NCBI RefSeq assembly: GCF_933509905.1
Contig: NZ_OW150024.1
Coordinates: 372,001 to 436,000, forward strand
Reading direction: 5' to 3'
Source of the DNA: Trichlorobacter ammonificans
GTDB taxonomy: Bacteria > Desulfobacterota > Desulfuromonadia > Geobacterales > Pseudopelobacteraceae
DNA: 64,000 nt
In this document: positions 1 through 64,000 of the stretch, in pieces
Layout of the letters: every line of letters starts with the position of its first letter
Numbering within the stretch: the first letter of the stretch is position 1
Made by a program: the position numbers and the translations under genes
Notes under the pieces: generated by a model
What the model saw: the letters and a program-made list of their open reading frames with translations, nothing else
Databases searched by the model: none
What the model was told of the DNA's origin: nothing

Positions 1-404
1 TCAGCTTCTACAACGACACCGCCTGCATCGAGGAAACCGTGGAAACCGGCCGGGTCTTCGTGGACGGCAAAGGGGTGGGGGATGTGGGCGAGGTGGTGCT
101 GAAGGACCGCCGCCACTTGGCCGAGGACGGCATGGTCACGGTGATCCTGGGGATCAACCAGCACAGTGGCGAGCTGATCTACGGACCGGAGATCGTCTCA
201 CGGGGCTTTGTCTTCGAGGACGAGAGCCAGGAATACCTGCATCAGGCCAAGTGTGTGGTGAAAGAAGCACTGGATGAACTGAATGTCGAAACCCTGGCTG
301 ACCGGGACGAGGTGCGGCAGGTGGTGCGCCAGACCCTGAAGCGCTTTTTCAAGAAGAGCATCGAACGGCGGCCCATGGTGCTGCCGTTTATTCTGGAGAT
401 GTAG
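1..404 (+). CDS. rnj: Ribonuclease J, C-terminal part (cut by window start)
   Basis: The reading frame is open from base 3 with no start in the window and ends at a TAG at 402-404, so only about the last 133 residues are present. They match the C-terminal region of RNase J: the stretch around GRVFVDGKGVGDVGEVVLKD, then a compact domain ending ERRPMVLPFILEM. RNase J is a metallo-beta-lactamase-fold ribonuclease with 5'-exo and endonuclease activity used in mRNA turnover and rRNA maturation. The catalytic metal-binding motifs lie upstream of the window. The next gene converges on it, with about 80 bp between them. The family call is good; paralogue type (J1 or J2) cannot be judged. Confidence 0.85.
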   Translation, partial: SFYNDTACIEETVETGRVFVDGKGVGDVGEVVLKDRRHLAEDGMVTVILGINQHSGELIYGPEIVSRGFVFEDESQEYLHQAKCVVKEALDELNVETLADRDEVRQVVRQTLKRFFKKSIERRPMVLPFILEM

Positions 405-487
405 GTTTAAGAAATTTGCTAACGAGTCACGCACTCTCTCACAGCTAGTTTTAGGGAACAGGCACAACTCCCTGTCATTTTTATTGT

Positions 488-2248
488 CTAGCCATCTGTC
501 GAAAAGACCTCGACGACATTTCCATCCGGGTCAAGACTTCTAAAAAAAAGCATCCCGGATTTTCCCCACGGAGACAGCACCGTAACTACCTGTAAATCGC
601 TTTCTTTAACCCACCGAAAGCGCTCAGCAATGTTCGTTGCCTGAATGTAGAGCATCGCTCGCAGTTGCATCCCTTGAGGGACATTGTTCGTGTAGCTCAA
701 GGGAACCAAAACGAGCCCTTGGTCGAAAACAACTACATCCGTGCTCTGTTTCTTCACAGTTAAGCCGAGGCAGTCACGATAGAACCAAATGGCTTTTTCG
801 AATGAGGCCACAGGTATCTTTGAACCGCATCCACGACTTTTAGAAGGCTGCTGGTGAGGTAAGCTGGTTTGCTTCGGGCTATCGGCTATTGCCTCAAAAT
901 CACCCTTTGAAATCTTGTTCAGGTAGATGATTTGGCCGTCGTCGGTGGTCAAACGTCGGAATTCGACTTTGAACTTCCCGCTGCGTCCGATGTAATCACG
1001 CCCCCGATTTACCTTGGCCTTTCTTCGATCAGGGAGACTGACCTCGCTCGAATCAGGAGCAATTACAACGTCATCAACCCAATTCTTGAGCAAAGATCTT
1101 TTAACAACCTCATGAGTAGGCTTGTCATCAATATGTCCGTTTGCTAATCGAAATGCATTTTTCTCGATGTAGGCAGCGTCTTGAATGCCTTGCTTCACAG
1201 GAGATAGCCAGTCGGAGCCATTAATGCAGCCGAGCAGACCACCCGTCATTGAGGCGATTGTATCGGTGTCTGAACCAATGGCGAATGCGGCTTTTACCAC
1301 GCCATTAATTGGATCGGCAGCGTGGCGGGATGCCAGGTACACTGAGGCTATCGCGGCAACGGTTCCGGCTCCGCTTATCTTACTGTTGAAGCATTGGAGT
1401 TTTTTCAGTACATCGTCATCGAGACTCAAAGCCCCTTTCGAGAGTTCAGCTCGGCAAACTTCAAGATATTCCATGACCTCAGCTTTGGCCGACTCCCAAA
1501 GTTTCATATAGTCCTGAAGGCTTTTTTCCGCTTGGCTCCGCCATTCTGGCGGGATGCTTGGTGTGGCAGGAAGGGCAGACCAGAGATCGACGTTCTTGAT
1601 CAATTCTTCCACCAATTCACCATAAGCCAGTTTCGAATCCTTTCGAAAAGCCACCCAAAGCGCGAAACCGTAAGCCAAAGCACCTAACAGCGCCCGGGGG
1701 TGTCCATGTGTCGCTATACCATCAAGGAAAATGTTGGTGGCTATTTTGGGGAATTCCTTTTCGCCCAGAAGCAAGACGTGAGGGAGAGAGCGCATCGCGA
1801 CACCGTTTCCGCCCGCGTCGTAATATCGCTTCACATCCTGCGGCTTCCGCTTAGAGTTCCATGGCATGACACCGTCCAGCCATGACTCCACAGCTCTTTT
1901 AGTTGCTCCGCCACCACCACGTTCATAAACGGACCAAAAGGGTAACTCCACCTGTGTGAAGTGTTCCCACCACCTTTCACCTTTCTGCAAAGACCGACTG
2001 AGACACAGTATGAGTTGGGTGTCGTCGCTGTACTCGCCTTCCTCAATGATCTCTTCATGAGGAAAAAAGCGGCCGCCGGAGCGTCGAGTCCATCTCTTAA
2101 AATCATGCAGACGGCCTTGGGTTTGTTGTGAGGCGTTTGATTTGGCAATTCGCTCATTGGGCCAACCCAGTGCGTCACCAAAAGCAGCCCCAAGCATGGC
2201 TCCTGCGCCTTTGCTTGTTTTTAGCCTTATTGTGTTGTTATCGGTCAT
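488..2248 (-). CDS. ADP-ribosylglycohydrolase fused to a C-terminal VOC/glyoxalase-like domain
   Basis: A protein of 586 residues from the ATG at 2248; a longer frame reaches 2293, but that start lies deep inside the preceding gene. Residues 14-350 form an ADP-ribosylglycohydrolase (DraG/ARH) domain. The metal-binding SDDTQ is at 74-78 and GSDTDT at 325-330 (Asp327 and Asp329), so both metal half-sites are intact. Such enzymes remove ADP-ribose from modified targets. The last 120 or so residues resemble a vicinal-oxygen-chelate (glyoxalase/bleomycin-resistance) fold, with the typical 'FYRDCLGL' and 'DPDGNVVEV' signatures. The gene overlaps the DarT-like gene by 11 bp and is the third gene of the helicase-DarT-glycohydrolase operon. 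By position it is the likely antidote, in place of the usual DarG macrodomain protein. The role of the VOC domain is unknown. Confidence 0.82.
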   Translation of the reverse strand: MTDNNTIRLKTSKGAGAMLGAAFGDALGWPNERIAKSNASQQTQGRLHDFKRWTRRSGGRFFPHEEIIEEGEYSDDTQLILCLSRSLQKGERWWEHFTQVELPFWSVYERGGGGATKRAVESWLDGVMPWNSKRKPQDVKRYYDAGGNGVAMRSLPHVLLLGEKEFPKIATNIFLDGIATHGHPRALLGALAYGFALWVAFRKDSKLAYGELVEELIKNVDLWSALPATPSIPPEWRSQAEKSLQDYMKLWESAKAEVMEYLEVCRAELSKGALSLDDDVLKKLQCFNSKISGAGTVAAIASVYLASRHAADPINGVVKAAFAIGSDTDTIASMTGGLLGCINGSDWLSPVKQGIQDAAYIEKNAFRLANGHIDDKPTHEVVKRSLLKNWVDDVVIAPDSSEVSLPDRRKAKVNRGRDYIGRSGKFKVEFRRLTTDDGQIIYLNKISKGDFEAIADSPKQTSLPHQQPSKSRGCGSKIPVASFEKAIWFYRDCLGLTVKKQSTDVVVFDQGLVLVPLSYTNNVPQGMQLRAMLYIQATNIAERFRWVKESDLQVVTVLSPWGKSGMLFFRSLDPDGNVVEVFSTDG

Positions 2249-2948
2249 GAAGACCCCCGTTCTCGTATAGAGTTTCCGTTGCTCTGACTCCACGCTGAAT
2301 CAAGCCTGTACCGAATGTATTCTGTAAGGTTGATCGTTGAAAAAAGTCCAGAACGATGTACATCGGTTTATCCATTGTGATTCCCTGAAGTTCCAATCGG
2401 CATATCTCCCGTTGAGCCTGTTCTGCTGTTTGAACAGCAATTCCAGTTATTGAATCAAGTGGAATCGGGTCTTTAAGGAGAACTTCCGCCTGAATATCGG
2501 TTGGTGCAGCGGGAATATGTCTGGCAAGACGGGAAAACGTAATCCCAGGGGATGTATCCGCGTAAAGTGATCGAAAACCGTTTATCCCTGTTTGGATATA
2601 AGAACCTCGAGACCGGGCAGCATTGCACGGGCAAAAGCAAGTCTCAGGGTGCCACAGGTAGCTGGGATCGATCATCAACACTACCCAGTCCTTGAACAAG
2701 TGATCTTGTTCCCGGACTTTCGCGAAGTAGTAGGTGTTCGGATATTCGATAGAACAGCAAATCAGATCATCCCGCCCGTCATATCGGTCTGGGTCGGTCG
2801 GATTATGCGGCATATCATACTCCTGAAGCGTCCGCTTCGAACAAAGCCCGAGAGGATCATCAAAAATATGAGCAAGGTTTCTCGACTGCGTAAAATGGCA
2901 GATCCGAGTGATCCCACGGTTGACACACTCCTGTTGAATCAAGTTCAT
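2238..2948 (-). CDS. darT: DarT-like DNA ADP-ribosyltransferase (DUF4433 family)
   Basis: A 236-residue protein of the DarT/DUF4433 family. Visible family features are the N-terminal ICHFTQSRNL (His18, Phe19, Thr20; NAD-binding), 'DDLICCSIEYPN' near 60-71, a 'CNAA' segment near 108-111, and 'TDIQAEVLL' at 150-158. Glu155 of the last aligns with the catalytic glutamate that follows Gln-Ala in DarT. DarT enzymes attach ADP-ribose from NAD to bases in single-stranded DNA and act as toxins or phage-defence effectors. The ATG overlaps the stop of the helicase gene (ATGA), and the 3' end overlaps the glycohydrolase gene, so the three are translationally coupled. No macrodomain (DarG) gene is adjacent. 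The family call is solid; the base and target sequence cannot be read from sequence. Confidence 0.82.
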   Translation of the reverse strand: MNLIQQECVNRGITRICHFTQSRNLAHIFDDPLGLCSKRTLQEYDMPHNPTDPDRYDGRDDLICCSIEYPNTYYFAKVREQDHLFKDWVVLMIDPSYLWHPETCFCPCNAARSRGSYIQTGINGFRSLYADTSPGITFSRLARHIPAAPTDIQAEVLLKDPIPLDSITGIAVQTAEQAQREICRLELQGITMDKPMYIVLDFFQRSTLQNTFGTGLIQRGVRATETLYENGGLHDR

Positions 2949-4345
2949 GGCTTGACCCTCTGGTAGAGCGATTCGTCAACGGGTAGCAGCGGTGTAAGCT
3001 CTCCGGTGTATAGCAGGATCAAGCTTGTTTTTGCTCTCGTTACCGCTACATAAAGAAGCCTGCCATCATGCGTAAGACCATCCTCTTCTCCGTGAGAGGT
3101 CATGTAGTCGGGATCGGGTAGATTGTCCGCATCCAAGAAGGGAAGTATCACAACATCAAATTCAAGCCCCTTAGCCGCATGATAAGTGCCATGGTAAATG
3201 CCGGGGCCGTCATTCCATACCTGAAGGTCGCGGTGCAATCGTGTAGCGTTTGCTCCCAGGGCGGAGCTGAAGATCCTCTCCTGGGCTCTGTCTTTTACGA
3301 GGATGGCAACACTCTGGGTTTTCCCAGCGCTTCTTGCTGCCCGTAGTGCGATTTCAACTTGCTGATCCTTGTCAGTGCAGCCGACCAAGGCAGGCAAGGC
3401 ACCGTCGGCCCTTGGTGATGTGGGTTCAACCAAATCAGGAATATCCTGAAAAAAGGGCATCCTAGAAATGGCCAAACCCAACTGGGCGATCTGCTTTGTA
3501 TTTCGATAGTTTTCTTTGAAGAACCACTGTTGCGGGATTTTTAGTCCTGCAGAGCGCCAGCTCATCCGTTGCCCATAGATTTGCTGGGCAACATCCCCGA
3601 AAAACGAAAGTGAACCATCCTCGGGGATTGCTGCCGCCAGTGAGCGAATCATCTCTGGGGAGAAGTCTTGCCCTTCATCAACGATTATGTGCTTATAAAA
3701 ACGGGCCGAGGAATCCTCCTCGAACTCTTTTCGCGCAGCAATAGCGATGTCATCCCAGTCATACAATTTTCCGGCGGCAGTTCTAATCTCGAGATACTTG
3801 TTGAGGATCTCGTACATGACTGGCCTAAGTTTGCGGGAAAGATTTGTGCCGATGCGCCCAACGCGCTCCACCTCCACATATTCTTCTTGGGAAGTGATCC
3901 CATGGCTGAAAATCCACTGGATTTCGTCCGAGAAGAATTCGAAGGGCCTCTTAAAGAATTTTGACGGTTCGTAGGCGGATTCGACTGCTTTGACTGCTTG
4001 GGAAATGAACGCGTTTCTATAGTCAGGATCGCAAATGCAATTCCTACTCATTTTGCCACGGTTGTTGAGATAACCTCGTGCGAATGTATGGTAGGTTTCA
4101 ACTTGGACATTCTGAAGCTCAAAGGGCTTAAGATACTTAAGGTAGGTGACAAGCGTTTTGTTAAATGTCAGGAGCAGCGTCCTTCCAGCATGTGGCATCG
4201 ACGGCTCGGACAGATAGGCAGCCCGATAGAGGGCGAGTGTCGTTTTACCGCTTCCAGCCGTTCCGAACACGGCAGTGTGCCCTGCAGAAGGCATGTACAG
4301 CACCTCGCGCTGCTTCTTGATAGGCTTTGGCAGATTTCCCCTCAT
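2945..4345 (-). CDS. UvrD/Rep-like superfamily 1 helicase
   Basis: A 466-residue SF1 helicase. Walker A is GTAGSGKT at 28-35, Walker B IIVDEGQDF near 220-228. A motif IV-like arginine region follows (ENYRNTKQ), then motif V (AAKGLEFDVVILP) and motif VI (LLYVAVTRAKTSLILL). It is shorter than UvrD (about 720 residues), with small 1B/2B insertions, like the compact UvrD-like ATPases of defence operons. It is the first gene of the operon and overlaps the DarT-like gene by 4 bp. A role in exposing or recognising single-stranded DNA, the DarT substrate, is an inference from context. A promoter should lie in the 110 bp upstream (4346-4455), where I see no clear consensus. Confidence 0.85.
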   Translation of the reverse strand: MRGNLPKPIKKQREVLYMPSAGHTAVFGTAGSGKTTLALYRAAYLSEPSMPHAGRTLLLTFNKTLVTYLKYLKPFELQNVQVETYHTFARGYLNNRGKMSRNCICDPDYRNAFISQAVKAVESAYEPSKFFKRPFEFFSDEIQWIFSHGITSQEEYVEVERVGRIGTNLSRKLRPVMYEILNKYLEIRTAAGKLYDWDDIAIAARKEFEEDSSARFYKHIIVDEGQDFSPEMIRSLAAAIPEDGSLSFFGDVAQQIYGQRMSWRSAGLKIPQQWFFKENYRNTKQIAQLGLAISRMPFFQDIPDLVEPTSPRADGALPALVGCTDKDQQVEIALRAARSAGKTQSVAILVKDRAQERIFSSALGANATRLHRDLQVWNDGPGIYHGTYHAAKGLEFDVVILPFLDADNLPDPDYMTSHGEEDGLTHDGRLLYVAVTRAKTSLILLYTGELTPLLPVDESLYQRVKP

Positions 4346-4455
4346 TGCTGCGTCCTTAACTATCGGTTTTATGTGCCATTTTCAGGGGTGTGGCCACCCT
4401 CGGATCAGCTTCGTGCTGTTTAAGATTCAAATCGAAGTTGGTCTCTTTTCATGGT

Positions 4456-4752
4456 TTACTCCTCTACAACCTCATACCCAGCCTCAATAATCCCCCGAAA
4501 CGTCTCGCCGGTTACGGCCCAATCCACCACATCCACCCGGAAGGGGAGGTCGGACTCGGCAAAGGCGTCCTTCAGAGCTACCAGTTGCCGGAAATCCAGC
4601 GGTGTGTCACCCATGACGGCAAGATCAAGGTCGGAAAACGGTTTGGCGGTAGCGGTAACGCGGGAGCCGAAGGCGCGAACCGTGCGTCCGGGGACGTGAA
4701 GCTGGAGAATCCGGCAGACTTCGGCCAGCTGCTCCGGGGTCAGGTCAAGCAT
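4456..4752 (-). CDS. mntA: MNT-type nucleotidyltransferase (MntA-like antitoxin)
   Basis: A 98-residue minimal nucleotidyltransferase of the pol-beta superfamily. The signature GSR followed by KPFSDLDLAV (residues 25-46) holds the glycine-serine motif and the paired aspartates that bind metal; a third acidic position is in RVDVVDW. In MntA/HepT pairs this protein modifies, commonly AMPylates, the HEPN partner and neutralises it. It overlaps the upstream HEPN gene by 8 bp in the usual HepT-then-MntA order. The frame is complete and the size is typical. Function is assigned by family only. Confidence 0.8.
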   Translation of the reverse strand: MLDLTPEQLAEVCRILQLHVPGRTVRAFGSRVTATAKPFSDLDLAVMGDTPLDFRQLVALKDAFAESDLPFRVDVVDWAVTGETFRGIIEAGYEVVEE

Positions 4753-5146
4753 GGCGGGTTTTCAAGCGGGTCAGAAGATCGGCGGCATCAACGGCAAAAT
4801 CAGCCAGTATAGCGTAAACTTCACGCGCCTTCTCTTCGTCGTAGGTGTGAGAGGTAATGTTGCGTTTGTCGCGGTAGTCGAACCAACGCTCGGGCACGGC
4901 AATCAGGCCGCGTTCAGCGCCGATACGGATGATCTCCTTGAACGGCAGGTGATCCAGCTCCTCACGGGAGGGGAGTTCCTGTTCCAGTTGCCGTTTGAGC
5001 ATCTTGAAGGCCAGCTCGTAGGTGTACTCAAAGCGCTGAATGCAGGCATCACGAATATCGTCGTCACCGGGAACGGTACGGCTGCGTTCAAGCACCTTGT
5101 TCAATGAAGTCAGGGCCTTCTCGTAGGAGCTGAAGTCCAGTGTCAT
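4745..5146 (-). CDS. hepT: HEPN/HepT-like nucleotidyltransferase partner (HI0074 family)
   Basis: A 133-residue all-helical protein of the HI0074/HepT type (nucleotidyltransferase substrate-binding family). The diagnostic segment near residues 91-105 reads RDKRNITSHTYDE, with the conserved His and Tyr that in HEPN RNases form the active-site and modification region. With the neighbouring nucleotidyltransferase it forms a two-gene module, often a type VII-like toxin-antitoxin pair. Its ATG overlaps the stop of cbiL (ATGA at 5146-5143), so it is translationally coupled to the cobalamin genes, an unusual position. Whether it is a toxic RNase or a non-toxic partner is unresolved. Confidence 0.78.
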   Translation of the reverse strand: MTLDFSSYEKALTSLNKVLERSRTVPGDDDIRDACIQRFEYTYELAFKMLKRQLEQELPSREELDHLPFKEIIRIGAERGLIAVPERWFDYRDKRNITSHTYDEEKAREVYAILADFAVDAADLLTRLKTRHA

Positions 5147-5886
5147 GTGCCTCTCTCCCGTCTTGAATCCTTTGAAGCAGCCGAACCGGTTCTGCGGATC
5201 ACCAGCAGCGACAGGTAATCCGGGCTGTGGGCCGCGATAGCGGCCCGGTCGGTGAGGATTACCTGCCCCGGCATGCCGACCCGTTCGGCAAAGAGCAGCG
5301 CCAGGTCATCCCTCCCTTCCACCAGTTTCATCACCGCGTCGAAGGCCGGCTTCACCTTCAGGAGCACCAAGGTGTCGCTCCGTTCCAGGGCCGCGCCAAT
5401 CGCCGTCTCCCCGGCAGTGGCCGGCAGTACCAGTAACTGCTGGGCCCCCTCCGCCAGCGGAAACGTTCCCGCCGCCGCCGCGGCAAAGAGCGACGACACG
5501 CCGGGAATCACCTCAAGCGGTACCTCCGGATACTCCCGCCGCATCCCCTCCAGCAGATAGAGCGATGTCGCGTAGAACAGCGGGTCTCCCAGGGCGACGA
5601 AGGCCACCCGCTTGCCCGCCCGCACCCGCTCCGCCACCAGGCGGCAGGCTTCCCGCCAGTGGGGCGCCAGCGCCGCCCGGTCGGCACGCATCGGAAAGAG
5701 CAGCGGCAGCATCTGCTGGCGATGATGATCCAGCAGATCACGGATGATGCCCAGGGCCTGGCTCTGTTCGCCGGGCGCGGTGACCGGCGCGGCAATGACC
5801 TCGGCCTCGCGCAGGACCCGTTCCGCCTTGCGGGTCAGCAGTTCCGGATCGCCGGGCCCCACACCCACCAGTGAGAGCATGCTCAT
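5143..5886 (-). CDS. cbiL: Precorrin-2/cobalt-factor-2 C20-methyltransferase (CbiL/CobI)
   Basis: A 247-residue SAM-dependent methyltransferase of the tetrapyrrole methylase family. The N-terminal LSLVGVGPGDPELLT is the hallmark glycine-rich loop, and 'VAFVALGDPLFY' and 'EVIPGVSSL' are the next conserved blocks. These match CbiL/CobI, which methylates C20 of precorrin-2 or its cobalt form. The ATG at 5886 overlaps the TGA of cbiET (ATGA), which fixes the start. Its stop overlaps the HEPN gene start. A long in-frame extension upstream of 5886 is an antisense-like shadow of cbiET and is not used. Confidence 0.88.
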   Translation of the reverse strand: MSMLSLVGVGPGDPELLTRKAERVLREAEVIAAPVTAPGEQSQALGIIRDLLDHHRQQMLPLLFPMRADRAALAPHWREACRLVAERVRAGKRVAFVALGDPLFYATSLYLLEGMRREYPEVPLEVIPGVSSLFAAAAAGTFPLAEGAQQLLVLPATAGETAIGAALERSDTLVLLKVKPAFDAVMKLVEGRDDLALLFAERVGMPGQVILTDRAAIAAHSPDYLSLLVIRRTGSAASKDSRRERGT

Positions 5887-7103
5887 GGGCCTGCCTGCTT
5901 CCAGGCGGAGATGATGTAGATCGGGTTCTGGGCCTCGAACAGCTTGTACTCGGTCAGGGGGCGGGTGCGGGAGACGTTGATGCAGGCCACCTCCACCTGG
6001 CACCCGTGGTACTCCAGCAGCTCCACCGACTTGCCCAGGGTATCCAGGGTCACGGCATTGATCACGATGATCCCCCCGGGCTTCAGGCGGCGGATCACCT
6101 CGGCGATGATCTCCTCCAGGTTGCCGCCGGCGCCGCCGATGAAGACCCGGTCCGGGTCCGGCAGCTCCTCCAGCCCTTCCGGCGCGTCGGCCACCACCAG
6201 CTTCACGTTGTGAGCGCAGAATTTCTTGAGGTTGTCCCGCAAGTAGGCCACGCACTGCTGGTTCTTCTCAACGGCGTACAGCTTGCCGCCGGGGATCAGG
6301 TTGGAAGCCTCGATGGAGACCGAGCCGGACCCGGCACCGATGTCCCACAGCACCAGATCGTTCTGCAACTGCAGCTTGGCCAGGGTAACCGCCCGCACCT
6401 CCTGCTTGGTGATCAGCTTCTTGATAGTGGCGAACTGCTCGTCCTCGATGCCGATCAGGGGGTAGTGGGCCAACTGCGGTTCCCAGGTGCGGATCAGGAT
6501 CAGCAGGTTCAGGTCGGAATGCTGCAGGGGCAAGAGCCCCCGCACATCGGTGCGGGTGAACTTTTCCGTGGGCAGCCCCAGATCCTCGCAGACCCAGGCT
6601 TCATAGCCGTCGGCCCCGCGATCCAGCAGCTCACGGGCAATGGCCGCCGGGCTGTTGACCCGGTCGGTCAGGACGCAGGCCTTCTCGGCGGCGGTGATCC
6701 GGTCAATGGTGCTGGCCATGCCGCGGCCGTGCACGGAAAGGAAAATGGCGTCGTCCCAGGGCTCCTTGATCCGGGCAAAGGCGTACTGCATGCTGGTGAC
6801 GTTGGCGAAGATCTCGATCCGTTCCTTGGGGAGGTTGCGCAGCAGAAACCGGCCCACGCCGAAGAAGTTGGGATCGCCGGAAGCCAGCACCACCGCCCGC
6901 TTGCCGGTGGTCTGCAGCAGGGTCAGCAGGGCTGGCAGCTCCCCCAGCAGCACCTTCTCGCCGGTAAATTCCGGAAAGCGGTCCAGGTGCCGCTGCCGGC
7001 CGATCAGCAGCTCCGCCCTGGCGATCACCTCCCGCGCCGCAGCGCCGAACCCTTCCATCCCTTCGATGCCGGCACCCACCAGATAAATCTTCTGTTGTGA
7101 CAT
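5883..7103 (-). CDS. cbiET: Bifunctional precorrin-6Y C5,15-methyltransferase / decarboxylase (CbiE-CbiT, CobL)
   Basis: A 406-residue fusion. Residues 1-200 are CbiE-like: N-terminal VGAGIEGMEGF, 'VVLASGDPNFFGVGRFL', 'LSVHGRGM'. Residues 210-400 are CbiT-like: 'LVLWDIGAGSGSVSIEAS' is the SAM-binding loop and 'DRVFIGGAGGNLEEI' the following motif. The enzyme methylates C5 and C15 and decarboxylates the ring-C acetate side chain in corrin formation. It starts the operon cbiET-cbiL-HEPN-MNT. Only 114 bp separate it from the end of the radical-SAM gene upstream, and I see no B12 riboswitch there. Confidence 0.9.
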   Translation of the reverse strand: MSQQKIYLVGAGIEGMEGFGAAAREVIARAELLIGRQRHLDRFPEFTGEKVLLGELPALLTLLQTTGKRAVVLASGDPNFFGVGRFLLRNLPKERIEIFANVTSMQYAFARIKEPWDDAIFLSVHGRGMASTIDRITAAEKACVLTDRVNSPAAIARELLDRGADGYEAWVCEDLGLPTEKFTRTDVRGLLPLQHSDLNLLILIRTWEPQLAHYPLIGIEDEQFATIKKLITKQEVRAVTLAKLQLQNDLVLWDIGAGSGSVSIEASNLIPGGKLYAVEKNQQCVAYLRDNLKKFCAHNVKLVVADAPEGLEELPDPDRVFIGGAGGNLEEIIAEVIRRLKPGGIIVINAVTLDTLGKSVELLEYHGCQVEVACINVSRTRPLTEYKLFEAQNPIYIISAWKQAGP

Positions 7104-7217
7104 GATAGTCCCCCGCTTCGTCCGCGCACTGGCTCAGGCGGGAAAGTATAGTGCAACTTCCGGCGGGCGGCAAATGGAATCAGGAGCTGATGGAGGACGG
7201 GAGGAAGGAAGGAGCGT

Positions 7218-8507
7218 TTACGGACGAAGCCGCAAATCCTGCAGTACCAACTGCTCCAGGGATGCGTCCAGCATCGGGCGGCGGCAGTCAACGGCGTCAA
7301 AGCCGCCGGTTTTCAGCTTGCTGAAAAAGCGGCAGCCGCCGAAGCAGAGCGGCAGGTAGGCGCACGCCAGGCATTCGTCGTTTTTCCACAGGTCCAGGTT
7401 GTGTGACTGCCGATAATCAGTCGTTCCGTCGGCCAGCGTGCCGATCCGCAGGGACTCATCTCCCATGAACACCGGGCATTTGTAGATGTCGCCGTTGTAG
7501 TTCACCACCCAGTCCTTCTCAAACTCGATCATGCAGGCGCCAGGCCCCAGCCGGTCCGTGGGAAAGCCGCGCCGGATGATCTCGCCCCGCAGGAACAGAT
7601 GGGCTTCAGTGGCCCACGGTTCTGCCGTGCAGGCGCAGGTCATGCCGTGATCTCCCAGCCCGGTGCCGTCGGCCTTGGGCATGATTGCTGCAAACGAGAC
7701 ATCCCGCAGTTTTGCCGGGTTAACGCCTGCTATCAGCAGATGGTCCAGCAGTTCGGGAAACCGGCGGTAAGTGTCGCGGGAGTAATTGCCGCCGATTTTG
7801 AGCGGCACGATGTCGTGTACCGCCGCCAGGTTGGCCAGGATGGTGTCGAAGCTTCCCCGGCCCGAAACAAAGGGGCGCTGGCGGTTGTGGATGTCGGGCG
7901 GCCCGTCCAGGGTGGTGCGTACCGCCTGCAGTCCCAGCGGCAGCAGCGTTTCCACGGTGGGGCGGGTCAGCAGCACGCCGTTGGAGAAAAGGTTGAAAGT
8001 AAAGGTTACACCGTTTCGGACCGCTGCCTCCTGCAGCTGTCCGGCGATACGGCGCAGCAGCTCCAGCCGGACCAGGGCCTCGCCGCCGTAGAAATCCACC
8101 AGAACGTCGAGGCCGCTTGCCATCCGCTCCACGAGCCGGGCAACCAGCAGGTCGGCGGTGGCGTCGGTCATGACCAGCTTTCCGCGAAACGGGTCTTCAA
8201 AACAGTAAGGGCAGGCCAGGTTACACTCCAGGGTCAGGGTCGCCGTTACTTCAAAACGGCGGCTGGCCACGTCGAGGGTGGCAAAGGTGTTCCGCAGGGA
8301 CTCCTGCTCCGCTTCGCGGGACGGCACCAGTACCCCCAGGCGGGTAAACGTTGCCAGTTCCCGGTCGCTCAGCTCACCCCCCGAAACCAGCCGCTGCCAC
8401 AGGCCGGTAGACAGCTCCAGCGCGGCGCAGCGTCGGGTGGCCAGCAGGATGATCCGTTCCGGCTTTTCCGGGTGGGGCCAGGTTTTCAGGTAGGGGGTAA
8501 GGTGCAT
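7218..8507 (-). CDS. Radical SAM/SPASM peptide maturase, locus 1
   Basis: A 429-residue radical-SAM protein with a SPASM C-terminus. The 4Fe-4S motif is CNLACPYC at residues 95-102. The SPASM cysteines are in 'GDIYKCPVF' and in 'NDECLACAYLPLCFGGCRF'. The start at 8507 was chosen because its N-terminus then aligns without gaps to the locus 2 paralogue (MHLTPYLK against MELSRYLK). An ATG at 8522 is the alternative. Enzymes of this class modify a ribosomally made peptide, often at Cys-containing cores. The candidate substrate is the 27-residue peptide just upstream. The protein resembles what I remember being named 'geopeptide radical SAM maturase' in Geobacter annotations, which I could not check. 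The modification chemistry is unknown. Confidence 0.85.
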   Translation of the reverse strand: MHLTPYLKTWPHPEKPERIILLATRRCAALELSTGLWQRLVSGGELSDRELATFTRLGVLVPSREAEQESLRNTFATLDVASRRFEVTATLTLECNLACPYCFEDPFRGKLVMTDATADLLVARLVERMASGLDVLVDFYGGEALVRLELLRRIAGQLQEAAVRNGVTFTFNLFSNGVLLTRPTVETLLPLGLQAVRTTLDGPPDIHNRQRPFVSGRGSFDTILANLAAVHDIVPLKIGGNYSRDTYRRFPELLDHLLIAGVNPAKLRDVSFAAIMPKADGTGLGDHGMTCACTAEPWATEAHLFLRGEIIRRGFPTDRLGPGACMIEFEKDWVVNYNGDIYKCPVFMGDESLRIGTLADGTTDYRQSHNLDLWKNDECLACAYLPLCFGGCRFFSKLKTGGFDAVDCRRPMLDASLEQLVLQDLRLRP

Positions 8508-8548
8508 GCAATTAGATTCCATTGGTGAGCGGCTGGAGAAACGGAATG

Positions 8549-8572
8549 AGCGGGGAGGTTGCCCTCCCCGCT
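8549..8572 (-). promoter_or_regulatory. Stem-loop between precursor peptide 1 and its maturase
   Basis: A perfect 10-bp inverted repeat (AGCGGGGAGG / CCTCCCCGCT) with a 4-base loop lies in the 85 bp between the peptide stop and the maturase start. No run of T follows it on the minus strand, so it is more likely an mRNA stabiliser or partial attenuator than a full terminator. Locus 2 has a hairpin in the same place. That would favour peptide over enzyme output, as in many RiPP operons; this is inference. Confidence 0.6.
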
Positions 8573-8592
8573 TTGAAACGGTGTTGCGACGG

Positions 8593-8676
8593 TTACAGCT
8601 TGGCGCTTTGGGCTCCTTTGCAGCATCCCTGCACGGTCTCTTCGCCTTCAGACAGCACAACCAGTTCTTCGCTCAT
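8593..8676 (-). CDS. Candidate precursor peptide 1 (27 residues, Cys-Cys core)
   Basis: A short frame of 27 codons with a strong purine-rich ribosome site (AAAGGGGGGAAGG) just upstream of the ATG at 8676. The N-terminal part is acidic (SEE...EGEE) with the hydrophobic block LVVLSEG at residues 5-11. The C-terminal part has Cys18-Cys19 followed by KGAQ and the final AKL. Locus 2 has a peptide at the same position with the pattern L-x-V-L-[A/S]-E-G, a spacer and Cys-Cys. Position directly before a radical-SAM/SPASM gene, plus this pattern, makes it the likely substrate, with the LxVL[A/S]EG block as recognition leader and the cysteines in the core. No homologue was searched. Expression and product are unknown. 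Confidence 0.72.
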   Translation of the reverse strand: MSEELVVLSEGEETVQGCCKGAQSAKL

Positions 8677-8777
8677 GGCCTTCCCCCCTTTCATTGGTTG
8701 AAAATCACAGAGTTGGATACTGGACAATACATACGAGTTCTGTTAGCTTTGCAAGCGCAAAAAAGGCCCCTCTCCCC

Positions 8778-10625
8778 ATGATACCATTTTCTCTGCGACA
8801 TAGCCTGCGGGCGGCTTTAGCGGCGGTCTGCATGTCCGTCTGTCTCACGCCGGGCTGGCTTTGGGCCGCCGGCGGGCCGGAGGAGGAGACGCTCGAGCTG
8901 TTCAGCGCCTGGCAGGCGGGCTCAAGCGGTGTAACCCGCTCCCCCAAGCCGCTCTCCCAGACCGCCGAGAACGTCACGGTCATCACCGCCGCCGAGATCA
9001 AGGCCCTGAACGCCCACACCCTGGCCGACCTGCTCGATATGGTGCCGGGACTGCAACTGCAGCATAACGGCGGCCCCGGCATCATCGCCTACACCCAGAT
9101 CCAGAGCGCCAGCTTTGAGCATGTGCTGCTGCTGCTGGACGGCATTCCCCTGACCAATCCCTCATCCAATTTTTCGGACGTGAGCGCCATCCCGGCCCGG
9201 ATCATCGAGCGGGTGGAGATCGTCAAGGGGCCGGCCTCCACGGCCTGGGGTTCAGCCTTGGGGGGGGTGATCAACGCCATCACCAAAGCGCCGGAGCGGG
9301 ACCGTCTGTTCAGCGGCACTGCTGCCGCTGCCATCGGCAGCCGCACCACCAGCGATAGTTCCCTGGAGCTCTCCGGCACCAGCAAACGGCTGGGCTACTA
9401 CCTCTCGGCCGGCTTCCTGGGGAGCGACGGCTTGGTCCCTCTCACCGGTATCAACAGCACCAACTTCCATGGCCGCCTGACCTGGGACCTGCCGGAACAG
9501 GGACAGCTCTTTGCCCAGGTCAACAGCACCAACGCCCGCCAGGGAGACCTGTATGCCCCGGCCTACGACCTGATCCAGCGGGATGACAAACGGCTCATCA
9601 ATGCCCTGGTCGGCCTGCGCTACCCGCTGACGGAGCGGCTGGAACTGGCAGTCAGCGGCTATCACACTTACACACGGCAGTGGGCTTCCTACTACAATAT
9701 CAGTGACGGTGCTGTTTGGTGGGGACAGTCGCCCGACCTGCCCAAAGCCTTTGTCTCGGACAGCTCCCTCGGGGCCACCGCCAGCCTGACCTGGCGCGGT
9801 GACGGCCACTTGCTGGTGGCTGGCGGCGACTACCGGCATCTGGAGATCACCGGGAACTCTGTTGACAGTGCCAGCTACAGCCCCTACCAGCGCGAGAGCG
9901 ACCGCTGGGGATTGTTCCTGAACGATACCATCTCCCTGGGTCGCTTTACGCTCACCCCGGGGCTGCGCTTCGACCGTCCCCGCACCGCGCCGGACCAGTT
10001 CAGCGCTTCACTGGGGGCCACCTGGCAGGTGAGCGACAGCACCCTGCTGCGGGCCTATGTGGCCCGGGGCTACGGCATGCCGGTACTCCTCCCCCAGTAT
10101 GATCCCCGGCCGGCCAAGATACTGACCACCCAGGTGGGGGTGGAGAACAGCAGCATCCCCTACCTCTGGCTCAAGGCAACCCTCTTCCGCAACATGACCT
10201 GGGGGGATGATGTCGAACAGCAGTTGGCCCAGGGAGCCGAACTTGAACTACGGACCAAGCCGCTGTTCCACACCTCGCTGGGGGGAGGCTGGACCTACAC
10301 CGATACTCACCGCACCAGTGACGGCACGCCGGTGCACGCCGACAAGCCGACCCAGACCCTGAAGCTGAGTCTGACCTACGATGACGGCACCTTCCGGGGC
10401 ATGCTGACGGGCCGTCATATCTTCTGGAACAATGCTCCCGAGGATAACGGCAAGAACGGCCTGATCTGGGACCTGCACCTGGGGGCCACGCTCTACCAGC
10501 GGGAGCATACGGCCCTGGAGCTGTTCTTCTCCGGCCGGAACCTGTTTAACAGTCAGTACTACAACCGGGATGTCTTCCCCAGCGTGGGACGCTGGTTCGA
10601 GGGCGGCATGAGGGTGCGGTTCTGA
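8778..10625 (+). CDS. TonB-dependent outer-membrane receptor, locus 1
   Basis: A 615-residue receptor. The ATG at 8778 gives a normal signal peptide (RHSLRAALAAVCMSVCLTPGWLWA); the longer in-frame start at 8694 would add a non-signal extension. A plug domain follows (QTAENVTVITAAEIKALNAHTLADLLDMVPGLQL, here given as the block at about 45-80; 'VERVEIVKGPASTAWG' follows). The rest is a beta-barrel ending in an aromatic strand (GMRVRF). Such receptors import chelates or other bulky ligands using TonB energy. It is divergent from the peptide/maturase pair and is followed with a 1-bp overlap by the binding-protein gene. The second-locus receptor is a clear paralogue. The ligand may be the modified peptide or a metal complex of it; this is inference. 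Confidence 0.88.
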   Translation: MIPFSLRHSLRAALAAVCMSVCLTPGWLWAAGGPEEETLELFSAWQAGSSGVTRSPKPLSQTAENVTVITAAEIKALNAHTLADLLDMVPGLQLQHNGGPGIIAYTQIQSASFEHVLLLLDGIPLTNPSSNFSDVSAIPARIIERVEIVKGPASTAWGSALGGVINAITKAPERDRLFSGTAAAAIGSRTTSDSSLELSGTSKRLGYYLSAGFLGSDGLVPLTGINSTNFHGRLTWDLPEQGQLFAQVNSTNARQGDLYAPAYDLIQRDDKRLINALVGLRYPLTERLELAVSGYHTYTRQWASYYNISDGAVWWGQSPDLPKAFVSDSSLGATASLTWRGDGHLLVAGGDYRHLEITGNSVDSASYSPYQRESDRWGLFLNDTISLGRFTLTPGLRFDRPRTAPDQFSASLGATWQVSDSTLLRAYVARGYGMPVLLPQYDPRPAKILTTQVGVENSSIPYLWLKATLFRNMTWGDDVEQQLAQGAELELRTKPLFHTSLGGGWTYTDTHRTSDGTPVHADKPTQTLKLSLTYDDGTFRGMLTGRHIFWNNAPEDNGKNGLIWDLHLGATLYQREHTALELFFSGRNLFNSQYYNRDVFPSVGRWFEGGMRVRF

Positions 10626-11476
10626 TGCGGCGCTCCCTCCTGCTCATACTTGCCCTGCTGCTGCTCTGCCCGACACTGGCCCGGGCCTATGATCTGCTGG
10701 TGCTGCAGAGCCAGCGCAATCCGGCCTATGACGAGGTGCTGAAAGGCTTGAACAGCGACCGGAGCATCTCCCAGCGGCTGGTGGTGCTGTCCGACTACGC
10801 CGACGTGGATGTGGTGCGGATCGTACGGGAGGACAGCCCCGTCGCCATTGTGGCCATTGGCGACGCGGCCCTGACCGCTGCCCGCAAAGTCCGGCATATT
10901 CCGGTCATCGCACTGATGTCCCTTAAAGTGCACAGTCTGAAATCTTCGCAGCCTAATCTGGCTGGTATCGGCATGTTTGTTGCTCCTGAAAGCTACTGCG
11001 ATCTGTTCCGGCGCATGCAGGTGAAGCGGGTGGGCGTTGTGTACAGTCCCGCCCAGAGCGGCTGGTATCTGCAGAGTGCCCGGCAGGCGGCCAGGGATGC
11101 CGGCATCACGCTGGTGACCCGGGAAGTTGCCGCACCACGGGAAACCCTGGCCCAGCTTTCCTCCCTGGCCGGCAAGGTGGATGCCCTCTGGATGCTGCCG
11201 GACCTGACGGCGGTCACCAGGGAAACCGCTGAAGCCTATTTCCACTTCAGCCAGCAGCAGATGGTGCCGGTGGTCTCCTTTGCCGCCGGTTACCTGGGAT
11301 TGGGAGCGGCGGCGGCATTGGAGATGGATCGTTTTGCCCTTGGCGTGCAGGCAAAGGAGATGGTTGAGGCGTTTCTTGCCGGTGCCGCCGAGAGAAGCCT
11401 GATCAGCTTCCCAAAGAACGTTGCGCTCAGGACCAATCCCACGGTATTGAAGCACCTCGGTTATCAAACCCCGTAG
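10625..11476 (+). CDS. Periplasmic substrate-binding protein (PF04392-type), locus 1
   Basis: A 283-residue protein with a signal peptide (RRSLLLILALLLLCPTLARA). The body resembles the uncharacterised ABC-type substrate-binding family PF04392: two Rossmann-like lobes, with 'PVAIVAIGDAALTAARKV' in the first and 'VKRVGVVYSPAQSGWYL' in the second. No ABC permease or ATPase gene is nearby, so it probably works with the membrane kinase downstream as a ligand sensor rather than a transporter. Its ATG overlaps the receptor stop (TGATG). Its locus 2 counterpart starts at 17193. Confidence 0.75.
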   Translation: MRRSLLLILALLLLCPTLARAYDLLVLQSQRNPAYDEVLKGLNSDRSISQRLVVLSDYADVDVVRIVREDSPVAIVAIGDAALTAARKVRHIPVIALMSLKVHSLKSSQPNLAGIGMFVAPESYCDLFRRMQVKRVGVVYSPAQSGWYLQSARQAARDAGITLVTREVAAPRETLAQLSSLAGKVDALWMLPDLTAVTRETAEAYFHFSQQQMVPVVSFAAGYLGLGAAAALEMDRFALGVQAKEMVEAFLAGAAERSLISFPKNVALRTNPTVLKHLGYQTP

Positions 11477-11522
11477 CAGCACCTAGTTGCGTCAGCCACA
11501 TCTAGTCTTTGAGGGAGCCGCC

Positions 11523-13448
11523 ATGCCCGCACATAGCCGCTGGTTGACCTTGAAGAACAGCTTCCAATACAAACTCTTCTTTCTCTTTTCCATGTTGTTC
11601 CTCCTGATTGTCGTGCTGTTCAGCACCCTCTTCATCCTGCGTGAAATCGATCAGTCAAAGCGGGTTGCCGTCGAGAACCTGAAGCTGCAGGCCAAGTATC
11701 TTGCCGAGTCGATCAGGCTGCCGCTGTTTGCCGAAAACATCGTCATGCTGCAGCGGATGGCGGAGGTTGCGGCCCAGGCGCCGGAGATCAGGTCGGTGGA
11801 GATTCTCGCCCCGGACGGCAGGCTGCTGGCCGCTGTCCGCACCTTTGTTCCCGCCGGTGCCACGGTGTTGACCCAGTCCCTGGAAGTATACAGCAACCCT
11901 TTGATCGGCTCCGTTGAATCATCCATGCACAGCGCTACCGACGACAAAAGCCCGCTGCTGCTGGGCTCCGTCAGGGTCGAGCGCGGCACGACCGATCTCG
12001 CCGCTGCCGTTCACGATCTGATCATAATGTCCGTCGGCATGGCCGCCCTCTTCTGGATAGCTATTTCTTTGCTGTGTTATCCGGTGCTCAAACGGGCGAC
12101 CCGCACCTTTACCACCCTGATGCGGGGAATCGCCGCCCTGCAGCAGGGGAACTACGCCTTTACCATGACTGCGGAATCCGATGATGAGCCGGGGCGGGCG
12201 GTGCAGGCCGTCAAGTGCCTGGCTGAGGAGTTACAGCGGCGCAGCGATGAAAATATCCGCATTAACGCCGAGCTGCTCAATGCCAAGGCGGTGGCCGAGG
12301 CGGCAAACATTGCCAAGAGCGAATTTCTGGCCAATATGAGTCATGAAATCCGTACCCCCATGAGCGGCGTGATCGGTAATGCCCAACTGCTCCGGTTTAC
12401 CAGCCTGAGCGGTGAACAGGAGCGTCTGCTCGAACATATCGAGACCGATGCCAACAACCTGATTTCCCTGCTCAACGATATTCTCGACATCTCCAAGATC
12501 GAGGCCGGGAAGCTGGAGCTTGAGGAAACCCATTTCAGTCTGCGCGGCTGCGTCACGGCCCTGCTGAAGCCCCAGGAACCCAGGATTCAGCGGAAAGGGC
12601 TCCTGCTCACCACCAGCATCGATGACACGGTTCCGGACAGCCTCTGTGGTGACCAGCTGCGCCTCAAGCAGATTCTGTACAATCTGCTGGGCAATGCCAT
12701 CAAGTTCACGGAACAGGGGGAGATCGGAGTACGGATCGAACTGGTCGAACGCAGCGGAGAGGCCGTCCAGGTGCGCTTCAGTATCAGTGATACCGGCATC
12801 GGCATCAAGCAGGATGCCCTGGAAAAGATATTTGCGCCGTTCAGTCAGGCGGACAATTCGGTAACCCGCAGGTTCGGCGGTACCGGGCTGGGGCTGTCGA
12901 TCTGCAGCCGGCTGGTGGAGATGATGCACGGCACACTCACTGTGGAGAGCCGGGAGGGGGTCGGCAGCACCTTCCGGGTAACCCTGCCGTTTCTGGCTGC
13001 GCCGCAGCCGGAAACGGCGCAGGAGCCGGAGCACAGCGCCGGCGCCGTACCGACCTGGGACGGTTCGCCGCTGCGTATTCTGCTGGCTGAAGACAGCATA
13101 ACCAACCAGACGATGCTGACCAGCCTGCTCAAGCATTTCGGCCATGCGGTCACGGCCTGCGGCGATGGCGCCGCGGCGCTGGCGCACCTGGGTTCCGCAA
13201 CTTTTGACATTGTGCTGATGGATATCCAGATGCCGGTCATGGATGGTGAAGAGGCAACACGGGTCATCAGGGAGCAGGAAGCGCAGAGCACTCGGCACAT
13301 ACCGATTATCGCCCTGACCGCCCATGCGCTGCTTGAGCAGAAGCATCACCTGCTGGCGTCGGGGTTTGACGGGTATGTTTCCAAGCCGATCGAGTGGACC
13401 GCCTTGAATGCCGAAATGAAGCGGGTACTGGGGACCGTCAACGCCTGA
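11523..13448 (+). CDS. Hybrid histidine kinase with C-terminal receiver, locus 1
   Basis: A 641-residue membrane sensor. The ATG at 11523 follows GAGGGAG; a TTG at 11487 is the less likely alternative. A first membrane segment lies near residues 18-40, then a periplasmic region of about 130 residues, a second membrane segment and a HAMP linker. The HisKA box is '[13 protein letters not shown]'. The ATPase domain has N-box '[10 protein letters not shown]' and 'GGTGLGLS'. A receiver follows with '[14 protein letters not shown]'. It is the last gene of the receptor-binding protein-kinase operon. Unlike locus 2, no separate DNA-binding regulator follows, so its output must pass to another protein, perhaps the locus 2 regulator. 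Confidence 0.87.
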
Positions 13449-13796
13449 ATCATATCACTCCGGGCCGCCCCTGGCGCGGCTCGGGCCAGCTTCGCCTCCC
13501 CAGTCCGACTTCGGTACTTCCCGCCCCTTCGAAGCCCCCTTTTCTCCCCCGCGACATGCAACCTGCTTACCGACAACGCCGCAGCGACCCGTCGCCGACC
13601 GGCGACATGGGGTGTCCGTGCATCTGTCCGCTGCGAGGGGGAAATATTGTAAAGTTTCTTTCAATCTGGTGGGCTGTTTGGCACAAAGACTTGATATTAT
13701 TCAATAAAAAAACTGTGTAAAGTTTCTTTCAATTCCGGGGTGCGGTCTTGAAAAACGCATTGAATTCAAATTGTTAGGCGCTGTGTAAAAAACCTT
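13449..13796. other. Intergenic region between the two peptide loci
   Basis: About 350 bp between two convergent genes. The first 190 bp are GC-rich and I see no gene in them. From about 13640 the sequence turns AT-rich and carries three copies of a 17-19 bp repeat at exactly 68-bp intervals, listed separately. No gene starts here, so it is not an ordinary promoter region. Confidence 0.6.
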
Positions 13797-13801
13797 TCAA
13801 T
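13649..13801 (+). repeat. Three 68-bp-spaced copies of GTAAAGTTTCTTTCAAT
   Basis: Copies start at 13649, 13717 and 13785. The first two are identical over GTAAAGTTTCTTTCAAT; the third is GTAAAAAACCTTTCAAT and overlaps the stop codon of the maturase gene. Copies 2 and 3 also share GT before the block. The spacing is exactly 68 bp both times. The same word occurs inverted at 21222-21240 and, in variant form, at 21205 and 21291, beyond the other end of locus 2. Likely protein-binding sites or remnants of a regulatory region; the 49-51 bp between copies shows no similarity. Confidence 0.7.
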
Positions 13802-15095
13802 CCTGTCGGTCACGTTGTTCCAGATCTTGTCGCAGCAGCCGCTCCAGGGCGGCATCCAGGTAGTCGCGGCGGCAATCCACGCCGTCGATGGCCCCGGTGC
13901 GCAACCGGCGCAGGAAGCGGCAGCCGCCGAAGCAAAGAGGCAGGTAGGGGCAGTCCAGGCACTCGTCATTCTGCCAGAGCCCGAGTCGGTGGGAGTCGCG
14001 GTAGTCCTTTACCCCTTCCGCCAGGCTGCCGATACAGAGGTCATTCCACCCCATGAAGGCGGGGCAGCGGTAGAGGGAGCCGTCGTAGTTGACTACCAGG
14101 TCGCTCTCAAACTCCACCACGCAGGCGTTGAAGCGGATACGCGGCGTATGGTAGCCCCGTTTGAGGATTTCCCCGCGCAGGAACAGTCCGGCCTCGATCA
14201 GCCAGGGCTCGGCCATGCAGGCGCAGCCCAGGGAAAAATCGCTCAGCCCTGCTTCTCCTGCCGTGGGGGTCACCGGGTTGAAGGTGACCGCCCGGAGCTT
14301 GTCCGGGGTAAGCCCCCGTGCCGGCAGCAGGTCCAGCAGCTCGGGAAAGCGGCGGTAGTTTTCCCGCGTGTAGTTGCCGTTAAGCTGAATGGCGGTCAGG
14401 TCGCAGACATCCGCAAGGTTGTCCAGGATACGTTCGAAACTTCCCTGGCCGGAGACAAAGGGGCGCTGCCGGTTATGGATGTCCGGAGGACCATCCAGGG
14501 TGACCCGGGCGCCGGCCAGCCCCAGGGGGAGCAGTTCTTCCACCACCTGCCGGGTCAGCAGGGTGCCGTTGGTCACCAGCATGAAGGAGTAGGAGAGTCC
14601 CTGCTCTGCAGCGGCCCGTTGCAGGGCGGCGGCAATGCGGCAAAGCAGCGGCAACGACAGCAGCGGCTCACCGCCGTAGAACTCCGTGCGCAGGTTGCGT
14701 CCCCGTGCCAAGGGGCCGCCAGTGGCCGCGTCGATCAGCAGGCTGGCAGTGTCGTCGCTCATGTAGCGCCTGCCCCGGAAATGGTCCTCGTAGCAGTAGG
14801 GGCAGGCAAGGTTGCAGTCCAGGTTGAGGGTCACCACGTAGGTGAAACGGTCGCTTCTCTGTTCCGCTTCAGCGAAAAAGCCGCGGAGCCGTTCCCGTTC
14901 CGCCAGGGCGTCGGGTACCAGGATACCCAGCCGGGCCAGGAGCTCTTGCTCTTCCGGCTCCAGGCTGCCCTCCTGCAGGGCTGCCAGCAGCTCGGCGGGG
15001 ATGTGTAGCAGCGCGCCGCGCAGGGTGGAGTAGAGCAGGTGGGGACCGTTTTCGACGGCAGGAGGAAAAATTTTCAGGTAGCGGGACAGTTCCAT
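13797..15095 (-). CDS. Radical SAM/SPASM peptide maturase, locus 2
   Basis: A 432-residue paralogue of the locus 1 maturase, alignable end to end. The radical-SAM motif CNLACPYC is at 94-101, followed by YEDHFRG. The SPASM segment contains 'GSLYRCPAF' and 'NDECLDCPYLPLCFGGCRF'. It should modify the 33-residue peptide encoded 63 bp upstream. The proteins differ most in the N-terminal 90 residues, where peptide-recognition (RRE-like) regions often sit, fitting distinct substrates. The stop codon lies inside the third 68-bp-spaced repeat. Confidence 0.86.
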   Translation of the reverse strand: MELSRYLKIFPPAVENGPHLLYSTLRGALLHIPAELLAALQEGSLEPEEQELLARLGILVPDALAERERLRGFFAEAEQRSDRFTYVVTLNLDCNLACPYCYEDHFRGRRYMSDDTASLLIDAATGGPLARGRNLRTEFYGGEPLLSLPLLCRIAAALQRAAAEQGLSYSFMLVTNGTLLTRQVVEELLPLGLAGARVTLDGPPDIHNRQRPFVSGQGSFERILDNLADVCDLTAIQLNGNYTRENYRRFPELLDLLPARGLTPDKLRAVTFNPVTPTAGEAGLSDFSLGCACMAEPWLIEAGLFLRGEILKRGYHTPRIRFNACVVEFESDLVVNYDGSLYRCPAFMGWNDLCIGSLAEGVKDYRDSHRLGLWQNDECLDCPYLPLCFGGCRFLRRLRTGAIDGVDCRRDYLDAALERLLRQDLEQRDRQD

Positions 15096-15128
15096 TGAGA
15101 CAAGCTTCTTTCGGGAGAATTTAGGTGC

Positions 15129-15146
15129 GGGGGGCCGGAGCCCCCC
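15129..15146 (-). promoter_or_regulatory. GC hairpin between precursor peptide 2 and its maturase
   Basis: On the minus strand a 7-bp stem GGGGGGC / GCCCCCC closes a TCCG tetraloop, between the peptide stop (15159) and the maturase start (15095). It lacks a following T-run. It occupies the same place as the hairpin of locus 1, although the sequences are unrelated. Confidence 0.55.
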
Positions 15147-15158
15147 AGGGGACTGCGG

Positions 15159-15260
15159 CTAGCGTAGCGACATTACTGCGGCATAGCAGCAAACAGCGTC
15201 CACGCCGCCCAGGAACGGGCAGGTCCCTTCGGCCAGGACCGACAGGCGTTGCTTCTTCAT
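15159..15260 (-). CDS. Candidate precursor peptide 2 (33 residues, Cys-Cys core)
   Basis: A short frame of 33 codons whose ATG at 15260 is preceded by AGAAAGGGGGTGACACC, a good ribosome site. It has a basic start (MKKQRL), the block LSVLAEG at residues 6-12, Cys14, a glycine pair at 18-19 and Cys24-Cys25 followed by YAA. The LxVL[A/S]EG block and the Cys pair are shared with peptide 1; the rest differs. As in locus 1 it sits directly before the maturase and is divergent from a TonB receptor. It is the likely substrate. It carries three cysteines against two in peptide 1, so the products probably differ. Confidence 0.72.
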   Translation of the reverse strand: MKKQRLSVLAEGTCPFLGGVDAVCCYAAVMSLR

Positions 15261-15315
15261 CGGTGTCACCCCCTTTCTCGTTACGAATGATGGTTCGCAT
15301 ACCCTCTGGACAAAT

Positions 15316-15331
15316 CGGCACGGAGCATGCT
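15316..15331 (+). promoter_or_regulatory. Sigma-54 promoter candidate for the locus 2 receptor operon
   Basis: CGGCACGGAGCATGCT has the -24 GG (15317-15318) and -12 GC (15329-15330) with the required 10-base gap and matches TGGCACGNNNNTTGCW except at two positions. It would start RNA near 15342, about 25 bases before the receptor ATG at 15367. The locus encodes its own sigma-54 activator (19678-21126). A degenerate copy of the repeat word, AAGCTTCTTTC, is at 15102-15112, some 200 bp upstream. Confidence 0.6.
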
Positions 15332-15366
15332 AACGGAATGCAAATCCCTTGACCAGTGAAAGCAAC

Positions 15367-17196
15367 ATGCATACCCGAATAATTTGCCTCAACATATTTT
15401 TGACCCTTCTAATCCGTATCTGCACGAGTAACGCGCCGGTATGGGCCCAGGACAGCACCCTGGGGCTGCTGGAGGGGTACGCTGAGGAGACGGTCACCGC
15501 CAGCCGCCTGCCCAAGCCGATCTCCCAGTCCGCCGAGAACGTCACGGTGGTCACGGCAGCCGAGATCGAGGCGATGCATGCCCGCACCCTGGCCGATATT
15601 CTGAACAACGTGACCGGGGTGCAGCTGCTCAACCAGACCGGCCCTGCCAGTTTGGCCTTCACCCTGGTGCAGGGGGCCAACTTCAACCATCTGCAGGTGA
15701 TGCTGGACGGGGTGCCCCTCAACTCCCTGGCCGATAACTATACCGATATCGGCTTGGTCCCGGCCCGGATCATCGAGCGGGTGGAGATCGTGAAGGGGGC
15801 CGCTTCTTCCGCTTGGGGCCAGGCCCTGGGCGGGGTGATCAACATCATCACCAAATCCCTCCGCACGGAACGGGCTCTGGGGGGAAGTCTTTCCCTGCTG
15901 CAGGGGGAGCGGGGCACCCGGGAAACCGGGGCCGAACTCACCGGCGGTCTGAACTCCTTCGGTTACTACCTGAGCGGCAGCTTCCAGCAGGGGGACGGGT
16001 TCCAGCCCAATACCCGCACCGAGACCCACAGCCTGTTTGCCCGGCTGAGCTATGATCTGCCCAGGGACGGCCAAGTTTCCTTTACCTTGCTCAACGGCCG
16101 TGCCGACCGGGGTAATCTTGCCTATGCCCCCCTGAACTACCGGGAAAACAGTGACCATCGCAACCTGCTGCTGGTGCTGGCGCTGAACAAGCCGCTTACC
16201 AGTGAAGTGGAAGTAGAGCTGACCGCACGTCAGCATATTAACTTATATGGCAACGATACCGGCACCATGGAACCGCCCCAGCCGCTGCAGGCGCTGCATT
16301 TCGACGAGCGCACCAGTGGGGTCGGCGCCCGGCTGCTCTGGCGCACCGCCACCAACCTGCTGGCTGTGGGGGCGGAATACGAGCATGTACGGATGTCGGG
16401 CAACGATACCCTGGCCCAGACCGACCTCTATCGCCGCCGGGCCGACCGCTGGGGGCTCTACCTGAACGACACCCTCACGGTGGGGAAACTCTCCTTCTCC
16501 CCCGGCATCCGTCTCGACCTGACCGGCAGTTCCGGAGAGCAGGTCAGTCCCTCCTTCGGCGTTACCTGGCAGGTGACCGAGGACACCCTGCTGCGGGCCT
16601 ACACCGCCACCGGCTACAGCCTGCCCACCTTCACCGTGGACCGCCCCGCCGAGAAGGTCTGGACCAGCCAGGTGGGGGTGGAGAGCAGCGCCATCCCCTG
16701 GCTCTGGCTGAAGGCCACCCTCTTCCGTAACGAAACCCGCGACATTTCCGTCTACGACTGGGACAGCAGCGGATGGAGCATGGATCGGCAGGTGCGGCAG
16801 GGGGTGGAAGGAGAGTTCCGTACCGTCCCCTATCTGTTTACCTCCCTGCGGGGGGGGTACAGCTTCGTGGATGCGGTCAATCCGGCCACCGGCGCCATCG
16901 CCAGGGACCTGCCCCGCCATACCCTGCATCTGGGGCTGCAGTACGATGACCGCCGCTATCTGCAGGGAATGCTGAACGGTCGCCATATCTGGTGGAATGC
17001 CGCGGACTACCATAATGGCCGCTACCAGGGGCTCATCTGGGATCTGCACCTGACCGCCACTCCCTTTGGCCGCGGTAACGGCCGTCCCGAACTGCTCCTT
17101 TCTCTGCGCAACCTGTTCAACGGCTCCCAGTACCTTGACGAAGCCTATCGCAACCCCGGCCGCAGCATCGAAGGCGGGGTGAGGTTCAGGTTTTGA
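15367..17196 (+). CDS. TonB-dependent outer-membrane receptor, locus 2
   Basis: A 609-residue receptor starting at the ATG at 15367; a TTG at 15349 is possible but less likely. The signal peptide ends near 'APVWA'. A TonB-box-like EETVTASRLP follows, then the plug block with 'QSAENVTVVTAAEIEA' and 'VERVEIVKGAASSAWGQALGG'. The barrel ends 'GGVRFRF'. It is a paralogue of the locus 1 receptor. Its stop overlaps the TTG start of the binding-protein gene. It lies 25 bp below a sigma-54 promoter candidate. Confidence 0.88.
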   Translation: MHTRIICLNIFLTLLIRICTSNAPVWAQDSTLGLLEGYAEETVTASRLPKPISQSAENVTVVTAAEIEAMHARTLADILNNVTGVQLLNQTGPASLAFTLVQGANFNHLQVMLDGVPLNSLADNYTDIGLVPARIIERVEIVKGAASSAWGQALGGVINIITKSLRTERALGGSLSLLQGERGTRETGAELTGGLNSFGYYLSGSFQQGDGFQPNTRTETHSLFARLSYDLPRDGQVSFTLLNGRADRGNLAYAPLNYRENSDHRNLLLVLALNKPLTSEVEVELTARQHINLYGNDTGTMEPPQPLQALHFDERTSGVGARLLWRTATNLLAVGAEYEHVRMSGNDTLAQTDLYRRRADRWGLYLNDTLTVGKLSFSPGIRLDLTGSSGEQVSPSFGVTWQVTEDTLLRAYTATGYSLPTFTVDRPAEKVWTSQVGVESSAIPWLWLKATLFRNETRDISVYDWDSSGWSMDRQVRQGVEGEFRTVPYLFTSLRGGYSFVDAVNPATGAIARDLPRHTLHLGLQYDDRRYLQGMLNGRHIWWNAADYHNGRYQGLIWDLHLTATPFGRGNGRPELLLSLRNLFNGSQYLDEAYRNPGRSIEGGVRFRF

Positions 17197-18080
17197 GGCG
17201 CCTGTTCTTCCGGATAGTCCTGGTGGGCTGCCTGCTGCTGACGCCGTTTGCGGCTGAGGCGTACGAGGTGCTGATACTGCAGAGCAGCCCCTCGCCGGTC
17301 TACGACCAGGTACTGCGGGGAGTCCGCTCGGCGCGGCGTTTCTCCGAACGGCTGCTGGTGCTCTCCGAGTATAGCGAGGTCGATCTGCAGCGGATTGTCC
17401 GGGAGGAGCGCCCCCTGGTCATTCTGGCCCTGGGGGATGAAGCCCTTGCCCTGGCCCGCACGGTGCGCCGGCTGCCGGTGGTGGGGCTGCTGGCCTCCAG
17501 CCTGCGGGCCGTTGCCGGCAGCCATCCCGCCCTGACCGGCGTCGAGGTCCAGGCATCGCCGGAGCGCTATTTGACCATGTTTCAGCATTTGAGGGTCAAG
17601 CGGGTCGGCATGGTCGGCAGCCCGACGTTCAGCAGCCACTATATCGGACGGGCCCGGCAAGCGGCCCAGCGCCACGGGATCGAGCTGGTGATACGGGAAG
17701 TGGAATCCGCCCGTGAGGTCTCCGGGCAACTGGCCTCCCTGCGCGGCAGCGTGGATGCGCTCTGGTTGTTGCCGGACAGTACGGCGGTGGCCCGGGAAAA
17801 CGTGGAAGCCTATTTCCTCTTTTCCATGCAGCACCAGGTGCCGGTGGTGGTCTTTTCCGCCGCCTACCTTCCGGCCGGTGCAGCGGTGGCGCTGGAGGTC
17901 GACCGCCACGACACCGGTCGCCAGGGAGGAGAACTGATCGCCGCCCTGCTGCGGGGCGAAGGGGTGGCGGAGCTTCCTCCGGCAATGCCGCGCAAAGCAG
18001 TGATCAAGTATAACCAGACCGTGCTGCGCCGCCTGGGGATACCGCCGGAGCAGGTGTTGCGGGGTGTGGAGCAGCCATGA
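17193..18080 (+). CDS. Periplasmic substrate-binding protein (PF04392-type), locus 2
   Basis: A 295-residue protein read from a TTG at 17193 that overlaps the receptor stop (TTGA). It has a signal peptide (FFRIVLVGCLLLTPFAAEA) and the same two-lobe fold as its locus 1 paralogue ('PLVILALGDEALALART', 'VKRVGMVGSPTFSSHYIG'). The TTG start fits the tight coupling and gives a proper signal sequence. The stop overlaps the kinase ATG by 4 bp, so receptor, binding protein and kinase are one translational unit. It is probably the ligand sensor for that kinase. Confidence 0.75.
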   Translation: MRRLFFRIVLVGCLLLTPFAAEAYEVLILQSSPSPVYDQVLRGVRSARRFSERLLVLSEYSEVDLQRIVREERPLVILALGDEALALARTVRRLPVVGLLASSLRAVAGSHPALTGVEVQASPERYLTMFQHLRVKRVGMVGSPTFSSHYIGRARQAAQRHGIELVIREVESAREVSGQLASLRGSVDALWLLPDSTAVARENVEAYFLFSMQHQVPVVVFSAAYLPAGAAVALEVDRHDTGRQGGELIAALLRGEGVAELPPAMPRKAVIKYNQTVLRRLGIPPEQVLRGVEQP

Positions 18081-19681
18081 AGGCCCGCCTTGCGCGCCTG
18101 AAACAGTTCACGTCCGGCTTTCAGGCACGAATATTCATCGCCTTTACCGTGTTGACCCTGCTGATCGCCCTCTGGGTGATGGCGGTGGCCGTCAATAACG
18201 AGGTGCGCAACTACCGGGAGCGCGCCAATGAAAGGGTGCGGCTGTTGGCCGTCATGCTGGCGGACACGGTTCGCCTTCCCCTGTTTGCCGGTGACGTTCC
18301 CACCCTTGAGCGGGCCGCCGACAACCTGCTGGCCTTGCCGCAGGTGGCCCGGATCACCATCCGGGATGTGGAGGGGCGGGTGCTGGTCAACCGCATCGTA
18401 CGGCCGGCGCTGGAGGCCGATGCGGCGACCACTGCCTCGGCGCCGGTCATTGCGGCCAGCGGCAGCCCTGCTGCGGACAGTGCCCTTTCCGGGATTCCCG
18501 CCGTGGCCCCTGCCTCTGTCGGCACCGTTACGGTGGTGATCGACACCAGCGACCTGCGGCGGGCCATCCGGATGACACTGGCGAAGAGCTGTGCCGTGGT
18601 GCTGCTGTTCTGGCTGGCGGTACTGGCGGTCACCTATCCGGTGCTGAAGCGGATCACCCGCTCCTTCCACACCCTGATCTCCGGGCTGGATACCATGAAG
18701 GAAGGTGATTTTACCCTGAAGATCGCCGTGGACAGCGACGACGAAGCCGGTCGGGCCGCCCAGGCAGTGAACCGCCTGGCTGCTGCGCTACGGGAACGGG
18801 AGGCGGAGAACCGGACGCTGCAGGCCGAGCTGGTCAGTGCCATGCGGCTGGAAGTGCAGGAAGAAAAGCGAATGATGATGGCCAAGTTGATCCAGACTAA
18901 CCGGATGACCTCCCTGGGGCTGCTCATCTCCAGCATGGCTCACAATATCAACACCCCCAACGGTGCCATCAAGCTGGCGGCCCAGCACATTCAGCGCTCG
19001 TGGCACGATATGCGGCCGCTCTTGGAGTCCCTGACCAGGGAAGAGGGCGATTTTCAGGTGGGGGGACTTCCGTTCAGCGAAGAAGAAAAGGAGTTTTCCA
19101 GCGCCGTGGAGTCCATCTGCCGTAACGCCGAGCGGGTGGAACGGGTGGTGCAGGACCTGCGCACCTACAATGTCGGCGAGCGGAGCCGGTTCAGTCGCGA
19201 GATGGCGGTGAACCGGGCGGTGGAAGGGGCGCTGACCATCATCCGCGCCCATGGCCGACAGGCCGAGATCGCGATCAACCTGCGTCTTGCCGCCGACCTG
19301 CCGCTGGTGACCGGCAACCAGCACCAGATCGAACAGGTGGTGGTGAACCTGCTGCTGAACGCCATGCAGGCCATGACGGAGGAAACCGGCACCGTCACGG
19401 TCACCACCAGCTACGATGACCAGGCCGGCGAAGTGCTGATCGTTGTTGCCGACGAAGGGGGGGGCATTCCCGAGGGCGTCATGTCGCATCTCTTCGAACC
19501 GTTCTTCTCCACCAAACTGCACAAGGGTGGGAGCGGTCTGGGACTCTATATCTCAAACTTCATCGTCACCGAGCACAAGGGACGGCTTATCCTGGAAAGC
19601 ACTCCCGGCATCGGTACCGTTGCCACCATCCGCCTGCCGGCCACCGCCGATTCTGCCCCGCTGGGCCGTTCGAACGCCTAA
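18077..19681 (+). CDS. Membrane sensor histidine kinase, locus 2 (unusual H-box)
   Basis: A 534-residue kinase: a membrane segment near 18-40, a periplasmic sensor of about 120 residues, a second membrane segment near 175-200, HAMP and a coiled region. The H-box reads 'SSMAHNINTPNGAI': the residue after His is Asn, where most kinases have Glu or Asp. The ATPase domain is intact (N-box 'NLLLNAMQAM', 'ADEGGGIP', 'GGSGLGLYI'). It converges with the sigma-54 regulator gene, overlapping it by 4 bp, and is its obvious partner. No receiver domain is attached, in contrast to locus 1. Confidence 0.85.
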   Translation: MKARLARLKQFTSGFQARIFIAFTVLTLLIALWVMAVAVNNEVRNYRERANERVRLLAVMLADTVRLPLFAGDVPTLERAADNLLALPQVARITIRDVEGRVLVNRIVRPALEADAATTASAPVIAASGSPAADSALSGIPAVAPASVGTVTVVIDTSDLRRAIRMTLAKSCAVVLLFWLAVLAVTYPVLKRITRSFHTLISGLDTMKEGDFTLKIAVDSDDEAGRAAQAVNRLAAALREREAENRTLQAELVSAMRLEVQEEKRMMMAKLIQTNRMTSLGLLISSMAHNINTPNGAIKLAAQHIQRSWHDMRPLLESLTREEGDFQVGGLPFSEEEKEFSSAVESICRNAERVERVVQDLRTYNVGERSRFSREMAVNRAVEGALTIIRAHGRQAEIAINLRLAADLPLVTGNQHQIEQVVVNLLLNAMQAMTEETGTVTVTTSYDDQAGEVLIVVADEGGGIPEGVMSHLFEPFFSTKLHKGGSGLGLYISNFIVTEHKGRLILESTPGIGTVATIRLPATADSAPLGRSNA

Positions 19682-21126
19682 TCCTCTTCGCCGTACCGTT
19701 TACCTTCTATCCGGGCCAGCCGCTTCTGCAGCGTGGGCCTGCTTATCCCCAGCAATTCCGCGGCAATACCACGGTGTCCGTTCGACTCGGCCATCGCCTC
19801 CTCCACCAGAAACTGTTCCACCTCATCCAGCGTCGGAAACTCGGGGAACACGCCATGCAGAATGAACTGCTGGCTGCCCACCCGGCGCAGCAAGGTACCG
19901 GGCCGCTTTGTTCCCGGCTTCAGGTCGTGGAAGTCTTCCAGCATCAGGATATCGTTCCGGGAGTAGGTCAGGGCGATGCTGACCCGGTTGATCAATTCCC
20001 GGACGTTACCCGGAAAATCGTAGTTGAGCAGGGCCTGGCGGGCTTCACCGGAAAGCCGGGGAACAGGTCGGTTCATGTGTGTGCAGATCTGTTCCAGGTA
20101 GTGGCGGACCAGGGGCAGGATATCCTCCCGCCGTTCCCGGAGGGGGGGGATATGCAGGTGCAGGGAGCTGACCCGGTAGTACAGGTCCTGGCGGAAGGAA
20201 CCGGCGGCAAGCAAACGGTCGAACTGGGCATTGGAAGCGGTGAGGATACGGGCGTCGCTTTTGTGCAGCACGTCGGAACCGAGACGATAATACTCGTTTT
20301 GCTGGAGCAGCCGCAGGAGCCGTACCTGGGAGGCGGGGCTCAGATCGCCGATTTCGTCCAGGAAGAGGGTGCCCCCTTTGGCCTGCTCGATCAGCCCCAT
20401 CCGGTTCTCAGTGGCGCCGGTATACGCACCCTTCTTGTGGCCGAACAGGGTGTCGGACAGCATGGTGTCGTCCAGTGACGCCACGTTGACCGTTACCAGC
20501 GCTCCCTTGAGTCCGCTGGCCCGGTGGATCGCCTTGGCGATCAGCTCCTTGCCCACGCCGGTCTCGCCCGTGATCAGCACCGGCTGCCGGGAGGTGCGTG
20601 ATGCCTCGATGATTTTGAAAATCGCCAGCATCCGTTCGTTGCAGGTGATGATATCGCTGAAGAACTCCGGGTTGGCCAGGGGCTGGCCCTGCAGGTAACC
20701 GGTCAGCTTGCGGTTCTGGCTGGTCAGTTCTCGCGCCACAAAGGCTTTCTGTACCACCGACACCAGTTTGGCGGCGTCCAGCGGCTTGGTGATGTAATCG
20801 TAGGCCCCTTGCTTGATGCAGGTGACCACGTTGCCCAGGTCGCTGACGCCGGTCAGGATGATCACCGGCAGATAGGGAAAGAGACGGATGATATCGGACA
20901 ACAGTTCGGCACCGGTTACTCCCGGCATGACCCAATCGAGACAAATGACGGAATGTTTTCCCCGCGCCAGGATATGCACTGCCTGGGAACCGTCCTGCAG
21001 GGTATCGGACGATATGGCGTGGGATTTGAGGGCGCGCTGCGCTTCGGCGAGGAAATCGGCGTCGTCGTCGATCAACAGGACGCACTGGCTGTCGGGCTGC
21101 TGGTCCGGTTCGGTCATGGTCATCAT
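19678..21126 (-). CDS. NtrC-family sigma-54 response regulator, locus 2
   Basis: A 482-residue activator. Receiver (residues 12-130) with the acceptor Asp in 'ICLDWVMPGVTG'. AAA+ domain with Walker A 'GETGVGKE' and the sigma-54 contact loop GAYTGA. C-terminal Fis-type helix-turn-helix ('RGIAAELLGISRPTLQKRLARI'). The start codon follows AAGGGAGC. A near-consensus sigma-54 promoter lies 34-50 bp upstream, with repeat words behind it, so it is probably autoregulated through sigma-54. Paired with the kinase at 18077. Confidence 0.9.
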   Translation of the reverse strand: MMTMTEPDQQPDSQCVLLIDDDADFLAEAQRALKSHAISSDTLQDGSQAVHILARGKHSVICLDWVMPGVTGAELLSDIIRLFPYLPVIILTGVSDLGNVVTCIKQGAYDYITKPLDAAKLVSVVQKAFVARELTSQNRKLTGYLQGQPLANPEFFSDIITCNERMLAIFKIIEASRTSRQPVLITGETGVGKELIAKAIHRASGLKGALVTVNVASLDDTMLSDTLFGHKKGAYTGATENRMGLIEQAKGGTLFLDEIGDLSPASQVRLLRLLQQNEYYRLGSDVLHKSDARILTASNAQFDRLLAAGSFRQDLYYRVSSLHLHIPPLRERREDILPLVRHYLEQICTHMNRPVPRLSGEARQALLNYDFPGNVRELINRVSIALTYSRNDILMLEDFHDLKPGTKRPGTLLRRVGSQQFILHGVFPEFPTLDEVEQFLVEEAMAESNGHRGIAAELLGISRPTLQKRLARIEGKRYGEED

Positions 21127-21159
21127 GCTCCCTTACTGGAAATGGCGATGCGAAAAGAT

Positions 21160-21175
21160 AGCAGAAGCCGTGCCA
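21160..21175 (-). promoter_or_regulatory. Sigma-54 promoter of the locus 2 regulator gene
   Basis: On the minus strand TGGCACGGCTTCTGCT matches TGGCACGNNNNTTGCW with one mismatch, and the GG and GC are 10 bases apart. The regulator ATG (21126) lies 34 bp downstream. Confidence 0.72.
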
Positions 21176-21204
21176 AATTTGAATCTCTGCCGGTTTTGCC
21201 GGGC

Positions 21205-21308
21205 ATTGCAAGAAACTTTAAATTGAAAGAAACTTTACACAATTTTTAAGCAGCTGAAACTGCTGTGTTTTTTAGGGGTATGTCTGGTGGATTGAAAGAA
21301 GTTTTTCA
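21205..21308 (-). repeat. Upstream repeat words (ATTGAAAGAAACTTTACAC family)
   Basis: Three copies on the plus strand: ATTGCAAGAAACTTTAA at 21205-21221, ATTGAAAGAAACTTTACAC at 21222-21240 and ATTGAAAGAAGTTTTTCA at 21291-21308. They lie 30-133 bp behind the sigma-54 promoter, the usual place for enhancer sites of NtrC-type activators. The middle copy is the exact reverse complement of GTGTAAAGTTTCTTTCAAT at 13715-13733. The spacing of the second and third (69 bp) is close to the 68-bp spacing of that array. Confidence 0.68.
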
Positions 21309-21472
21309 AAAGCTTCTGGAGCATCTTGGTGGGTGGCTTTTCTAACGTGTTGATATCAAAACAAAAAGTCTCCTCTCGTCACTCGGCACGCAATGTGTAA
21401 GGTGAAGGTGTTCCGGGACGCACCACTGCAATACGTGTCAATTCACTCGTCCCGAGCAGAGGAGAAGCAACC

Positions 21473-21832
21473 ATGGCATCCATTCTGGTCATTGATGACG
21501 ATACCACAGTCACCGAAAAGCTGGGCACGTTGCTTTCAGAGGCCGGCAACGAGGTCACCACGGCGGACAACGGCAAAGCCGCCCTGAAACTGTTGGCCCG
21601 CGAACACTTTGACGTGGTCATCACCGACATCGTCATGCCCGAGGCGGACGGTTTCGAGGTGATCCGGCACCTGATCGGCCGGACCAGGCGTCCCCGGATC
21701 ATCGCCATGACCGGCGACACCGACCGGCTTGACCATATCATGCTCAGCCGGGTGGCCCGTTGCATGTCGGTCAACCAGGTGCTGCACAAGCCGTTTTCCG
21801 ACCAGGACCTGATGGCCTCCATCGCGGGATAG
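21473..21832 (+). CDS. Single-domain response regulator
   Basis: A 119-residue CheY-like receiver with paired acidic residues (IDDD at 6-9), the phospho-acceptor Asp in 'DVVITDIVMPEADG', the conserved Thr in 'IAMTGDT' and Lys in 'LHKPF'. There is no output domain. Preceded by GAGGAGAAGCAACC. The gene is followed by the M15 peptidase after 10 bp. The 345 bp upstream hold the regulator promoter and repeats of locus 2; no kinase gene is fused or adjacent on the same strand. Confidence 0.86.
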   Translation: MASILVIDDDTTVTEKLGTLLSEAGNEVTTADNGKAALKLLAREHFDVVITDIVMPEADGFEVIRHLIGRTRRPRIIAMTGDTDRLDHIMLSRVARCMSVNQVLHKPFSDQDLMASIAG

Positions 21833-21842
21833 GGAGGGTGAT

Positions 21843-22532
21843 ATGGCACACAGGTACCAAGTCCGGACCGGAGACATGCTTGCAGAAATCGCACGGGACT
21901 CGTACGGTACCGCCCCGCTCACCCGGAAGCTGGCCGACTACAACGGCATCACCAACCCCAACCTGCTGCGGGTGGGAGAGTACCTGGAGCTCCCCGCCCG
22001 CCTCGTCCTGGCCCCTCCCGCAGCCGTCCCCGCCGCATCCGGAGCATTACAACCGCCCCACAGCCTGGAAGGGATCATCGCCACCTTCGGCGACATCAGG
22101 CGCCATATCCGGGACGACGGTCATCTGAATCCTGCCTGGGAAACCGGACACCTCGCCACCGCCCCCATCCCCTTTGCCATTCCCCTCTCCTGGGACCGCA
22201 CCCGCCGGGTCCAGGGAATTTATTGCCACAAACTGCTGGCCCCGCTGGTCAGCGATCTTTTCCGGGCTATCCAGCAGGAAGGATTGCAGGAACAGATCAC
22301 CACCTTTGGCGGCTGTTTCAACTGCCGCCCCAAACGTCAGAGCAACAAGCTTTCCACCCACAGCTGGGGGATCGCCATCGACCTCAACCCGGAGACCAAC
22401 CGGCAAGGGAGCCCTGGGGATATGAGCGGCGAGCTGGTGGCGCTGTTCAAGCGGTACGGCTTTGCCTGGGGCGGCACCTGGAGCGGCAGGAACAAGGACC
22501 CGATGCACTTTCAGTTCTGTACGGGGTATTGA
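21843..22532 (+). CDS. LysM and M15-family peptidase (D-Ala-D-Ala carboxypeptidase/endolysin-like)
   Basis: A 229-residue protein. Residues 1-50 are a LysM peptidoglycan-binding module ('YQVRTGDMLAEIARDSYG'). The C-terminal 120 residues are an M15-type zinc peptidase with 'STHSWGIAIDLNP' (His and Asp ligands) and 'DPMHFQF' (final His ligand). I see no signal peptide, so export would need a holin, a phage-like route or another system. Such enzymes cut peptidoglycan stem peptides. The gene follows the receiver by 10 bp. Confidence 0.8.
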   Translation: MAHRYQVRTGDMLAEIARDSYGTAPLTRKLADYNGITNPNLLRVGEYLELPARLVLAPPAAVPAASGALQPPHSLEGIIATFGDIRRHIRDDGHLNPAWETGHLATAPIPFAIPLSWDRTRRVQGIYCHKLLAPLVSDLFRAIQQEGLQEQITTFGGCFNCRPKRQSNKLSTHSWGIAIDLNPETNRQGSPGDMSGELVALFKRYGFAWGGTWSGRNKDPMHFQFCTGY

Positions 22533-22614
22533 GGCTGTGTTTGAGACTTGAGCTATGCGGTGCCAGCTGCAAAAACTAAAAAGGAGGAACGAAACATGGG
22601 ATGTAGTGTGATGG

Positions 22615-23801
22615 TATTCACCTGACAGTTGGCCATTTTCAGTTGGTGGCCATACTGCCCTTGAATGGTAAAAGATGAAGTTGCTCAGACTAAATCTTTC
22701 CATCAAGGAGAACAGTATGACCACCGCCGAGAAAGTATCACGAAGAAAGCTCAGTTTGCTAGAGTTGGCCGCCGATCTTTCGAATGTCAGCAAAGCCTGC
22801 AAGCTCATGGGTTATTCGCGGCAGCAGTTCTATGAAATCCGTCGAAACTATCAGACCTACGGTTCAGCCGGTCTGGTTGATCGGATGCCCGGAGCCAGAG
22901 GCCCGCATCCTAACCGAGTCGATGAATCTGTAGAGCAGGCGATTCTTGAACACTGCCTGGCTCATCCCGGTCATGGCCCGCTACGTGTTGCCAACGAGTT
23001 AGCTCTTAAAGGTACCCAGGTTAGCTCAGGAGGCGTTCGCGGAGTCTGGAGCAGGCACAACCTGCTGACCAAACAGGAACGGATGCTGCGACTTGAAAAG
23101 AGCGTCCGGGAACAAGCCTTCGAACTGTCAGATGAGCAGATCAGGGCCTTGGAACGGTTCAGCCCTGAGTTCAGGGAGCGTCACATCGAAACCAGCCACA
23201 CCGGCGATCTCGTAGCAGTGGACACCTTCTTTGTCGGCACTCTGAAAGGCGTCGGCAAAGTCTACCTGCAATCGGTCATTGATTGCTACTCACGCTACGC
23301 CTGGGGCAAGCTCTACACCAATAAGCTGCCGGTCACTGCCGTGCATGTGCTTAATGAAGACGTACTGCCGTTCTTTGAAGAACATGACGCCCGGATCAGC
23401 ACCATCCTCTCGGATAATGGCAGGGAGTTCTGCGGCAGGCCGGACAATCATCCCTACGAGCTGTTCCTACAGCTTGAAGAGATCGAGCACCGCACCACCA
23501 AGGTCAGACGTCCGCAGAGCAATGGCTTTGTCGAACGGCTGCACAGAACCTTGCTTGACGAACACTTCCGGGTAATGGGCCGCACCAAGTGGTACGAGTC
23601 GTTGGACGAGATGCAGACCGATCTGGACACCTATCTCAAGACTTACAACTACGACCGCCCACACCAAGGCAGAAACATGCTTGGCAGGACGCCATACACG
23701 GTTTTCATAGACGGCTTGCCAAAGAACGACGATTCAGATACTGAGGACTACAAACTGGCAGCGTAAATCACGACCCATTCAAGGGCACTGTCAGGTGAAT
23801 A
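22615..23801 (+). mobile_element. IS481-type insertion sequence
   Basis: Bounded by a perfect 15-bp inverted repeat, TATTCACCTGACAGT at 22615-22629 and its complement at 23787-23801. Further inside, GCCCTTGAATGG is also shared but displaced by 27 bp at the left end, where a short duplicated segment (CAGTTGG twice) is inserted. It contains a single intact transposase gene. I see no target-site duplication next to the 15-bp repeats; the ends may extend slightly further as an imperfect repeat. Confidence 0.8.
22717..23766 (+). CDS. IS481-family DDE transposase
   Basis: A 349-residue transposase from the ATG at 22717, which follows AAGGAGAACAGT. An N-terminal helix-turn-helix region precedes an rve-type catalytic core with the acidic triad in 'LVAVDTFFVG', 'ILSDNGREFCG' and 'NGFVERLHRTLLDEH'. 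The frame is intact, so the element may still be active. It lies between matching 15-bp inverted repeats. Confidence 0.9.
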   Translation: MTTAEKVSRRKLSLLELAADLSNVSKACKLMGYSRQQFYEIRRNYQTYGSAGLVDRMPGARGPHPNRVDESVEQAILEHCLAHPGHGPLRVANELALKGTQVSSGGVRGVWSRHNLLTKQERMLRLEKSVREQAFELSDEQIRALERFSPEFRERHIETSHTGDLVAVDTFFVGTLKGVGKVYLQSVIDCYSRYAWGKLYTNKLPVTAVHVLNEDVLPFFEEHDARISTILSDNGREFCGRPDNHPYELFLQLEEIEHRTTKVRRPQSNGFVERLHRTLLDEHFRVMGRTKWYESLDEMQTDLDTYLKTYNYDRPHQGRNMLGRTPYTVFIDGLPKNDDSDTEDYKLAA

Positions 23802-24279
23802 CTATCTCTGTACACATTCATTCCATCAAAAATGACCTGACTGTTGTCGACTACGGTGCCTCGAGGAGAGGAGCCTACATAATCGAGGGGAGAGGTGTGA
23901 TCATTTGTGCGGAGCCCGCACCGGACATTGCCGTTGCCTTCGAATCCAACCTGTCTTTTTCGTTGAAATCGATTGTTGAATCGGCTGACAACGTTACCGC
24001 AAAAAATAAGTTGACTGAACATATCTTCGATCTGGCAAAACGCAGCCAAGCCCTCCAGATGCAACGTGAGGCATTGTATCGCTTGTGTGAGTTGCAGGCC
24101 AACACGGGCTTGAGCGCAAGCGACCTCATCAGGCTTTACGCCACCGTCATTAAGACCTCACAGATCATCGCCATAAAAGAATTTGCAAACTCAGAAGTGC
24201 CTAAAAATGTAAAGGACGCTTTCTTGAAGGAACTGGTTTCAGAGGACGTACTGAAACCAAATCCAAAGGAGAAGACAAA

Positions 24280-24477
24280 ATGACAGATCAGTTAACTCAA
24301 TTGATGCATTGCAAGCAATTAATCAGTTTTCTTGTTCCTGCTATGGCAAAGCCTCTCAAGGGAATTGTCGAATCAGTCAACAACGACAAGGTAACCATTT
24401 TGGCAGACTATGCAGGCGAACGAATCAGAATCGTGACACATCCCAATACAGTAGTTCTGGTAGAGCGAGCTAACTGA
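24280..24477 (+). CDS. Unknown 65-residue protein
   Basis: A small frame whose ATG overlaps the stop of the disrupted gene (ATGA), so the two formed one operon. The C-terminal half reads like a small beta-rich domain ('GIVESVNNDKVTILADYAGERIRIVTHPNTVVLV'; positions 27-60). No family recognised. AT-rich like its upstream partner. Confidence 0.55.
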   Translation: MTDQLTQLMHCKQLISFLVPAMAKPLKGIVESVNNDKVTILADYAGERIRIVTHPNTVVLVERAN

Positions 24478-24633
24478 CTCCCTGGCGATAGACAACATTT
24501 CCGAATGAGGCGGCGGGGGTAGATTCTAGTTCAAGGTGCACCACCGTAGTGTGGAGGTAAAAAACGAGAGGACATAGTGGGTTTCTGGTAGTGTTTGAAG
24601 CGCCAACGACAAACATTCCAGGAGGAACCCACC
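24478..24633. other. Gap before the IS30 relic
   Basis: About 155 bp with no gene. It probably contains the left end of the IS30-type element, since a ribosome site (AGGAGGAACCCACC) stands just before the decayed transposase start at 24633. No matching right end was found. Confidence 0.4.
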
Positions 24634-25158
24634 ATGTCCTAACGCCATCTTACCTCAGAAGAGCGTTTTGCCATTGAACATTTTCTTCGCCAAGGCATGA
24701 GCTTTCGGGAGGTAGTTTTTTGTCTTGGCCGGAGCCACACGACCTATATCGCGGGAATGGCAGCGCAACAGTTCAAAGAACCGCTATCGTCATCAAACGG
24801 CTCAAAAGCGTTCGGACTGTCGCCACTCGCAGCCACGCCACTACCGTTGCCAGAACCGGCCGCTCCTTGTCGGGTATGTTGACGAAAAGCTGCGCAACAA
24901 CTGGGCGCCGGAACAGATTTCCGGACGTATTTGCCTCGATTACCCGAACGATCCACGAATGAGGATCTGTGCCGAAACAATCTATCGGTGGATCTACACG
25001 GCAGCACGGACAGGAGGAAACTTCCATTGCTGTTTGCGCCGTGGCTGTGATCGGCGGCGTCCACGAACCGCTTACGGGCACGGTAAACGTTTTGCGCTCG
25101 AACGCCGGGATCGCCGAACGTTCAGCGCTTGTAGCAGACCGCACAAGGGAGCCGAGCG
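24633..25158 (+). pseudogene. Decayed IS30-family transposase
   Basis: The family start is recognisable as MS-stop-RHLTSEERFAIEH: codon 3 is TAA. The frame continues through 'REVVFCLGRSHTT', then a 1-bp shift near 24745 puts the next part ('SREWQRN' to 'YVDEKLRNNWAPEQISG' and 'ETIYRWIYT') in another frame. A second shift follows near 25100, where 'NAGIAERSALVADRTR' continues in a third frame. The catalytic C-terminal half is missing and the sequence passes into a DUF3732 stump. It is non-functional. Confidence 0.75.
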
Positions 25159-25561
25159 GGACGACTATCTTTCGGAAATCGGCAGCGGCTCAAGCTGGCT
25201 TTCCTACCACGTGGCAATGATCCTGGCCCTGCAACAGTTCTTCATCTCCCAGCGTCACAGTCCTGTCCCCGGTTTTGTGGTGATCGATCAGCCGAGCCAG
25301 GTCTATTTCCCCAAGAAACTTGCGGTGCGCGAAGAAGAAACCGTTGAGCCGGATTTCAAGGATGAGGACATCGCGGCAGTGCGCAAGGTGTTCAACGTGC
25401 TCAGCGAGGTTGTCGGCGCGGCTGATGGGCGGTTGCAGGTGATTGTGCTCGACCATGCCCCACGTGATGTGTGGGGAGATGTTGGCAATGTTACAGCGCC
25501 GGAGGAGTGGCGGGAAGGGAGGAAGTCGGTGCCGGTGGAGTGGGTTGAGATTAGTAATTAG
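25159..25561 (+). pseudogene. 3' fragment of a DUF3732 gene (ABC-three-component type)
   Basis: The last 134 codons match the C-terminus of DUF3732 proteins: 'LSEIGSGSSWLSYHVAMILALQQFF', with the hallmark 'FVVIDQPSQVYFPK', then 'LQVIVLDHAPRDVWG' and a terminal 'VPVEWVEI'. Full members are SMC/RecN-like ATPases of several hundred residues found in multi-gene conflict systems. The N-terminal ATP-binding half is absent; the fragment is joined in frame to IS30 debris. Probably a dead defence gene truncated by the IS30 event. Confidence 0.65.
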
Positions 25562-25818
25562 GTTGTTTATGAATGCGGCCTCACACTACAAACCACCCGC
25601 AAACAGCCCCGACCCGCCGTCGCGCTGCTGAAGTTCTGCCGGCCGTTGCCAGGAAGCGTTGAGTCTTCAATATCTCATCAGGCCTACCCTGTGTTTATTT
25701 GAATCGAAAAACATTCGGCAACCTGCATAACACCAGCGCCATGACGCGCCACATTCCCCGTTGACGCCCCCCACTCCGGTTGCTACCCTTCCCCCATCCC
25801 ATCTTTCGGAGACAACCG
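25562..25818. other. Intergenic region, nothing recognised
   Basis: About 255 bp after the DUF3732 stump. No gene, RNA gene or clear hairpin is visible. A GGAGACAACC ribosome site belongs to the next gene. Confidence 0.5.
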
Positions 25819-26814
25819 ATGACAACCCAGCACCAGCGGATCGTGATTCTGGACGGCTATACCGTGAACCCCGGCGACAATCCCTGGGACCCGGTGACGG
25901 AGCAGGGGACGAGTGCGGTGTACGACCGCACCCCGCCTGAGCTGGTGCTGGAGCGGGCGACCGGTGCCGAAATTATCCTGACCAGCAAGGTGAAGCTGAC
26001 CGCCGCCATCCTGGAACAGTTGCCAGAGCTGCGTTTCATTTCGCTGCTGGCCACCGGGTACAACAACGTGGATGTGGAGGCCGCAGGACAGCGGGGGATC
26101 ATGGTGGCCAACGTGCCGGCCTACTCCACGGAGTCGGTGGCCCAGACCACCTTTGCCCTGCTGCTGGAGCTGACCACCCGGGCGGGGCTGCACGACCGGG
26201 CGGTGAAGGCGGGGGAGTGGGTAAACGCTCCTGACTTCTCGTTCCAGAAGGCGCCGCTGGTGGAGCTGGACGGCCTGACCCTGGGGATCGTGGGGTTCGG
26301 CGCCATCGGCCGGGCCGTGGCCCGGATCGGCGCTGCCTTTGGCATGAGGATACTCGCGTTCACCCCCCGTCCGCCGGCGGCGGAACTGTTCCCGGACGTG
26401 ACCTTCGTGGGCCGTGACGAGCTGTTCAGCCGGGCGGATGTGGTGTCGCTCAACTGCCCCCAGACCGCCGACAATGCCGGGTTTGTCGATGCCGCCCTGC
26501 TGGGGCGGATGAAGCGGAGCGCGCTGTTGATCAACGTGGCCCGGGGCGGCCTGGTGAACGAGGCGGACCTGGCCGCTGCCCTGCGGGACGGCGTCATTGC
26601 CGGGGCCGGGCTGGACGTGGTGGCGGTGGAGCCGATGCAGGCGGACAATCCGTTGCTGACCGCTCCCGCCTGCATCATCACCCCCCACATCGCCTGGGCC
26701 ACCCTGGCGGCCCGCCGCCGCCTCACCGCCGTTGTGGCGGCCAATGTCCACGGCTACCTGAGCGGTGCGCCGATCAACCTGGTGAACAGTGCCTGGCTGC
26801 GGAAACCGGCGTAA
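25819..26814 (+). CDS. D-2-hydroxyacid dehydrogenase (glycerate dehydrogenase-like)
   Basis: A 331-residue NAD-dependent dehydrogenase; start at the ATG at 25819 behind GGAG. The NAD loop is GFGAIGRAVARIG. The catalytic Arg is in 'NVARGGLVNEADL', the Glu in 'DVVAVEPM' and the His in 'ITPHIAWATLAARRR'. It resembles glycerate/hydroxypyruvate dehydrogenases, which interconvert 2-keto and D-2-hydroxy acids; the exact substrate cannot be set. A stand-alone gene, followed by mqnD after 100 bp. Confidence 0.86.
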   Translation: MTTQHQRIVILDGYTVNPGDNPWDPVTEQGTSAVYDRTPPELVLERATGAEIILTSKVKLTAAILEQLPELRFISLLATGYNNVDVEAAGQRGIMVANVPAYSTESVAQTTFALLLELTTRAGLHDRAVKAGEWVNAPDFSFQKAPLVELDGLTLGIVGFGAIGRAVARIGAAFGMRILAFTPRPPAAELFPDVTFVGRDELFSRADVVSLNCPQTADNAGFVDAALLGRMKRSALLINVARGGLVNEADLAAALRDGVIAGAGLDVVAVEPMQADNPLLTAPACIITPHIAWATLAARRRLTAVVAANVHGYLSGAPINLVNSAWLRKPA

Positions 26815-26916
26815 CCGCTTCCGGCCCGGCGTGGCTGTCGCCGGATGAAACGGTACTTGCGCGCTGCCCGGAAAAGCGTATAAGACAGAGATATATCCAG
26901 CAGTGTGGAGTCTGTC

Positions 26917-27753
26917 ATGCGCGATCCCCTGACCCTCGGTTTTTCCCCCTGTCCCAACGATACCTTCATGTTCTACCCCCTGGTGCACGGCCTGGTGGAT
27001 ACCGGCGGCTTGTGCTTCAACGAGCGGCTGGAGGATGTGGAGACCCTGAACCGCCTGGCGGTGCAGGGGGTGCTGGACGTGACCAAGGTTTCCTACGCGG
27101 CCCTGGGGCATATCCGGGAGGAGTACGGGCTCTTGCGGGCCGGCAGCGCCCTGGGGCGGGGCTGCGGACCGCTCGTGGTGGCGCGGGAGCCGTTCGACCT
27201 GTCGACGCTGCGGGGTAAAACCATCGCCATTCCCGGCCGCTACACCACGGCCCACCTGCTGCTGCGGCTGTTCGATCCCTCCCTTGCACTGTTCCTGGAG
27301 ATGCCGTTTCACGAGATCATGGATGCGGTCATGACCGGCCGGGTCGATGCCGGGGTGATCATCCACGAGTCCCGCTTCACCTACCGGGGGTTCGGTCTCC
27401 ATGAACTGCTGGACCTGGGGAGCTGGTGGGAGGGGGAGACCGGCCTGCCGATCCCGCTGGGGGGGATCGTGGCCCGCCGCAGCCTGGGGGGAGCAACCAT
27501 CACGGTCATCGAGCGGGCCCTCTCCGCTGCCGTGGCCTATGCCCGGGACAACCCGGCCGCTGCGGCCCGCTATATCCGCGAGCATGCCCAGGAGATGAGC
27601 CCGGAGGTCTGCGCCGCCCATATCGGGCTGTATGTGAACGATTTTTCCAAAGAGTTGGGGGACGAAGGGGAACGGGCCATAGCCGAACTGCTGCGCCGGG
27701 CCGAACGGGCCGGGGTGGTGCCGCCCTCCACGCTGCCGCTCTTTGCCGTTTGA
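26917..27753 (+). CDS. mqnD: 1,4-dihydroxy-6-naphthoate synthase (MqnD)
   Basis: A 278-residue protein of the MqnD type, with the family N-terminus 'LTLGFSPCPNDTFMFYPLVHG', the substrate-binding fold and 'DVTKVSYAALGHI'. It converts cyclic dehypoxanthine futalosine to dihydroxynaphthoate in the futalosine route to menaquinone. The ATG at 26917 follows GGAG with 6-base spacing; a GTG at 26905 is less suited. The matching early enzyme, MqnE, is at 48715-49791, so this organism uses the futalosine pathway. Confidence 0.9.
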   Translation: MRDPLTLGFSPCPNDTFMFYPLVHGLVDTGGLCFNERLEDVETLNRLAVQGVLDVTKVSYAALGHIREEYGLLRAGSALGRGCGPLVVAREPFDLSTLRGKTIAIPGRYTTAHLLLRLFDPSLALFLEMPFHEIMDAVMTGRVDAGVIIHESRFTYRGFGLHELLDLGSWWEGETGLPIPLGGIVARRSLGGATITVIERALSAAVAYARDNPAAAARYIREHAQEMSPEVCAAHIGLYVNDFSKELGDEGERAIAELLRRAERAGVVPPSTLPLFAV

Positions 27754-27843
27754 ACAGGTAAGCTGCCTTACGGTTCGGGGCAGGCATCTCCGCTACCATC
27801 CTCCCATGCCCCCCGACCGATTTCATCCGTGCGGGAGGTTGCC

Positions 27844-28159
27844 ATGCTCTTCATCCCCACCAAGCGAACGGTACGACACGGGTTGCTGCTTGATCATCCC
27901 GAGGACGGTACCTCGCGCTGCGCCGGCTGCGATGCCTCCTGCTGCCGCGGTTTTCCCCAGGTGGAGTTGACGGCGGAGGAGTACGCCACCCTGGAGCGGC
28001 TGGGAGCCAACCGGCTGGAGTTCACCCTGAACGAACGGTTTTTTCTGGTGATCGAGCATGGCTGCGAGTTTCTGGTGGGGAAACCGCTGCGGTATCTACC
28101 AGCAGCGCCCCGCCATCTGCCGCCGCTTCGTCTGCCGTGAATCGAACCCGACAGCCTGA
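27844..28159 (+). pseudogene. YkgJ-type zinc/iron-cluster protein with a frameshift
   Basis: The first 79 codons encode the N-terminal part of a small cysteine-cluster protein (CAGCDASCC motif, then 'VELTAEEYATLERLG'). At a run of four G (28077-28080) the frame is lost and would end at 28140. Removing one G restores 'VGNRCGIYQQRPAICRRF' followed by VCRES and a stop at 28159, exactly the family's C-terminal cysteines. So there is either a single-base insertion in the genome or an error in the sequence. YkgJ-like proteins are assumed to bind zinc or an Fe-S cluster; function is unknown. Confidence 0.75.
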
Positions 28160-28179
28160 CCGGCCCAAAGGAGAACGCC

Positions 28180-29148
28180 ATGTCCCGTTACGAACTGCCG
28201 GCATCCGAGCTGACCCCGGAGGAGATCTTCCGCACCCGCCGCACCCTGCTGAAGGCGCTGGGGTTCATCGGTCTCAACGCCTGGCCGTTGTTGAACGCCT
28301 GCACCAACTACGCGGCCCAGAGCCGGGATGTGCGGGGAACCCTGGTAAATCTGAAGCAGATTCAGGCAGTCCGCAACCCGGCCTACACCCTGGACCGTCC
28401 CCTCACCGACCGGCTGGAGGCGGCCGGCTACACCAATTTCTACGAATTCACCCAGGGCAAGGAGGTCTGGCGCAGTGTCGACCGGTTCCTCACCCGCCCC
28501 TGGGAGGTGCGGATCACCGGCCTGGTGAAGAAGCCGCTGACCTTGTCCATCGACGAACTTCTGAAGCTGTTTCCCCAGGAGGAGCGGCACTACCGGTTTC
28601 GCTGCGTGGAAACCTGGGCCATGGCGGTTCCCTGGACCGGCTTTCCCCTGGCAGCGCTGGTGAAACGGGCCGAGCCGCTTTCCTCGGCCACCCATCTTTC
28701 CTTGCTCTCCTTTCTGAAGCGGGACCAAGCGCCGGAGCAGGGGCGGGGCAGGGTTGAGCTGTGGCCTTACCACGAAGGGCTGACCCTGCCGGAGGCGATG
28801 AACGAGCTGGCCTTCCTGGCCACCGGCCTCTACGGCCGGGAACTGCCGCCCCAGCATGGCGCGCCGCTGCGGCTGGTGACGCCGTGGAAGTACGGTTTCA
28901 AGAGCATCAAGTCGGTGGTGGAGATCCGCTTCACCGACCGCCAGCCCCCCACCTTCTGGAGCAGCCTGGCGCCGCAGGAGTACGGTTTCTGGGCCAACAT
29001 CAACCCCGGTGTACCCCATCCCCGCTGGAGCCAGGAGCAGGAAACCCTGCTGGGCAGCGGGGAGCGGCGCCGGACGCTGCTGTACAACGGTTATGACGGT
29101 CAGGTGGGACACCTTTACAAGCAGGTCGATACACGCTATTTTTTCTGA
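28180..29148 (+). CDS. msrP: MsrP/YedY-type molybdopterin oxidoreductase catalytic subunit
   Basis: A 322-residue protein with a twin-arginine motif (TRRTLLK, residues 19-25) and a hydrophobic stretch, so Tat-exported. The sulfite-oxidase fold carries 'RCVETWAMAVPW', whose Cys binds the molybdenum. 'GRELPPQHGAPLRLVTPWKYGFKSIK' (positions about 220-245) is the family's cofactor-binding block. MsrP repairs methionine sulfoxide in periplasmic proteins using electrons from the haem protein MsrQ. I see no msrQ next to it, so the electron donor must be elsewhere. Confidence 0.88.
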   Translation: MSRYELPASELTPEEIFRTRRTLLKALGFIGLNAWPLLNACTNYAAQSRDVRGTLVNLKQIQAVRNPAYTLDRPLTDRLEAAGYTNFYEFTQGKEVWRSVDRFLTRPWEVRITGLVKKPLTLSIDELLKLFPQEERHYRFRCVETWAMAVPWTGFPLAALVKRAEPLSSATHLSLLSFLKRDQAPEQGRGRVELWPYHEGLTLPEAMNELAFLATGLYGRELPPQHGAPLRLVTPWKYGFKSIKSVVEIRFTDRQPPTFWSSLAPQEYGFWANINPGVPHPRWSQEQETLLGSGERRRTLLYNGYDGQVGHLYKQVDTRYFF

Positions 29149-29195
29149 CGCGCTTCCGGCATGATTCGACATCCGTTTGAAAGGAATACCCTGCA

Positions 29196-29939
29196 ATGGA
29201 CTGGTTGGCCGACCCCCAGGCCTGGATGGCCCTTCTGACCCTCACCGCCCTGGAAATCGTCCTGGGCATCGACAACATCATCTTCATCAGCATCCTCACC
29301 GGCAAGCTGCCGGAGCACCAGCGGGAAACGGCCCAGAAGCTGGGGCTCTCCCTGGCCATGATCACGCGGCTTTTACTGCTCTTCTCCCTCACCTGGATCA
29401 TGAAGTTGACCACCCCGTTTTTCCAGGTACTGGGGCATGGTGTTTCCGGGCGGGACCTGATCCTGATCGTGGGGGGCCTGTTCCTGCTGGCCAAGAGCAC
29501 CATGGAGATCCACGACAAGCTGGAGGGGGAAGAACACCATGCCGGCGCCGCCGGGGCTGCGGTGTCCTTCAGGGGGATCCTGGTGCAGATCATGTTTCTG
29601 GATATCGTGTTCTCGCTGGATTCGGTGATCACGGCGGTAGGGATGGCCCGGCAGCTGGGGGTGATGGTGACGGCGGTGGTGATCTCGGTGGGAGTGATGC
29701 TGTTCTGCGCCGGTTCGGTGAGCCGGTTCGTTGAGCGTCACCCCACGGTGAAGGTGCTGGCCCTGTCGTTTTTGCTGATGATCGGCGTGGCGCTGATCGC
29801 CGACGGCTTCGCCTTCCATATCCCCAAGGGGTACATCTACTTCGCCATGGCTTTCTCGGTCTTTGTGGAGATGGTCAACATCAAGGTGCGCAAGAATGCG
29901 GAGCGACCGGTGAGGCTGCGGCAGCAGATCGTGAAGTGA
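29196..29939 (+). CDS. TerC-family integral membrane protein
   Basis: A 247-residue polytopic membrane protein with about seven hydrophobic segments. The family signature near the N-terminus is 'LEIVLGIDNIIFISIL', with a second acidic motif 'DIVFSLDSVITAVGM' inside a membrane segment. Acidic residues within the membrane fit metal (Mn2+) export, the role shown for some TerC proteins. Stand-alone gene; the link to tellurite is historical only. Confidence 0.85.
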   Translation: MDWLADPQAWMALLTLTALEIVLGIDNIIFISILTGKLPEHQRETAQKLGLSLAMITRLLLLFSLTWIMKLTTPFFQVLGHGVSGRDLILIVGGLFLLAKSTMEIHDKLEGEEHHAGAAGAAVSFRGILVQIMFLDIVFSLDSVITAVGMARQLGVMVTAVVISVGVMLFCAGSVSRFVERHPTVKVLALSFLLMIGVALIADGFAFHIPKGYIYFAMAFSVFVEMVNIKVRKNAERPVRLRQQIVK

Positions 29940-30111
29940 CGGTTCGGCGTGCGGACGCGCGGAGAAACTTCAAAGGCAATGGCCCGCGCAAAAACCAGAT
30001 TTAAGCGGATGTTCGCGGACAAGCCACTACAAGGGTTGTAAAAAGGCTCTAAAATCCGCGCATATCCACGGATCCGCGGGGGCTGGTGCTGGCAGGCTGT
30101 TGAAAACCTGA

Positions 30112-30229
30112 GGTTGCTCAAAAATAGCCAGATCGTCGCATCCGCAGAAAGCCCGCGGAGGCGTAGCAGCGCTACGCCGCACAAGCGGGCTTTCGAGGAC
30201 GGTGGCGAGATGGCTGTTTTTCAGCAACC
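30112..30229. repeat. Imperfect palindromic repeat, copy 1 (118 bp)
   Basis: Starts GGTTGCTCAAAAATAGCC and ends GGCTGTTTTTCAGCAACC, so the ends are inverted repeats. Inside are GC-rich arms around 'CTACGCCGCACAAGCGGG'. A related copy is at 31244-31341. It ends 2 bp before the queF stop codon. The 170 bp before it (29940-30111) hold no gene I can see. Resembles a REP or MITE-like family. Confidence 0.65.
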
Positions 30230-30231
30230 TG

Positions 30232-30663
30232 TCAGCGCCGGTATTCCGCCGTGGGCCAGAACGGAATCCCCCCCCGTGGCGTGAACTGCCCCCGTACCGT
30301 GAGCCAGACCGGATCCAGCAGTTTCACCAGGTCGTTGCAGATCCGGTTGACACAGGCTTCGTGGAATTCGCCGTGCATCCGGAAAGAGCCCAGGTAGAGT
30401 TTGAGGCTCTTGCTTTCCACACAGAGCAGGCTGGGCTGGTAGTCGATCACGATGGTGGCGAAATCGGGCTGGCCGGTCATGGGGCAGAGGCTGGTGAATT
30501 CGGGGCACTCGATATGCAGGGTGCCGGTGCAGCCCACCGGGTTCAGTTCCGGTTTGGCAAAGGGGGAGGGAAACGCCTCCAGCAGCCCGGCGTCCGGAGC
30601 GTCGTAGCGGTAGGTGGTGGCAGTGCCTTCTCCCAGGGATTTCAGCTGTTCATGCAGGTTCAT
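30232..30663 (-). CDS. queF: NADPH-dependent 7-cyano-7-deazaguanine reductase (QueF)
   Basis: A 143-residue short-type (unimodular) QueF. The substrate-binding and catalytic block is '[20 protein letters not shown]', whose Cys is the nucleophile. '[20 protein letters not shown]' is the queF signature. It reduces preQ0 to preQ1 in queuosine synthesis. Length and motifs are complete. Confidence 0.93.
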
Positions 30664-30761
30664 CGGTGGCGTCCTCTATGGTCGGTGTGATGTCGTTGCT
30701 GGTGCAGGCGGATACTATACATCGATTCTGCGGGGATCACCAGCAGGAGCAGGAGGGTGCG

Positions 30762-31241
30762 ATGGATGCGGTGAGTGCGGTGCTGGCGCAGTACCGGCAG
30801 CAGGCGGGACAGGAGATCGGGATCGGCGAGTGGCTGGTGGTGGAGCAGAGTCGGATCGATGCCTTTGCCGAGGCCACCGGCGACCGGCAGTGGATTCATA
30901 TCGACCCGGAACGGGCGGCCGTGGAGTCGCCCTACGGCAGCACCGTTGCCCACGGCTTCCTGACCCTGTCGCTGCTGCCCCTTCTGACCCAGGCCAACGC
31001 GCCGGGTGCCTTTGAGCGCAACTACCCCGGCATGGCACTGCGGGTCAACTACGGGCTGAACAAGGTGCGCTTTCCGGCGCCGGTGAAGCCGGGGGAGCGG
31101 ATCAGGGCGCGGACCACGGTGCTGGGGGCCGAACCGGCGGGCCACGGCGTGGAGATCCGCTACCAGCTGACCGTGGAGATCGAGGGGCAGGATAAGCCGG
31201 CCTGTGTGGCGGAACAACTGGTGCGGGTTTATCCACGCTGA
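30762..31241 (+). CDS. MaoC-type (R)-specific enoyl-CoA hydratase
   Basis: A 159-residue hot-dog-fold protein. The hydratase signature 'QSRIDAFAEATGDRQWIHID' (Asp and His active site) is at about 29-48, followed by 'VAHGFLTLSLLPLL'. The ATG at 30762 follows AGGAGGG. It is of the Nod factor NodN/MaoC type, acting on acyl-CoA or acyl-carrier intermediates; the substrate is unknown. Divergent from queF. Confidence 0.85.
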   Translation: MDAVSAVLAQYRQQAGQEIGIGEWLVVEQSRIDAFAEATGDRQWIHIDPERAAVESPYGSTVAHGFLTLSLLPLLTQANAPGAFERNYPGMALRVNYGLNKVRFPAPVKPGERIRARTTVLGAEPAGHGVEIRYQLTVEIEGQDKPACVAEQLVRVYPR

Positions 31242-31243
31242 TC

Positions 31244-31341
31244 GGTTGCTGAAACATAGCCATCTCGCCGCCGTCCTCGCACGCTTCCTTGTGCGGCGGA
31301 GCGCGCTGCGGGTGCGACGACCTGACTATGTTTGAGCAACC
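31244..31341. repeat. Imperfect palindromic repeat, copy 2 (98 bp)
   Basis: Starts GGTTGCTGAAACATAGCC and ends GACTATGTTTGAGCAACC. Related to copy 1 and about 20 bp shorter in the middle. It overlaps the 3' end of the adjacent methyltransferase gene, whose last codons (TVAQT) and stop come from the repeat. Confidence 0.65.
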
Positions 31342-32084
31342 GTGGGTTCACGGCTTCCCAGAAGCAGGGTCCGCACCTCGTCGGTGTAGTTCTGGCCGTC
31401 GGTCCGTACCACCAGCGGCGGCAACACCGTGGTCTCCGCCACCCGGCCCCCCTTGGTCAGTTCAGCCAGAAACACCTTGGCCGGAGCCTCAGGAGTGCCG
31501 TGCACCAGCCGCAGCCGCCGCACCGTCAGCTTCAACTGGGTGGCAACGGCCATGAACTCCGGCAGCCGTGCCGGATGGTAGACGAAGCAGATCCTGCCGG
31601 ACGGTTTCACCAGGTACTTGGCCGCGGCCAGGAAGTCGGCCAAGCCGGCGCTGGTTTCGTGGCGGGCCGCCAGTTTGCCGGGATGGGGATTCAGGCGGCC
31701 CCGTCCCGGTTTGCGGTACGGCGGGTTGCTTACCACCAGGTCCATGCAGGAGACCGGCAGGTGGCGCCGCAGGTGCAGCACATCCTCCCGCAGTACGTGC
31801 ACCCGTTCCCCCAGGTCGTTCAAGCGCACATTCCCTTCGGCCAGCGTTGCCATGGCCGGTTCCTTTTCCAGCGCAGTCACCCGCGCTGCCGGGGCCATCC
31901 GCGCCAGCACCAGGGCCATGACGCCGCTGCCGGACCCCAGGTCGGCAATGGCCCGCTCATCGGCGGCAGCACTGAAGTCGCACAGCAGCAGCGGGTCCAG
32001 GGTGAAGCGGTAGCCGTCCTTCGGCTGGTCCAGCACCAGGCTGAACCGCTTCAGTTCGTCGCGGGTCAGTGCTTCAGTCTGCAC
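31326..32084 (-). CDS. TrmN6/COG4123-type SAM-dependent methyltransferase
   Basis: A 252-residue methyltransferase from the GTG at 32084, which has a good ribosome site (GGAGGGG) inside the upstream gene's end. It has the SAM loop 'IADLGSGSGVMALVLAR' and the N6-adenine signature 'VSNPPYRKPG'. The family includes the enzyme that modifies A37 of tRNA1(Val). It overlaps the membrane-protein gene by 11 bp and is the last gene of that operon. The C-terminal five residues are encoded by a palindromic repeat. Confidence 0.8.
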   Translation of the reverse strand: MQTEALTRDELKRFSLVLDQPKDGYRFTLDPLLLCDFSAAADERAIADLGSGSGVMALVLARMAPAARVTALEKEPAMATLAEGNVRLNDLGERVHVLREDVLHLRRHLPVSCMDLVVSNPPYRKPGRGRLNPHPGKLAARHETSAGLADFLAAAKYLVKPSGRICFVYHPARLPEFMAVATQLKLTVRRLRLVHGTPEAPAKVFLAELTKGGRVAETTVLPPLVVRTDGQNYTDEVRTLLLGSREPTVAQT

Positions 32085-34494
32085 GGCTGCCCCTCCGGCG
32101 GCGGCGCCACTCCCAGAGTGCCGCCAGGGCGAAGAACGTAAAGGCGGCCAGGGTGATTCCCCGGCCGATCCGGTAGGGGAGCGGCGCAAAGCTGAACTCC
32201 ACCCGGTGGCTCCCCGGCGGCAGGTAGATACCGCGCAGGATATGGTTCACCGCCACCACCGGCACGGGAGCGCCATCCACCGTGGCCCGCCATCCCTGAT
32301 GATATTTCTCCCCCAGCACCAGCAGGCCTGCGGCAGCGGCATCGGTTGCAAGCGAAATCCGTTCGGCCTCCAGCCGCTCCAGCCGGACGGTGCCGGAGGC
32401 CGTGCCGTCCAAGGAAACCTGGGGCGTGGTCTCCACCAGCGCCTGCCGGGCCGGGTCAAAGGAGGGGGCGGTCAGGAGATTCAGCCGCTCAGTCGGGTCG
32501 GCGGCCACTCGTGCCGTGGGCACGAGCCAGGCCTTGGGCAGTACCCCACGGTTTTCCAGGATCACTTCGCCCCCCTCCCGGAAGACGATCCGATAGGCCT
32601 CCCCCAGATGGGGAGTTATCTGCGCCAGCACCGGTTCCGTGCAGACCAGCCAGCGGACGTTCATCAGGTCCGGCAGCCGGTTGGTGAAGGTGACCCGGTC
32701 CAGGTACTCCTGCCAGCGCCGCTTCTGCACGGCGTTGGAGGTGTAGAGCACCGGCAGGCGGGCCGCCGCGAAGCGCATCGGGTCCAGGTCCCCCAGGGGG
32801 AGCACCCGGTAGACCGGCACCCCGTTCCCCGAGCTGCCCGTCTGCCCCTTCAGCCAGCGCATGGCCGGGGTGAGGGACTGTTCCGTCCGTTGCGGCGGGT
32901 CGGTCAGCACCAGGAAAGAGTGGTTCACCCGCCAGAGGTCGGCGGTGAAGAGGGCCAGCAGCGCAAGCGTGGCCACCCCGACGGAGAGGTAGCGTTTGGC
33001 CGCGGCCAGGAGCAGCAGCACCTGCAGGGAGGCCAGGGCCAGGGCCAGGCCGGTTTCCCGCTCAAGGTTGAGCCAGCGCTGGGTGGCCAGTTCCACCCCG
33101 GCCTGGTAGCGGGTGGGGCGGGTCAGCAGTTCCATCAGTTCTCCCCGCAGCCAGCCGCCGGCCAGCTTTTCCGTCAGCAGCAAGGCGGCCAGCAGCAGCG
33201 GAATGGCCAGCAGCCAGCGGAACCAGCCTTTGAGCTTCGGCGAGCGGCGGATGTCGTCGTCCCGCAGCAGGTCCAGTCCCCGGGCCGCCAGCACCGCCAG
33301 GCCCAGGGCGGTGATGAAGAGGATCATCTTGGGTACCCGGAAGCGGTCGATCCCCGGCAGCCAGTCGTAGAGGAGCTGGTAGAGCGGGGTGTACTTGCCC
33401 ATGGCAAAGAGGATGCCCCCCGCCACGGCGGCCAGGGCCGCCAGGGTGATCCGGTCCCGCCGGAAGATCAGCGGCAGGGGCAGCAGCAGCCAGGGGAGCA
33501 GGCCGAAGTAGGAGGCGGTCTGGGTGAAGACCATCCGTCCCCAGTAGTAGGTATGTCCCGGCCGCGGCATATCGCCCCCTTCCTGGCGGGACAGGCCGAA
33601 GAGGCCGGGCACCAGGAAGGCTGCGGTTTCTTCCGGCGGCAGGGACCACATCATCGCCTCGTCCCGGTCAAGGCCCCCCTTGCCCTGGTTGGCGCCGGAA
33701 TGGGCGCCGCGGTTGGTATCCGTGGACCAGGAGGCCAGCGGCGCCAGGGAGATGGCGGCGGCAGCCAGGAAGAACAGGGTCATGACGCTGCTCATCAGCA
33801 GGGTGCGGCCGGTGGCGGCGGTGGATTCGCCGGAGCACAGGCCGGCCAGCAGGCGGATGATCACGTAGCCCCCCACCGCCAGGCAGGTGTAGAAGGCGAT
33901 CTGCCAGTGGGTGTTGAAGAACTGGAAGGCCAGCACCAGACCGGCGCAGAGGTAGGGGAACCAGCGGCGGTCGCGGAACCCCTTTTCAAGGAAGTAGAAG
34001 ACCCACGGTGCATGGGCGATGGTGGCGATCTTCATTACGTGGCCGGCATTGATGAGCGACACGTTCTCGGTGCAGAGCGCAAAGACCAGGGCCCCCAGCA
34101 GCGCCGCAGTGCGGGAGCAGCCCACCAGGCGACAGTAGTAAAAGGTGCCGGCTCCCCCCAGGAAGAGGTGCAGCACCATGAACCAGGCCACGCTGGCCGG
34201 GGCCGGGATCAGGCCGAAGATCAGGCGGTAGAGGTAGAGGAACTGGGTGGAGACCATGCCGCCGTCGTTGGTATGGCCGCCGTTGATGTACGGGTCCCAG
34301 CCGGCATTGGCCAGGTTGAGTTTCAGCATTGACCAGAGCGGCGCGCCGTAGGCGTTGTAGACCCCCCAGTAGAATTCGTTGAGGATGTCCGGGGCCCGCA
34401 CGATCCGGTCGGTGAAGAGGATGCCGCTGAACAGGGCGACCATCAGCAGCAGCAGGAACATAAGCGGCGGCCAGTTCAGAGCCCGGTCCTTCAT
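32074..34494 (-). CDS. Large YfhO-like polytopic membrane protein
   Basis: An 806-residue protein with a first membrane segment at the N-terminus, a dozen or more hydrophobic segments in the first 530 residues, and a soluble C-terminal beta-rich domain followed by one last membrane segment. An Asp in the first periplasmic loop and the fold fit GT-C/YfhO-type lipid-linked glycosyltransferases. The C-terminal block 'GEKYHQGWRATVDGAPVPV' and 'LRGIYLPPGSHRVEFSF' are typical of YfhO proteins. It overlaps the glycosyltransferase gene by 4 bp. Likely role: transfer of a sugar to a membrane or cell-wall glycan. Confidence 0.78.
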   Translation of the reverse strand: MKDRALNWPPLMFLLLLMVALFSGILFTDRIVRAPDILNEFYWGVYNAYGAPLWSMLKLNLANAGWDPYINGGHTNDGGMVSTQFLYLYRLIFGLIPAPASVAWFMVLHLFLGGAGTFYYCRLVGCSRTAALLGALVFALCTENVSLINAGHVMKIATIAHAPWVFYFLEKGFRDRRWFPYLCAGLVLAFQFFNTHWQIAFYTCLAVGGYVIIRLLAGLCSGESTAATGRTLLMSSVMTLFFLAAAAISLAPLASWSTDTNRGAHSGANQGKGGLDRDEAMMWSLPPEETAAFLVPGLFGLSRQEGGDMPRPGHTYYWGRMVFTQTASYFGLLPWLLLPLPLIFRRDRITLAALAAVAGGILFAMGKYTPLYQLLYDWLPGIDRFRVPKMILFITALGLAVLAARGLDLLRDDDIRRSPKLKGWFRWLLAIPLLLAALLLTEKLAGGWLRGELMELLTRPTRYQAGVELATQRWLNLERETGLALALASLQVLLLLAAAKRYLSVGVATLALLALFTADLWRVNHSFLVLTDPPQRTEQSLTPAMRWLKGQTGSSGNGVPVYRVLPLGDLDPMRFAAARLPVLYTSNAVQKRRWQEYLDRVTFTNRLPDLMNVRWLVCTEPVLAQITPHLGEAYRIVFREGGEVILENRGVLPKAWLVPTARVAADPTERLNLLTAPSFDPARQALVETTPQVSLDGTASGTVRLERLEAERISLATDAAAAGLLVLGEKYHQGWRATVDGAPVPVVAVNHILRGIYLPPGSHRVEFSFAPLPYRIGRGITLAAFTFFALAALWEWRRRRRGSRAD

Positions 34495-35693
34495 GGCCGG
34501 ACCTCCCGGCGTACGGTTATGTAGAGCGCTTCAAGCCGCTCCGCGGCGACTTCCCAGGAAAAAAGACCGGCCATCCGGCGGGCGGCGTTGTCACCCAGGC
34601 GGCGGGCCAGGTCACGGTCGCTGAGCAGCAGGCAGGCGGCCGCCGCCAGCCCCTCCGGGTCCCCCGGTTCCACCAGCAGGGCAGATTCGTTGTGCAGCAG
34701 GTAGTCGTTGATCTGTCCCACCCGTTCTGCCGCCACCGCTATGCCTGCCGCCGCCAGCTCCGCCAGCTTGGCCGGGCATTTGGTGCGGTTCACCAGGGTG
34801 TCGTCAAAGGGGTACAGCGCAGCGTCGGCGGCAGCCAGGCAGTCGGGCAGCCGGTCCGGTTCCAGCCAGCCGGCCATGAGCAGGTTCTTGTGGAAGCCGC
34901 CGCGGATGGCGGCCTGTTCCAGGGCCTGTTCTTCTCCGTTCGGCCCTTTTCCCACCACCAGCAGCTTCACCTCCGGCAGGCGGCGGCAGATCCGGGCCGC
35001 CAGCTCGTGGAGCCGGGGGGAGACGCACTCGAAGAAGCGGGTGTACAGGAGCAAAAGCGGCGTCTGCGGCCCGATGCCGAACCGCTCCCGCCCCCGCTGT
35101 CGGTTGCCGGCCGGCCGGGTCACCGGGCCGTTGGGGAGATAGAGGGTCCGCTCCGGTCGGGCGCCCATGCTCCAGGCCAGAGACTCCAGGGCCCGTGACG
35201 CCACGGTCACGGCGGCACCGTGCCGGGTAAGGAACCGCTCCTGGAAAGAGAAGAGCCATTTCTCAGGCCCACTGTAGGGGAGACGGTCGTTCATGCCGCC
35301 GGTCCCCTCCCGGTCGTCGCTATCCACCAGCAGGGGCGGGGCCTGCAGGCCCAAGGGCGGCATCGCCAGGAGAAGCAGCGCCGCCAGGCCGCCGTACCCC
35401 TTGGGTTTGAACAGGTGTACCAGGTCCGGCTTCCGCTCCAGCGCTTCCCGCAGCATCCGGCCGGCGATAAAGGGCGCGGCCAGGGCTCCGGCGGCAGGGC
35501 CCAGGGCGACGTTGCGAACCTCCACCCCTTCAGCCAGTTCCACCAGCCCGGCATCCTCCGGGTTGGTGTAGGGGGGGGCCACCACGGTCAGTTCGTGGCC
35601 GCGGCGCTGCAGGGCAGCGGCCAGCGGCAGCATGCGGGCCTGCAGGGTTCCCTTGGGGCGGATGCCGAACGGTGCCAGGAAAACGATCCTCAT
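34491..35693 (-). CDS. Glycosyltransferase family 4
   Basis: A 400-residue GT-B fold enzyme. N-terminal 'IVFLAPFGIRPKGTLQARMLPLA', with glycine-rich donor site region 'LLVVGKGPNGEE' and the C-terminal 'CPAKLAELAAAGIAVAA' holding the E-x7-E type acidic residues. It probably transfers a nucleotide-activated sugar. It follows the GT2 gene after 1 bp and overlaps the YfhO-like gene, so it is part of one surface-glycan operon. Confidence 0.82.
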   Translation of the reverse strand: MRIVFLAPFGIRPKGTLQARMLPLAAALQRRGHELTVVAPPYTNPEDAGLVELAEGVEVRNVALGPAAGALAAPFIAGRMLREALERKPDLVHLFKPKGYGGLAALLLLAMPPLGLQAPPLLVDSDDREGTGGMNDRLPYSGPEKWLFSFQERFLTRHGAAVTVASRALESLAWSMGARPERTLYLPNGPVTRPAGNRQRGRERFGIGPQTPLLLLYTRFFECVSPRLHELAARICRRLPEVKLLVVGKGPNGEEQALEQAAIRGGFHKNLLMAGWLEPDRLPDCLAAADAALYPFDDTLVNRTKCPAKLAELAAAGIAVAAERVGQINDYLLHNESALLVEPGDPEGLAAAACLLLSDRDLARRLGDNAARRMAGLFSWEVAAERLEALYITVRREVRP

Positions 35694-35694
35694 C

Positions 35695-36471
35695 TCAGTG
35701 TCCCATTCCCTTTTTCAGCCAGCGGTACGGGCCGCTTCCGGCCAGCCGGTAGTACAGCGGCAGCAGTGGTGAAAGCAGCACCGCCCAGCCGCCGAAGTAA
35801 TCGGCATGTTTGGCCATCAGCCGCCGATGCAGCGTTGTTTTCAGGTCCGGAGTCATCACCGCAGCCATGGAGACCGGGCTTTTCCGATAGAAGAACCCGG
35901 TCTGGTCGAGGCATACCACCCGCCGTCCCAGCTCCAGGAGCGCCAGCCAGAAATCCCAGTCTTCCCAGCCGCGGCGCAGGGTTTCGTCGTAGCCCCCCGC
36001 GGTCTGCCAGTCCTCCCGGCGGTAGAGGGCGGAGCAGAAGATACCGTTTCCCAGCCTCATCCGCCAGGGGGAAAAGGGGGGCAGCCGCCAGGGGCCGGTT
36101 TCGGCGCCGAACTTCTCCGCCCGGCAGTAGACGATCCCCACCGCCGGGTCTGCCTCCAGGGCCGCCACCGCCGCGCCGAGGTAGCGGGGGCCAATCCGGT
36201 CGTCGGCATCCAGCGCCAGGATGTAGCGACCCGCGGCCTCCACGACGCCGCTGTTGCGGGCCGCGGCCAGGCCGCCGTTGGTCCGGCGGAGCAGACGGGT
36301 GCGGGGGTGCTCCAGGCTGTCCAAAATCCCCACGGTTTCCGGGGCGGTGGAGCCGTCGTCCACCACCACGATTTCCAGGTCGTCGAAGTCGGAAGCCAGC
36401 ACCGAACCGATGGATTCGGCCAGGAACTCTCCCTGGTTGTAGCAGGGTATGATCACGGAGACGAGGGGCAT
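35695..36471 (-). CDS. Glycosyltransferase family 2
   Basis: A 258-residue GT-A enzyme. It has the family start 'PLVSVIIPCYNQGEFLAESI', the DDG of 'IVVVDDGSTAPET', the metal-binding DxD ('LALDADD') and 'RRGWEDWDFWLAL' as catalytic ED motif. The C-terminal hydrophobic stretch may touch the membrane. First gene of the operon GT2-GT4-YfhO-methyltransferase. Confidence 0.87.
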   Translation of the reverse strand: MPLVSVIIPCYNQGEFLAESIGSVLASDFDDLEIVVVDDGSTAPETVGILDSLEHPRTRLLRRTNGGLAAARNSGVVEAAGRYILALDADDRIGPRYLGAAVAALEADPAVGIVYCRAEKFGAETGPWRLPPFSPWRMRLGNGIFCSALYRREDWQTAGGYDETLRRGWEDWDFWLALLELGRRVVCLDQTGFFYRKSPVSMAAVMTPDLKTTLHRRLMAKHADYFGGWAVLLSPLLPLYYRLAGSGPYRWLKKGMGH

Positions 36472-36528
36472 GAACGGGTACTACCCTCCAGGGGGCGTCC
36501 TCGGGAGGAACGGAAAGACGGGGAAGCC

Positions 36529-37092
36529 TTACCTGAACCCGGCGGTCTGGGCCTGGTACTGGATCACCTGCACGAAGCGGACGGCGAATTCGCTATTGCA
36601 GCGGCTGCAGGTGAGGAGGAACGCCTTGCCGTTCTTCCCTTTTTCCACCGGCAGCTCGTGCTTCTGGTTGCAGTAGGGGCAGCAGGCGGTAACGGCCGAT
36701 TGCGTCGCAGGCTTTGCATCGGTTTTTTTACGCGGTTTCGCGGCAGCGGGAGCAGGGGGAGGCACGACAGGGGCCGGCTGTTCAGTGCGGGGTGGGCGGT
36801 TCATGGTTGTTCGCTCCCTTCCGGTACGGGTGGCCTGCGGTAACGGCGCGGTTTCCTCCGGCGGCAATTCCGGCGCCGCCGGAACGGCTCCCCCCCGCAG
36901 TACCTTGCGCCAGAGGGCCGGCAGGGAGCTTTTGGCGTAGCGGACGGTCTTGCCTCCCTTGGTCTGGGCGGCGCCGTCCGCTACGACATAGTACCGTTCG
37001 CGGTAGAGTACCAGGGTCTGGCCGCCGGCCTCGGCGACCTTGACCCCCGACGACATCTTGTTGTCGAGCCAGAAGGACAGGGCCTCGGCCAT
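36529..37092 (-). CDS. Unknown protein with C-terminal zinc ribbon
   Basis: A 187-residue protein. The first 65 residues form a small domain; a proline- and charge-rich linker follows (about 70-130), then a zinc-ribbon with CPYC (near 138) and CSRC (near 162). It has no membrane segment or signal peptide. Function unknown. It lies between the glycan operon and the chemoreceptor, all on the minus strand. Confidence 0.6.
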   Translation of the reverse strand: MAEALSFWLDNKMSSGVKVAEAGGQTLVLYRERYYVVADGAAQTKGGKTVRYAKSSLPALWRKVLRGGAVPAAPELPPEETAPLPQATRTGRERTTMNRPPRTEQPAPVVPPPAPAAAKPRKKTDAKPATQSAVTACCPYCNQKHELPVEKGKNGKAFLLTCSRCNSEFAVRFVQVIQYQAQTAGFR

Positions 37093-37116
37093 GGCATGCT
37101 CTCCTGCGGTCCGCCG

Positions 37117-38826
37117 TCAGAGCCGGAAGCGCCCCACCAGGCCGGTGAGCCGGTCGGTGATCTGCTGCAGCTCGGCCGCTTCCGTTCCGGCCTTGCGGGC
37201 ACTGTCCACGTTACGGTCCGCTTCCTCGACGATGCGGTGCATGTTGCTGCTGATGTCGTTGGTGGTGGCGGTCTGCTCTTCCGCTGCGGTGGCGATCTGG
37301 TTGATCTGGCTGGTCAGCTCCGAAATCTGGGAGAGAATCTCGTCCAGGGCCCGGCCGGAGCGGGCCGCCTCGCCGGTGCCCTGTTCAACGGCCGTTACGC
37401 CGGCCTCCATGGAGGAGACGGCAGCAGCGGTTTCCTGCTGGATCACCTTGATCATGTCGGCGATTTCCTTGGTGGCCCGGGTGGTCCGTTCGGCCAGGGC
37501 CCGCACCTCGTCGGCCACCACGGCGAAGCCCCGGCCCATCTCTCCGGCCCGGGCCGCCTCGATGGCGGCGTTCAGGGCCAGCAGGTTGGTCTGGTCGGCG
37601 ATATCCTCGATGGTGCCGATGATCTGACCGATCTGGTCGGAACGGGCGCCCAGGGATTCCACGGTGCGGGCGCTCTCCTGCACCCGGTCGGCGATGGCAC
37701 GGATGCTGGAGACAGCCGCATTCACCACCGAGGACCCGTCCTGGGCGGTGCTGCAGGCCCGGCTGGCGCTCTCGTAAGCCTGGCTGCAGTTCTGGGCGAT
37801 ACTCTGGGCGGTGGCTGCCATCTCTTCCACCGCCGTGGCCACGGATACCGCCTGGCCGCCCATGTCGCCCGAGTTGGCGGCTATCTGGCCGGTAACCCCC
37901 TGCATCAGGTCGGACAGATTCTTTACCTCTCGGGCCGAATCCTGGACCTGGCGCATGATGCCGTGCAGGTTCTCCAGAAAACGGTTGAAAACGACCGCCA
38001 GGGCGCCGGTCTCATCCTCCCGTTCCACCGGCAGGCGGCTGGTCAGGTCCCCCTCGCCGCTGGCCATCCGCTCCAGGGCCTCACGCATGTGGTTCAGCGG
38101 GCGGGCCACGCCGCGCCCAACCGATGCGGCAAGGACAATGGCAAAGACCGCCAGCAGCAGGGTACCCCCCAGCAGGGTCCACATCATCCGTCGCACCTGG
38201 CTGCCCACGTCGTCGACGTAGATACCGCTGCCCAGTACCCAGCCCCAGGGGCCGAACTTCTTGACGTAGGAGAGTTTGGGGTAGAGTTCACTGGTGGTGC
38301 CGCCCCCCTGCTTTGGTTTGGGCCACTCGTAGACCACGAAGCCGTGTCCGGCCCGCTCCGCCACTTCGGCAAAGGCGGAGAAGAGGTTCATGCCGGAGAG
38401 CTTCTTCTCGGGACCGTCAATGCCGTCGCGCATGAAGGTGGCCTTGTTGAACTTGGCGTCGTCAAGGAGCTTGCCGTTCAAGGCCGGTACCGTGGGATGC
38501 ATGATCATTTTCGGCGTCGGCCTGCCCAGGTCGTTGATCCAGAGGTACTCCTTCCCTTCGTAGCGAAGCTTGGAGATTTGCTCAGCAGCCAGTTTCTGGG
38601 CCTCTTCCAGAGGCAGTTTGCCCGACCGCACCTCCGCGTCGTAGCTGTCCAGGATTCCCATGGCCAGCTCTACGATATGACGGGTGGCCAGTTCCTTTTC
38701 CTCCATCAGATTTTTCTTGAGATAGGGGAGCACATAGGCAAAGAAGCCGATCAGTATCGCCAGCATGGTCGCCAGCGAGATGCTGACGATCTTTTTCTGG
38801 ATTGCCCAGTGTCGGTACAGTTTCAT
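37117..38826 (-). CDS. Methyl-accepting chemotaxis protein with sCache sensor
   Basis: A 569-residue chemoreceptor starting at the ATG at 38826. A membrane segment is at 12-35, then a periplasmic sCache_2-type sensor ('[18 protein letters not shown]' and '[11 protein letters not shown]'). A second membrane segment and HAMP follow, then a signalling domain with the hairpin tip '[29 protein letters not shown]' (positions about 418-446). Methylation-region helices flank it. No CheW-binding pentapeptide is visible at the C-terminus. Confidence 0.9.
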
Positions 38827-38900
38827 GGTTGGATCTCCTCGTGGTGCGTATGGATGGCACAAGCGTCTTTCGCGTTCAATCGAGGCGGAAAACGCGGTAC

Positions 38901-39428
38901 TTACAGTTCGATACCGGTTCGTGCGGCAACGCCGGCGCGATAGTAGTGCTTGATTTCGCGCATCTCCGTCACCAGGTCGGCGGCGTCAATCAGACGCTGG
39001 TCGGCGTTGCGGCCGGTCAGGACCAGTTCCACGGCGGCCGGCCTCAGGCTGATCAGTTCCAGGACCTGCTCCACCTCCAGCAGGCCGAAGCCGATGGCGC
39101 CAAGTATTTCGTCACAGACAAAAAGATCGTATTTGCCCGAAACCAGGAGTTGTTTCGCCTGCTCCAGGGCTTCCTGGGCACGGTGCCGGTCTTCAGTGAT
39201 ATCCTTGGTGTTGACCCAGCCGGGACGACCGGTCTGGATGACGGTGAACAGCGGCGCCAGCCGGTCGGCAGCCAGCTGTTCGCCGTAGGGACCGCCCCCC
39301 TTGATGAACTGGAAAAAACAGACCGACAGCCCCCGACCTACCGCCCGCAGCGACAGCCCCAGGGCAGCGGTGGTCTTGCCCTTGCCGTTGCCGGTGTATA
39401 TCTGGACGGTGCCGAGTTCGAGCGGCAT
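38901..39428 (-). CDS. cobO: Cob(I)yrinic acid a,c-diamide adenosyltransferase (CobO/BtuR type)
   Basis: A 175-residue protein with the P-loop '[15 protein letters not shown]' near the N-terminus, '[15 protein letters not shown]' and '[20 protein letters not shown]'. It adds the 5'-deoxyadenosyl group from ATP to cobalt in corrinoids. The ATG at 39428 aligns with family N-termini; in-frame codons upstream to 39488 are not needed. It completes corrinoid genes together with cbiET/cbiL at the start of the window. Confidence 0.9.
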
Positions 39429-39573
39429 GGAGGGCCTTTCCGGATGGGGAGGTCGCCTGCCTGACAGGCAATGAGGCACTATACACACGCTCCCGACTAC
39501 CGGTCAAGGCCCTTGCCTGGCAGCTCATTACCGGTGTACTCTGGCCAACTCCATCCCACGGGGGAGGTACACC

Positions 39574-39975
39574 ATGACAGCGTCACAACGGACGGGACAT
39601 ACGGCACGAACCGCTTTGTGCGACGAGCGGGAGAACGAAGCGTGGCTCCGGAAGCGGATGTCTCCCTACTTTTTCCAGGCCATGGCTGACGAGCCGGCGG
39701 CTGTGGCCACCCTGGCGCGGGAGCTGGGGACGCTGCGCTCCAACCGTCGCCTGATCCTGGCGGACCGTCACAACCGGCTGATCCTGGCCTGTGTTGACCA
39801 GCCGGGATCGTTGTACGAGTCGATGCGCGGCATGCCGCTCAAGTACCGGGCCGCCATCCTGGCGGCGGAGATCGGGGCATCGCTGGGGTGCAGCGGCAAC
39901 CGGGAGCTTGATTTCGAGGAGATGGTGCGGCGGCACTTGGCCCGCATGGACCGGACGGGTGGCCTGCAATGCTGA
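39574..39975 (+). CDS. Unknown 133-residue protein (regulatory-domain-like)
   Basis: A small soluble protein with 'YFFQAMADEP', 'ELGTLRSNRRLILADRHNRLILA' (positions 55-77) and 'QPGSLYESM'. From memory this resembles the N-terminal regulatory part of large Geobacter NAD-glutamate dehydrogenases, an unverified match. It could be a free-standing domain or the 5' remnant of such a gene. It overlaps the sensor kinase ATG by 7 bp, so it was or is translated into that operon. Confidence 0.45.
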   Translation: MTASQRTGHTARTALCDERENEAWLRKRMSPYFFQAMADEPAAVATLARELGTLRSNRRLILADRHNRLILACVDQPGSLYESMRGMPLKYRAAILAAEIGASLGCSGNRELDFEEMVRRHLARMDRTGGLQC

Positions 39976-41984
39976 AGGGTAACATTCGTCGCCGGGTATT
40001 GATTCCACTTACGCTCACCTTTCTTATGCTGACGATGGCGTTTTTTTACATCAGTTATCGCATCCGTATGAACGAGTATGTCGCTACCCTGCAAAATCGC
40101 TATGAGCGGGTGCAAAATCTTCTGAAAAATCTTATCGAGAGCCGTGCCGATACAATGTCAACCGCCATCACGTTTATCTCGGATCAAAAGCGGTTCCAAC
40201 GCGCCATGCTGGGGAGCGACTGGGAGGCCCTGCGGCACCATGCTATTGTCACCCTTGAGAAGGCCCTGATTCATCAGGAGGTCTCCCACGTCTATTTTTA
40301 CGATAGAAATTTCACCAAGATTGTGCGGGTGTACCAACCGGAAAAACGGGCAGCCGGCCCGGCCCGCTTCATCAAGCAACAGGCGATGCAGAGTGGGGAA
40401 CCTTTTTCGGGGTTGGAGTTGGGGAGTGGTGGTACCTTCAGTCTGCGAACCATCCACCCTTGGAAAGTTGATGGGCAACTGATCGGCTATATTGAGTTGG
40501 GACAGGAAATCGGTGCTGTTTTGCAGGAGTTGAAAACCATTTCTGAAATAGACTATGTCGTGTCATATGATAAACGCCATCTCGAGCGTGACCTGTGGGA
40601 AGCGGGAATGAAAAAGGTGGGACGTCATGCCGACTGGGGGTTGCTGGCGGACAAGGTTATTGCCGATCAGTCGCTTTCCCTGCCTTCCGGCATGGCTGCC
40701 AAGCTTTTTACCGAACCAGCCGTGCATAAAAAGACCGGTCTGAGGCTTGACGTCAACGGTCGGATATACAGCGCCCGCTCCTTCCCTCTGTACGACGTGA
40801 CGCAGCAGCATGTGGGCGATTTTGTCACGCTGAAGGACTCGACCGAAGAGTCGCGAGCCTTTCGGACCTTTCTCGCGGAAGTGGGGTTATTCAGTCTGCT
40901 GGTTAGCGGCGGTCTCTTCTGTTTTGCCTACCGGGTGCTGGGTAACGTTGATCGCCAGCTCTCGGAAAACCGGCAGCAGCTGAATGAGGAGTTTGCCAAG
41001 CAAGCCCGGACGAACCGGCAGTTGGAAAGTGAAATAGCCGAACGAAAGTCTGCCGAAGAGCGCCTGCTGGAACTGAACGAACACCTGGAACAGCGGGTGC
41101 AGGAGCGAACCAGCGAACTTAATAGTCTCAATGCAGCTCTGGAGGGCGCCTACAAGGATCTGCAGGCGCAGCAGGCGACCATCGTGCAGCAGGATAAGAT
41201 GGCCTGTATCGGGCAGCTGGCTGCCAGCGTGGCCCATGATATCAATAACCCGATCGGATTCGTAACCGGTAACCTGGAGGTGCTCAGGAATTACTGGGCA
41301 AAGATGATCTCGTTTCTGGAGGTGCAGGAAGAGGCATTTGTCGCCAGTGCTCCAGAGTCGCTACGTACCGCCATCGAGGAAAAACGCCGGAAGCTGAAAA
41401 TCAGTCACTTGGTCAAGGAGTTCGATGCCGTGGTGGCTGAGTCTCTGGAGGGAACCGAGCGGGTCAAGCGAATCGTATTGAACTTGAAGGGTTTTTCTCG
41501 ACTGGGCGAGCCGGAGGCGCGGTCCATAGATATCCATGACTGTCTGGAAAGTACCCTCGGTATTGTCTGGAACGAGCTGCGTTATAAGGCCGATATCAGG
41601 AAAAACTACGGCTTGGTTCCCAAGCTCTACTGCTATCCGCAGCAACTGAATCAGGTGTTCATGAACTTGTTGATCAACGCTTCCCAGGCCATCGAGCAAT
41701 GGGGGGAAATCTCCATTACTACCTGGGCCGATGATGAGAGCCTTTTTGTCGCCATCGGCGACACCGGCTGCGGTATCGCCGAAGAATATCGTGCGAGAGT
41801 TTTCGAGCCGTTTTTTACCACCAAGCAGGTGGGAGTGGGGACCGGGCTCGGCCTGCATATCGCCCACGAAATCATCCAGCGGCACCATGGCGAGATCGTC
41901 GTGAAGAACGCCGTGCCGGCCGGAACTGTTTTCACCATACGGCTGCCGCTCCATGGCGTAGAGCTGGGGGTGGCCCATGCCTGA
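39969..41984 (+). CDS. Sensor histidine kinase with dCache-type periplasmic sensor
   Basis: A 671-residue kinase. A membrane segment at about 10-30; a periplasmic dCache_3-like region (roughly 35-290) with 'HVYFYDRNFTKIVRVYQPEK' and 'GLELGSGGTFSLRTIHPW'; a second membrane segment near 300-320. A coiled coil ending 'LNSLNAAL' precedes HisKA with 'ASVAHDINNPIGF' (His followed by Asp, as usual). ATPase motifs are 'NLLINASQAI', 'GDTGCGIAE' and 'VGTGLGLHI'. It overlaps the receiver gene by 8 bp and heads the operon that ends in a sigma-54 activator. Confidence 0.88.
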   Translation: MLKGNIRRRVLIPLTLTFLMLTMAFFYISYRIRMNEYVATLQNRYERVQNLLKNLIESRADTMSTAITFISDQKRFQRAMLGSDWEALRHHAIVTLEKALIHQEVSHVYFYDRNFTKIVRVYQPEKRAAGPARFIKQQAMQSGEPFSGLELGSGGTFSLRTIHPWKVDGQLIGYIELGQEIGAVLQELKTISEIDYVVSYDKRHLERDLWEAGMKKVGRHADWGLLADKVIADQSLSLPSGMAAKLFTEPAVHKKTGLRLDVNGRIYSARSFPLYDVTQQHVGDFVTLKDSTEESRAFRTFLAEVGLFSLLVSGGLFCFAYRVLGNVDRQLSENRQQLNEEFAKQARTNRQLESEIAERKSAEERLLELNEHLEQRVQERTSELNSLNAALEGAYKDLQAQQATIVQQDKMACIGQLAASVAHDINNPIGFVTGNLEVLRNYWAKMISFLEVQEEAFVASAPESLRTAIEEKRRKLKISHLVKEFDAVVAESLEGTERVKRIVLNLKGFSRLGEPEARSIDIHDCLESTLGIVWNELRYKADIRKNYGLVPKLYCYPQQLNQVFMNLLINASQAIEQWGEISITTWADDESLFVAIGDTGCGIAEEYRARVFEPFFTTKQVGVGTGLGLHIAHEIIQRHHGEIVVKNAVPAGTVFTIRLPLHGVELGVAHA

Positions 41985-42375
41985 CTGCATTCGCGTCCTC
42001 TGTCTGGATGACGAAAAAAATATTCTCAACACAGTGCGGAGACAGTTGGAGGATGACAGCTTTCAGGTTTTCCAGGCGCAGACGGTGGAGGAAGCGCTAC
42101 GGATTCTCGAAAGCGAGCAGCCGCTGCATGTCGTGCTGTCCGACTATCGGATGCCCGGCACTACCGGGGTTGACTTCCTGCGAACGGTTGCCGGCCGCTG
42201 GCCCTGGATTTCCGGCATCATCATTTCCGGGTTTGCCGATACCCAGGCGGTACAGCGGGCGCTGGCGGACAACCCTGCCATGCATTTCATTGCCAAGCCG
42301 TGGACCATGGAAGAGTTGCTCCGAATAGTACGGCAAGCCGCATCCCAAGCACGGGAAGTATTGACTGGAGGGTAA
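41977..42375 (+). CDS. Single-domain response regulator (sensor-operon)
   Basis: A 132-residue receiver with 'VLCLDDEKNIL' acidic pair, the acceptor Asp in 'HVVLSDYRMPGTTG', a serine in 'IIISGFADTQ' and Lys in 'IAKPWT'. No output domain. It sits between the kinase and the sigma-54 activator, consistent with a phosphorelay or an adaptor role. The next gene begins after 6 bp. Confidence 0.88.
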   Translation: MPDCIRVLCLDDEKNILNTVRRQLEDDSFQVFQAQTVEEALRILESEQPLHVVLSDYRMPGTTGVDFLRTVAGRWPWISGIIISGFADTQAVQRALADNPAMHFIAKPWTMEELLRIVRQAASQAREVLTGG

Positions 42376-42381
42376 ATTTAT

Positions 42382-43740
42382 ATGAGTGCCGAACCATGCC
42401 GCCTGCTGTACGTTGACGACGAACCCTCCTATTGCCGCCTTTTCAGCCGCAGCATGGAGGATGATGAACGTTTTCAGGTCATGACGGCTACCAGCGGGCG
42501 GGAAGCCGTGGAGCTGTTGCGGGAGTTTCCGGCTGATGTCGTGCTGACCGATCTGCTGATGCCCCAGATGGATGGTTTGGAGCTGCTGGATGAAATTCGC
42601 CGTACGCATCCCGATATTTTCGTACTGATACTGACCGGTGTTGATTCCGCAGATAAGGCGGTGAAGGCGATGCGCGCTGGAGCCTATGATTACATTCTCA
42701 AGCCGCTGGATATGGCGTTGCTACTCAAGCAACTGGAGAAAATCATTCACCACAAGCAGGTGCTGCAGGCGTCGTTGGATGGTGATGGCGCTTCGTTCTG
42801 TCTCAGTTCCATGGTCGGCAGGGACAAAACTATGCTGGAGCTGTTTGACAAGGTCCAGCAGGTGGCCCGTACCGATGCCACGGTGTTGATCAGTGGCGAA
42901 AGCGGTACCGGTAAGGAGCTGATAGCTGAAGCAATTCATCTGGGCAGTCGTCGCAAGGCCAAGCCGTTTGTACGCGTTAACTGTGCCGCCTTGACGGACA
43001 GTCTGATCAATGCCGCCTTGTTTGGGCACGAGAAGGGGGCCTTTACCGGGGCCACCGAGCGTAAGGCCGGCTTCTTCGAAAGCGCATCCGGTGGAACCAT
43101 CTTTCTTGACGAAATTGGCGATATCCCAATCCAGACTCAGGTTGCCTTGCTGCGCATTCTGGAGCTTGGCTGTTTCCAAAGGGTCGGTGGTACCGAAACC
43201 ATCAAGGTGGATACCCGGGTTATCTGTGCCACCAACAAGGACCTCACGCTGGCCATGGAGAATAAGGAGTTCCGCGAGGACCTGTATTATCGGATCAATG
43301 TCGTCTCCCTGACGGTTCCGCCATTGAGAGCACGGAAGCCGGACATCCCGCTGCTGGTGAGCTTCTTCCTGGAACGCTCCTGCGAGAAGACTGGGAAGCA
43401 AATTGCCGGTGTCAGTGATGCGGCCATGGCCATCCTGTGTCAGTACCCCTGGCCGGGGAACGTCAGGCAGCTGGCCAATGTCGTCGAGCGTATGGTGGTA
43501 TTCTGCCGAAAACGCCATATTCTTCCGGAACACCTGCCGGCGGAGGTGTTGCCCGGGGCCGAGAATGATTTCATGCTGACGCTGCACGACAGCAGTCTTG
43601 CTGCTGCCGAAGAACTCCTCGTCCGTACCGTGCTGGAAGAAAAAAGCTGGCACCTGACCCAGGCTGCTCAGGCCCTGGGAATTTCCCGGGGCACGCTCTA
43701 CAGCAAGATGGTCAGGTACGGCATCGCGAAGCCGTACTGA
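42382..43740 (+). CDS. NtrC-family sigma-54 response regulator, cytochrome operon
   Basis: A 452-residue activator. Receiver Asp in 'DVVLTDLLMPQMDG', AAA+ Walker A 'GESGTGKE', the loop 'GAFTGATERK', Walker B 'GGTIFLDEIGD', and a Fis-type helix-turn-helix 'LTQAAQALGISRGTLYSKM'. All essential features are intact. About 280 bp downstream lies a consensus sigma-54 promoter for a decahaem cytochrome, with a pair of 18-bp direct repeats as likely enhancer sites. Confidence 0.92.
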   Translation: MSAEPCRLLYVDDEPSYCRLFSRSMEDDERFQVMTATSGREAVELLREFPADVVLTDLLMPQMDGLELLDEIRRTHPDIFVLILTGVDSADKAVKAMRAGAYDYILKPLDMALLLKQLEKIIHHKQVLQASLDGDGASFCLSSMVGRDKTMLELFDKVQQVARTDATVLISGESGTGKELIAEAIHLGSRRKAKPFVRVNCAALTDSLINAALFGHEKGAFTGATERKAGFFESASGGTIFLDEIGDIPIQTQVALLRILELGCFQRVGGTETIKVDTRVICATNKDLTLAMENKEFREDLYYRINVVSLTVPPLRARKPDIPLLVSFFLERSCEKTGKQIAGVSDAAMAILCQYPWPGNVRQLANVVERMVVFCRKRHILPEHLPAEVLPGAENDFMLTLHDSSLAAAEELLVRTVLEEKSWHLTQAAQALGISRGTLYSKMVRYGIAKPY

Positions 43741-43845
43741 CTCCCCCCCCCCACACACACCACCACCCATGTCTGATTACGCACTCCATTGCAAGTAATT
43801 GCTATTCCAGGAATTTCATCCCCGACAATCATAGTCCTGTTGGTC

Positions 43846-43863
43846 GATCGCCCGATATTGAAC
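43846..43863 (+). promoter_or_regulatory. Putative enhancer site, distal copy (GATCGCCCGATATTGAAC)
   Basis: An 18-bp word repeated at 43937 with two mismatches, spaced 91 bp. It lies about 155-170 bp upstream of the sigma-54 promoter. Confidence 0.55.
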
Positions 43864-43880
43864 AAAGTTTGGCGTTGAGA

Positions 43881-43910
43881 AAACATGTCGTAATACCGAC
43901 ATGTTTTTGC
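43881..43910 (+). terminator. Hairpin with T-tail after the sensor operon
   Basis: The stem AAACATGTCG / CGACATGTTT with loop TAATAC is followed by further T's. It is a plausible Rho-independent terminator of the kinase-receiver-activator operon, though 140 bp downstream of the stop. The perfect palindrome could equally bind a dimeric protein. Confidence 0.5.
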
Positions 43911-43936
43911 ATTCCGTGTTCGGAGCTGGCTGATTT

Positions 43937-43954
43937 GATCGCCCAATTTTGAAC
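43937..43954 (+). promoter_or_regulatory. Putative enhancer site, proximal copy (GATCGCCCAATTTTGAAC)
   Basis: Second copy of the 18-bp word, 63-80 bp before the sigma-54 -24 element. Position and pairing fit binding sites for the adjacent activator. Confidence 0.55.
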
Positions 43955-44016
43955 GTTTCGGTGTGTGAGTGCAGGTCGCGTGTGTGTAAGCTGTTGTTAT
44001 TGTTCTGTTGTTTTTG

Positions 44017-44032
44017 TGGCACGCCTGTTGCT
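44017..44032 (+). promoter_or_regulatory. Consensus sigma-54 promoter for the decahaem cytochrome
   Basis: TGGCACGCCTGTTGCT is a full match to TGGCACGNNNNTTGCW. GG (44018-44019) and GC (44030-44031) are 10 bases apart. Transcription should start near 44043, giving a leader of about 334 nt before the ATG at 44377. Confidence 0.82.
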
Positions 44033-44376
44033 AGTTTTCGCTGTCTCAAGATGGGTGCTGTAAACCCCTCCCCGTTCCGGTGTTGTACGAAGCTGGCTGC
44101 CCATAGCCTCCGGCAGGTTGTCATGACGGCGGGGAGCACTAATTACTCAGGGGGCGATGTTTGCCCCTGTCTATTCTGGCTTGGAAGAAGCTAGATACCA
44201 ACGAAAGGAGGATGCGCGAAAACGACAGTCTGCAGTGGTGTGCGGATACGGCTGCTTTCCGCGCATGGCGGCAGACAAAGATCCTGGCGGCGAGGAGCGA
44301 TTCGCGAGCCGGGATGGGTAGCAGAGTGCAGTACGCTGGGACACACCTGAATATCAAGAAAAAGGAGAAACACCGT

Positions 44377-46965
44377 ATGCAAATTCGCTGGAAGATGATG
44401 GGTCTTATGGTTGCTGCCAGTGCCATGTTTATGCTAGGTGGCTGCGGCGGCAAGGACGGTAAGGACGGCAGGGATGGCAAGGACGCCGCTTCGGCGGTCA
44501 CGGTAGCCGCCCTGGCTCCGGAGCAATGGTCTGACCTTTCGCTTAAAGCCGAAGTTCTCAGTGTTGCCATCAACAGCCCGCCAGTGGTCAAGTTCAAGGT
44601 GAGCGACGGCGCCGGCAACCCGGTGGTGGGGCTGGCACAGTCCTCGAAGTCGACCACGAACAAGCTTGCCACCTATCCCAACGTATCCTTCTCGCTGGCC
44701 AAGCTGGTGCCCGCTACCAACGGCTCTCCCAGCAAGTGGGTCAACTACATCGTGACCGCTGTTTCCAACACCACCGGCGAAGTGACCGGCGGTCAGCGTC
44801 CCAGTACTGAAAACATCGGTAGCCTGGTTGACCATGGTGACGGTACCTATACCTATACCTTCTACCGCGACATCACCAAGGTGAAGGAACAGGTGGCGGC
44901 ATTCACCGATTCCGGTAACAATCGTAAGGCTGACCTCGGCGACCTGACCTACGATCCGACCCTGACCCACCGTCTGGCGATCCAGATTTCAGGTGCGGCC
45001 CGCGGCACCGGCAGCAACACCGCTGACGGCAGCAACAGTGGCGTGACAGCAGTCAACCTGAAAGATCCGCTGAACTTGATCTATGACTTTATTCCGGCAA
45101 CCGGTAAGGCGATTACCAGCGCAAATACCCAGCGTGACATCGTCAGTACCGCGAGCTGCAATGAGTGCCATAGCAAGTTGAATGCCCTCGGTTTCCACGG
45201 CGGCAGCCGCAATGAAGCCCGCTTCTGCGTGGTCTGTCATACCGACCAGCGCAAGTTCGGTCGGGCCGCTTCCACCTCGACGGGCAACGCCTTCACCGGT
45301 ACTACTTATGTCGCCGACGGAGAAGTGCAGGGTGATTTCCCGGTCTTCATCCACAAGCTGCACCTGGGTGAGCACCTGGGCAAAACCGGCTACGACTATG
45401 CCGGTGTCGCCTACAACCATATCACCTATCCCCAGCCGATCACCAACTGCGTGAAATGCCACAGCAAGGCACCCCAAGCTGCCAACTGGAGTTCTGTGCC
45501 CAGCCGTCTGGCCTGCGGCTCCTGCCACGACGGCGTCAACTGGTCCACCGGCGCCGGCCATATCGGCGGCTCCGCTACCAACGATGCCAACTGCGCTCTC
45601 TGTCACAAGTCTGCCGATATCACCAGGTATCACGTAACGATTGATCGCTCTACCTCCGGTACCACCGACTACGCTTCGCAGCTTGCCTTGCCGGCAGGTG
45701 CCAAGAAAATCGAGTACCAGATCAAGGACGTGAAGGTTGTTACTCCGGCTGGTGATACCAAGCGGCGTGCACAGATTACGTTCCGTATCCTGATGGATGG
45801 TGCGCCGGTTACCTTTAAAGCATATACTGCAGGAGCAACCCAGCTGCTGGATAATTTTACCGGTGGCCCCACGCTGTATGCGGCCATTGCCGTACCCCGC
45901 GAAGGCATCGCCTCTCCGGCGGACTTCAATACATCCATTAGCGCCAGCTTGGTCAATATCTGGAACGGAACTCAGGGTACTCTGGGAGCCCGTGACGCCG
46001 ATGGTTACTACACTGCAACCATTGGTCTTCCGGCCGACCTGACGGCCCGTTATATTCCCAACGATGCCGTCATGGTTTCCGGTGTCGTCGGCATGGGGGC
46101 CTTTGCCCAGACCAACGTAGCCGGCTTCACTGCCAAAACCTTCAACATTCCGGCCACCGCGGTCTGGAAGGAAGCTACCGGCACCAACGGTAACGGAGTT
46201 ACGCTGAAGGCCCGTCGTAAAATCGTCGATGCAGCAAAGTGCAATAACTGCCACGGCCAACTGGGTATTGGTCCCACCTTCCACAGCGGCGTCCGGAACG
46301 GCGGCGACATGTGCGCCCTCTGCCACACTCCCGACTACTCAACGGGTCATGTCAGTGCAACGCAACTGGGCGGCGGCTGGTCGGTCAGCGCCAAGGACCT
46401 GATGCACGGCATTCATGCTGGGGCCAAGCGTGTCGTACCCTTCACCTATGACAGCGGTTATGACTTCAGCCACGTTACCTATCCGGGCGTGCTGAAGAAC
46501 TGCGAACAGTGCCACCTGCCCGGCACCTACGATTTCCGCAATGCCGCCAATGCGGACGCAGTAAATTCCAACAGCCTGCTGTGGAACAATGCGGCGCACG
46601 GCATCATTCGTTCTGATGCTATCTGGAAATCCCAATGGGTGGCGGCTGGTAACTACGGTAGCCGTCCGTCCTACAGCTATACTACGAACACCTGGACGTA
46701 CACCACGGGCGTCCCGGGTACCGCCGACCCCACTCCTGCAAACGGTGGTAACCTGGTTCACTCCCCCGTTGCCTCCGCCTGCTTTGGCTGCCATGACAGC
46801 GCGGCTGCTGTCAGCCACATGCGACTCAATGGTGGTTCGATTTATGAGAACCCCGCCAACGTGACTGTTGGCGGCCGGGGCACCGCTTTCACCAAGGTAG
46901 AGAGCTGCATGGCCTGCCACGGTGCCGGCAAGGCGTTTGACATCAAGGCGGTTCATGGCAAGTAA
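44377..46965 (+). CDS. OmcA/MtrC-family decahaem c-type cytochrome lipoprotein
   Basis: An 862-residue protein starting at the ATG at 44377, which follows AAAGGAGAAA. The signal peptide ends in a lipobox (MLGGC), so it should be lipid-anchored. Ten CxxCH haem motifs occur in two groups: CNECH, CVVCH, CVKCH, CGSCH and CALCH, then CNNCH, CALCH, CEQCH, CFGCH and CMACH. This 5 + 5 arrangement with beta-rich domains between is that of OmcA/MtrC/UndA outer-surface cytochromes, which pass electrons to metal oxides or electrodes. A glycine/lysine/aspartate repeat (GKDGKDGRDGKD) follows the lipid Cys. No porin-cytochrome partner genes are adjacent. Expression appears to be under sigma-54 control. Confidence 0.92.
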   Translation: MQIRWKMMGLMVAASAMFMLGGCGGKDGKDGRDGKDAASAVTVAALAPEQWSDLSLKAEVLSVAINSPPVVKFKVSDGAGNPVVGLAQSSKSTTNKLATYPNVSFSLAKLVPATNGSPSKWVNYIVTAVSNTTGEVTGGQRPSTENIGSLVDHGDGTYTYTFYRDITKVKEQVAAFTDSGNNRKADLGDLTYDPTLTHRLAIQISGAARGTGSNTADGSNSGVTAVNLKDPLNLIYDFIPATGKAITSANTQRDIVSTASCNECHSKLNALGFHGGSRNEARFCVVCHTDQRKFGRAASTSTGNAFTGTTYVADGEVQGDFPVFIHKLHLGEHLGKTGYDYAGVAYNHITYPQPITNCVKCHSKAPQAANWSSVPSRLACGSCHDGVNWSTGAGHIGGSATNDANCALCHKSADITRYHVTIDRSTSGTTDYASQLALPAGAKKIEYQIKDVKVVTPAGDTKRRAQITFRILMDGAPVTFKAYTAGATQLLDNFTGGPTLYAAIAVPREGIASPADFNTSISASLVNIWNGTQGTLGARDADGYYTATIGLPADLTARYIPNDAVMVSGVVGMGAFAQTNVAGFTAKTFNIPATAVWKEATGTNGNGVTLKARRKIVDAAKCNNCHGQLGIGPTFHSGVRNGGDMCALCHTPDYSTGHVSATQLGGGWSVSAKDLMHGIHAGAKRVVPFTYDSGYDFSHVTYPGVLKNCEQCHLPGTYDFRNAANADAVNSNSLLWNNAAHGIIRSDAIWKSQWVAAGNYGSRPSYSYTTNTWTYTTGVPGTADPTPANGGNLVHSPVASACFGCHDSAAAVSHMRLNGGSIYENPANVTVGGRGTAFTKVESCMACHGAGKAFDIKAVHGK

Positions 46966-46989
46966 GCCGTCTTGTTAGTAGGGAAGGTA

Positions 46990-47019
46990 CACCGGGATAC
47001 GGGAAGCCGTATCCCGGTG
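46990..47019 (+). terminator. 13-bp hairpin after the cytochrome gene
   Basis: Perfect stem CACCGGGATACGG / CCGTATCCCGGTG, loop GAAG. No T-run follows directly, but a second stem (GACCCGGAGAC / GTCTCCGGGTC, 47030-47056) comes next. Together they likely end or protect the transcript. Confidence 0.6.
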
Positions 47020-47224
47020 GTCAGGTAACGACCCGGAGACAGACCGTCTCCGGGTCGCTTTCGTTGAGGTGGGGGGGAGTGCTGTACGCTCGATACTCGG
47101 TGGTCCCCTTCAGGCGTTATTGACTTTGCCTGCCGAATCGGACTATGGTTAACACCCGCTTGAGCAAGCGGTAGTGGTCGTTGAGTACGGAGCGGCATTC
47201 AAAGACGAGACAAAGGAGCTTCCC

Positions 47225-47473
47225 ATGGCACGTTCACACGATAACGCCGTAACCACCGCAGTTCTTGCGCTCACCGCCGGCGCCCTGTTCGGCGCCGTTG
47301 CCGCCCTCCTGCTGGCCCCCGCCCCCGGCAGCGAGACCCGGAAGAGATTGTGCGGCTTCCAGGAAGATGCTGCCGAACGGGTGCGGCGCTACGCACGGGA
47401 GGCCCGTCTGCGGGCGTCCGGTGGCAGAAAGGGCGAAGACCTGCACTACGACGGCGGCGACGCCTGGATCTAG
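47225..47473 (+). CDS. YtxH-domain protein
   Basis: An 82-residue protein. One membrane helix lies at about 10-32 (TTAVLALTAGALFGAVAALLLAP, near), then the 'GSETRKRL' turn and a charged amphipathic tail, the YtxH pattern. Function in the envelope or stress response is unknown. ATG at 47225 follows AAAGGAGC. Confidence 0.75.
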   Translation: MARSHDNAVTTAVLALTAGALFGAVAALLLAPAPGSETRKRLCGFQEDAAERVRRYAREARLRASGGRKGEDLHYDGGDAWI

Positions 47474-47492
47474 AATAGTTCCGCAGCAGTGC

Positions 47493-47533
47493 CCGCAAGC
47501 GGCCCGCCCGGTATCCGGTCGGGCCGCTTGCGG
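47493..47533 (+). terminator. GC-rich hairpin after the YtxH gene
   Basis: A 14-bp perfect stem, CCGCAAGCGGCCCG / CGGGCCGCTTGCGG, with a 13-base loop, between the YtxH gene and the oxidoreductase gene. A weak T-rich tail follows. Likely terminator. Confidence 0.6.
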
Positions 47534-47648
47534 TTCGTCGTTCCTATTCAGCCTTCCTTTGCATCCCCGCTTTTACAAAACTATTACATCACCGTTGTGT
47601 CGGGCTTGCTATGCTGCTTCCATTACGTACTACGGAGGTCGTCAGGCA

Positions 47649-48701
47649 ATGTTGCGCATCGGAAGATATGAGGTTCGCTATCCCCTGATTCAGGGCGGCA
47701 TGGGAGTGCGCATTTCCGGAGGGAATCTTGCGGGACATGTGGCCAAGTGCGGCGGGGTCGGCCTGGTGGCTGCGGCGGGAATCGCCATGAACAGCAGCTT
47801 CTATAACGGCCGCAATTACTTCCAGGCTGAGACGGCGGCGTTCAAGGAGGAGTTGCGCAAGGCCTACGCAATCGCGCCGGATGGGGTCATCGGCGTGAAC
47901 GTGATGGTGGCGCTCTCCGATTTCGAGGCCCTGGTCAAAGCTGCCATCGAGGGGGGGGCCAAGGTGATCGTCTGCGGTGCCGGCCTGCCGCTCTCGCTGC
48001 CGGAGCTGACCGCCCATGCGCCGGAAGTGGCGCTGGTGCCGATCGCCTCATCGGTGCGGGCGGCCCAGTTGATCGCCCGTACCTGGGAAAAGCGTTACCA
48101 GCGTCTGCCCGATGCCGTGGTCATCGAGGACCCGGACACCGCCGGTGGTCACTTGGGAGAGAAACTGGAAAATATCGGTACCGGCGAGTACGACCAGTAC
48201 GCCACCATCCGGGCGGTGAAGCAGTTTTTCCGGGACGAGTATGCCGCCGAAATACCGGTGATCGCTGCCGGTGGCATATGGGACCGTGCCGACCTGGAGC
48301 GCGCCCTGTCCGAGGGGGCTGATGGCGTACAGATGGCTTCCCGCTTCGTGGTGACGGAGGAGTGCGATGCCGACCCGGCCTTCAAGCAGGCGTATCTGAA
48401 CTGCAAGCAGGAGGATATCGGCCTGCTGATGTCGCCGGCCGGATTGCCGGGGCGGGCCATCGTGGCCAATACCACCGCCATCCGCCAGTATGATCTGGAC
48501 CACCATACGCCCTGCCGGATGAACTGCCTGAAGAAATGCTCCTACAAGGAGAGTGGTGAACGCTTCTGCATCGTGACCGCCCTGGACCGGGCGCAACGGG
48601 GGGATGTGGAGAGCGGACTGGTGTTCTGTGGTACCAACGCCTGGAAGGCGGAGCGGATCGGTACGGTGCAGGAGGTTTTTGACGAGTTGTTCGGAGAATG
48701 A
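47649..48701 (+). CDS. Nitronate monooxygenase-like flavin oxidoreductase
   Basis: A 350-residue TIM-barrel FMN enzyme of the NPD/2-nitropropane dioxygenase superfamily. Start ATG at 47649 behind a GGAGG site. The family start is 'YPLIQGGMGVRISGGNLAGHVAKCGGVG' (in two conserved halves), with FMN-binding 'IPVIAAGGIWD' and 'GADGVQMASRFV'. A cysteine-rich C-terminal segment (CRMNCLKKCSYKESGERFC) is an addition that could bind metal and is seen in a subset of these proteins. Substrate unknown. Confidence 0.83.
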   Translation: MLRIGRYEVRYPLIQGGMGVRISGGNLAGHVAKCGGVGLVAAAGIAMNSSFYNGRNYFQAETAAFKEELRKAYAIAPDGVIGVNVMVALSDFEALVKAAIEGGAKVIVCGAGLPLSLPELTAHAPEVALVPIASSVRAAQLIARTWEKRYQRLPDAVVIEDPDTAGGHLGEKLENIGTGEYDQYATIRAVKQFFRDEYAAEIPVIAAGGIWDRADLERALSEGADGVQMASRFVVTEECDADPAFKQAYLNCKQEDIGLLMSPAGLPGRAIVANTTAIRQYDLDHHTPCRMNCLKKCSYKESGERFCIVTALDRAQRGDVESGLVFCGTNAWKAERIGTVQEVFDELFGE

Positions 48702-48714
48702 GCGGCGAGGGGCG

Positions 48715-49791
48715 TCAGCGGATCACCGGGTTGTAGAGGGTGTCCCGTTCCACCGGCTGCTTGCCGGCCATGCGGATCAGATGGCAGATCCGTTCCCTGC
48801 TCAGGCTCTGCGGCGACGACGCGCCGGCGTCGTGGCCGATCCGTTCCTCCACCACGGTGCCGTCCAGGTCGTCGACGCCGAAGGCGAGGGCCACCTGGGC
48901 GATCTTCTCACCCAGCATGATCCAGTAGGCCTTCAGGTGGGGGATGTTATCCAGGAACAGGCGGGCGATGGCCAGGGTCTTCAGGTCGTCCAAACCGGAT
49001 GTCCCTCGGGTGTCCAGCTTGAGCGGCGAATTCTCCGGTTGCCAGGCCAAGGGGATGAAGACCTGGAAACCGCCGGTCTCGTCCTGCAGCTCCCGCAGCA
49101 GCTCCATATGCCGTACCCGATCGTCGTACGTCTCCAGATGGCCGTACAGCATGGAACAGTTGGTTTTCAATCCGGCCCGGTGGGCCAGACGATGAATCTC
49201 CAGCCAGCGGTGGCCGCTGATCTTTTCCGGGCAGATCCGTTGCCGTACCCCTTCCACCAGGATTTCCGCACCACCGGCCGGCATTGAGCCGAGCCCTGCC
49301 GCCATCAGGCGCTCCAGAACCGTTTCCGCCGACAGACCGCTGATGGTGGCAAACCAGTCAATCTCCACTGCCGTGAATGCCTTGATATGCAGCTGCGGTG
49401 CCGCCTGCCCGATCTCCCTGAGCAACTCCAGATAAAAATCGAAAGGAAGGTCGGGATGCAGCCCCCCCACCAGGTGTACCTCGGTGGCTCCCTGGTGCTG
49501 CGCTTCCCGTGCACGGCGCACCATCTCCTCGCGGGAAAGGGTGTAGGCGTCGGCGGCGCCGGCGGTGCGGGAAAAGGCGCAGAACGCGCAGCGGTTGACG
49601 CAAATATTGGTGGGGTTGATATGGCGATTGACGTTGAAGTACACCCTGGCGCCGTTGCGCCGGGCATTGGCCAGTGCGGCCAGCTCACCGATGGCCAGCA
49701 GGTCGCGGGATTCGTAAAGCAGCAGGGCGTCATCGCAACTGAGGCGTTCTCCGGCGTGCACTTTTTCACTGATTGTGGTAAATGATGTCAT
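48715..49791 (-). CDS. mqnE: Aminodeoxyfutalosine synthase (MqnE), radical SAM
   Basis: A 358-residue radical-SAM enzyme, start at the ATG at 49791. The cluster motif is 'NICVNRCAFCAFSR' (CxxxCxxC), with 'FNVNRHINPTN' just before it, as in MqnE. It joins a purine radical to the chorismate-derived enolpyruvyl compound in the first radical step of the futalosine menaquinone route. MqnD is 22 kb away. It resembles CofH and MqnC; the surrounding residues fit MqnE best. Confidence 0.85.
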   Translation of the reverse strand: MTSFTTISEKVHAGERLSCDDALLLYESRDLLAIGELAALANARRNGARVYFNVNRHINPTNICVNRCAFCAFSRTAGAADAYTLSREEMVRRAREAQHQGATEVHLVGGLHPDLPFDFYLELLREIGQAAPQLHIKAFTAVEIDWFATISGLSAETVLERLMAAGLGSMPAGGAEILVEGVRQRICPEKISGHRWLEIHRLAHRAGLKTNCSMLYGHLETYDDRVRHMELLRELQDETGGFQVFIPLAWQPENSPLKLDTRGTSGLDDLKTLAIARLFLDNIPHLKAYWIMLGEKIAQVALAFGVDDLDGTVVEERIGHDAGASSPQSLSRERICHLIRMAGKQPVERDTLYNPVIR

Positions 49792-49861
49792 GTTGTCAGC
49801 ATACGGCAAGAGCCGCGACGGTGCAATACGGTAGATGCACCGGCGGATACGGGGGGAAACC

Positions 49862-50260
49862 ATGACACCTGAAATCGACCGGTTTTTTCAGGCAGAGGCG
49901 TTTGGTGTGGTAGGAGCATCCGAGGACCGCGGCAAGTTCGGTAATAAGGTGCTTCGCTGCTATCTGGAGAACCGCAAAACCGTGATTCCGGTCAACCCGA
50001 AGGCGGTCAGCATCGAGGGGATTCCCTGTGTGGCTTCGGTGGCGGAGCTGCCGGATACGGTCAAGAGTATTTCCGTGATCACCCCGCCGCCGGTGACCGA
50101 GCAGGTGGTGGAGGCGGCCATTGCCCGGGGGATCACCAGCGTCTGGATGCAGCCGGGGGCGGAGAGCCCGGCGGCGGTGGAGCGGTGTCGGGCGGCCGGG
50201 GTGAATGTCATTGCCGACCATAGCTGCATTCTGGTGGTACTGGGCTTCCGGGACCACTGA
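49862..50260 (+). CDS. CoA-binding domain protein (YccU family)
   Basis: A 132-residue Rossmann-fold protein of the CoA-binding family: 'AFGVVGASEDRGKFGNKVL' is the nucleotide loop, 'VIPVNPKA' the second strand, and 'SVWMQPGAESPAA' the third. Such small proteins are common; function is unknown. Confidence 0.85.
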   Translation: MTPEIDRFFQAEAFGVVGASEDRGKFGNKVLRCYLENRKTVIPVNPKAVSIEGIPCVASVAELPDTVKSISVITPPPVTEQVVEAAIARGITSVWMQPGAESPAAVERCRAAGVNVIADHSCILVVLGFRDH

Positions 50261-50343
50261 CCCCCGCCGGATGCGGTGCATCCGGGCCGGCGGGAGGTCG
50301 CGCATGTTCCCGCTGCCATCTTTGTGTGAGGACTGGATAGACG

Positions 50344-51426
50344 ATGCAACGGAGCAATCAAATCGGCTGGGCCCAGGTACGGGCCGGCGTCTTCATCATG
50401 GTAACGCTGCTGCTCATGGCTGGCGCGATCTTCCTAATGGGGCAGAAGACCAAGCTCTTCACCCCCACCAGCAGGCTGGTCGTCACCATGGACAACGTGG
50501 TGGGCCTGAAAGAAGGAGCGCCGGTCTGGCTGGCCGGCGTTGACGTGGGGGTGGTGCAGCAGGTCGGATTCAAGGACCCCCGTAACAGCAACGAAGTGCG
50601 GATCGAGATGGAGGTCGAGCGGGAGGCCCTGAAAAAGGTGGGGACCGACTCCCGGATTACCATCAAGACCCGCGGTTTGATGGGCGAAAAGTACGTGGAT
50701 ATCATGCCCTCCCAGCACTACCATGCCGTACCGGGCAACAATTTTCGCGGCCAGTCGGTGCATACCCTTGACGATGTGGCCCAGAAGGCCGGCGTCACCT
50801 TTGAAAAGTTGAACAGTATCGTAGACAGCGTCCAGTCCGGCAAGGGGACCCTGGGGCTTTTGGCCACCGATACCACCCTCTACGTCAATGCGGTGAAGTT
50901 GTCCGACGAACTGAAAATCCTGGCCGCCAACATCAACAACGGCCAGGGAACCCTGGGGAGGCTGGCCCGCAGCGGGGAACCGTATGACCGGCTGATGCAG
51001 ATTCTGGCACGAGCCGACAAGACCCTTCAGGATATCCAGGCGTCCGACGGCAGCCTGAACCGGTTGATCTACGACAAGACCCTCTACACCAAGTTGGTCG
51101 CCCTGGCGGACAAGAGTAACCAGGCTGCGGACGACGTCCGGGAGCTGAACCGTAAGCTGACGTCCCGCGACAGCACGATCGGTATGTTGCTCAACGACCG
51201 CGAGCTGTATGACAGAAGCGTTTCCCTGCTGACCCGGGCCGACCGTTCCATGCAGGATCTCGAGGCGGTGTCGGCACGTATCAGAGCCGGCGAGGGGACC
51301 GCAGGCAAGCTGATTACCGAGAAGGAGTTGTACGATAAGCTGAACAGGACCGTGGATGCCCTGGAGGCCCTGGTGACCGACATCCGGAAAAATCCCGGTC
51401 GCTATGTGAAACTGTCACTGTTTTAG
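50344..51426 (+). CDS. MlaD/MCE-domain protein
   Basis: A 360-residue protein with one N-terminal membrane anchor (about 13-35) and an MCE/MlaD domain (about 40-120; 'VTMDNVVGLKEGAPVWLAGVDVG' region). A long alpha-helical region follows. MCE proteins form rings that move lipids between membranes. No MlaE permease or MlaF ATPase is adjacent here; the next genes are M16 proteases. Confidence 0.85.
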   Translation: MQRSNQIGWAQVRAGVFIMVTLLLMAGAIFLMGQKTKLFTPTSRLVVTMDNVVGLKEGAPVWLAGVDVGVVQQVGFKDPRNSNEVRIEMEVEREALKKVGTDSRITIKTRGLMGEKYVDIMPSQHYHAVPGNNFRGQSVHTLDDVAQKAGVTFEKLNSIVDSVQSGKGTLGLLATDTTLYVNAVKLSDELKILAANINNGQGTLGRLARSGEPYDRLMQILARADKTLQDIQASDGSLNRLIYDKTLYTKLVALADKSNQAADDVRELNRKLTSRDSTIGMLLNDRELYDRSVSLLTRADRSMQDLEAVSARIRAGEGTAGKLITEKELYDKLNRTVDALEALVTDIRKNPGRYVKLSLF

Positions 51427-51440
51427 GAGGACGAGGAGTG

Positions 51441-52937
51441 ATGATGTTCCGAAGTGTTCTGCTGGCGCTGGTACTGCTGCTGATGACGTTGCCGCTCCAT
51501 GCGGCGAACCTGGAGGACAAGGTTGTCGAGCATACGTTCAAAAACGGTCTGAAACTGCTGATGGTGGAGCGGCACACCTCTCCCACCGTATCGGCCTGGA
51601 TCCGCTTCAAGGTGGGCAGCGTGGACGAGCGCAGCGATGAGCGCGGTATCGCCCATCTGCTGGAGCATATGCTGTTCAAGGGGACTAAGACCCTGGGAAC
51701 GAAGGACTACGCCGCCGAGGCGCCGCTTCTGGAACGGATTGAAGCCGCTGCCCAGAAACTGCTGGCGGAGCAGGCCAAGGGAGGCAGGGCCGATTCCAGC
51801 CTGGTGAAGCGCCTTGAACAGGAGGTGGCCGAGCTGGAGAAACAGGCGCAGCGTTTCGTGGTCAAGGATGAGTTTTTCGACCTCTACGCCCGTAACGGCG
51901 GCACCGGCTACAATGCCTTTACCTCTCGCGACGGCACTACCTACCTGATTTCGCTTCCCTCCAACAAGTTGGAACTGTGGGCAGCCATCGAGTCGGACCG
52001 GATGCGTAACCCGGTGCTGCGGGAGTTTTACACCGAACGGTCGGTGGTGATGGAAGAGCGTCGCCGTTCCTACGATGCCGAGCCGAGTGCCAAACTGTGG
52101 GAGAGCTTTGTTGCAGCCGCCTATCCGGCCCATCCCTACGGTCAACCCACCATCGGCTGGATGTCCGATATCCGCCAGCTTTCCCGCACCAAGGCGGAAG
52201 GGTTCCTGCGCCGCTTCTATGCTCCCAACAATGCGGTCATCGCCGTGGTGGGTGACATTAATCCCCGGCAGGTGATTGCGCTGGTGGAGCGCTATTTTGC
52301 TGATCTGACGCCGGGAACGCCGGTGCCGGACGTGGCGGCCCGGGAGGAGGAACCCCGTGGCGAGCGGCGGGTGGAGGTGCTGGGGGATGCGGAGCCGGAG
52401 GTGGTGATCGGCTTCCGCAAGACCGCCCTCGGTGAGCGCGACGACGAGGTGTTCGACGTCATTGCCGCCATCCTGGGGCAGGGGCGGACCTCCCGGCTGT
52501 ATCGTGCACTGGTGCTTGAACGGCAGATCGCCACCAGCGTGACGGTTTTCGGTGCTCCCGGCAGCCGCTATCCCGGCCTGTTCGTGCTGCATGCCACCCC
52601 CCGTTCTCCCCATACGGCAGCTGAAGTGGAGCAGGCGCTGCTTGCGGAGCTGGAGCGCCTGAAGGCGGAACCGGTGACGTCCCGCGAGCTGCAGCGCATC
52701 CTGAACCGTCTGGAGTATGAGGAGGCGCGGCGCATGGGGACCAACGGCGGGCTGGCCCGCAACCTGACTGAATATGAAGCAGTGACCGGCTCCTGGCGTT
52801 TTCTGGCCGGATACCGGGCAAAGGTGGAAAAGGTGACCCCTGACGATATCAGGCGGGTCGCTGCCGCCTGGCTGACTCGGGAGAACCGGATCGTAGGGAC
52901 GCTGGTGAAAAAAGAGCAGGGGGGTGAGGCGAAATGA
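51441..52937 (+). CDS. M16-family zinc protease (active subunit)
   Basis: A 498-residue periplasmic protease with a signal peptide (residues 1-20) starting behind AGGAGGACGAGGAG. The inverted zinc motif HLLEH is intact in 'IAHLLEHMLFKGT', followed by the distal glutamate region in 'LWAAIESDRM'. A lysine-rich insertion is present at 85-125. Its stop overlaps the next gene (ATGA), which encodes the inactive-type partner. Confidence 0.88.
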   Translation: MMFRSVLLALVLLLMTLPLHAANLEDKVVEHTFKNGLKLLMVERHTSPTVSAWIRFKVGSVDERSDERGIAHLLEHMLFKGTKTLGTKDYAAEAPLLERIEAAAQKLLAEQAKGGRADSSLVKRLEQEVAELEKQAQRFVVKDEFFDLYARNGGTGYNAFTSRDGTTYLISLPSNKLELWAAIESDRMRNPVLREFYTERSVVMEERRRSYDAEPSAKLWESFVAAAYPAHPYGQPTIGWMSDIRQLSRTKAEGFLRRFYAPNNAVIAVVGDINPRQVIALVERYFADLTPGTPVPDVAAREEEPRGERRVEVLGDAEPEVVIGFRKTALGERDDEVFDVIAAILGQGRTSRLYRALVLERQIATSVTVFGAPGSRYPGLFVLHATPRSPHTAAEVEQALLAELERLKAEPVTSRELQRILNRLEYEEARRMGTNGGLARNLTEYEAVTGSWRFLAGYRAKVEKVTPDDIRRVAAAWLTRENRIVGTLVKKEQGGEAK

Positions 52938-54343
52938 GCCGTCTGTTGATCCGTGCCTTCATAGCTGTTCTGCTCTGTGTCAGCACTGTCTGGAGTGCAG
53001 AGACCGCCGACCCCCGGACCATGCGCTTTCCGGCTCTTGACTTCAGGATTCCCAAGGCCGAACGGGTTGTTTTGGATAACGGCATACCGGTCTTCCTGTT
53101 GCCGGACCGCGAACTGCCGATCGTGACGGTATCGGCCCTGATCCGAACCGGTTCGGTCTACGATCCTGTCGGCAAGAGCGGCCTTGCCTCCCTCACCGGC
53201 ACACTGCTGCGCGGCGGCGGCGCCGGCGCTCTCGCCCCCGATGCCCTGGATGAGCACCTGGAGTTCATGGCCTCATCCGTGGAAAGCGCCTTCGGCAGTG
53301 ACAGCGGAACCGTCGGCATGACCACGCTGACCCGCAATCTGGAGCCGACCCTGGCGATTTTTCGGGATGTACTGTTTACCCCGCGTTTCGACGAAAAGCG
53401 GCTGACCGTTGCCCGGCGGCAACTTCTCGAGGCGATTCGGCGGCAGAACGACGATCCCAAGGAGATGGCCGACCGTGAGCTGATGAAGATGATCTATGCC
53501 GGGCATCCCCTGGGTGTTGTGCCCACAGAGGCCTCGGTCGCAGCGATTACCAGGGAAGAGATCGTTGCTTTCCATCGCCGCCATGTGCGGCCCGATACCA
53601 TGATCCTGGCAGTAAGCGGCGATTTTGAGCGGGAACGGCTCATCCCCCTCTTGAACCGACTGATCGGTTCGCAGCGTCCGGCGGACAAACAGGCACTGCC
53701 GCCTCTGCCGCCGGTCCCAGTCTCCTTCAAGCCGGAGTTGCTGCTACTGCCCAAGCAGGTGAACCAGTCGGTGATCCGCCTGGGGCACCTGGGGATCGAC
53801 AAGAATGATCCGGACCTGTACGCCGTGCGGGTGCTGGATTTCATTCTCGGCGGCAGCTTCACCTCCCGGCTGATGATGGAGATCCGCACCAACCAGGGGC
53901 TGGCCTATAACGTGAGCAGCAGTTTCGAGGTGGGACGCCGGTTTATCGGCAGTTTCAGTGCCGAAACCGAAACCCGCGCCGATGCCACGGCCCGAACCAT
54001 TGCGTTGATGACCGCCATCATCGACGGCATCCGCAAGGAGCCGGTGACGGACCAGGAGCTTACGCTGGCCAAGGAGTCGATCATCAACTCGTTCCTGTTT
54101 GGCTTCACCTCCTCCGCAAGTACCGTTGCCCAGCAGGCACGGCTCGAGTTTTACGGCTACGCGCCGGACTACCTGGAGCGCTACCGTGAGCGGATTTCCG
54201 CGGTTACCCGCGAGGATGTGCTGCGAGCGTCCCGCCGGCTGCTGCATCCCGATGCGTTCAAACTGGTGGTGGTCGGGAACGAGACGGCATTCGACCGTCC
54301 CCTCGCGGAGTTTGGCGCCGTCACCAGGGTACAACCGGACTGA
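52934..54343 (+). CDS. M16-family protease partner lacking the zinc motif
   Basis: A 469-residue protein with a signal peptide, aligned to M16 proteases. At the zinc site it reads 'LASLTGTLLRGG', without HxxEH, so it should be inactive. The C-terminal substrate-binding signature is conserved ('GGSFTSRLMMEIRTNQGLAYNV'). Two-gene M16 systems of this type act as heterodimers in which the inactive subunit shapes the chamber. Confidence 0.86.
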   Translation: MSRLLIRAFIAVLLCVSTVWSAETADPRTMRFPALDFRIPKAERVVLDNGIPVFLLPDRELPIVTVSALIRTGSVYDPVGKSGLASLTGTLLRGGGAGALAPDALDEHLEFMASSVESAFGSDSGTVGMTTLTRNLEPTLAIFRDVLFTPRFDEKRLTVARRQLLEAIRRQNDDPKEMADRELMKMIYAGHPLGVVPTEASVAAITREEIVAFHRRHVRPDTMILAVSGDFERERLIPLLNRLIGSQRPADKQALPPLPPVPVSFKPELLLLPKQVNQSVIRLGHLGIDKNDPDLYAVRVLDFILGGSFTSRLMMEIRTNQGLAYNVSSSFEVGRRFIGSFSAETETRADATARTIALMTAIIDGIRKEPVTDQELTLAKESIINSFLFGFTSSASTVAQQARLEFYGYAPDYLERYRERISAVTREDVLRASRRLLHPDAFKLVVVGNETAFDRPLAEFGAVTRVQPD

Positions 54344-54397
54344 GTCCTCAAGTTTTTTGAGCAACGTCCGATTATACTGCTAATGGAGGTGGACACC

Positions 54398-54682
54398 ATG
54401 CGAATTGAATCAGGACCACAGTCAGCAGTTTCAGGCGTTTCCGCGACATCCCGTCCGGGGGCGACGGGGCGCACCCCGTCGGTCCAGGGAGGGCAGGCGG
54501 TACACAGCGCCTTCCAAGTCCAGTTGACCAACCTGGTGGAAGGTCTGTCGTCCGTACAGGCGTCGAGCGGTGTCGTTCGTCCCGATAAGGTTTCCGAGAT
54601 CAGCACCAGGCTGGCCGAGGGAAACTACTCCATCAGCGGCTCGGAGGTCGCGGCCAAGCTGCTGCTGGCGCTGCAGGCCTGA
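54398..54682 (+). CDS. flgM: FlgM-like anti-sigma-28 factor
   Basis: A 94-residue protein. The C-terminal region 'RPDKVSEISTRLAEGNYSISGSEVAAKLLLAL' (about 62-93) has the FlgM sigma-binding pattern, while the N-terminal half is low-complexity and probably disordered. The ATG at 54398 follows GGAGGTGG. No flagellar genes are adjacent. Confidence 0.72.
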   Translation: MRIESGPQSAVSGVSATSRPGATGRTPSVQGGQAVHSAFQVQLTNLVEGLSSVQASSGVVRPDKVSEISTRLAEGNYSISGSEVAAKLLLALQA

Positions 54683-54717
54683 TTCGCTCCCCACCCTCTT
54701 GTATGAATACTCCAGAA

Positions 54718-54752
54718 GCCCTGCCGCCGGTTGGTGCGGCGGGGCTCTTTTT
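54718..54752 (+). terminator. Rho-independent terminator
   Basis: A 10-bp stem GCCCTGCCGC / GCGGCGGGGC (one G-T pair), an 8-base loop and TCTTTTT. Follows the FlgM-like gene. Confidence 0.82.
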
Positions 54753-54841
54753 GTGTCAACAACCTTGCATAAGCAGCATGGTCCATGGTAATTTTGCCAA
54801 GTTTGCATCGCTATAATCATTCTGTTGGAAAAGGAGCATCC

Positions 54842-55777
54842 GTGAACACTCGAACTGTTGTGAATCTGGCCCTGATTGCACTGGCCGCCCTGTCCCTGAC
54901 CGCCTGCCAGGGGCAGCAAGGCAGCAGCTCCACCCCTGCCACCTCCGGCAAGGACGCAAAGGTGTTGGCTTCCGTTAATGGTGTCAACATCACCAGTGAG
55001 GACTTCGATCGCGAAGTCAAGGCGCTGCCGGAATATATCCGTGGCATGACCGAAACCCCCCAGGGGCGCAAGGAGATGATCGAGACCCTGGTGATGCGTG
55101 AGCTGATCCTGCAGCAGGCTGCCAAGGACGGCGTCGACAAGAGCAAGGATGTCGAAGAGAAAATGGCGGAGCTGAAAAAGCGGATCATCGTGGACACCTA
55201 CCTCAAGAAGCGGGTCGAGAGCGATGCGAAGATCAGCGATGAAGAACTGAAGAGCTTCTACGAGAAGAACCAGGACAAGTTCAAGACCGGTGAGCAGGTC
55301 CGCGCCAGCCATATCCTGGTGAAGAGCGAACAGGAGGCCAAGGATGTCCTGACCCAGCTGAAGGGCGGGGCAAAGTTTGAAGACGTTGCCAAAGCCAAGT
55401 CGGTCGACTCCTCCGCATCCAAGGGAGGGGACCTGGGCTGGTTCGGCAAGGGGAACATGGTGCCGGTGTTCGAAAAGACCGCCTTTGCTCTCAAGGAGGG
55501 TGAGGTTTCCGGTATTGTCAAGAGCGAGTTCGGCTTCCACATCATCAAGCTGACCGGCAAGCGGGCTGCCGGTGTCCGTTCCCTCGACGAGGCAAAGGAG
55601 CAGATCAAGGCCGCCCTGCTGCCCCAGAAGCAGCAGCAGGCGTTCATGCAGCTGAAGGAAACCCTGCGCAAGGGGGCCAAGATTGAACTGAAGGAGCAGG
55701 ATCCCGCCGCTGGTCCGGAGGCTCCGGCACCCCATGGCGCCATGCCCGCCCAGCCCGCCCCTGCAGAAAAGAAGTAA
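54842..55777 (+). CDS. Parvulin-type peptidyl-prolyl isomerase lipoprotein (PrsA/SurA-like)
   Basis: A 311-residue exported chaperone starting at a GTG behind AAAGGAGC. The lipobox 'LSLTAC' ends the signal. A SurA-like N-terminal helical domain follows (about 38-145), then a parvulin domain with 'VRASHILVKSEQEAKDVL' and 'GGDLGWFGKGNMVPVFEKTAF'. It should aid folding of outer-membrane or extracellular proteins. A proline/alanine-rich tail ends the protein. A second isomerase follows. Confidence 0.87.
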   Translation: MNTRTVVNLALIALAALSLTACQGQQGSSSTPATSGKDAKVLASVNGVNITSEDFDREVKALPEYIRGMTETPQGRKEMIETLVMRELILQQAAKDGVDKSKDVEEKMAELKKRIIVDTYLKKRVESDAKISDEELKSFYEKNQDKFKTGEQVRASHILVKSEQEAKDVLTQLKGGAKFEDVAKAKSVDSSASKGGDLGWFGKGNMVPVFEKTAFALKEGEVSGIVKSEFGFHIIKLTGKRAAGVRSLDEAKEQIKAALLPQKQQQAFMQLKETLRKGAKIELKEQDPAAGPEAPAPHGAMPAQPAPAEKK

Positions 55778-55788
55778 TCGCTTCCCTG

Positions 55789-55820
55789 CCGGGAGCAGCC
55801 CACGGCTGCTCCCGGTTTTT
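55789..55820 (+). terminator. Rho-independent terminator between the isomerase genes
   Basis: A 12-bp perfect stem CCGGGAGCAGCC / GGCTGCTCCCGG, loop CAC, then TTTTT. The next gene starts at 55838, so it may act as an attenuator. Confidence 0.85.
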
Positions 55821-55837
55821 CACGAATGAGGTGTCCC

Positions 55838-56920
55838 GTGATACGCACGCAGTTTGTCACCGCTCTGCCGTTGCTGGCGGTGTTGCTTATTTTGAACGGC
55901 TGTGCCGGCGGACCCGAGCCTGTTGGCGAGGAAACGGCGCCACCGACCCAACCGGCCCTGCGGATGCCACTGGTGCCGACACCGCCGGCCCTTGCTCCCG
56001 GTGCGTCCCGCGTCAACGGCATTGCGGCGGTTGTCAACGATGAGATTATCACCTTCCGGGAAGTGCTGCGCGAGGCGGAGCCGTTGCTGCGTGAAGCTCG
56101 CAAGAAGGGGCCGCTGGATGACAAGGTGCGGCGCGAGCTGCGTGCGACGGTACTGGAACGTCTGATTGAAAAGCGTCTGACCGAACAGAAGGCTCGGGAG
56201 CTGGGGATCAAGATCGGTGACGACGAAGTGCGCCAAGCCATCGATGATGTCAAGCGCCAGAACAATAACATGACCCAGAGCCAGCTTGAGGCTGCTCTGC
56301 AGGCGCAGGGATTCAGCGTTACCCAGTACGAGGCGCAGGTCAGGGAGCAACTGGAGCGGTTACGCCTGATCAGCGTTGAGGTCAGGGCCAAGGTCCACGT
56401 GTCCGATCGCGAGGCGGAGGCCTATTACGAGGCCAACCGACAGAAGTACGCCGAGGAGGAGCGGTTCAGGGCGCGCCATATCTTTATCAAGGTCGATGAA
56501 AAAGCGCCGGAGACCGAGGTGCGTCAGGCCATGACCAAGGCGCTGAACCTGCTGCACGATGCCCGTAGCGGCAAGGATTTTGCGGAGTTGGCCCGCCAGT
56601 TCTCCGAAGATCCGGCCGCCAAAAAGGACGGCGGAGACCTGGGATATTTCAAGCGGGGTGACATGCTTGCCGACCTCGAGCAGGCACTGCTGCCGCTCAA
56701 GCCGGGGCAGGTGGGGGAGCTGGTGATTACGCCGTCGGGCCTCCATATCGTCAAGCTCGAGGAGCGTTCCAGCGTTGCCTTCAAACCCTTTGAGTCGGTC
56801 AAGGCGGAGATCGTGGAGCAGCTGTACCGCACCAAGCAGGAGGAGCGGTTTGCACAGTGGATGAAAGAGCTGCGCTCCCAGGCAAGCGTCGAGCTACGGG
56901 ACGGCAACGGTATTCTGTAG
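55838..56920 (+). CDS. SurA-like parvulin isomerase lipoprotein
   Basis: A 360-residue protein; GTG at 55838 behind GAGG preferred, ATG at 55826 also possible. Signal ends in lipobox 'LILNGC'. The N-terminal domain holds 'AAVVNDEIITFREVLRE', typical of SurA. The parvulin domain is near 200-300 ('RARHIFIKVDEKAPETEV', 'GGDLGYFKRGDMLADLEQAL'). It is a paralogue of the gene upstream. It probably chaperones outer-membrane proteins. Confidence 0.85.
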   Translation: MIRTQFVTALPLLAVLLILNGCAGGPEPVGEETAPPTQPALRMPLVPTPPALAPGASRVNGIAAVVNDEIITFREVLREAEPLLREARKKGPLDDKVRRELRATVLERLIEKRLTEQKARELGIKIGDDEVRQAIDDVKRQNNNMTQSQLEAALQAQGFSVTQYEAQVREQLERLRLISVEVRAKVHVSDREAEAYYEANRQKYAEEERFRARHIFIKVDEKAPETEVRQAMTKALNLLHDARSGKDFAELARQFSEDPAAKKDGGDLGYFKRGDMLADLEQALLPLKPGQVGELVITPSGLHIVKLEERSSVAFKPFESVKAEIVEQLYRTKQEERFAQWMKELRSQASVELRDGNGIL

Positions 56921-56939
56921 CTGCCGAGCTTTACGATCA

Positions 56940-56988
56940 AACGTACGAAGCCCCCGTGGGATTTATTTCCCCGGGGGCTTCGTACGTT
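56940..56988. terminator. Bidirectional terminator
   Basis: A perfect 16-bp stem AACGTACGAAGCCCCC / GGGGGCTTCGTACGTT around a 17-base centre, between two convergent genes. Confidence 0.85.
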
Positions 56989-57019
56989 GTACCGCTGCCA
57001 TGCCGCTACGGCTGTACCT

Positions 57020-57769
57020 TCATTTCGTCCGTTTCGGCAGGTAACGCAGAAACTCTTCCGCAGTCAGCTGCTTCTTCCTGATCAGGTGGGCCACCTCCCG
57101 GCTGATGGCCTGCTTTTCTCCCTCCTTCATCTCCTTCTTGAGCAGGATGAAGACCGGCATGTTGCGGCTGTAGGGAAAGAGACGGAATTTTTCGAGCAGT
57201 TCGAAGGCACACATGTCCGGCAGATGCAGGGAGCAGAAGGCAAGGAACTTGGGGTGCAGGGAAACCAACGCCAGGGCTTCCTTGGCGGTGTAGCCGTTCA
57301 CCACGTCGTAGCCGACGGCCGTCAGGGTTTTCGCCAGTGATTCGTCGCCGGCACGGGTGACCAGCAGGGCCTGCAGATCCCAGGTTTCCACGTCGTCGGT
57401 CAGGCCAAGGGCGGTGAGACGGTCGCTCACATACTCGGGATCAATGGGGGCCACAAAGAAACCGGCAACCGGAAAGACGCCCCCCACCTTGCCGGTTTCG
57501 CTCAGAAAGACCGGCATGACCGGAATATTGCGGGTTTCAGGGCTCCCCTTGATCCTGAGCAACAGGCCCCAGCCGTCGGCGGAGTGGGGAGAAATATCCA
57601 GAACGATTCCCAGCGGACGTTCAGGTTCCGAGCGCAGCAGATCGTCGTACGTCCCGACGCAGGTGCGGTAGCCCGCCATGGTCAGGTACTCACGGACTAT
57701 CGCTTCCCGCCCGCTGTCCGGGGATACTCCCATGATCCAGAGACATCGTTGTCGGGAAGCTTCGCCCAT
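57020..57769 (-). CDS. Protein with two degenerate receiver-like domains
   Basis: A 249-residue protein made of two receiver-like halves (about 8-120 and 130-240). The first has 'IVLDISPHSADGWGLLL' in place of the acceptor loop. The second has 'FLAFCSLHLPDMCAFELLE', where Ser or Cys replaces the phospho-Asp. The conserved Lys is missing or altered in both. It is therefore likely a pseudo-receiver scaffold, possibly in chemotaxis or stress signalling. It is followed on the minus strand by no other gene. Confidence 0.65.
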   Translation of the reverse strand: MGEASRQRCLWIMGVSPDSGREAIVREYLTMAGYRTCVGTYDDLLRSEPERPLGIVLDISPHSADGWGLLLRIKGSPETRNIPVMPVFLSETGKVGGVFPVAGFFVAPIDPEYVSDRLTALGLTDDVETWDLQALLVTRAGDESLAKTLTAVGYDVVNGYTAKEALALVSLHPKFLAFCSLHLPDMCAFELLEKFRLFPYSRNMPVFILLKKEMKEGEKQAISREVAHLIRKKQLTAEEFLRYLPKRTK

Positions 57770-57772
57770 GGT

Positions 57773-58510
57773 TTACCCCCGCACTACCATCCGTTTTTTC
57801 ATTCTGCCGCCCATGGCGGCCATCTGGTGTTTCTGGAGCTGTCCGACGCTTTCCAGGTGGAACTGGTACCAGGGATCGCCAAAACTGCGCATCTTTATCT
57901 TACCGCCGGTGGCTAGGTTTTCAAGGTTGTCCGTGATGTGGGGGTCGCCGGGCAGCTTTTTGAGGCCCCGCTCCAGCACTTCCTTTGCCTTGCTCCGGTC
58001 GCCGCACTCTTCGGCAAGGCAGTAAGCGTAGAGATTCCAGAGCAGTGACTCCTTGCCGTTCCACTGCACGGTCTTTTCGAAGGTTTTTTCCATCTTGTCG
58101 CGTTTCTGGCGTTTGAGGTAGCAGATTGCCAGCATGCTCATGGCGACCCAGTTCTTGAAGAACGCTTTTTCAAGATGCGGGAAGGCGTTGGAAAAATCGC
58201 GCTTGACGTAGTAAGCCATGCCGAGCTGGGAGTTGACTTGTTCGCTCAGGTAGATCTGCCAGGGGGCGAATCTGAGGACATCCTTCATCCCCCGGATCGC
58301 CTTTTCGAACCGCTGGCCCTGCAGGTCCTTCGCAGCCAGCTCAAGCGCCGCCATGACCTTTTTCATGATGATCCGGGATGCCACGACAAAGGCAACGGTG
58401 GAAATGACCAGAGCGATGAGCAGGGCCCACCACCAGACCAGCTTGAATGCCACAACGGAAATGAGCGCGATCACTGCGCCCAGGGCGGCGCAGAGCAGGA
58501 TGGAGTACAT
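57773..58510 (-). CDS. Membrane-anchored TPR protein
   Basis: A 245-residue protein with two N-terminal membrane segments (about 3-45) and then TPR-like helical pairs ('GQRFEKAIRGMKDVLRFAP', 'AYYVKRDFSNAFPHLEKAF', 'DRSKAKEVLERGLKKLPGD'). TPR repeats mediate protein contacts; the partner is unknown. Immediately upstream of the double-receiver gene (3 bp), so the two are an operon. Confidence 0.72.
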   Translation of the reverse strand: MYSILLCAALGAVIALISVVAFKLVWWWALLIALVISTVAFVVASRIIMKKVMAALELAAKDLQGQRFEKAIRGMKDVLRFAPWQIYLSEQVNSQLGMAYYVKRDFSNAFPHLEKAFFKNWVAMSMLAICYLKRQKRDKMEKTFEKTVQWNGKESLLWNLYAYCLAEECGDRSKAKEVLERGLKKLPGDPHITDNLENLATGGKIKMRSFGDPWYQFHLESVGQLQKHQMAAMGGRMKKRMVVRG

Positions 58511-58546
58511 GCAGAGAACCTCGTCTGTGTAGTGGTGGGAGAACTG

Positions 58547-59989
58547 CTATCCCTTTGGATTTTTGGGTGCTGCGCTGTTTCGGGCAACCACCAGGCGCTT
58601 TCCGGGCAGCAGAGCTGCCGTCTCGTGTTTCAGGTTGTTCCAGGCGGTGAGCAACGTGGTGGAAACCTTGAATTTCCTGGCAATGGTCCAGAGGGTGTCG
58701 CCCTTGCGTACCGTGTAGTAGCGGATATCGGGTGTCGCCTCTTCCCGTCGTCCCTCACGGGCAAAATTCACCGACTGGCGGGCCGGCACGACCAGGGTGC
58801 GGCCGGCCACCTTCTGCGTGCGGCCTAAGCCGTTCAGTTCCGCCAGCTCGCCTGCCGAGGTGCCGAACCGTCGTGCCACTGACGCCAGGGTGTCCTTGCG
58901 GCCGGCATGATAACGGCCGTAGAGCGTTTTTTCCGTGTACCACTGTTCCACCGGAATCCCGGCTATCGCGGTTTCGAATCGTTTGCCGGTCCCCTTGGGC
59001 ACCCGCAGTTCAAAATCGGGGTAGTTGGGGGGCGTGCACCAGTGGCGCAGGGAGGGGTTCAGGTCCTTGATGGTCTGCACCGTCGTGCCGGTGAGGCGGG
59101 CGACCAGTTCCAGGTCGGTTCGGGCCTTGATCACGACCGTATCCGATTCGACCACCGGAATGGCAACAATTTCATTGAAACCGTACCTGGCGGGGTCTTT
59201 GGCAATGATGGCGGCCGCCAGCAGCTTGGGGACGTACTCCTTGGTCTCCCGCTTCAGGTATGACCCCTTGCTGAGTTCCCAGAAGTCCGTGGTGTCGTAT
59301 TTGTCCATGGCCCGCATGATCTTGTTTTCGCCGGCATTGTAGCCGGCGGTGGCCAGGTGCCAGTCGCCGTTGAACATGCCGTAGAGATCCTTCAGGTACA
59401 TGGCGGCGGCAGCGGTTGCCTTCACCGGGTCCCGGCGTTCGTCGACCCACTGGTCGATCCGTAGCGCGTAACGCCTGCCGGTGGCCGGCATGAACTGCCA
59501 GGGGCCCACCGCGCTGGCAACAGAACGGGCATGCAGTCTGAAGCCGCTCTCGATCATGGCCAGATAGACCAGCTCTTCCGGCAGCCCCTCCTTGCGCAGC
59601 ACCTCCCGCATCATCGGCAGATAGCGGGTGGAGCGCTGCAGCCAGCCGGCAAAGGTGGCCCGTCCCTTTGTCTGGAACAGCGTGATGAACCGCTCCACCT
59701 TGTCGTTCAGGGCCAGGGGAAGGTCAGCCGCCGGCAGATCATCGTCCGGCAGGTGCAGGTCGGCGATGGGGTCGTTGTCCTGCCCCTTGTGCAGCTCTTC
59801 AAGGGTGAAAAGGTTGGACGGGGGAGCAGCTGCCGATGATCCCGTACCCTGCTGGATAGCGCTGCCGGCCGTAGACCCGGTCAGGGCCTGGGGCTGGATC
59901 AGTTCATGCAGCAGCGACTGCACCGGCTCACCGGCATGGGCCGGCATGGCGATGGCAAGCAGCAGCGTCAGCAGATGGAGAGGGCGCAC
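58547..59989 (-). CDS. mltD: MltD-like lytic transglycosylase with LysM repeats
   Basis: A 480-residue exported enzyme (signal residues 1-19). The SLT domain has the catalytic Glu in 'YLAMIESGFRLHARS', then 'AVGPWQFMPATGRRY' and 'AGYNAGENKI'. LysM repeats follow: 'RKDTLASVARRFGTSAGELAELN' region and 'YTVRKGDTLWTIARKF'. It cleaves the glycan strands of peptidoglycan. Complete length and domain order are as in MltD. Confidence 0.9.
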   Translation of the reverse strand: MRPLHLLTLLLAIAMPAHAGEPVQSLLHELIQPQALTGSTAGSAIQQGTGSSAAAPPSNLFTLEELHKGQDNDPIADLHLPDDDLPAADLPLALNDKVERFITLFQTKGRATFAGWLQRSTRYLPMMREVLRKEGLPEELVYLAMIESGFRLHARSVASAVGPWQFMPATGRRYALRIDQWVDERRDPVKATAAAAMYLKDLYGMFNGDWHLATAGYNAGENKIMRAMDKYDTTDFWELSKGSYLKRETKEYVPKLLAAAIIAKDPARYGFNEIVAIPVVESDTVVIKARTDLELVARLTGTTVQTIKDLNPSLRHWCTPPNYPDFELRVPKGTGKRFETAIAGIPVEQWYTEKTLYGRYHAGRKDTLASVARRFGTSAGELAELNGLGRTQKVAGRTLVVPARQSVNFAREGRREEATPDIRYYTVRKGDTLWTIARKFKVSTTLLTAWNNLKHETAALLPGKRLVVARNSAAPKNPKG

Positions 59990-60114
59990 GGGATTGACCT
60001 TTTGCGTTGGGGGATGACAACAGGGGGCATAGTATAGACGGAGCGGCCCATAATGTCAAACGAAGGCAACCATTTGATTTTTATGTTGCTTTTGAGGAGG
60101 TGGGTGACGGCGGT

Positions 60115-60936
60115 TCAGCGCGGCAGAAATTTTTCCAGGAGCGCCATGATGATCTCGAAAGCGATCAGGATGATGATGATCCATTCCAGGCGTGCGGCCC
60201 TGCGGGCGTGGGACAGGGAGGAGAAGACCTCGGTGACGTTCATCAGGGTTTCGGATTTGTGCTTGATCTCCTGGTAGCGCGGGGTCAGCTCGAACAGGTC
60301 GGCCATGGTCAGGTAGAGCCGGTCCGCCTCTTCGTTGTTCCAGGTTATGTCCGGCTTGTCCAGCACCATGATGTGGGAGATGGAGGTGTATTTGAAACCC
60401 AGCACCGCGGCTGCCAGCCGGGCCAGCCGGCGGTCCGGCAGCTCCAGCACCCCCTGCTCCAGCCGTCCGATCAGCCCGCCCACGTCGTCGAACACCGTGT
60501 CGATCCGTTCCTCGATCAGTTCCAGGGCCACCGACTTGGCAATGACAAAGCTGATGATCTCCGGCAGTTCCTCACGGAACAGCGGCGCCGTCATGCCGTC
60601 GTTGGTGATGGCGGTTTCAGCTCCGGCGACCACGCTCAGGCGGTAGTCGTCCCGGAAGGGGAGACGGGTCTGGTTTTTCAGGATCTCCACGTGTTGTTTC
60701 AGGCCGTCGAGAAAGCGGGCGATGATGTCGTCAGCGCAGTTGAGGAAGACCAGGCTGCCGAAATAGTAGAGGTAGACCCCCAGGGTATCGCCGGCTACCG
60801 AGGGGGTGAAGGTGACCGGGTGCAGCCGCATTGGCTCCTCCCAGCGGAAACGGCGCGGGATGGCCAGTCGGCCGGCCAGCCGGTTCAGATCCAGTTCGCC
60901 GTTGACGGCAAAGGCGATGAACGTGATATCAGTCAT
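60115..60936 (-). CDS. Rmd1/YagE (DUF155) family protein
   Basis: A 273-residue protein from the ATG at 60936. The DUF155 core has 'YFGSLVFLNC' and 'AKSVALELIEERIDTVFD', with 'NEEADRLYLTMADLFEL' and a C-terminal membrane segment (about 248-268; 'WIIIILIAFEIIMALLEKFL'). The eukaryotic relatives act in mitochondria; the bacterial role is unknown. Confidence 0.8.
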   Translation of the reverse strand: MTDITFIAFAVNGELDLNRLAGRLAIPRRFRWEEPMRLHPVTFTPSVAGDTLGVYLYYFGSLVFLNCADDIIARFLDGLKQHVEILKNQTRLPFRDDYRLSVVAGAETAITNDGMTAPLFREELPEIISFVIAKSVALELIEERIDTVFDDVGGLIGRLEQGVLELPDRRLARLAAAVLGFKYTSISHIMVLDKPDITWNNEEADRLYLTMADLFELTPRYQEIKHKSETLMNVTEVFSSLSHARRAARLEWIIIILIAFEIIMALLEKFLPR

Positions 60937-61169
60937 GGGGGGCTCCTGCTGTGCAGTGTACCACGGCACAGCTCCAGATCAATTGCATGCATCGGAGATA
61001 ACGGCATCATGCCGCGCCCTAGGCAACGCCAGCTTGACAGCGCGGGAAATGTCTTGTATGTGCCGACCGGTAGGAAACCGCCAGCGGTGAACTTTCTTCC
61101 CCCGAACGGCAGGATATTGCCTGGACCGTTTCTGCCGGATGCCGGATCTGCTCTTCAAAGGACGTGCCC

Positions 61170-62315
61170 ATGCTTACGTTGCCCCAGTGCCTGATCGCCA
61201 CTCTGCTGCTTCCGCTCTTGCTGACCGGCTGCGCCGACAAAAAACGGACCGTGGACAAACCGCCGGTTGCCGTTGAGCTTGCCGTTGCCGCCACCGCAAC
61301 GGTGCAGGACGGCATAGACGTTACCGGCACCCTGGAACCGAAATTCAGCGTCGATGTCAAGACCCAGGTGCCCGGCCTGATCCGGGAGGTCTACGTTACC
61401 CAGTGGGTGCGGGTAGCCAAGGGGCAGCCCCTGGCTCGTATCGATCTTGCCGAGACCGAGGCCCAAGCCAAGCGGGCCGAAGCAGCGGTGGCGGCAGCAA
61501 AGGCGCAAGCTGCCCAGGCCCAGGTGACCTTGACCCGGGCTGAACGGGAGGAAGCCCGGCAGTTGAAGCTGAAGGAGGCTGGTCTGGCCACCCAGCAGGC
61601 GGTGGACGACAGCCGCACCGAGACCGCTGCCGCCCGTGCCCGTCTGGCAGCTGCCCAGGCCCAGGTCGGGGTGTCTGAAGAGGAGGCTCGTCAGAGTCGT
61701 GCCCGCCTGGCCAAGGGGCTGGTCACGGCGCCGATGGACGGGGTGGTGGCGCTCAGGGAGGTGAATGTGGGGGACCTGGCCGGCGACGCGGCGGCCGGCA
61801 AGCCGATTTTTCGGATCGTGGACAATCGACTGCTCAACCTGACCGTCACCGTTTCGTCGGCCGACTCCGCGCGGGTCAAAACGGGGCAGCCACTGGAGTT
61901 CTCCGTTGATGCCCTGCCGGGGCAGACCTTCCGGGGCAGGGTGATGTTCATCAACCCGGAGCTGAGCAGCGTTGACCGGTCGCTGAAGGTGGTGGCCGAG
62001 GTGAAGAACCAACCGGAGCTGCTGAAGGGAGGGCTGTTTGCCAAGGGGCGGATCATTACCGGCAGCCGCGGCACTGTGGTGCAGGTACCCCGCTCCGTGC
62101 TGGGTGCCTGGGACAGCACCGCCCGAACGGCCGTGCTGTTTGTTGCGGAAAACGACACGGCCCGGCAGCGCACCGTGAAGACCGGCCTGGTCAGCGGCGA
62201 TCTGGTAGAGATCGTGGAGGGGCTGAAGACCGGTGAACAGTACGTGGTCCGGGGCGGCTTCACCCTGCGCGACGGCGACCGGATTCTGGCGCAGACACCG
62301 GGGGCAGCCAGGTGA
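61170..62315 (+). CDS. RND efflux periplasmic adaptor (membrane fusion protein)
   Basis: A 381-residue lipoprotein ('LLLTGC' lipobox); ATG at 61170 behind AAGGA. It has the biotinyl-lipoyl-like 'VDVKTQVPGLIREVYVTQW', a long alpha-hairpin rich in Ala, Glu and Gln (about 85-165), and 'TAPMDGVVALREVNVGD'. It links the inner-membrane pump to an outer-membrane channel. Stop overlaps the pump's GTG start (GTGA). Confidence 0.88.
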   Translation: MLTLPQCLIATLLLPLLLTGCADKKRTVDKPPVAVELAVAATATVQDGIDVTGTLEPKFSVDVKTQVPGLIREVYVTQWVRVAKGQPLARIDLAETEAQAKRAEAAVAAAKAQAAQAQVTLTRAEREEARQLKLKEAGLATQQAVDDSRTETAAARARLAAAQAQVGVSEEEARQSRARLAKGLVTAPMDGVVALREVNVGDLAGDAAAGKPIFRIVDNRLLNLTVTVSSADSARVKTGQPLEFSVDALPGQTFRGRVMFINPELSSVDRSLKVVAEVKNQPELLKGGLFAKGRIITGSRGTVVQVPRSVLGAWDSTARTAVLFVAENDTARQRTVKTGLVSGDLVEIVEGLKTGEQYVVRGGFTLRDGDRILAQTPGAAR

Positions 62316-64000
62316 TCCTCGCCGACCTCTCCATCAAACGTCCGATCTTCGCCACGGTGGTGATGCTGGCCCTGGTGGCCCTGGGGCTCTTTTCCTACCG
62401 CCGCCTGTCCGTGGAGATGTTTCCCAACGTGGAAATCCCGGTGATCTCCATTGTCACCAAATACCCCGGCGCTTCGCCGGAGACCGTGGAGCGGGAGGTC
62501 TCCAAGCGGATCGAGGAGGCGGTGAACCAGGTGGCCGGGGTGAAGCACGTGCTCTCCTATTCCCGGGAGTCGGTTTCCACCGTGGTGGTGGAGTTCCGGC
62601 TGGAGGAGCGGATCAACGAAGTCTCCCAGGAGGCCCGGGCCAAGATCAGTTCCATCCGGGGGCAGCTTCCCAAGGAGGTGGAGGAACCGATCATCCAGAA
62701 GCTGGATTTCAACGCCATGCCGGTGGCGGCGGTGGCGGTGCAGTCCTCCACCCTCTCCCAGCGGGACCTGACCACTCTGGTGGACAAGAAGATCCGGAAG
62801 CGGTTCGAGAGCGTGGCCGGGGTCGGCAAGGTGGACTTGGTGGGCGGAGCCAAGCGGGAGGTGAACGTTCGGGTCGATCCGGTGCGGCTGGAGGCGCTGG
62901 GACTGGGCATGAACGACCTGGTCGCCGGCCTGCAGAGCGAAAACGTCAACACCCCCCTGGGGCGGATCACCAGGGGGGGCACGGAATACCCGCTGCGGAT
63001 CGAGGGGAAGCCGGACCGGGCCGAGGAGTACCGCCGGATGGCAATTGTCGGAACCAACGGCCGGCCGGTACGGCTGGGGGAGGTGGCCGAGGTCACCGAC
63101 GGCGTGGAGGAACAGCGGAAACTGGCTCTGGTGGGCGGCCAGCCGGCCATCGGCCTGGATGTTTACAAGCAGTCCGGCGTCAATCAGGTGCAGGTGGTTG
63201 ATAACGTCAAGACGGTGATAGCCGCCCTGCAGCGTGATCTGCCCCAGGGGGTGACGGTACAGCTCGTGCGGGATGCCTCCATCATGACCCGCCAATCCCT
63301 GGCCGATGTGGAGGAGACCCTGATCATCGGCGGCATCCTGACGGTGCTGATCGTGTTCCTGTTCATCAACTCCTGGCGCTCCACGGTGATCACCGGCGTG
63401 ACCCTGCCGATCTCGGTCATCTCCTCCTTCATCGTCATGAACGCCATGGGCATGACCCTGAACGTCATGACCCTGATGGCGCTCTCCCTGGCCATCGGGC
63501 TTCTGATCGACGACGCCATCGTGGTGCGGGAGAACATCGTCCGCCACCTGGAGATGGGCAAGGATCATATGGAGGCCTCCCGGTTCGGCACCGCCGAGAT
63601 CGGTCTGGCGGTCTTTGCCACCACCATGTCGATCCTGGCGGTGTTCGTGCCGGTGGCCTACATGCGGGGCATTGTCGGAAAATTCTTCTTCCCCTTCGGC
63701 ATCACCGTCTCCTTTGCGGTGCTGGTGTCGCTGTTCGTCTCCTTTACCCTGGACCCGATGCTCTCCTCCCGCTGGCACGATCCCTCCATCCATATGCGAG
63801 GCAAACGGACCGGCATCGCCCGCTGGCTGGAGCGGTTCAACGACTGGTTCGACGCCGCCGCCGACCGCTACCGCACACTGATCGCCTGGGCCCTGGCCCA
63901 TCGCCGCGCCGTGGTGGTCAGCGCCGGCATCGCTTTTGTCGTCGGCATCGGGGTGATGGGCACCCTGGAGTCCTCCTTCATGTCCACCGAGGACAAGAGC
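62312..64000 (+). CDS. RND (HAE1/AcrB-like) efflux pump, 5' part (cut by window end)
   Basis: Read from a GTG at 62312 overlapping the adaptor stop; the first 563 codons are in the window and open to the end. The first membrane helix follows 'LSIKRPIFATVVML', then the porter domain ('FPNVEIPVISIVTKYPGASPE'). The TM4 proton-relay pair is intact ('IDDAIVVRENI'). It exports drugs, solvents or metals in exchange for protons; the substrate cannot be told. Confidence 0.9.
   Translation, partial: MILADLSIKRPIFATVVMLALVALGLFSYRRLSVEMFPNVEIPVISIVTKYPGASPETVEREVSKRIEEAVNQVAGVKHVLSYSRESVSTVVVEFRLEERINEVSQEARAKISSIRGQLPKEVEEPIIQKLDFNAMPVAAVAVQSSTLSQRDLTTLVDKKIRKRFESVAGVGKVDLVGGAKREVNVRVDPVRLEALGLGMNDLVAGLQSENVNTPLGRITRGGTEYPLRIEGKPDRAEEYRRMAIVGTNGRPVRLGEVAEVTDGVEEQRKLALVGGQPAIGLDVYKQSGVNQVQVVDNVKTVIAALQRDLPQGVTVQLVRDASIMTRQSLADVEETLIIGGILTVLIVFLFINSWRSTVITGVTLPISVISSFIVMNAMGMTLNVMTLMALSLAIGLLIDDAIVVRENIVRHLEMGKDHMEASRFGTAEIGLAVFATTMSILAVFVPVAYMRGIVGKFFFPFGITVSFAVLVSLFVSFTLDPMLSSRWHDPSIHMRGKRTGIARWLERFNDWFDAAADRYRTLIAWALAHRRAVVVSAGIAFVVGIGVMGTLESSFMSTEDKS

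Follow-up and report, generated by a model that had tools for sequence, protein, structure and literature searches.

The locus analysed here raises the question of whether a reading frame of 27 codons, located upstream of a radical SAM/SPASM maturase gene, encodes the substrate of that enzyme, and what such a peptide would be used for. The frame lies in a 64,000-nucleotide stretch of DNA, hereafter the window, which contains two loci of this kind (Table 1). The preliminary description had claimed for the frame a ribosome site, an acidic leader and a Cys18-Cys19 pair, and we found that all of these are present. The ribosome site is purine-rich; the sequence 5' of the ATG is AAAGGGGGGAAGGCC, and the nearest relatives carry AAAGGAGGGTGAGCAG and AAAGGAGGTGATGTTGCC at the equivalent position. 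The segment N-terminal to the Cys pair contains five Glu and no Lys or Arg, and the peptide contains two Cys in total, as do 89 of 121 relatives. The frame is coding and conserved. A gap of 85 nt separates its stop codon from the ATG of maturase 1 at 8507. A longer version of the maturase, a 480-aa frame from TTG 8660, would overlap the precursor; it is unneeded, since the family model TIGR04280 aligns from residue 1 of the shorter protein.

Table 1. Positions of the features of the two geopeptide-type loci in the window.
Feature	Position	Strand	Details
Radical SAM/SPASM maturase 1	7218..8507	-	429 aa; TIGR04280, 594.5 bits
Stem-loop of locus 1, in the gap between precursor 1 and maturase 1	8549..8572	-	AGCGGGGAGG-GCAA-CCTCCCCGCT
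Geopeptide-type precursor 1	8593..8676	-	27 codons; translates as MSEELVVLSEGEETVQGCCKGAQSAKL
Ribosome-binding site of precursor 1	8683..8691	-	AAAGGGGGG; relatives have AAAGGAGG at the equivalent position
Upstream element	8720..8727	-	TTGTCCAG; TTGTCCA-type
TonB-dependent receptor 1, divergent	8778..10625	+	PF07715 and PF00593
Periplasmic binding protein 1	10625..11476	+	PF04392
Hybrid sensor histidine kinase with receiver domain	11523..13448	+	Locus 1
Radical SAM/SPASM maturase 2	13797..15095	-	TIGR04280, 645.6 bits
Intercistronic stem-loop of locus 2	15129..15146	-	GGGGGGC-TCCG-GCCCCCC
Precursor of locus 2	15159..15260	-	MKKQRLSVLAEGTCPFLGGVDAVCCYAAVMSLR; from short-frame survey and held-out profile
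TonB-dependent receptor 2, divergent	15367..17196	+	Locus 2
Periplasmic binding protein 2	17193..18080	+	PF04392
Sensor histidine kinase 2	18077..19681	+	Read from translation
Response regulator, apparently NtrC-type (sigma-54 activator)	19678..21126	-	Read from translation; convergent with kinase 2

The two maturases are the only proteins of the genome that exceed the curated cut-off (400 bits) of TIGR04280, the NCBIfam model of the geopeptide radical SAM maturase, and the next-best family gave 129-140 bits, as compared with 594 and 646 bits for TIGR04280. Members above the cut-off were found in 101 of the 277 genomes searched within the class, all those listed belonging to the window's own order, and further families of the phylum also have members. 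The radical SAM motif CxxxCxxC is intact (C95, C99 and C102) and, together with the C-terminal Cys, invariant in 51 sequences, and the SPASM model TIGR04085 scored 51 bits. In an AF2 model of maturase 1 (pLDDT 90.2 overall), residues 7-72 form three strands followed by three helices (pLDDT 94-96), the order of an RRE domain, suggesting that the N-terminal fold is RRE-like (PqqD-like) and constitutes a predicted leader-binding domain. The closest solved structure was CteB (5why; Foldseek E 4.7e-21, profile E 1.7e-31), followed by anSME and ChlB. The predicted fold and the match to CteB support leader binding and a peptide modification of the SPASM type; they do not settle the chemistry, because no conserved acceptor residue is visible C-terminal to the Cys pair in the precursor alignments.

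The preliminary description had proposed a comparison of the regions upstream of homologous maturase genes, and for 133 distinct maturase genes from related genomes we searched as much as 420 nt of preceding sequence for short frames equipped with a ribosome site. A short frame encoding VLxEG and then Cys was found at 123 of them, 122 by rule (27-44 residues) and one (L123) by eye; two of the ten genes lacking a precursor (L032 and L057) have too little upstream sequence. The Cys pair occurs as CC in 115 of 121 distinct peptides, with CTC or CKC in four and a single Cys in two. In general, the leader is conserved and the core is variable. A loss of the frame and the Cys pair in close relatives, which the preliminary description had named as grounds for rejecting its proposal, was looked for and did not occur. 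The nearest relatives of precursor 1 are MSEELVVLSEGEETVANCCAATANAKIK (L108) and MSEELVVLAEGQETVESCCKGTATTKL (L056), against which its pN/pS was 0.30 and 0.21, respectively. Pooled over 50 close precursor pairs, pN/pS was 0.30, as compared with 0.85 and 1.51 for the other two frames. Judged by these substitution ratios, the precursor frame is under purifying selection. We also built a held-out profile from 115 precursors, each less than 55% identical to either window peptide, and ran it on the 768 ORFs of the window; precursor 1 and the locus-2 peptide took the first and second ranks, each with E 1.1e-7, and the third ORF was at 0.076. A Pfam scan of the precursors gave nothing meaningful.

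Several variants were seen in the same survey. The loci with CTC or CKC instead of CC (L058, L098, L127 and L131) have a leader resembling the locus-1 type. A sub-type with a (P/G)-F/W/I/L-R-like C-terminal end after the Cys pair, unlike precursor 1, was found at L059, L063, L076, L104, L113 and several loci outside the class, and two different precursor frames stand in tandem 5' of one maturase at L229. The proteins of L122, L124 and L126 are maturase-like and keep the SPASM region, with CxxxCxxC lost; these loci have neither a precursor nor a receptor, and a histidine kinase gene lies directly upstream.

The NCBIfam model named geopeptide, TIGR04229 (cut-off 30 bits), matched neither window peptide, even at E 10. 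Of the 121 precursors, 15 score at about the model's cut-off (E 3e-7) and 106 are missed there, and 71 are reached at E 1; since the model misses most of the family, annotation undercounts geopeptide precursors. The window locus resembles the TIGR04229/TIGR04280 system in maturase family, precursor position, VLxEG leader motif and CC pair, and differs in that precursor 1 falls outside the score of the curated model. As far as homology, position and maturase go, precursor 1 is thus of a known kind, and it is not so by the curated precursor score, because TIGR04229 misses it. The proposal that the frame encodes a substrate for a radical-SAM enzyme and occupies the usual place of a precursor was borne out at the level of sequence by the conservation of its location, reading frame, leader motif and Cys pair beside a maturase of a named family. 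Taken together, these results suggest, with a probability of roughly 0.8, that the frame encodes the precursor of a geopeptide-type RiPP modified by the adjoining maturase; this estimate concerns the precursor-maturase half of the system.

Comparison with other peptide-modifying systems gave partial likenesses. A SPASM region and an N-terminal RRE-like domain, predicted in the case of maturase 1, are common to maturase 1 and CteB, the maturase of SCIFF peptides (ranthipeptides), at 18% identity in the structural alignment; SCIFF peptides and ranthipeptides are defined by six Cys in about 45 residues, whereas precursor 1 has two. The model of the ranthipeptide maturase PapB was among the better non-geopeptide matches, at 112.6 bits against a cut-off of 340. 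PapB uses a Cys-X3-Asp/Glu spacing, which by eye is absent from precursor 1. Methanobactin loci link a ribosomal Cys peptide to TonB-dependent transport, and the window locus is alike in both respects, except that it has a radical SAM enzyme where methanobactin loci have methanobactin enzymes.

Both loci of the window show the full order of precursor, maturase, receptor, PF04392 protein and kinase, to which locus 2 adds the NtrC-like regulator. We surveyed receptor linkage at 95 loci within the order that have at least 2.9 kb of upstream flank. A TonB-dependent receptor gene was present at 91 loci (directly upstream and divergent at 72, directly upstream on the same strand at 6 and elsewhere at 13) and a PF04392 binding protein gene at 90, and a histidine kinase gene often follows them. 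Three of the four loci without a receptor lack CxxxCxxC and a precursor, and in the remaining one the maturase gene stands second in a tandem pair. At 20 loci above the cut-off in the phylum outside the class, we found a receptor at 19, PF04392 at 14 and, by the same rule, a CC precursor at 15; precursor, maturase and receptor occur together at L163 (Desulfurivibrionaceae). Geopeptides are names in a model library, and our literature search found no paper on them or on their linkage to TonB, PF04392 and kinase genes. Precursor and maturase are of a kind that already has a name, and it is the link to receptor and sensor genes that deserves further attention: because a TonB receptor is almost always present, usually together with a binding protein and often with a kinase, geopeptide function becomes testable. 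The present genome encodes two PF07715 (Plug) proteins, one at each geopeptide locus, and three PF04392 proteins, two of them here, and is thus an unusually clean test site.

The module also occurs apart from geopeptides: the genomes examined contain TonB-PF04392 pairs without a nearby maturase, and an exclusive tie is ruled out by these orphan copies. At L197, L198, L200-L203 and L205 we saw TonB and/or PF04392 modules whose surroundings yielded neither a maturase nor a precursor, and some of these include a histidine kinase; L199 is an apparent orphan, yet a precursor is present at the contig end. Distances between maturases and receptors were correlated (Mantel r 0.70), as were those between peptides and receptors (0.56), and in 64 of 76 cases the locus closest by maturase ranked among the five closest by receptor (5 expected by chance). 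Paralogues within a genome differ as much as loci from different genomes do. Given the maturase, the peptide-receptor correlation fell to 0.19 (partial Mantel, p 0.0005), so inheritance of the whole cassette explains most of it; a stronger claim of peptide-receptor co-evolution was dropped in view of this weak partial correlation.

We propose the following mechanism. The precursor and the maturase would be expressed from one operon, in which the intercistronic hairpin would favour the precursor message over the maturase message. The RRE-like domain at the N-terminus of the maturase may bind the acidic, hydrophobic leader ELVVLSEG, as fold and conservation suggest, and the radical SAM/SPASM core would modify the C-terminal part around Cys18-Cys19. 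The most likely chemistry is a thioether between a Cys sulfur and a residue close by, for which we consider the chances to be even. A putative protease would separate the leader from the product, which would exit the cell via a putative export route and be recognized by the TonB-dependent receptor encoded back-to-back with the precursor. The receptor would hand the product to the PF04392 binding protein, and the histidine kinase would report it, so that the cell would sense and/or import the modified peptide that it makes, which may carry a bound ligand. On the basis of the gene linkage, we lean towards the view that the product serves as ligand for an uptake or sensing system dedicated to it. 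More tentatively, geopeptides might be radical-SAM-modified ligands with their own outer-membrane receptor, binding protein and kinase, forming a Gram-negative peptide signalling or metallophore loop throughout the phylum, in which receptor and peptide diversify together and the modules without a maturase are eavesdroppers or takers.

A less likely explanation is that the geopeptide is used inside the cell or periplasm as a redox cofactor or metal ligand, and that the TonB, PF04392 and kinase proteins sense a needed metal or corrinoid. PQQ and mycofactocin arise from peptides. Consistent with such a use, no recurrent exporter or leader peptidase was found among the neighbours of the loci and TonB-PF04392 modules occur without a maturase, both of which also count against the mechanism proposed above. 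In addition, the vicinal Cys could bind a metal, and the best scores of the receptors are those against TonB-B12 models, although these remain far under the cut-off. However, a fixed small ligand would not require peptide and receptor to diversify together, as they do, and an Rfam scan of the 64-kb window gave zero matches, cobalamin riboswitch included. Corrin genes adjoin the window locus, but no corrin-gene family recurs among the shared neighbours.

Many radical-SAM-modified peptides are antibacterial (PMC8326336), and a variable core beside a conserved leader would also suit a narrow-spectrum bacteriocin, with the TonB receptor as its entry port and the module serving immunity or detection. 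We regard this as improbable, as no immunity or export gene recurs at the loci, the producer would encode its own entry receptor beside the peptide, and the distribution of the system is not sporadic but covers much of an order.

The gap between precursor and maturase commonly contains a hairpin. Among 94 loci with a gap of 40-130 nt, 76 have a stem stronger than those of shuffled sequences (z > 3), and the stem sequences are quite different from one another. The hairpin probably sets the relative levels of the two messages, with that of the precursor more abundant. That the frame, which directly precedes a strong hairpin, is instead a short leader ORF regulating the maturase in cis by attenuation, and no substrate, is very improbable, as its codons are constrained at the amino-acid level (pN/pS 0.2-0.3), conservation across the phylum is seen in the protein motif and not in the hairpin sequence, and the locus-1 hairpin lacks a U-run 3' of the stem.

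Returning to the geopeptide precursor, we found three elements upstream of its ATG in 120 loci: TTGTCCA in 27 (0.8 expected; about 45 nt before the ATG), TAGCAGA in 14 (1.1 expected; about 75 nt) and AGGCTAT in 16 (1.1 expected; about 110 nt). These elements are possibly a regulator site common to the precursor and the divergent receptor gene. TTGTCCA was also considered as a sigma-54, ECF or sigma-70 promoter; judged by eye, the spacings fitted poorly. With regard to the surroundings of the two loci, genes resembling corrin-pathway methyltransferases, by eye from translation, lie downstream of maturase 1 (5143-7103, minus strand), and a link between them and the geopeptide locus was discarded, as the adjacency is not common to relatives. 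Beyond the locus-2 region, an integrase/transposase-like gene, of the DDE type by eye, is located at 22675-23766 on the plus strand.
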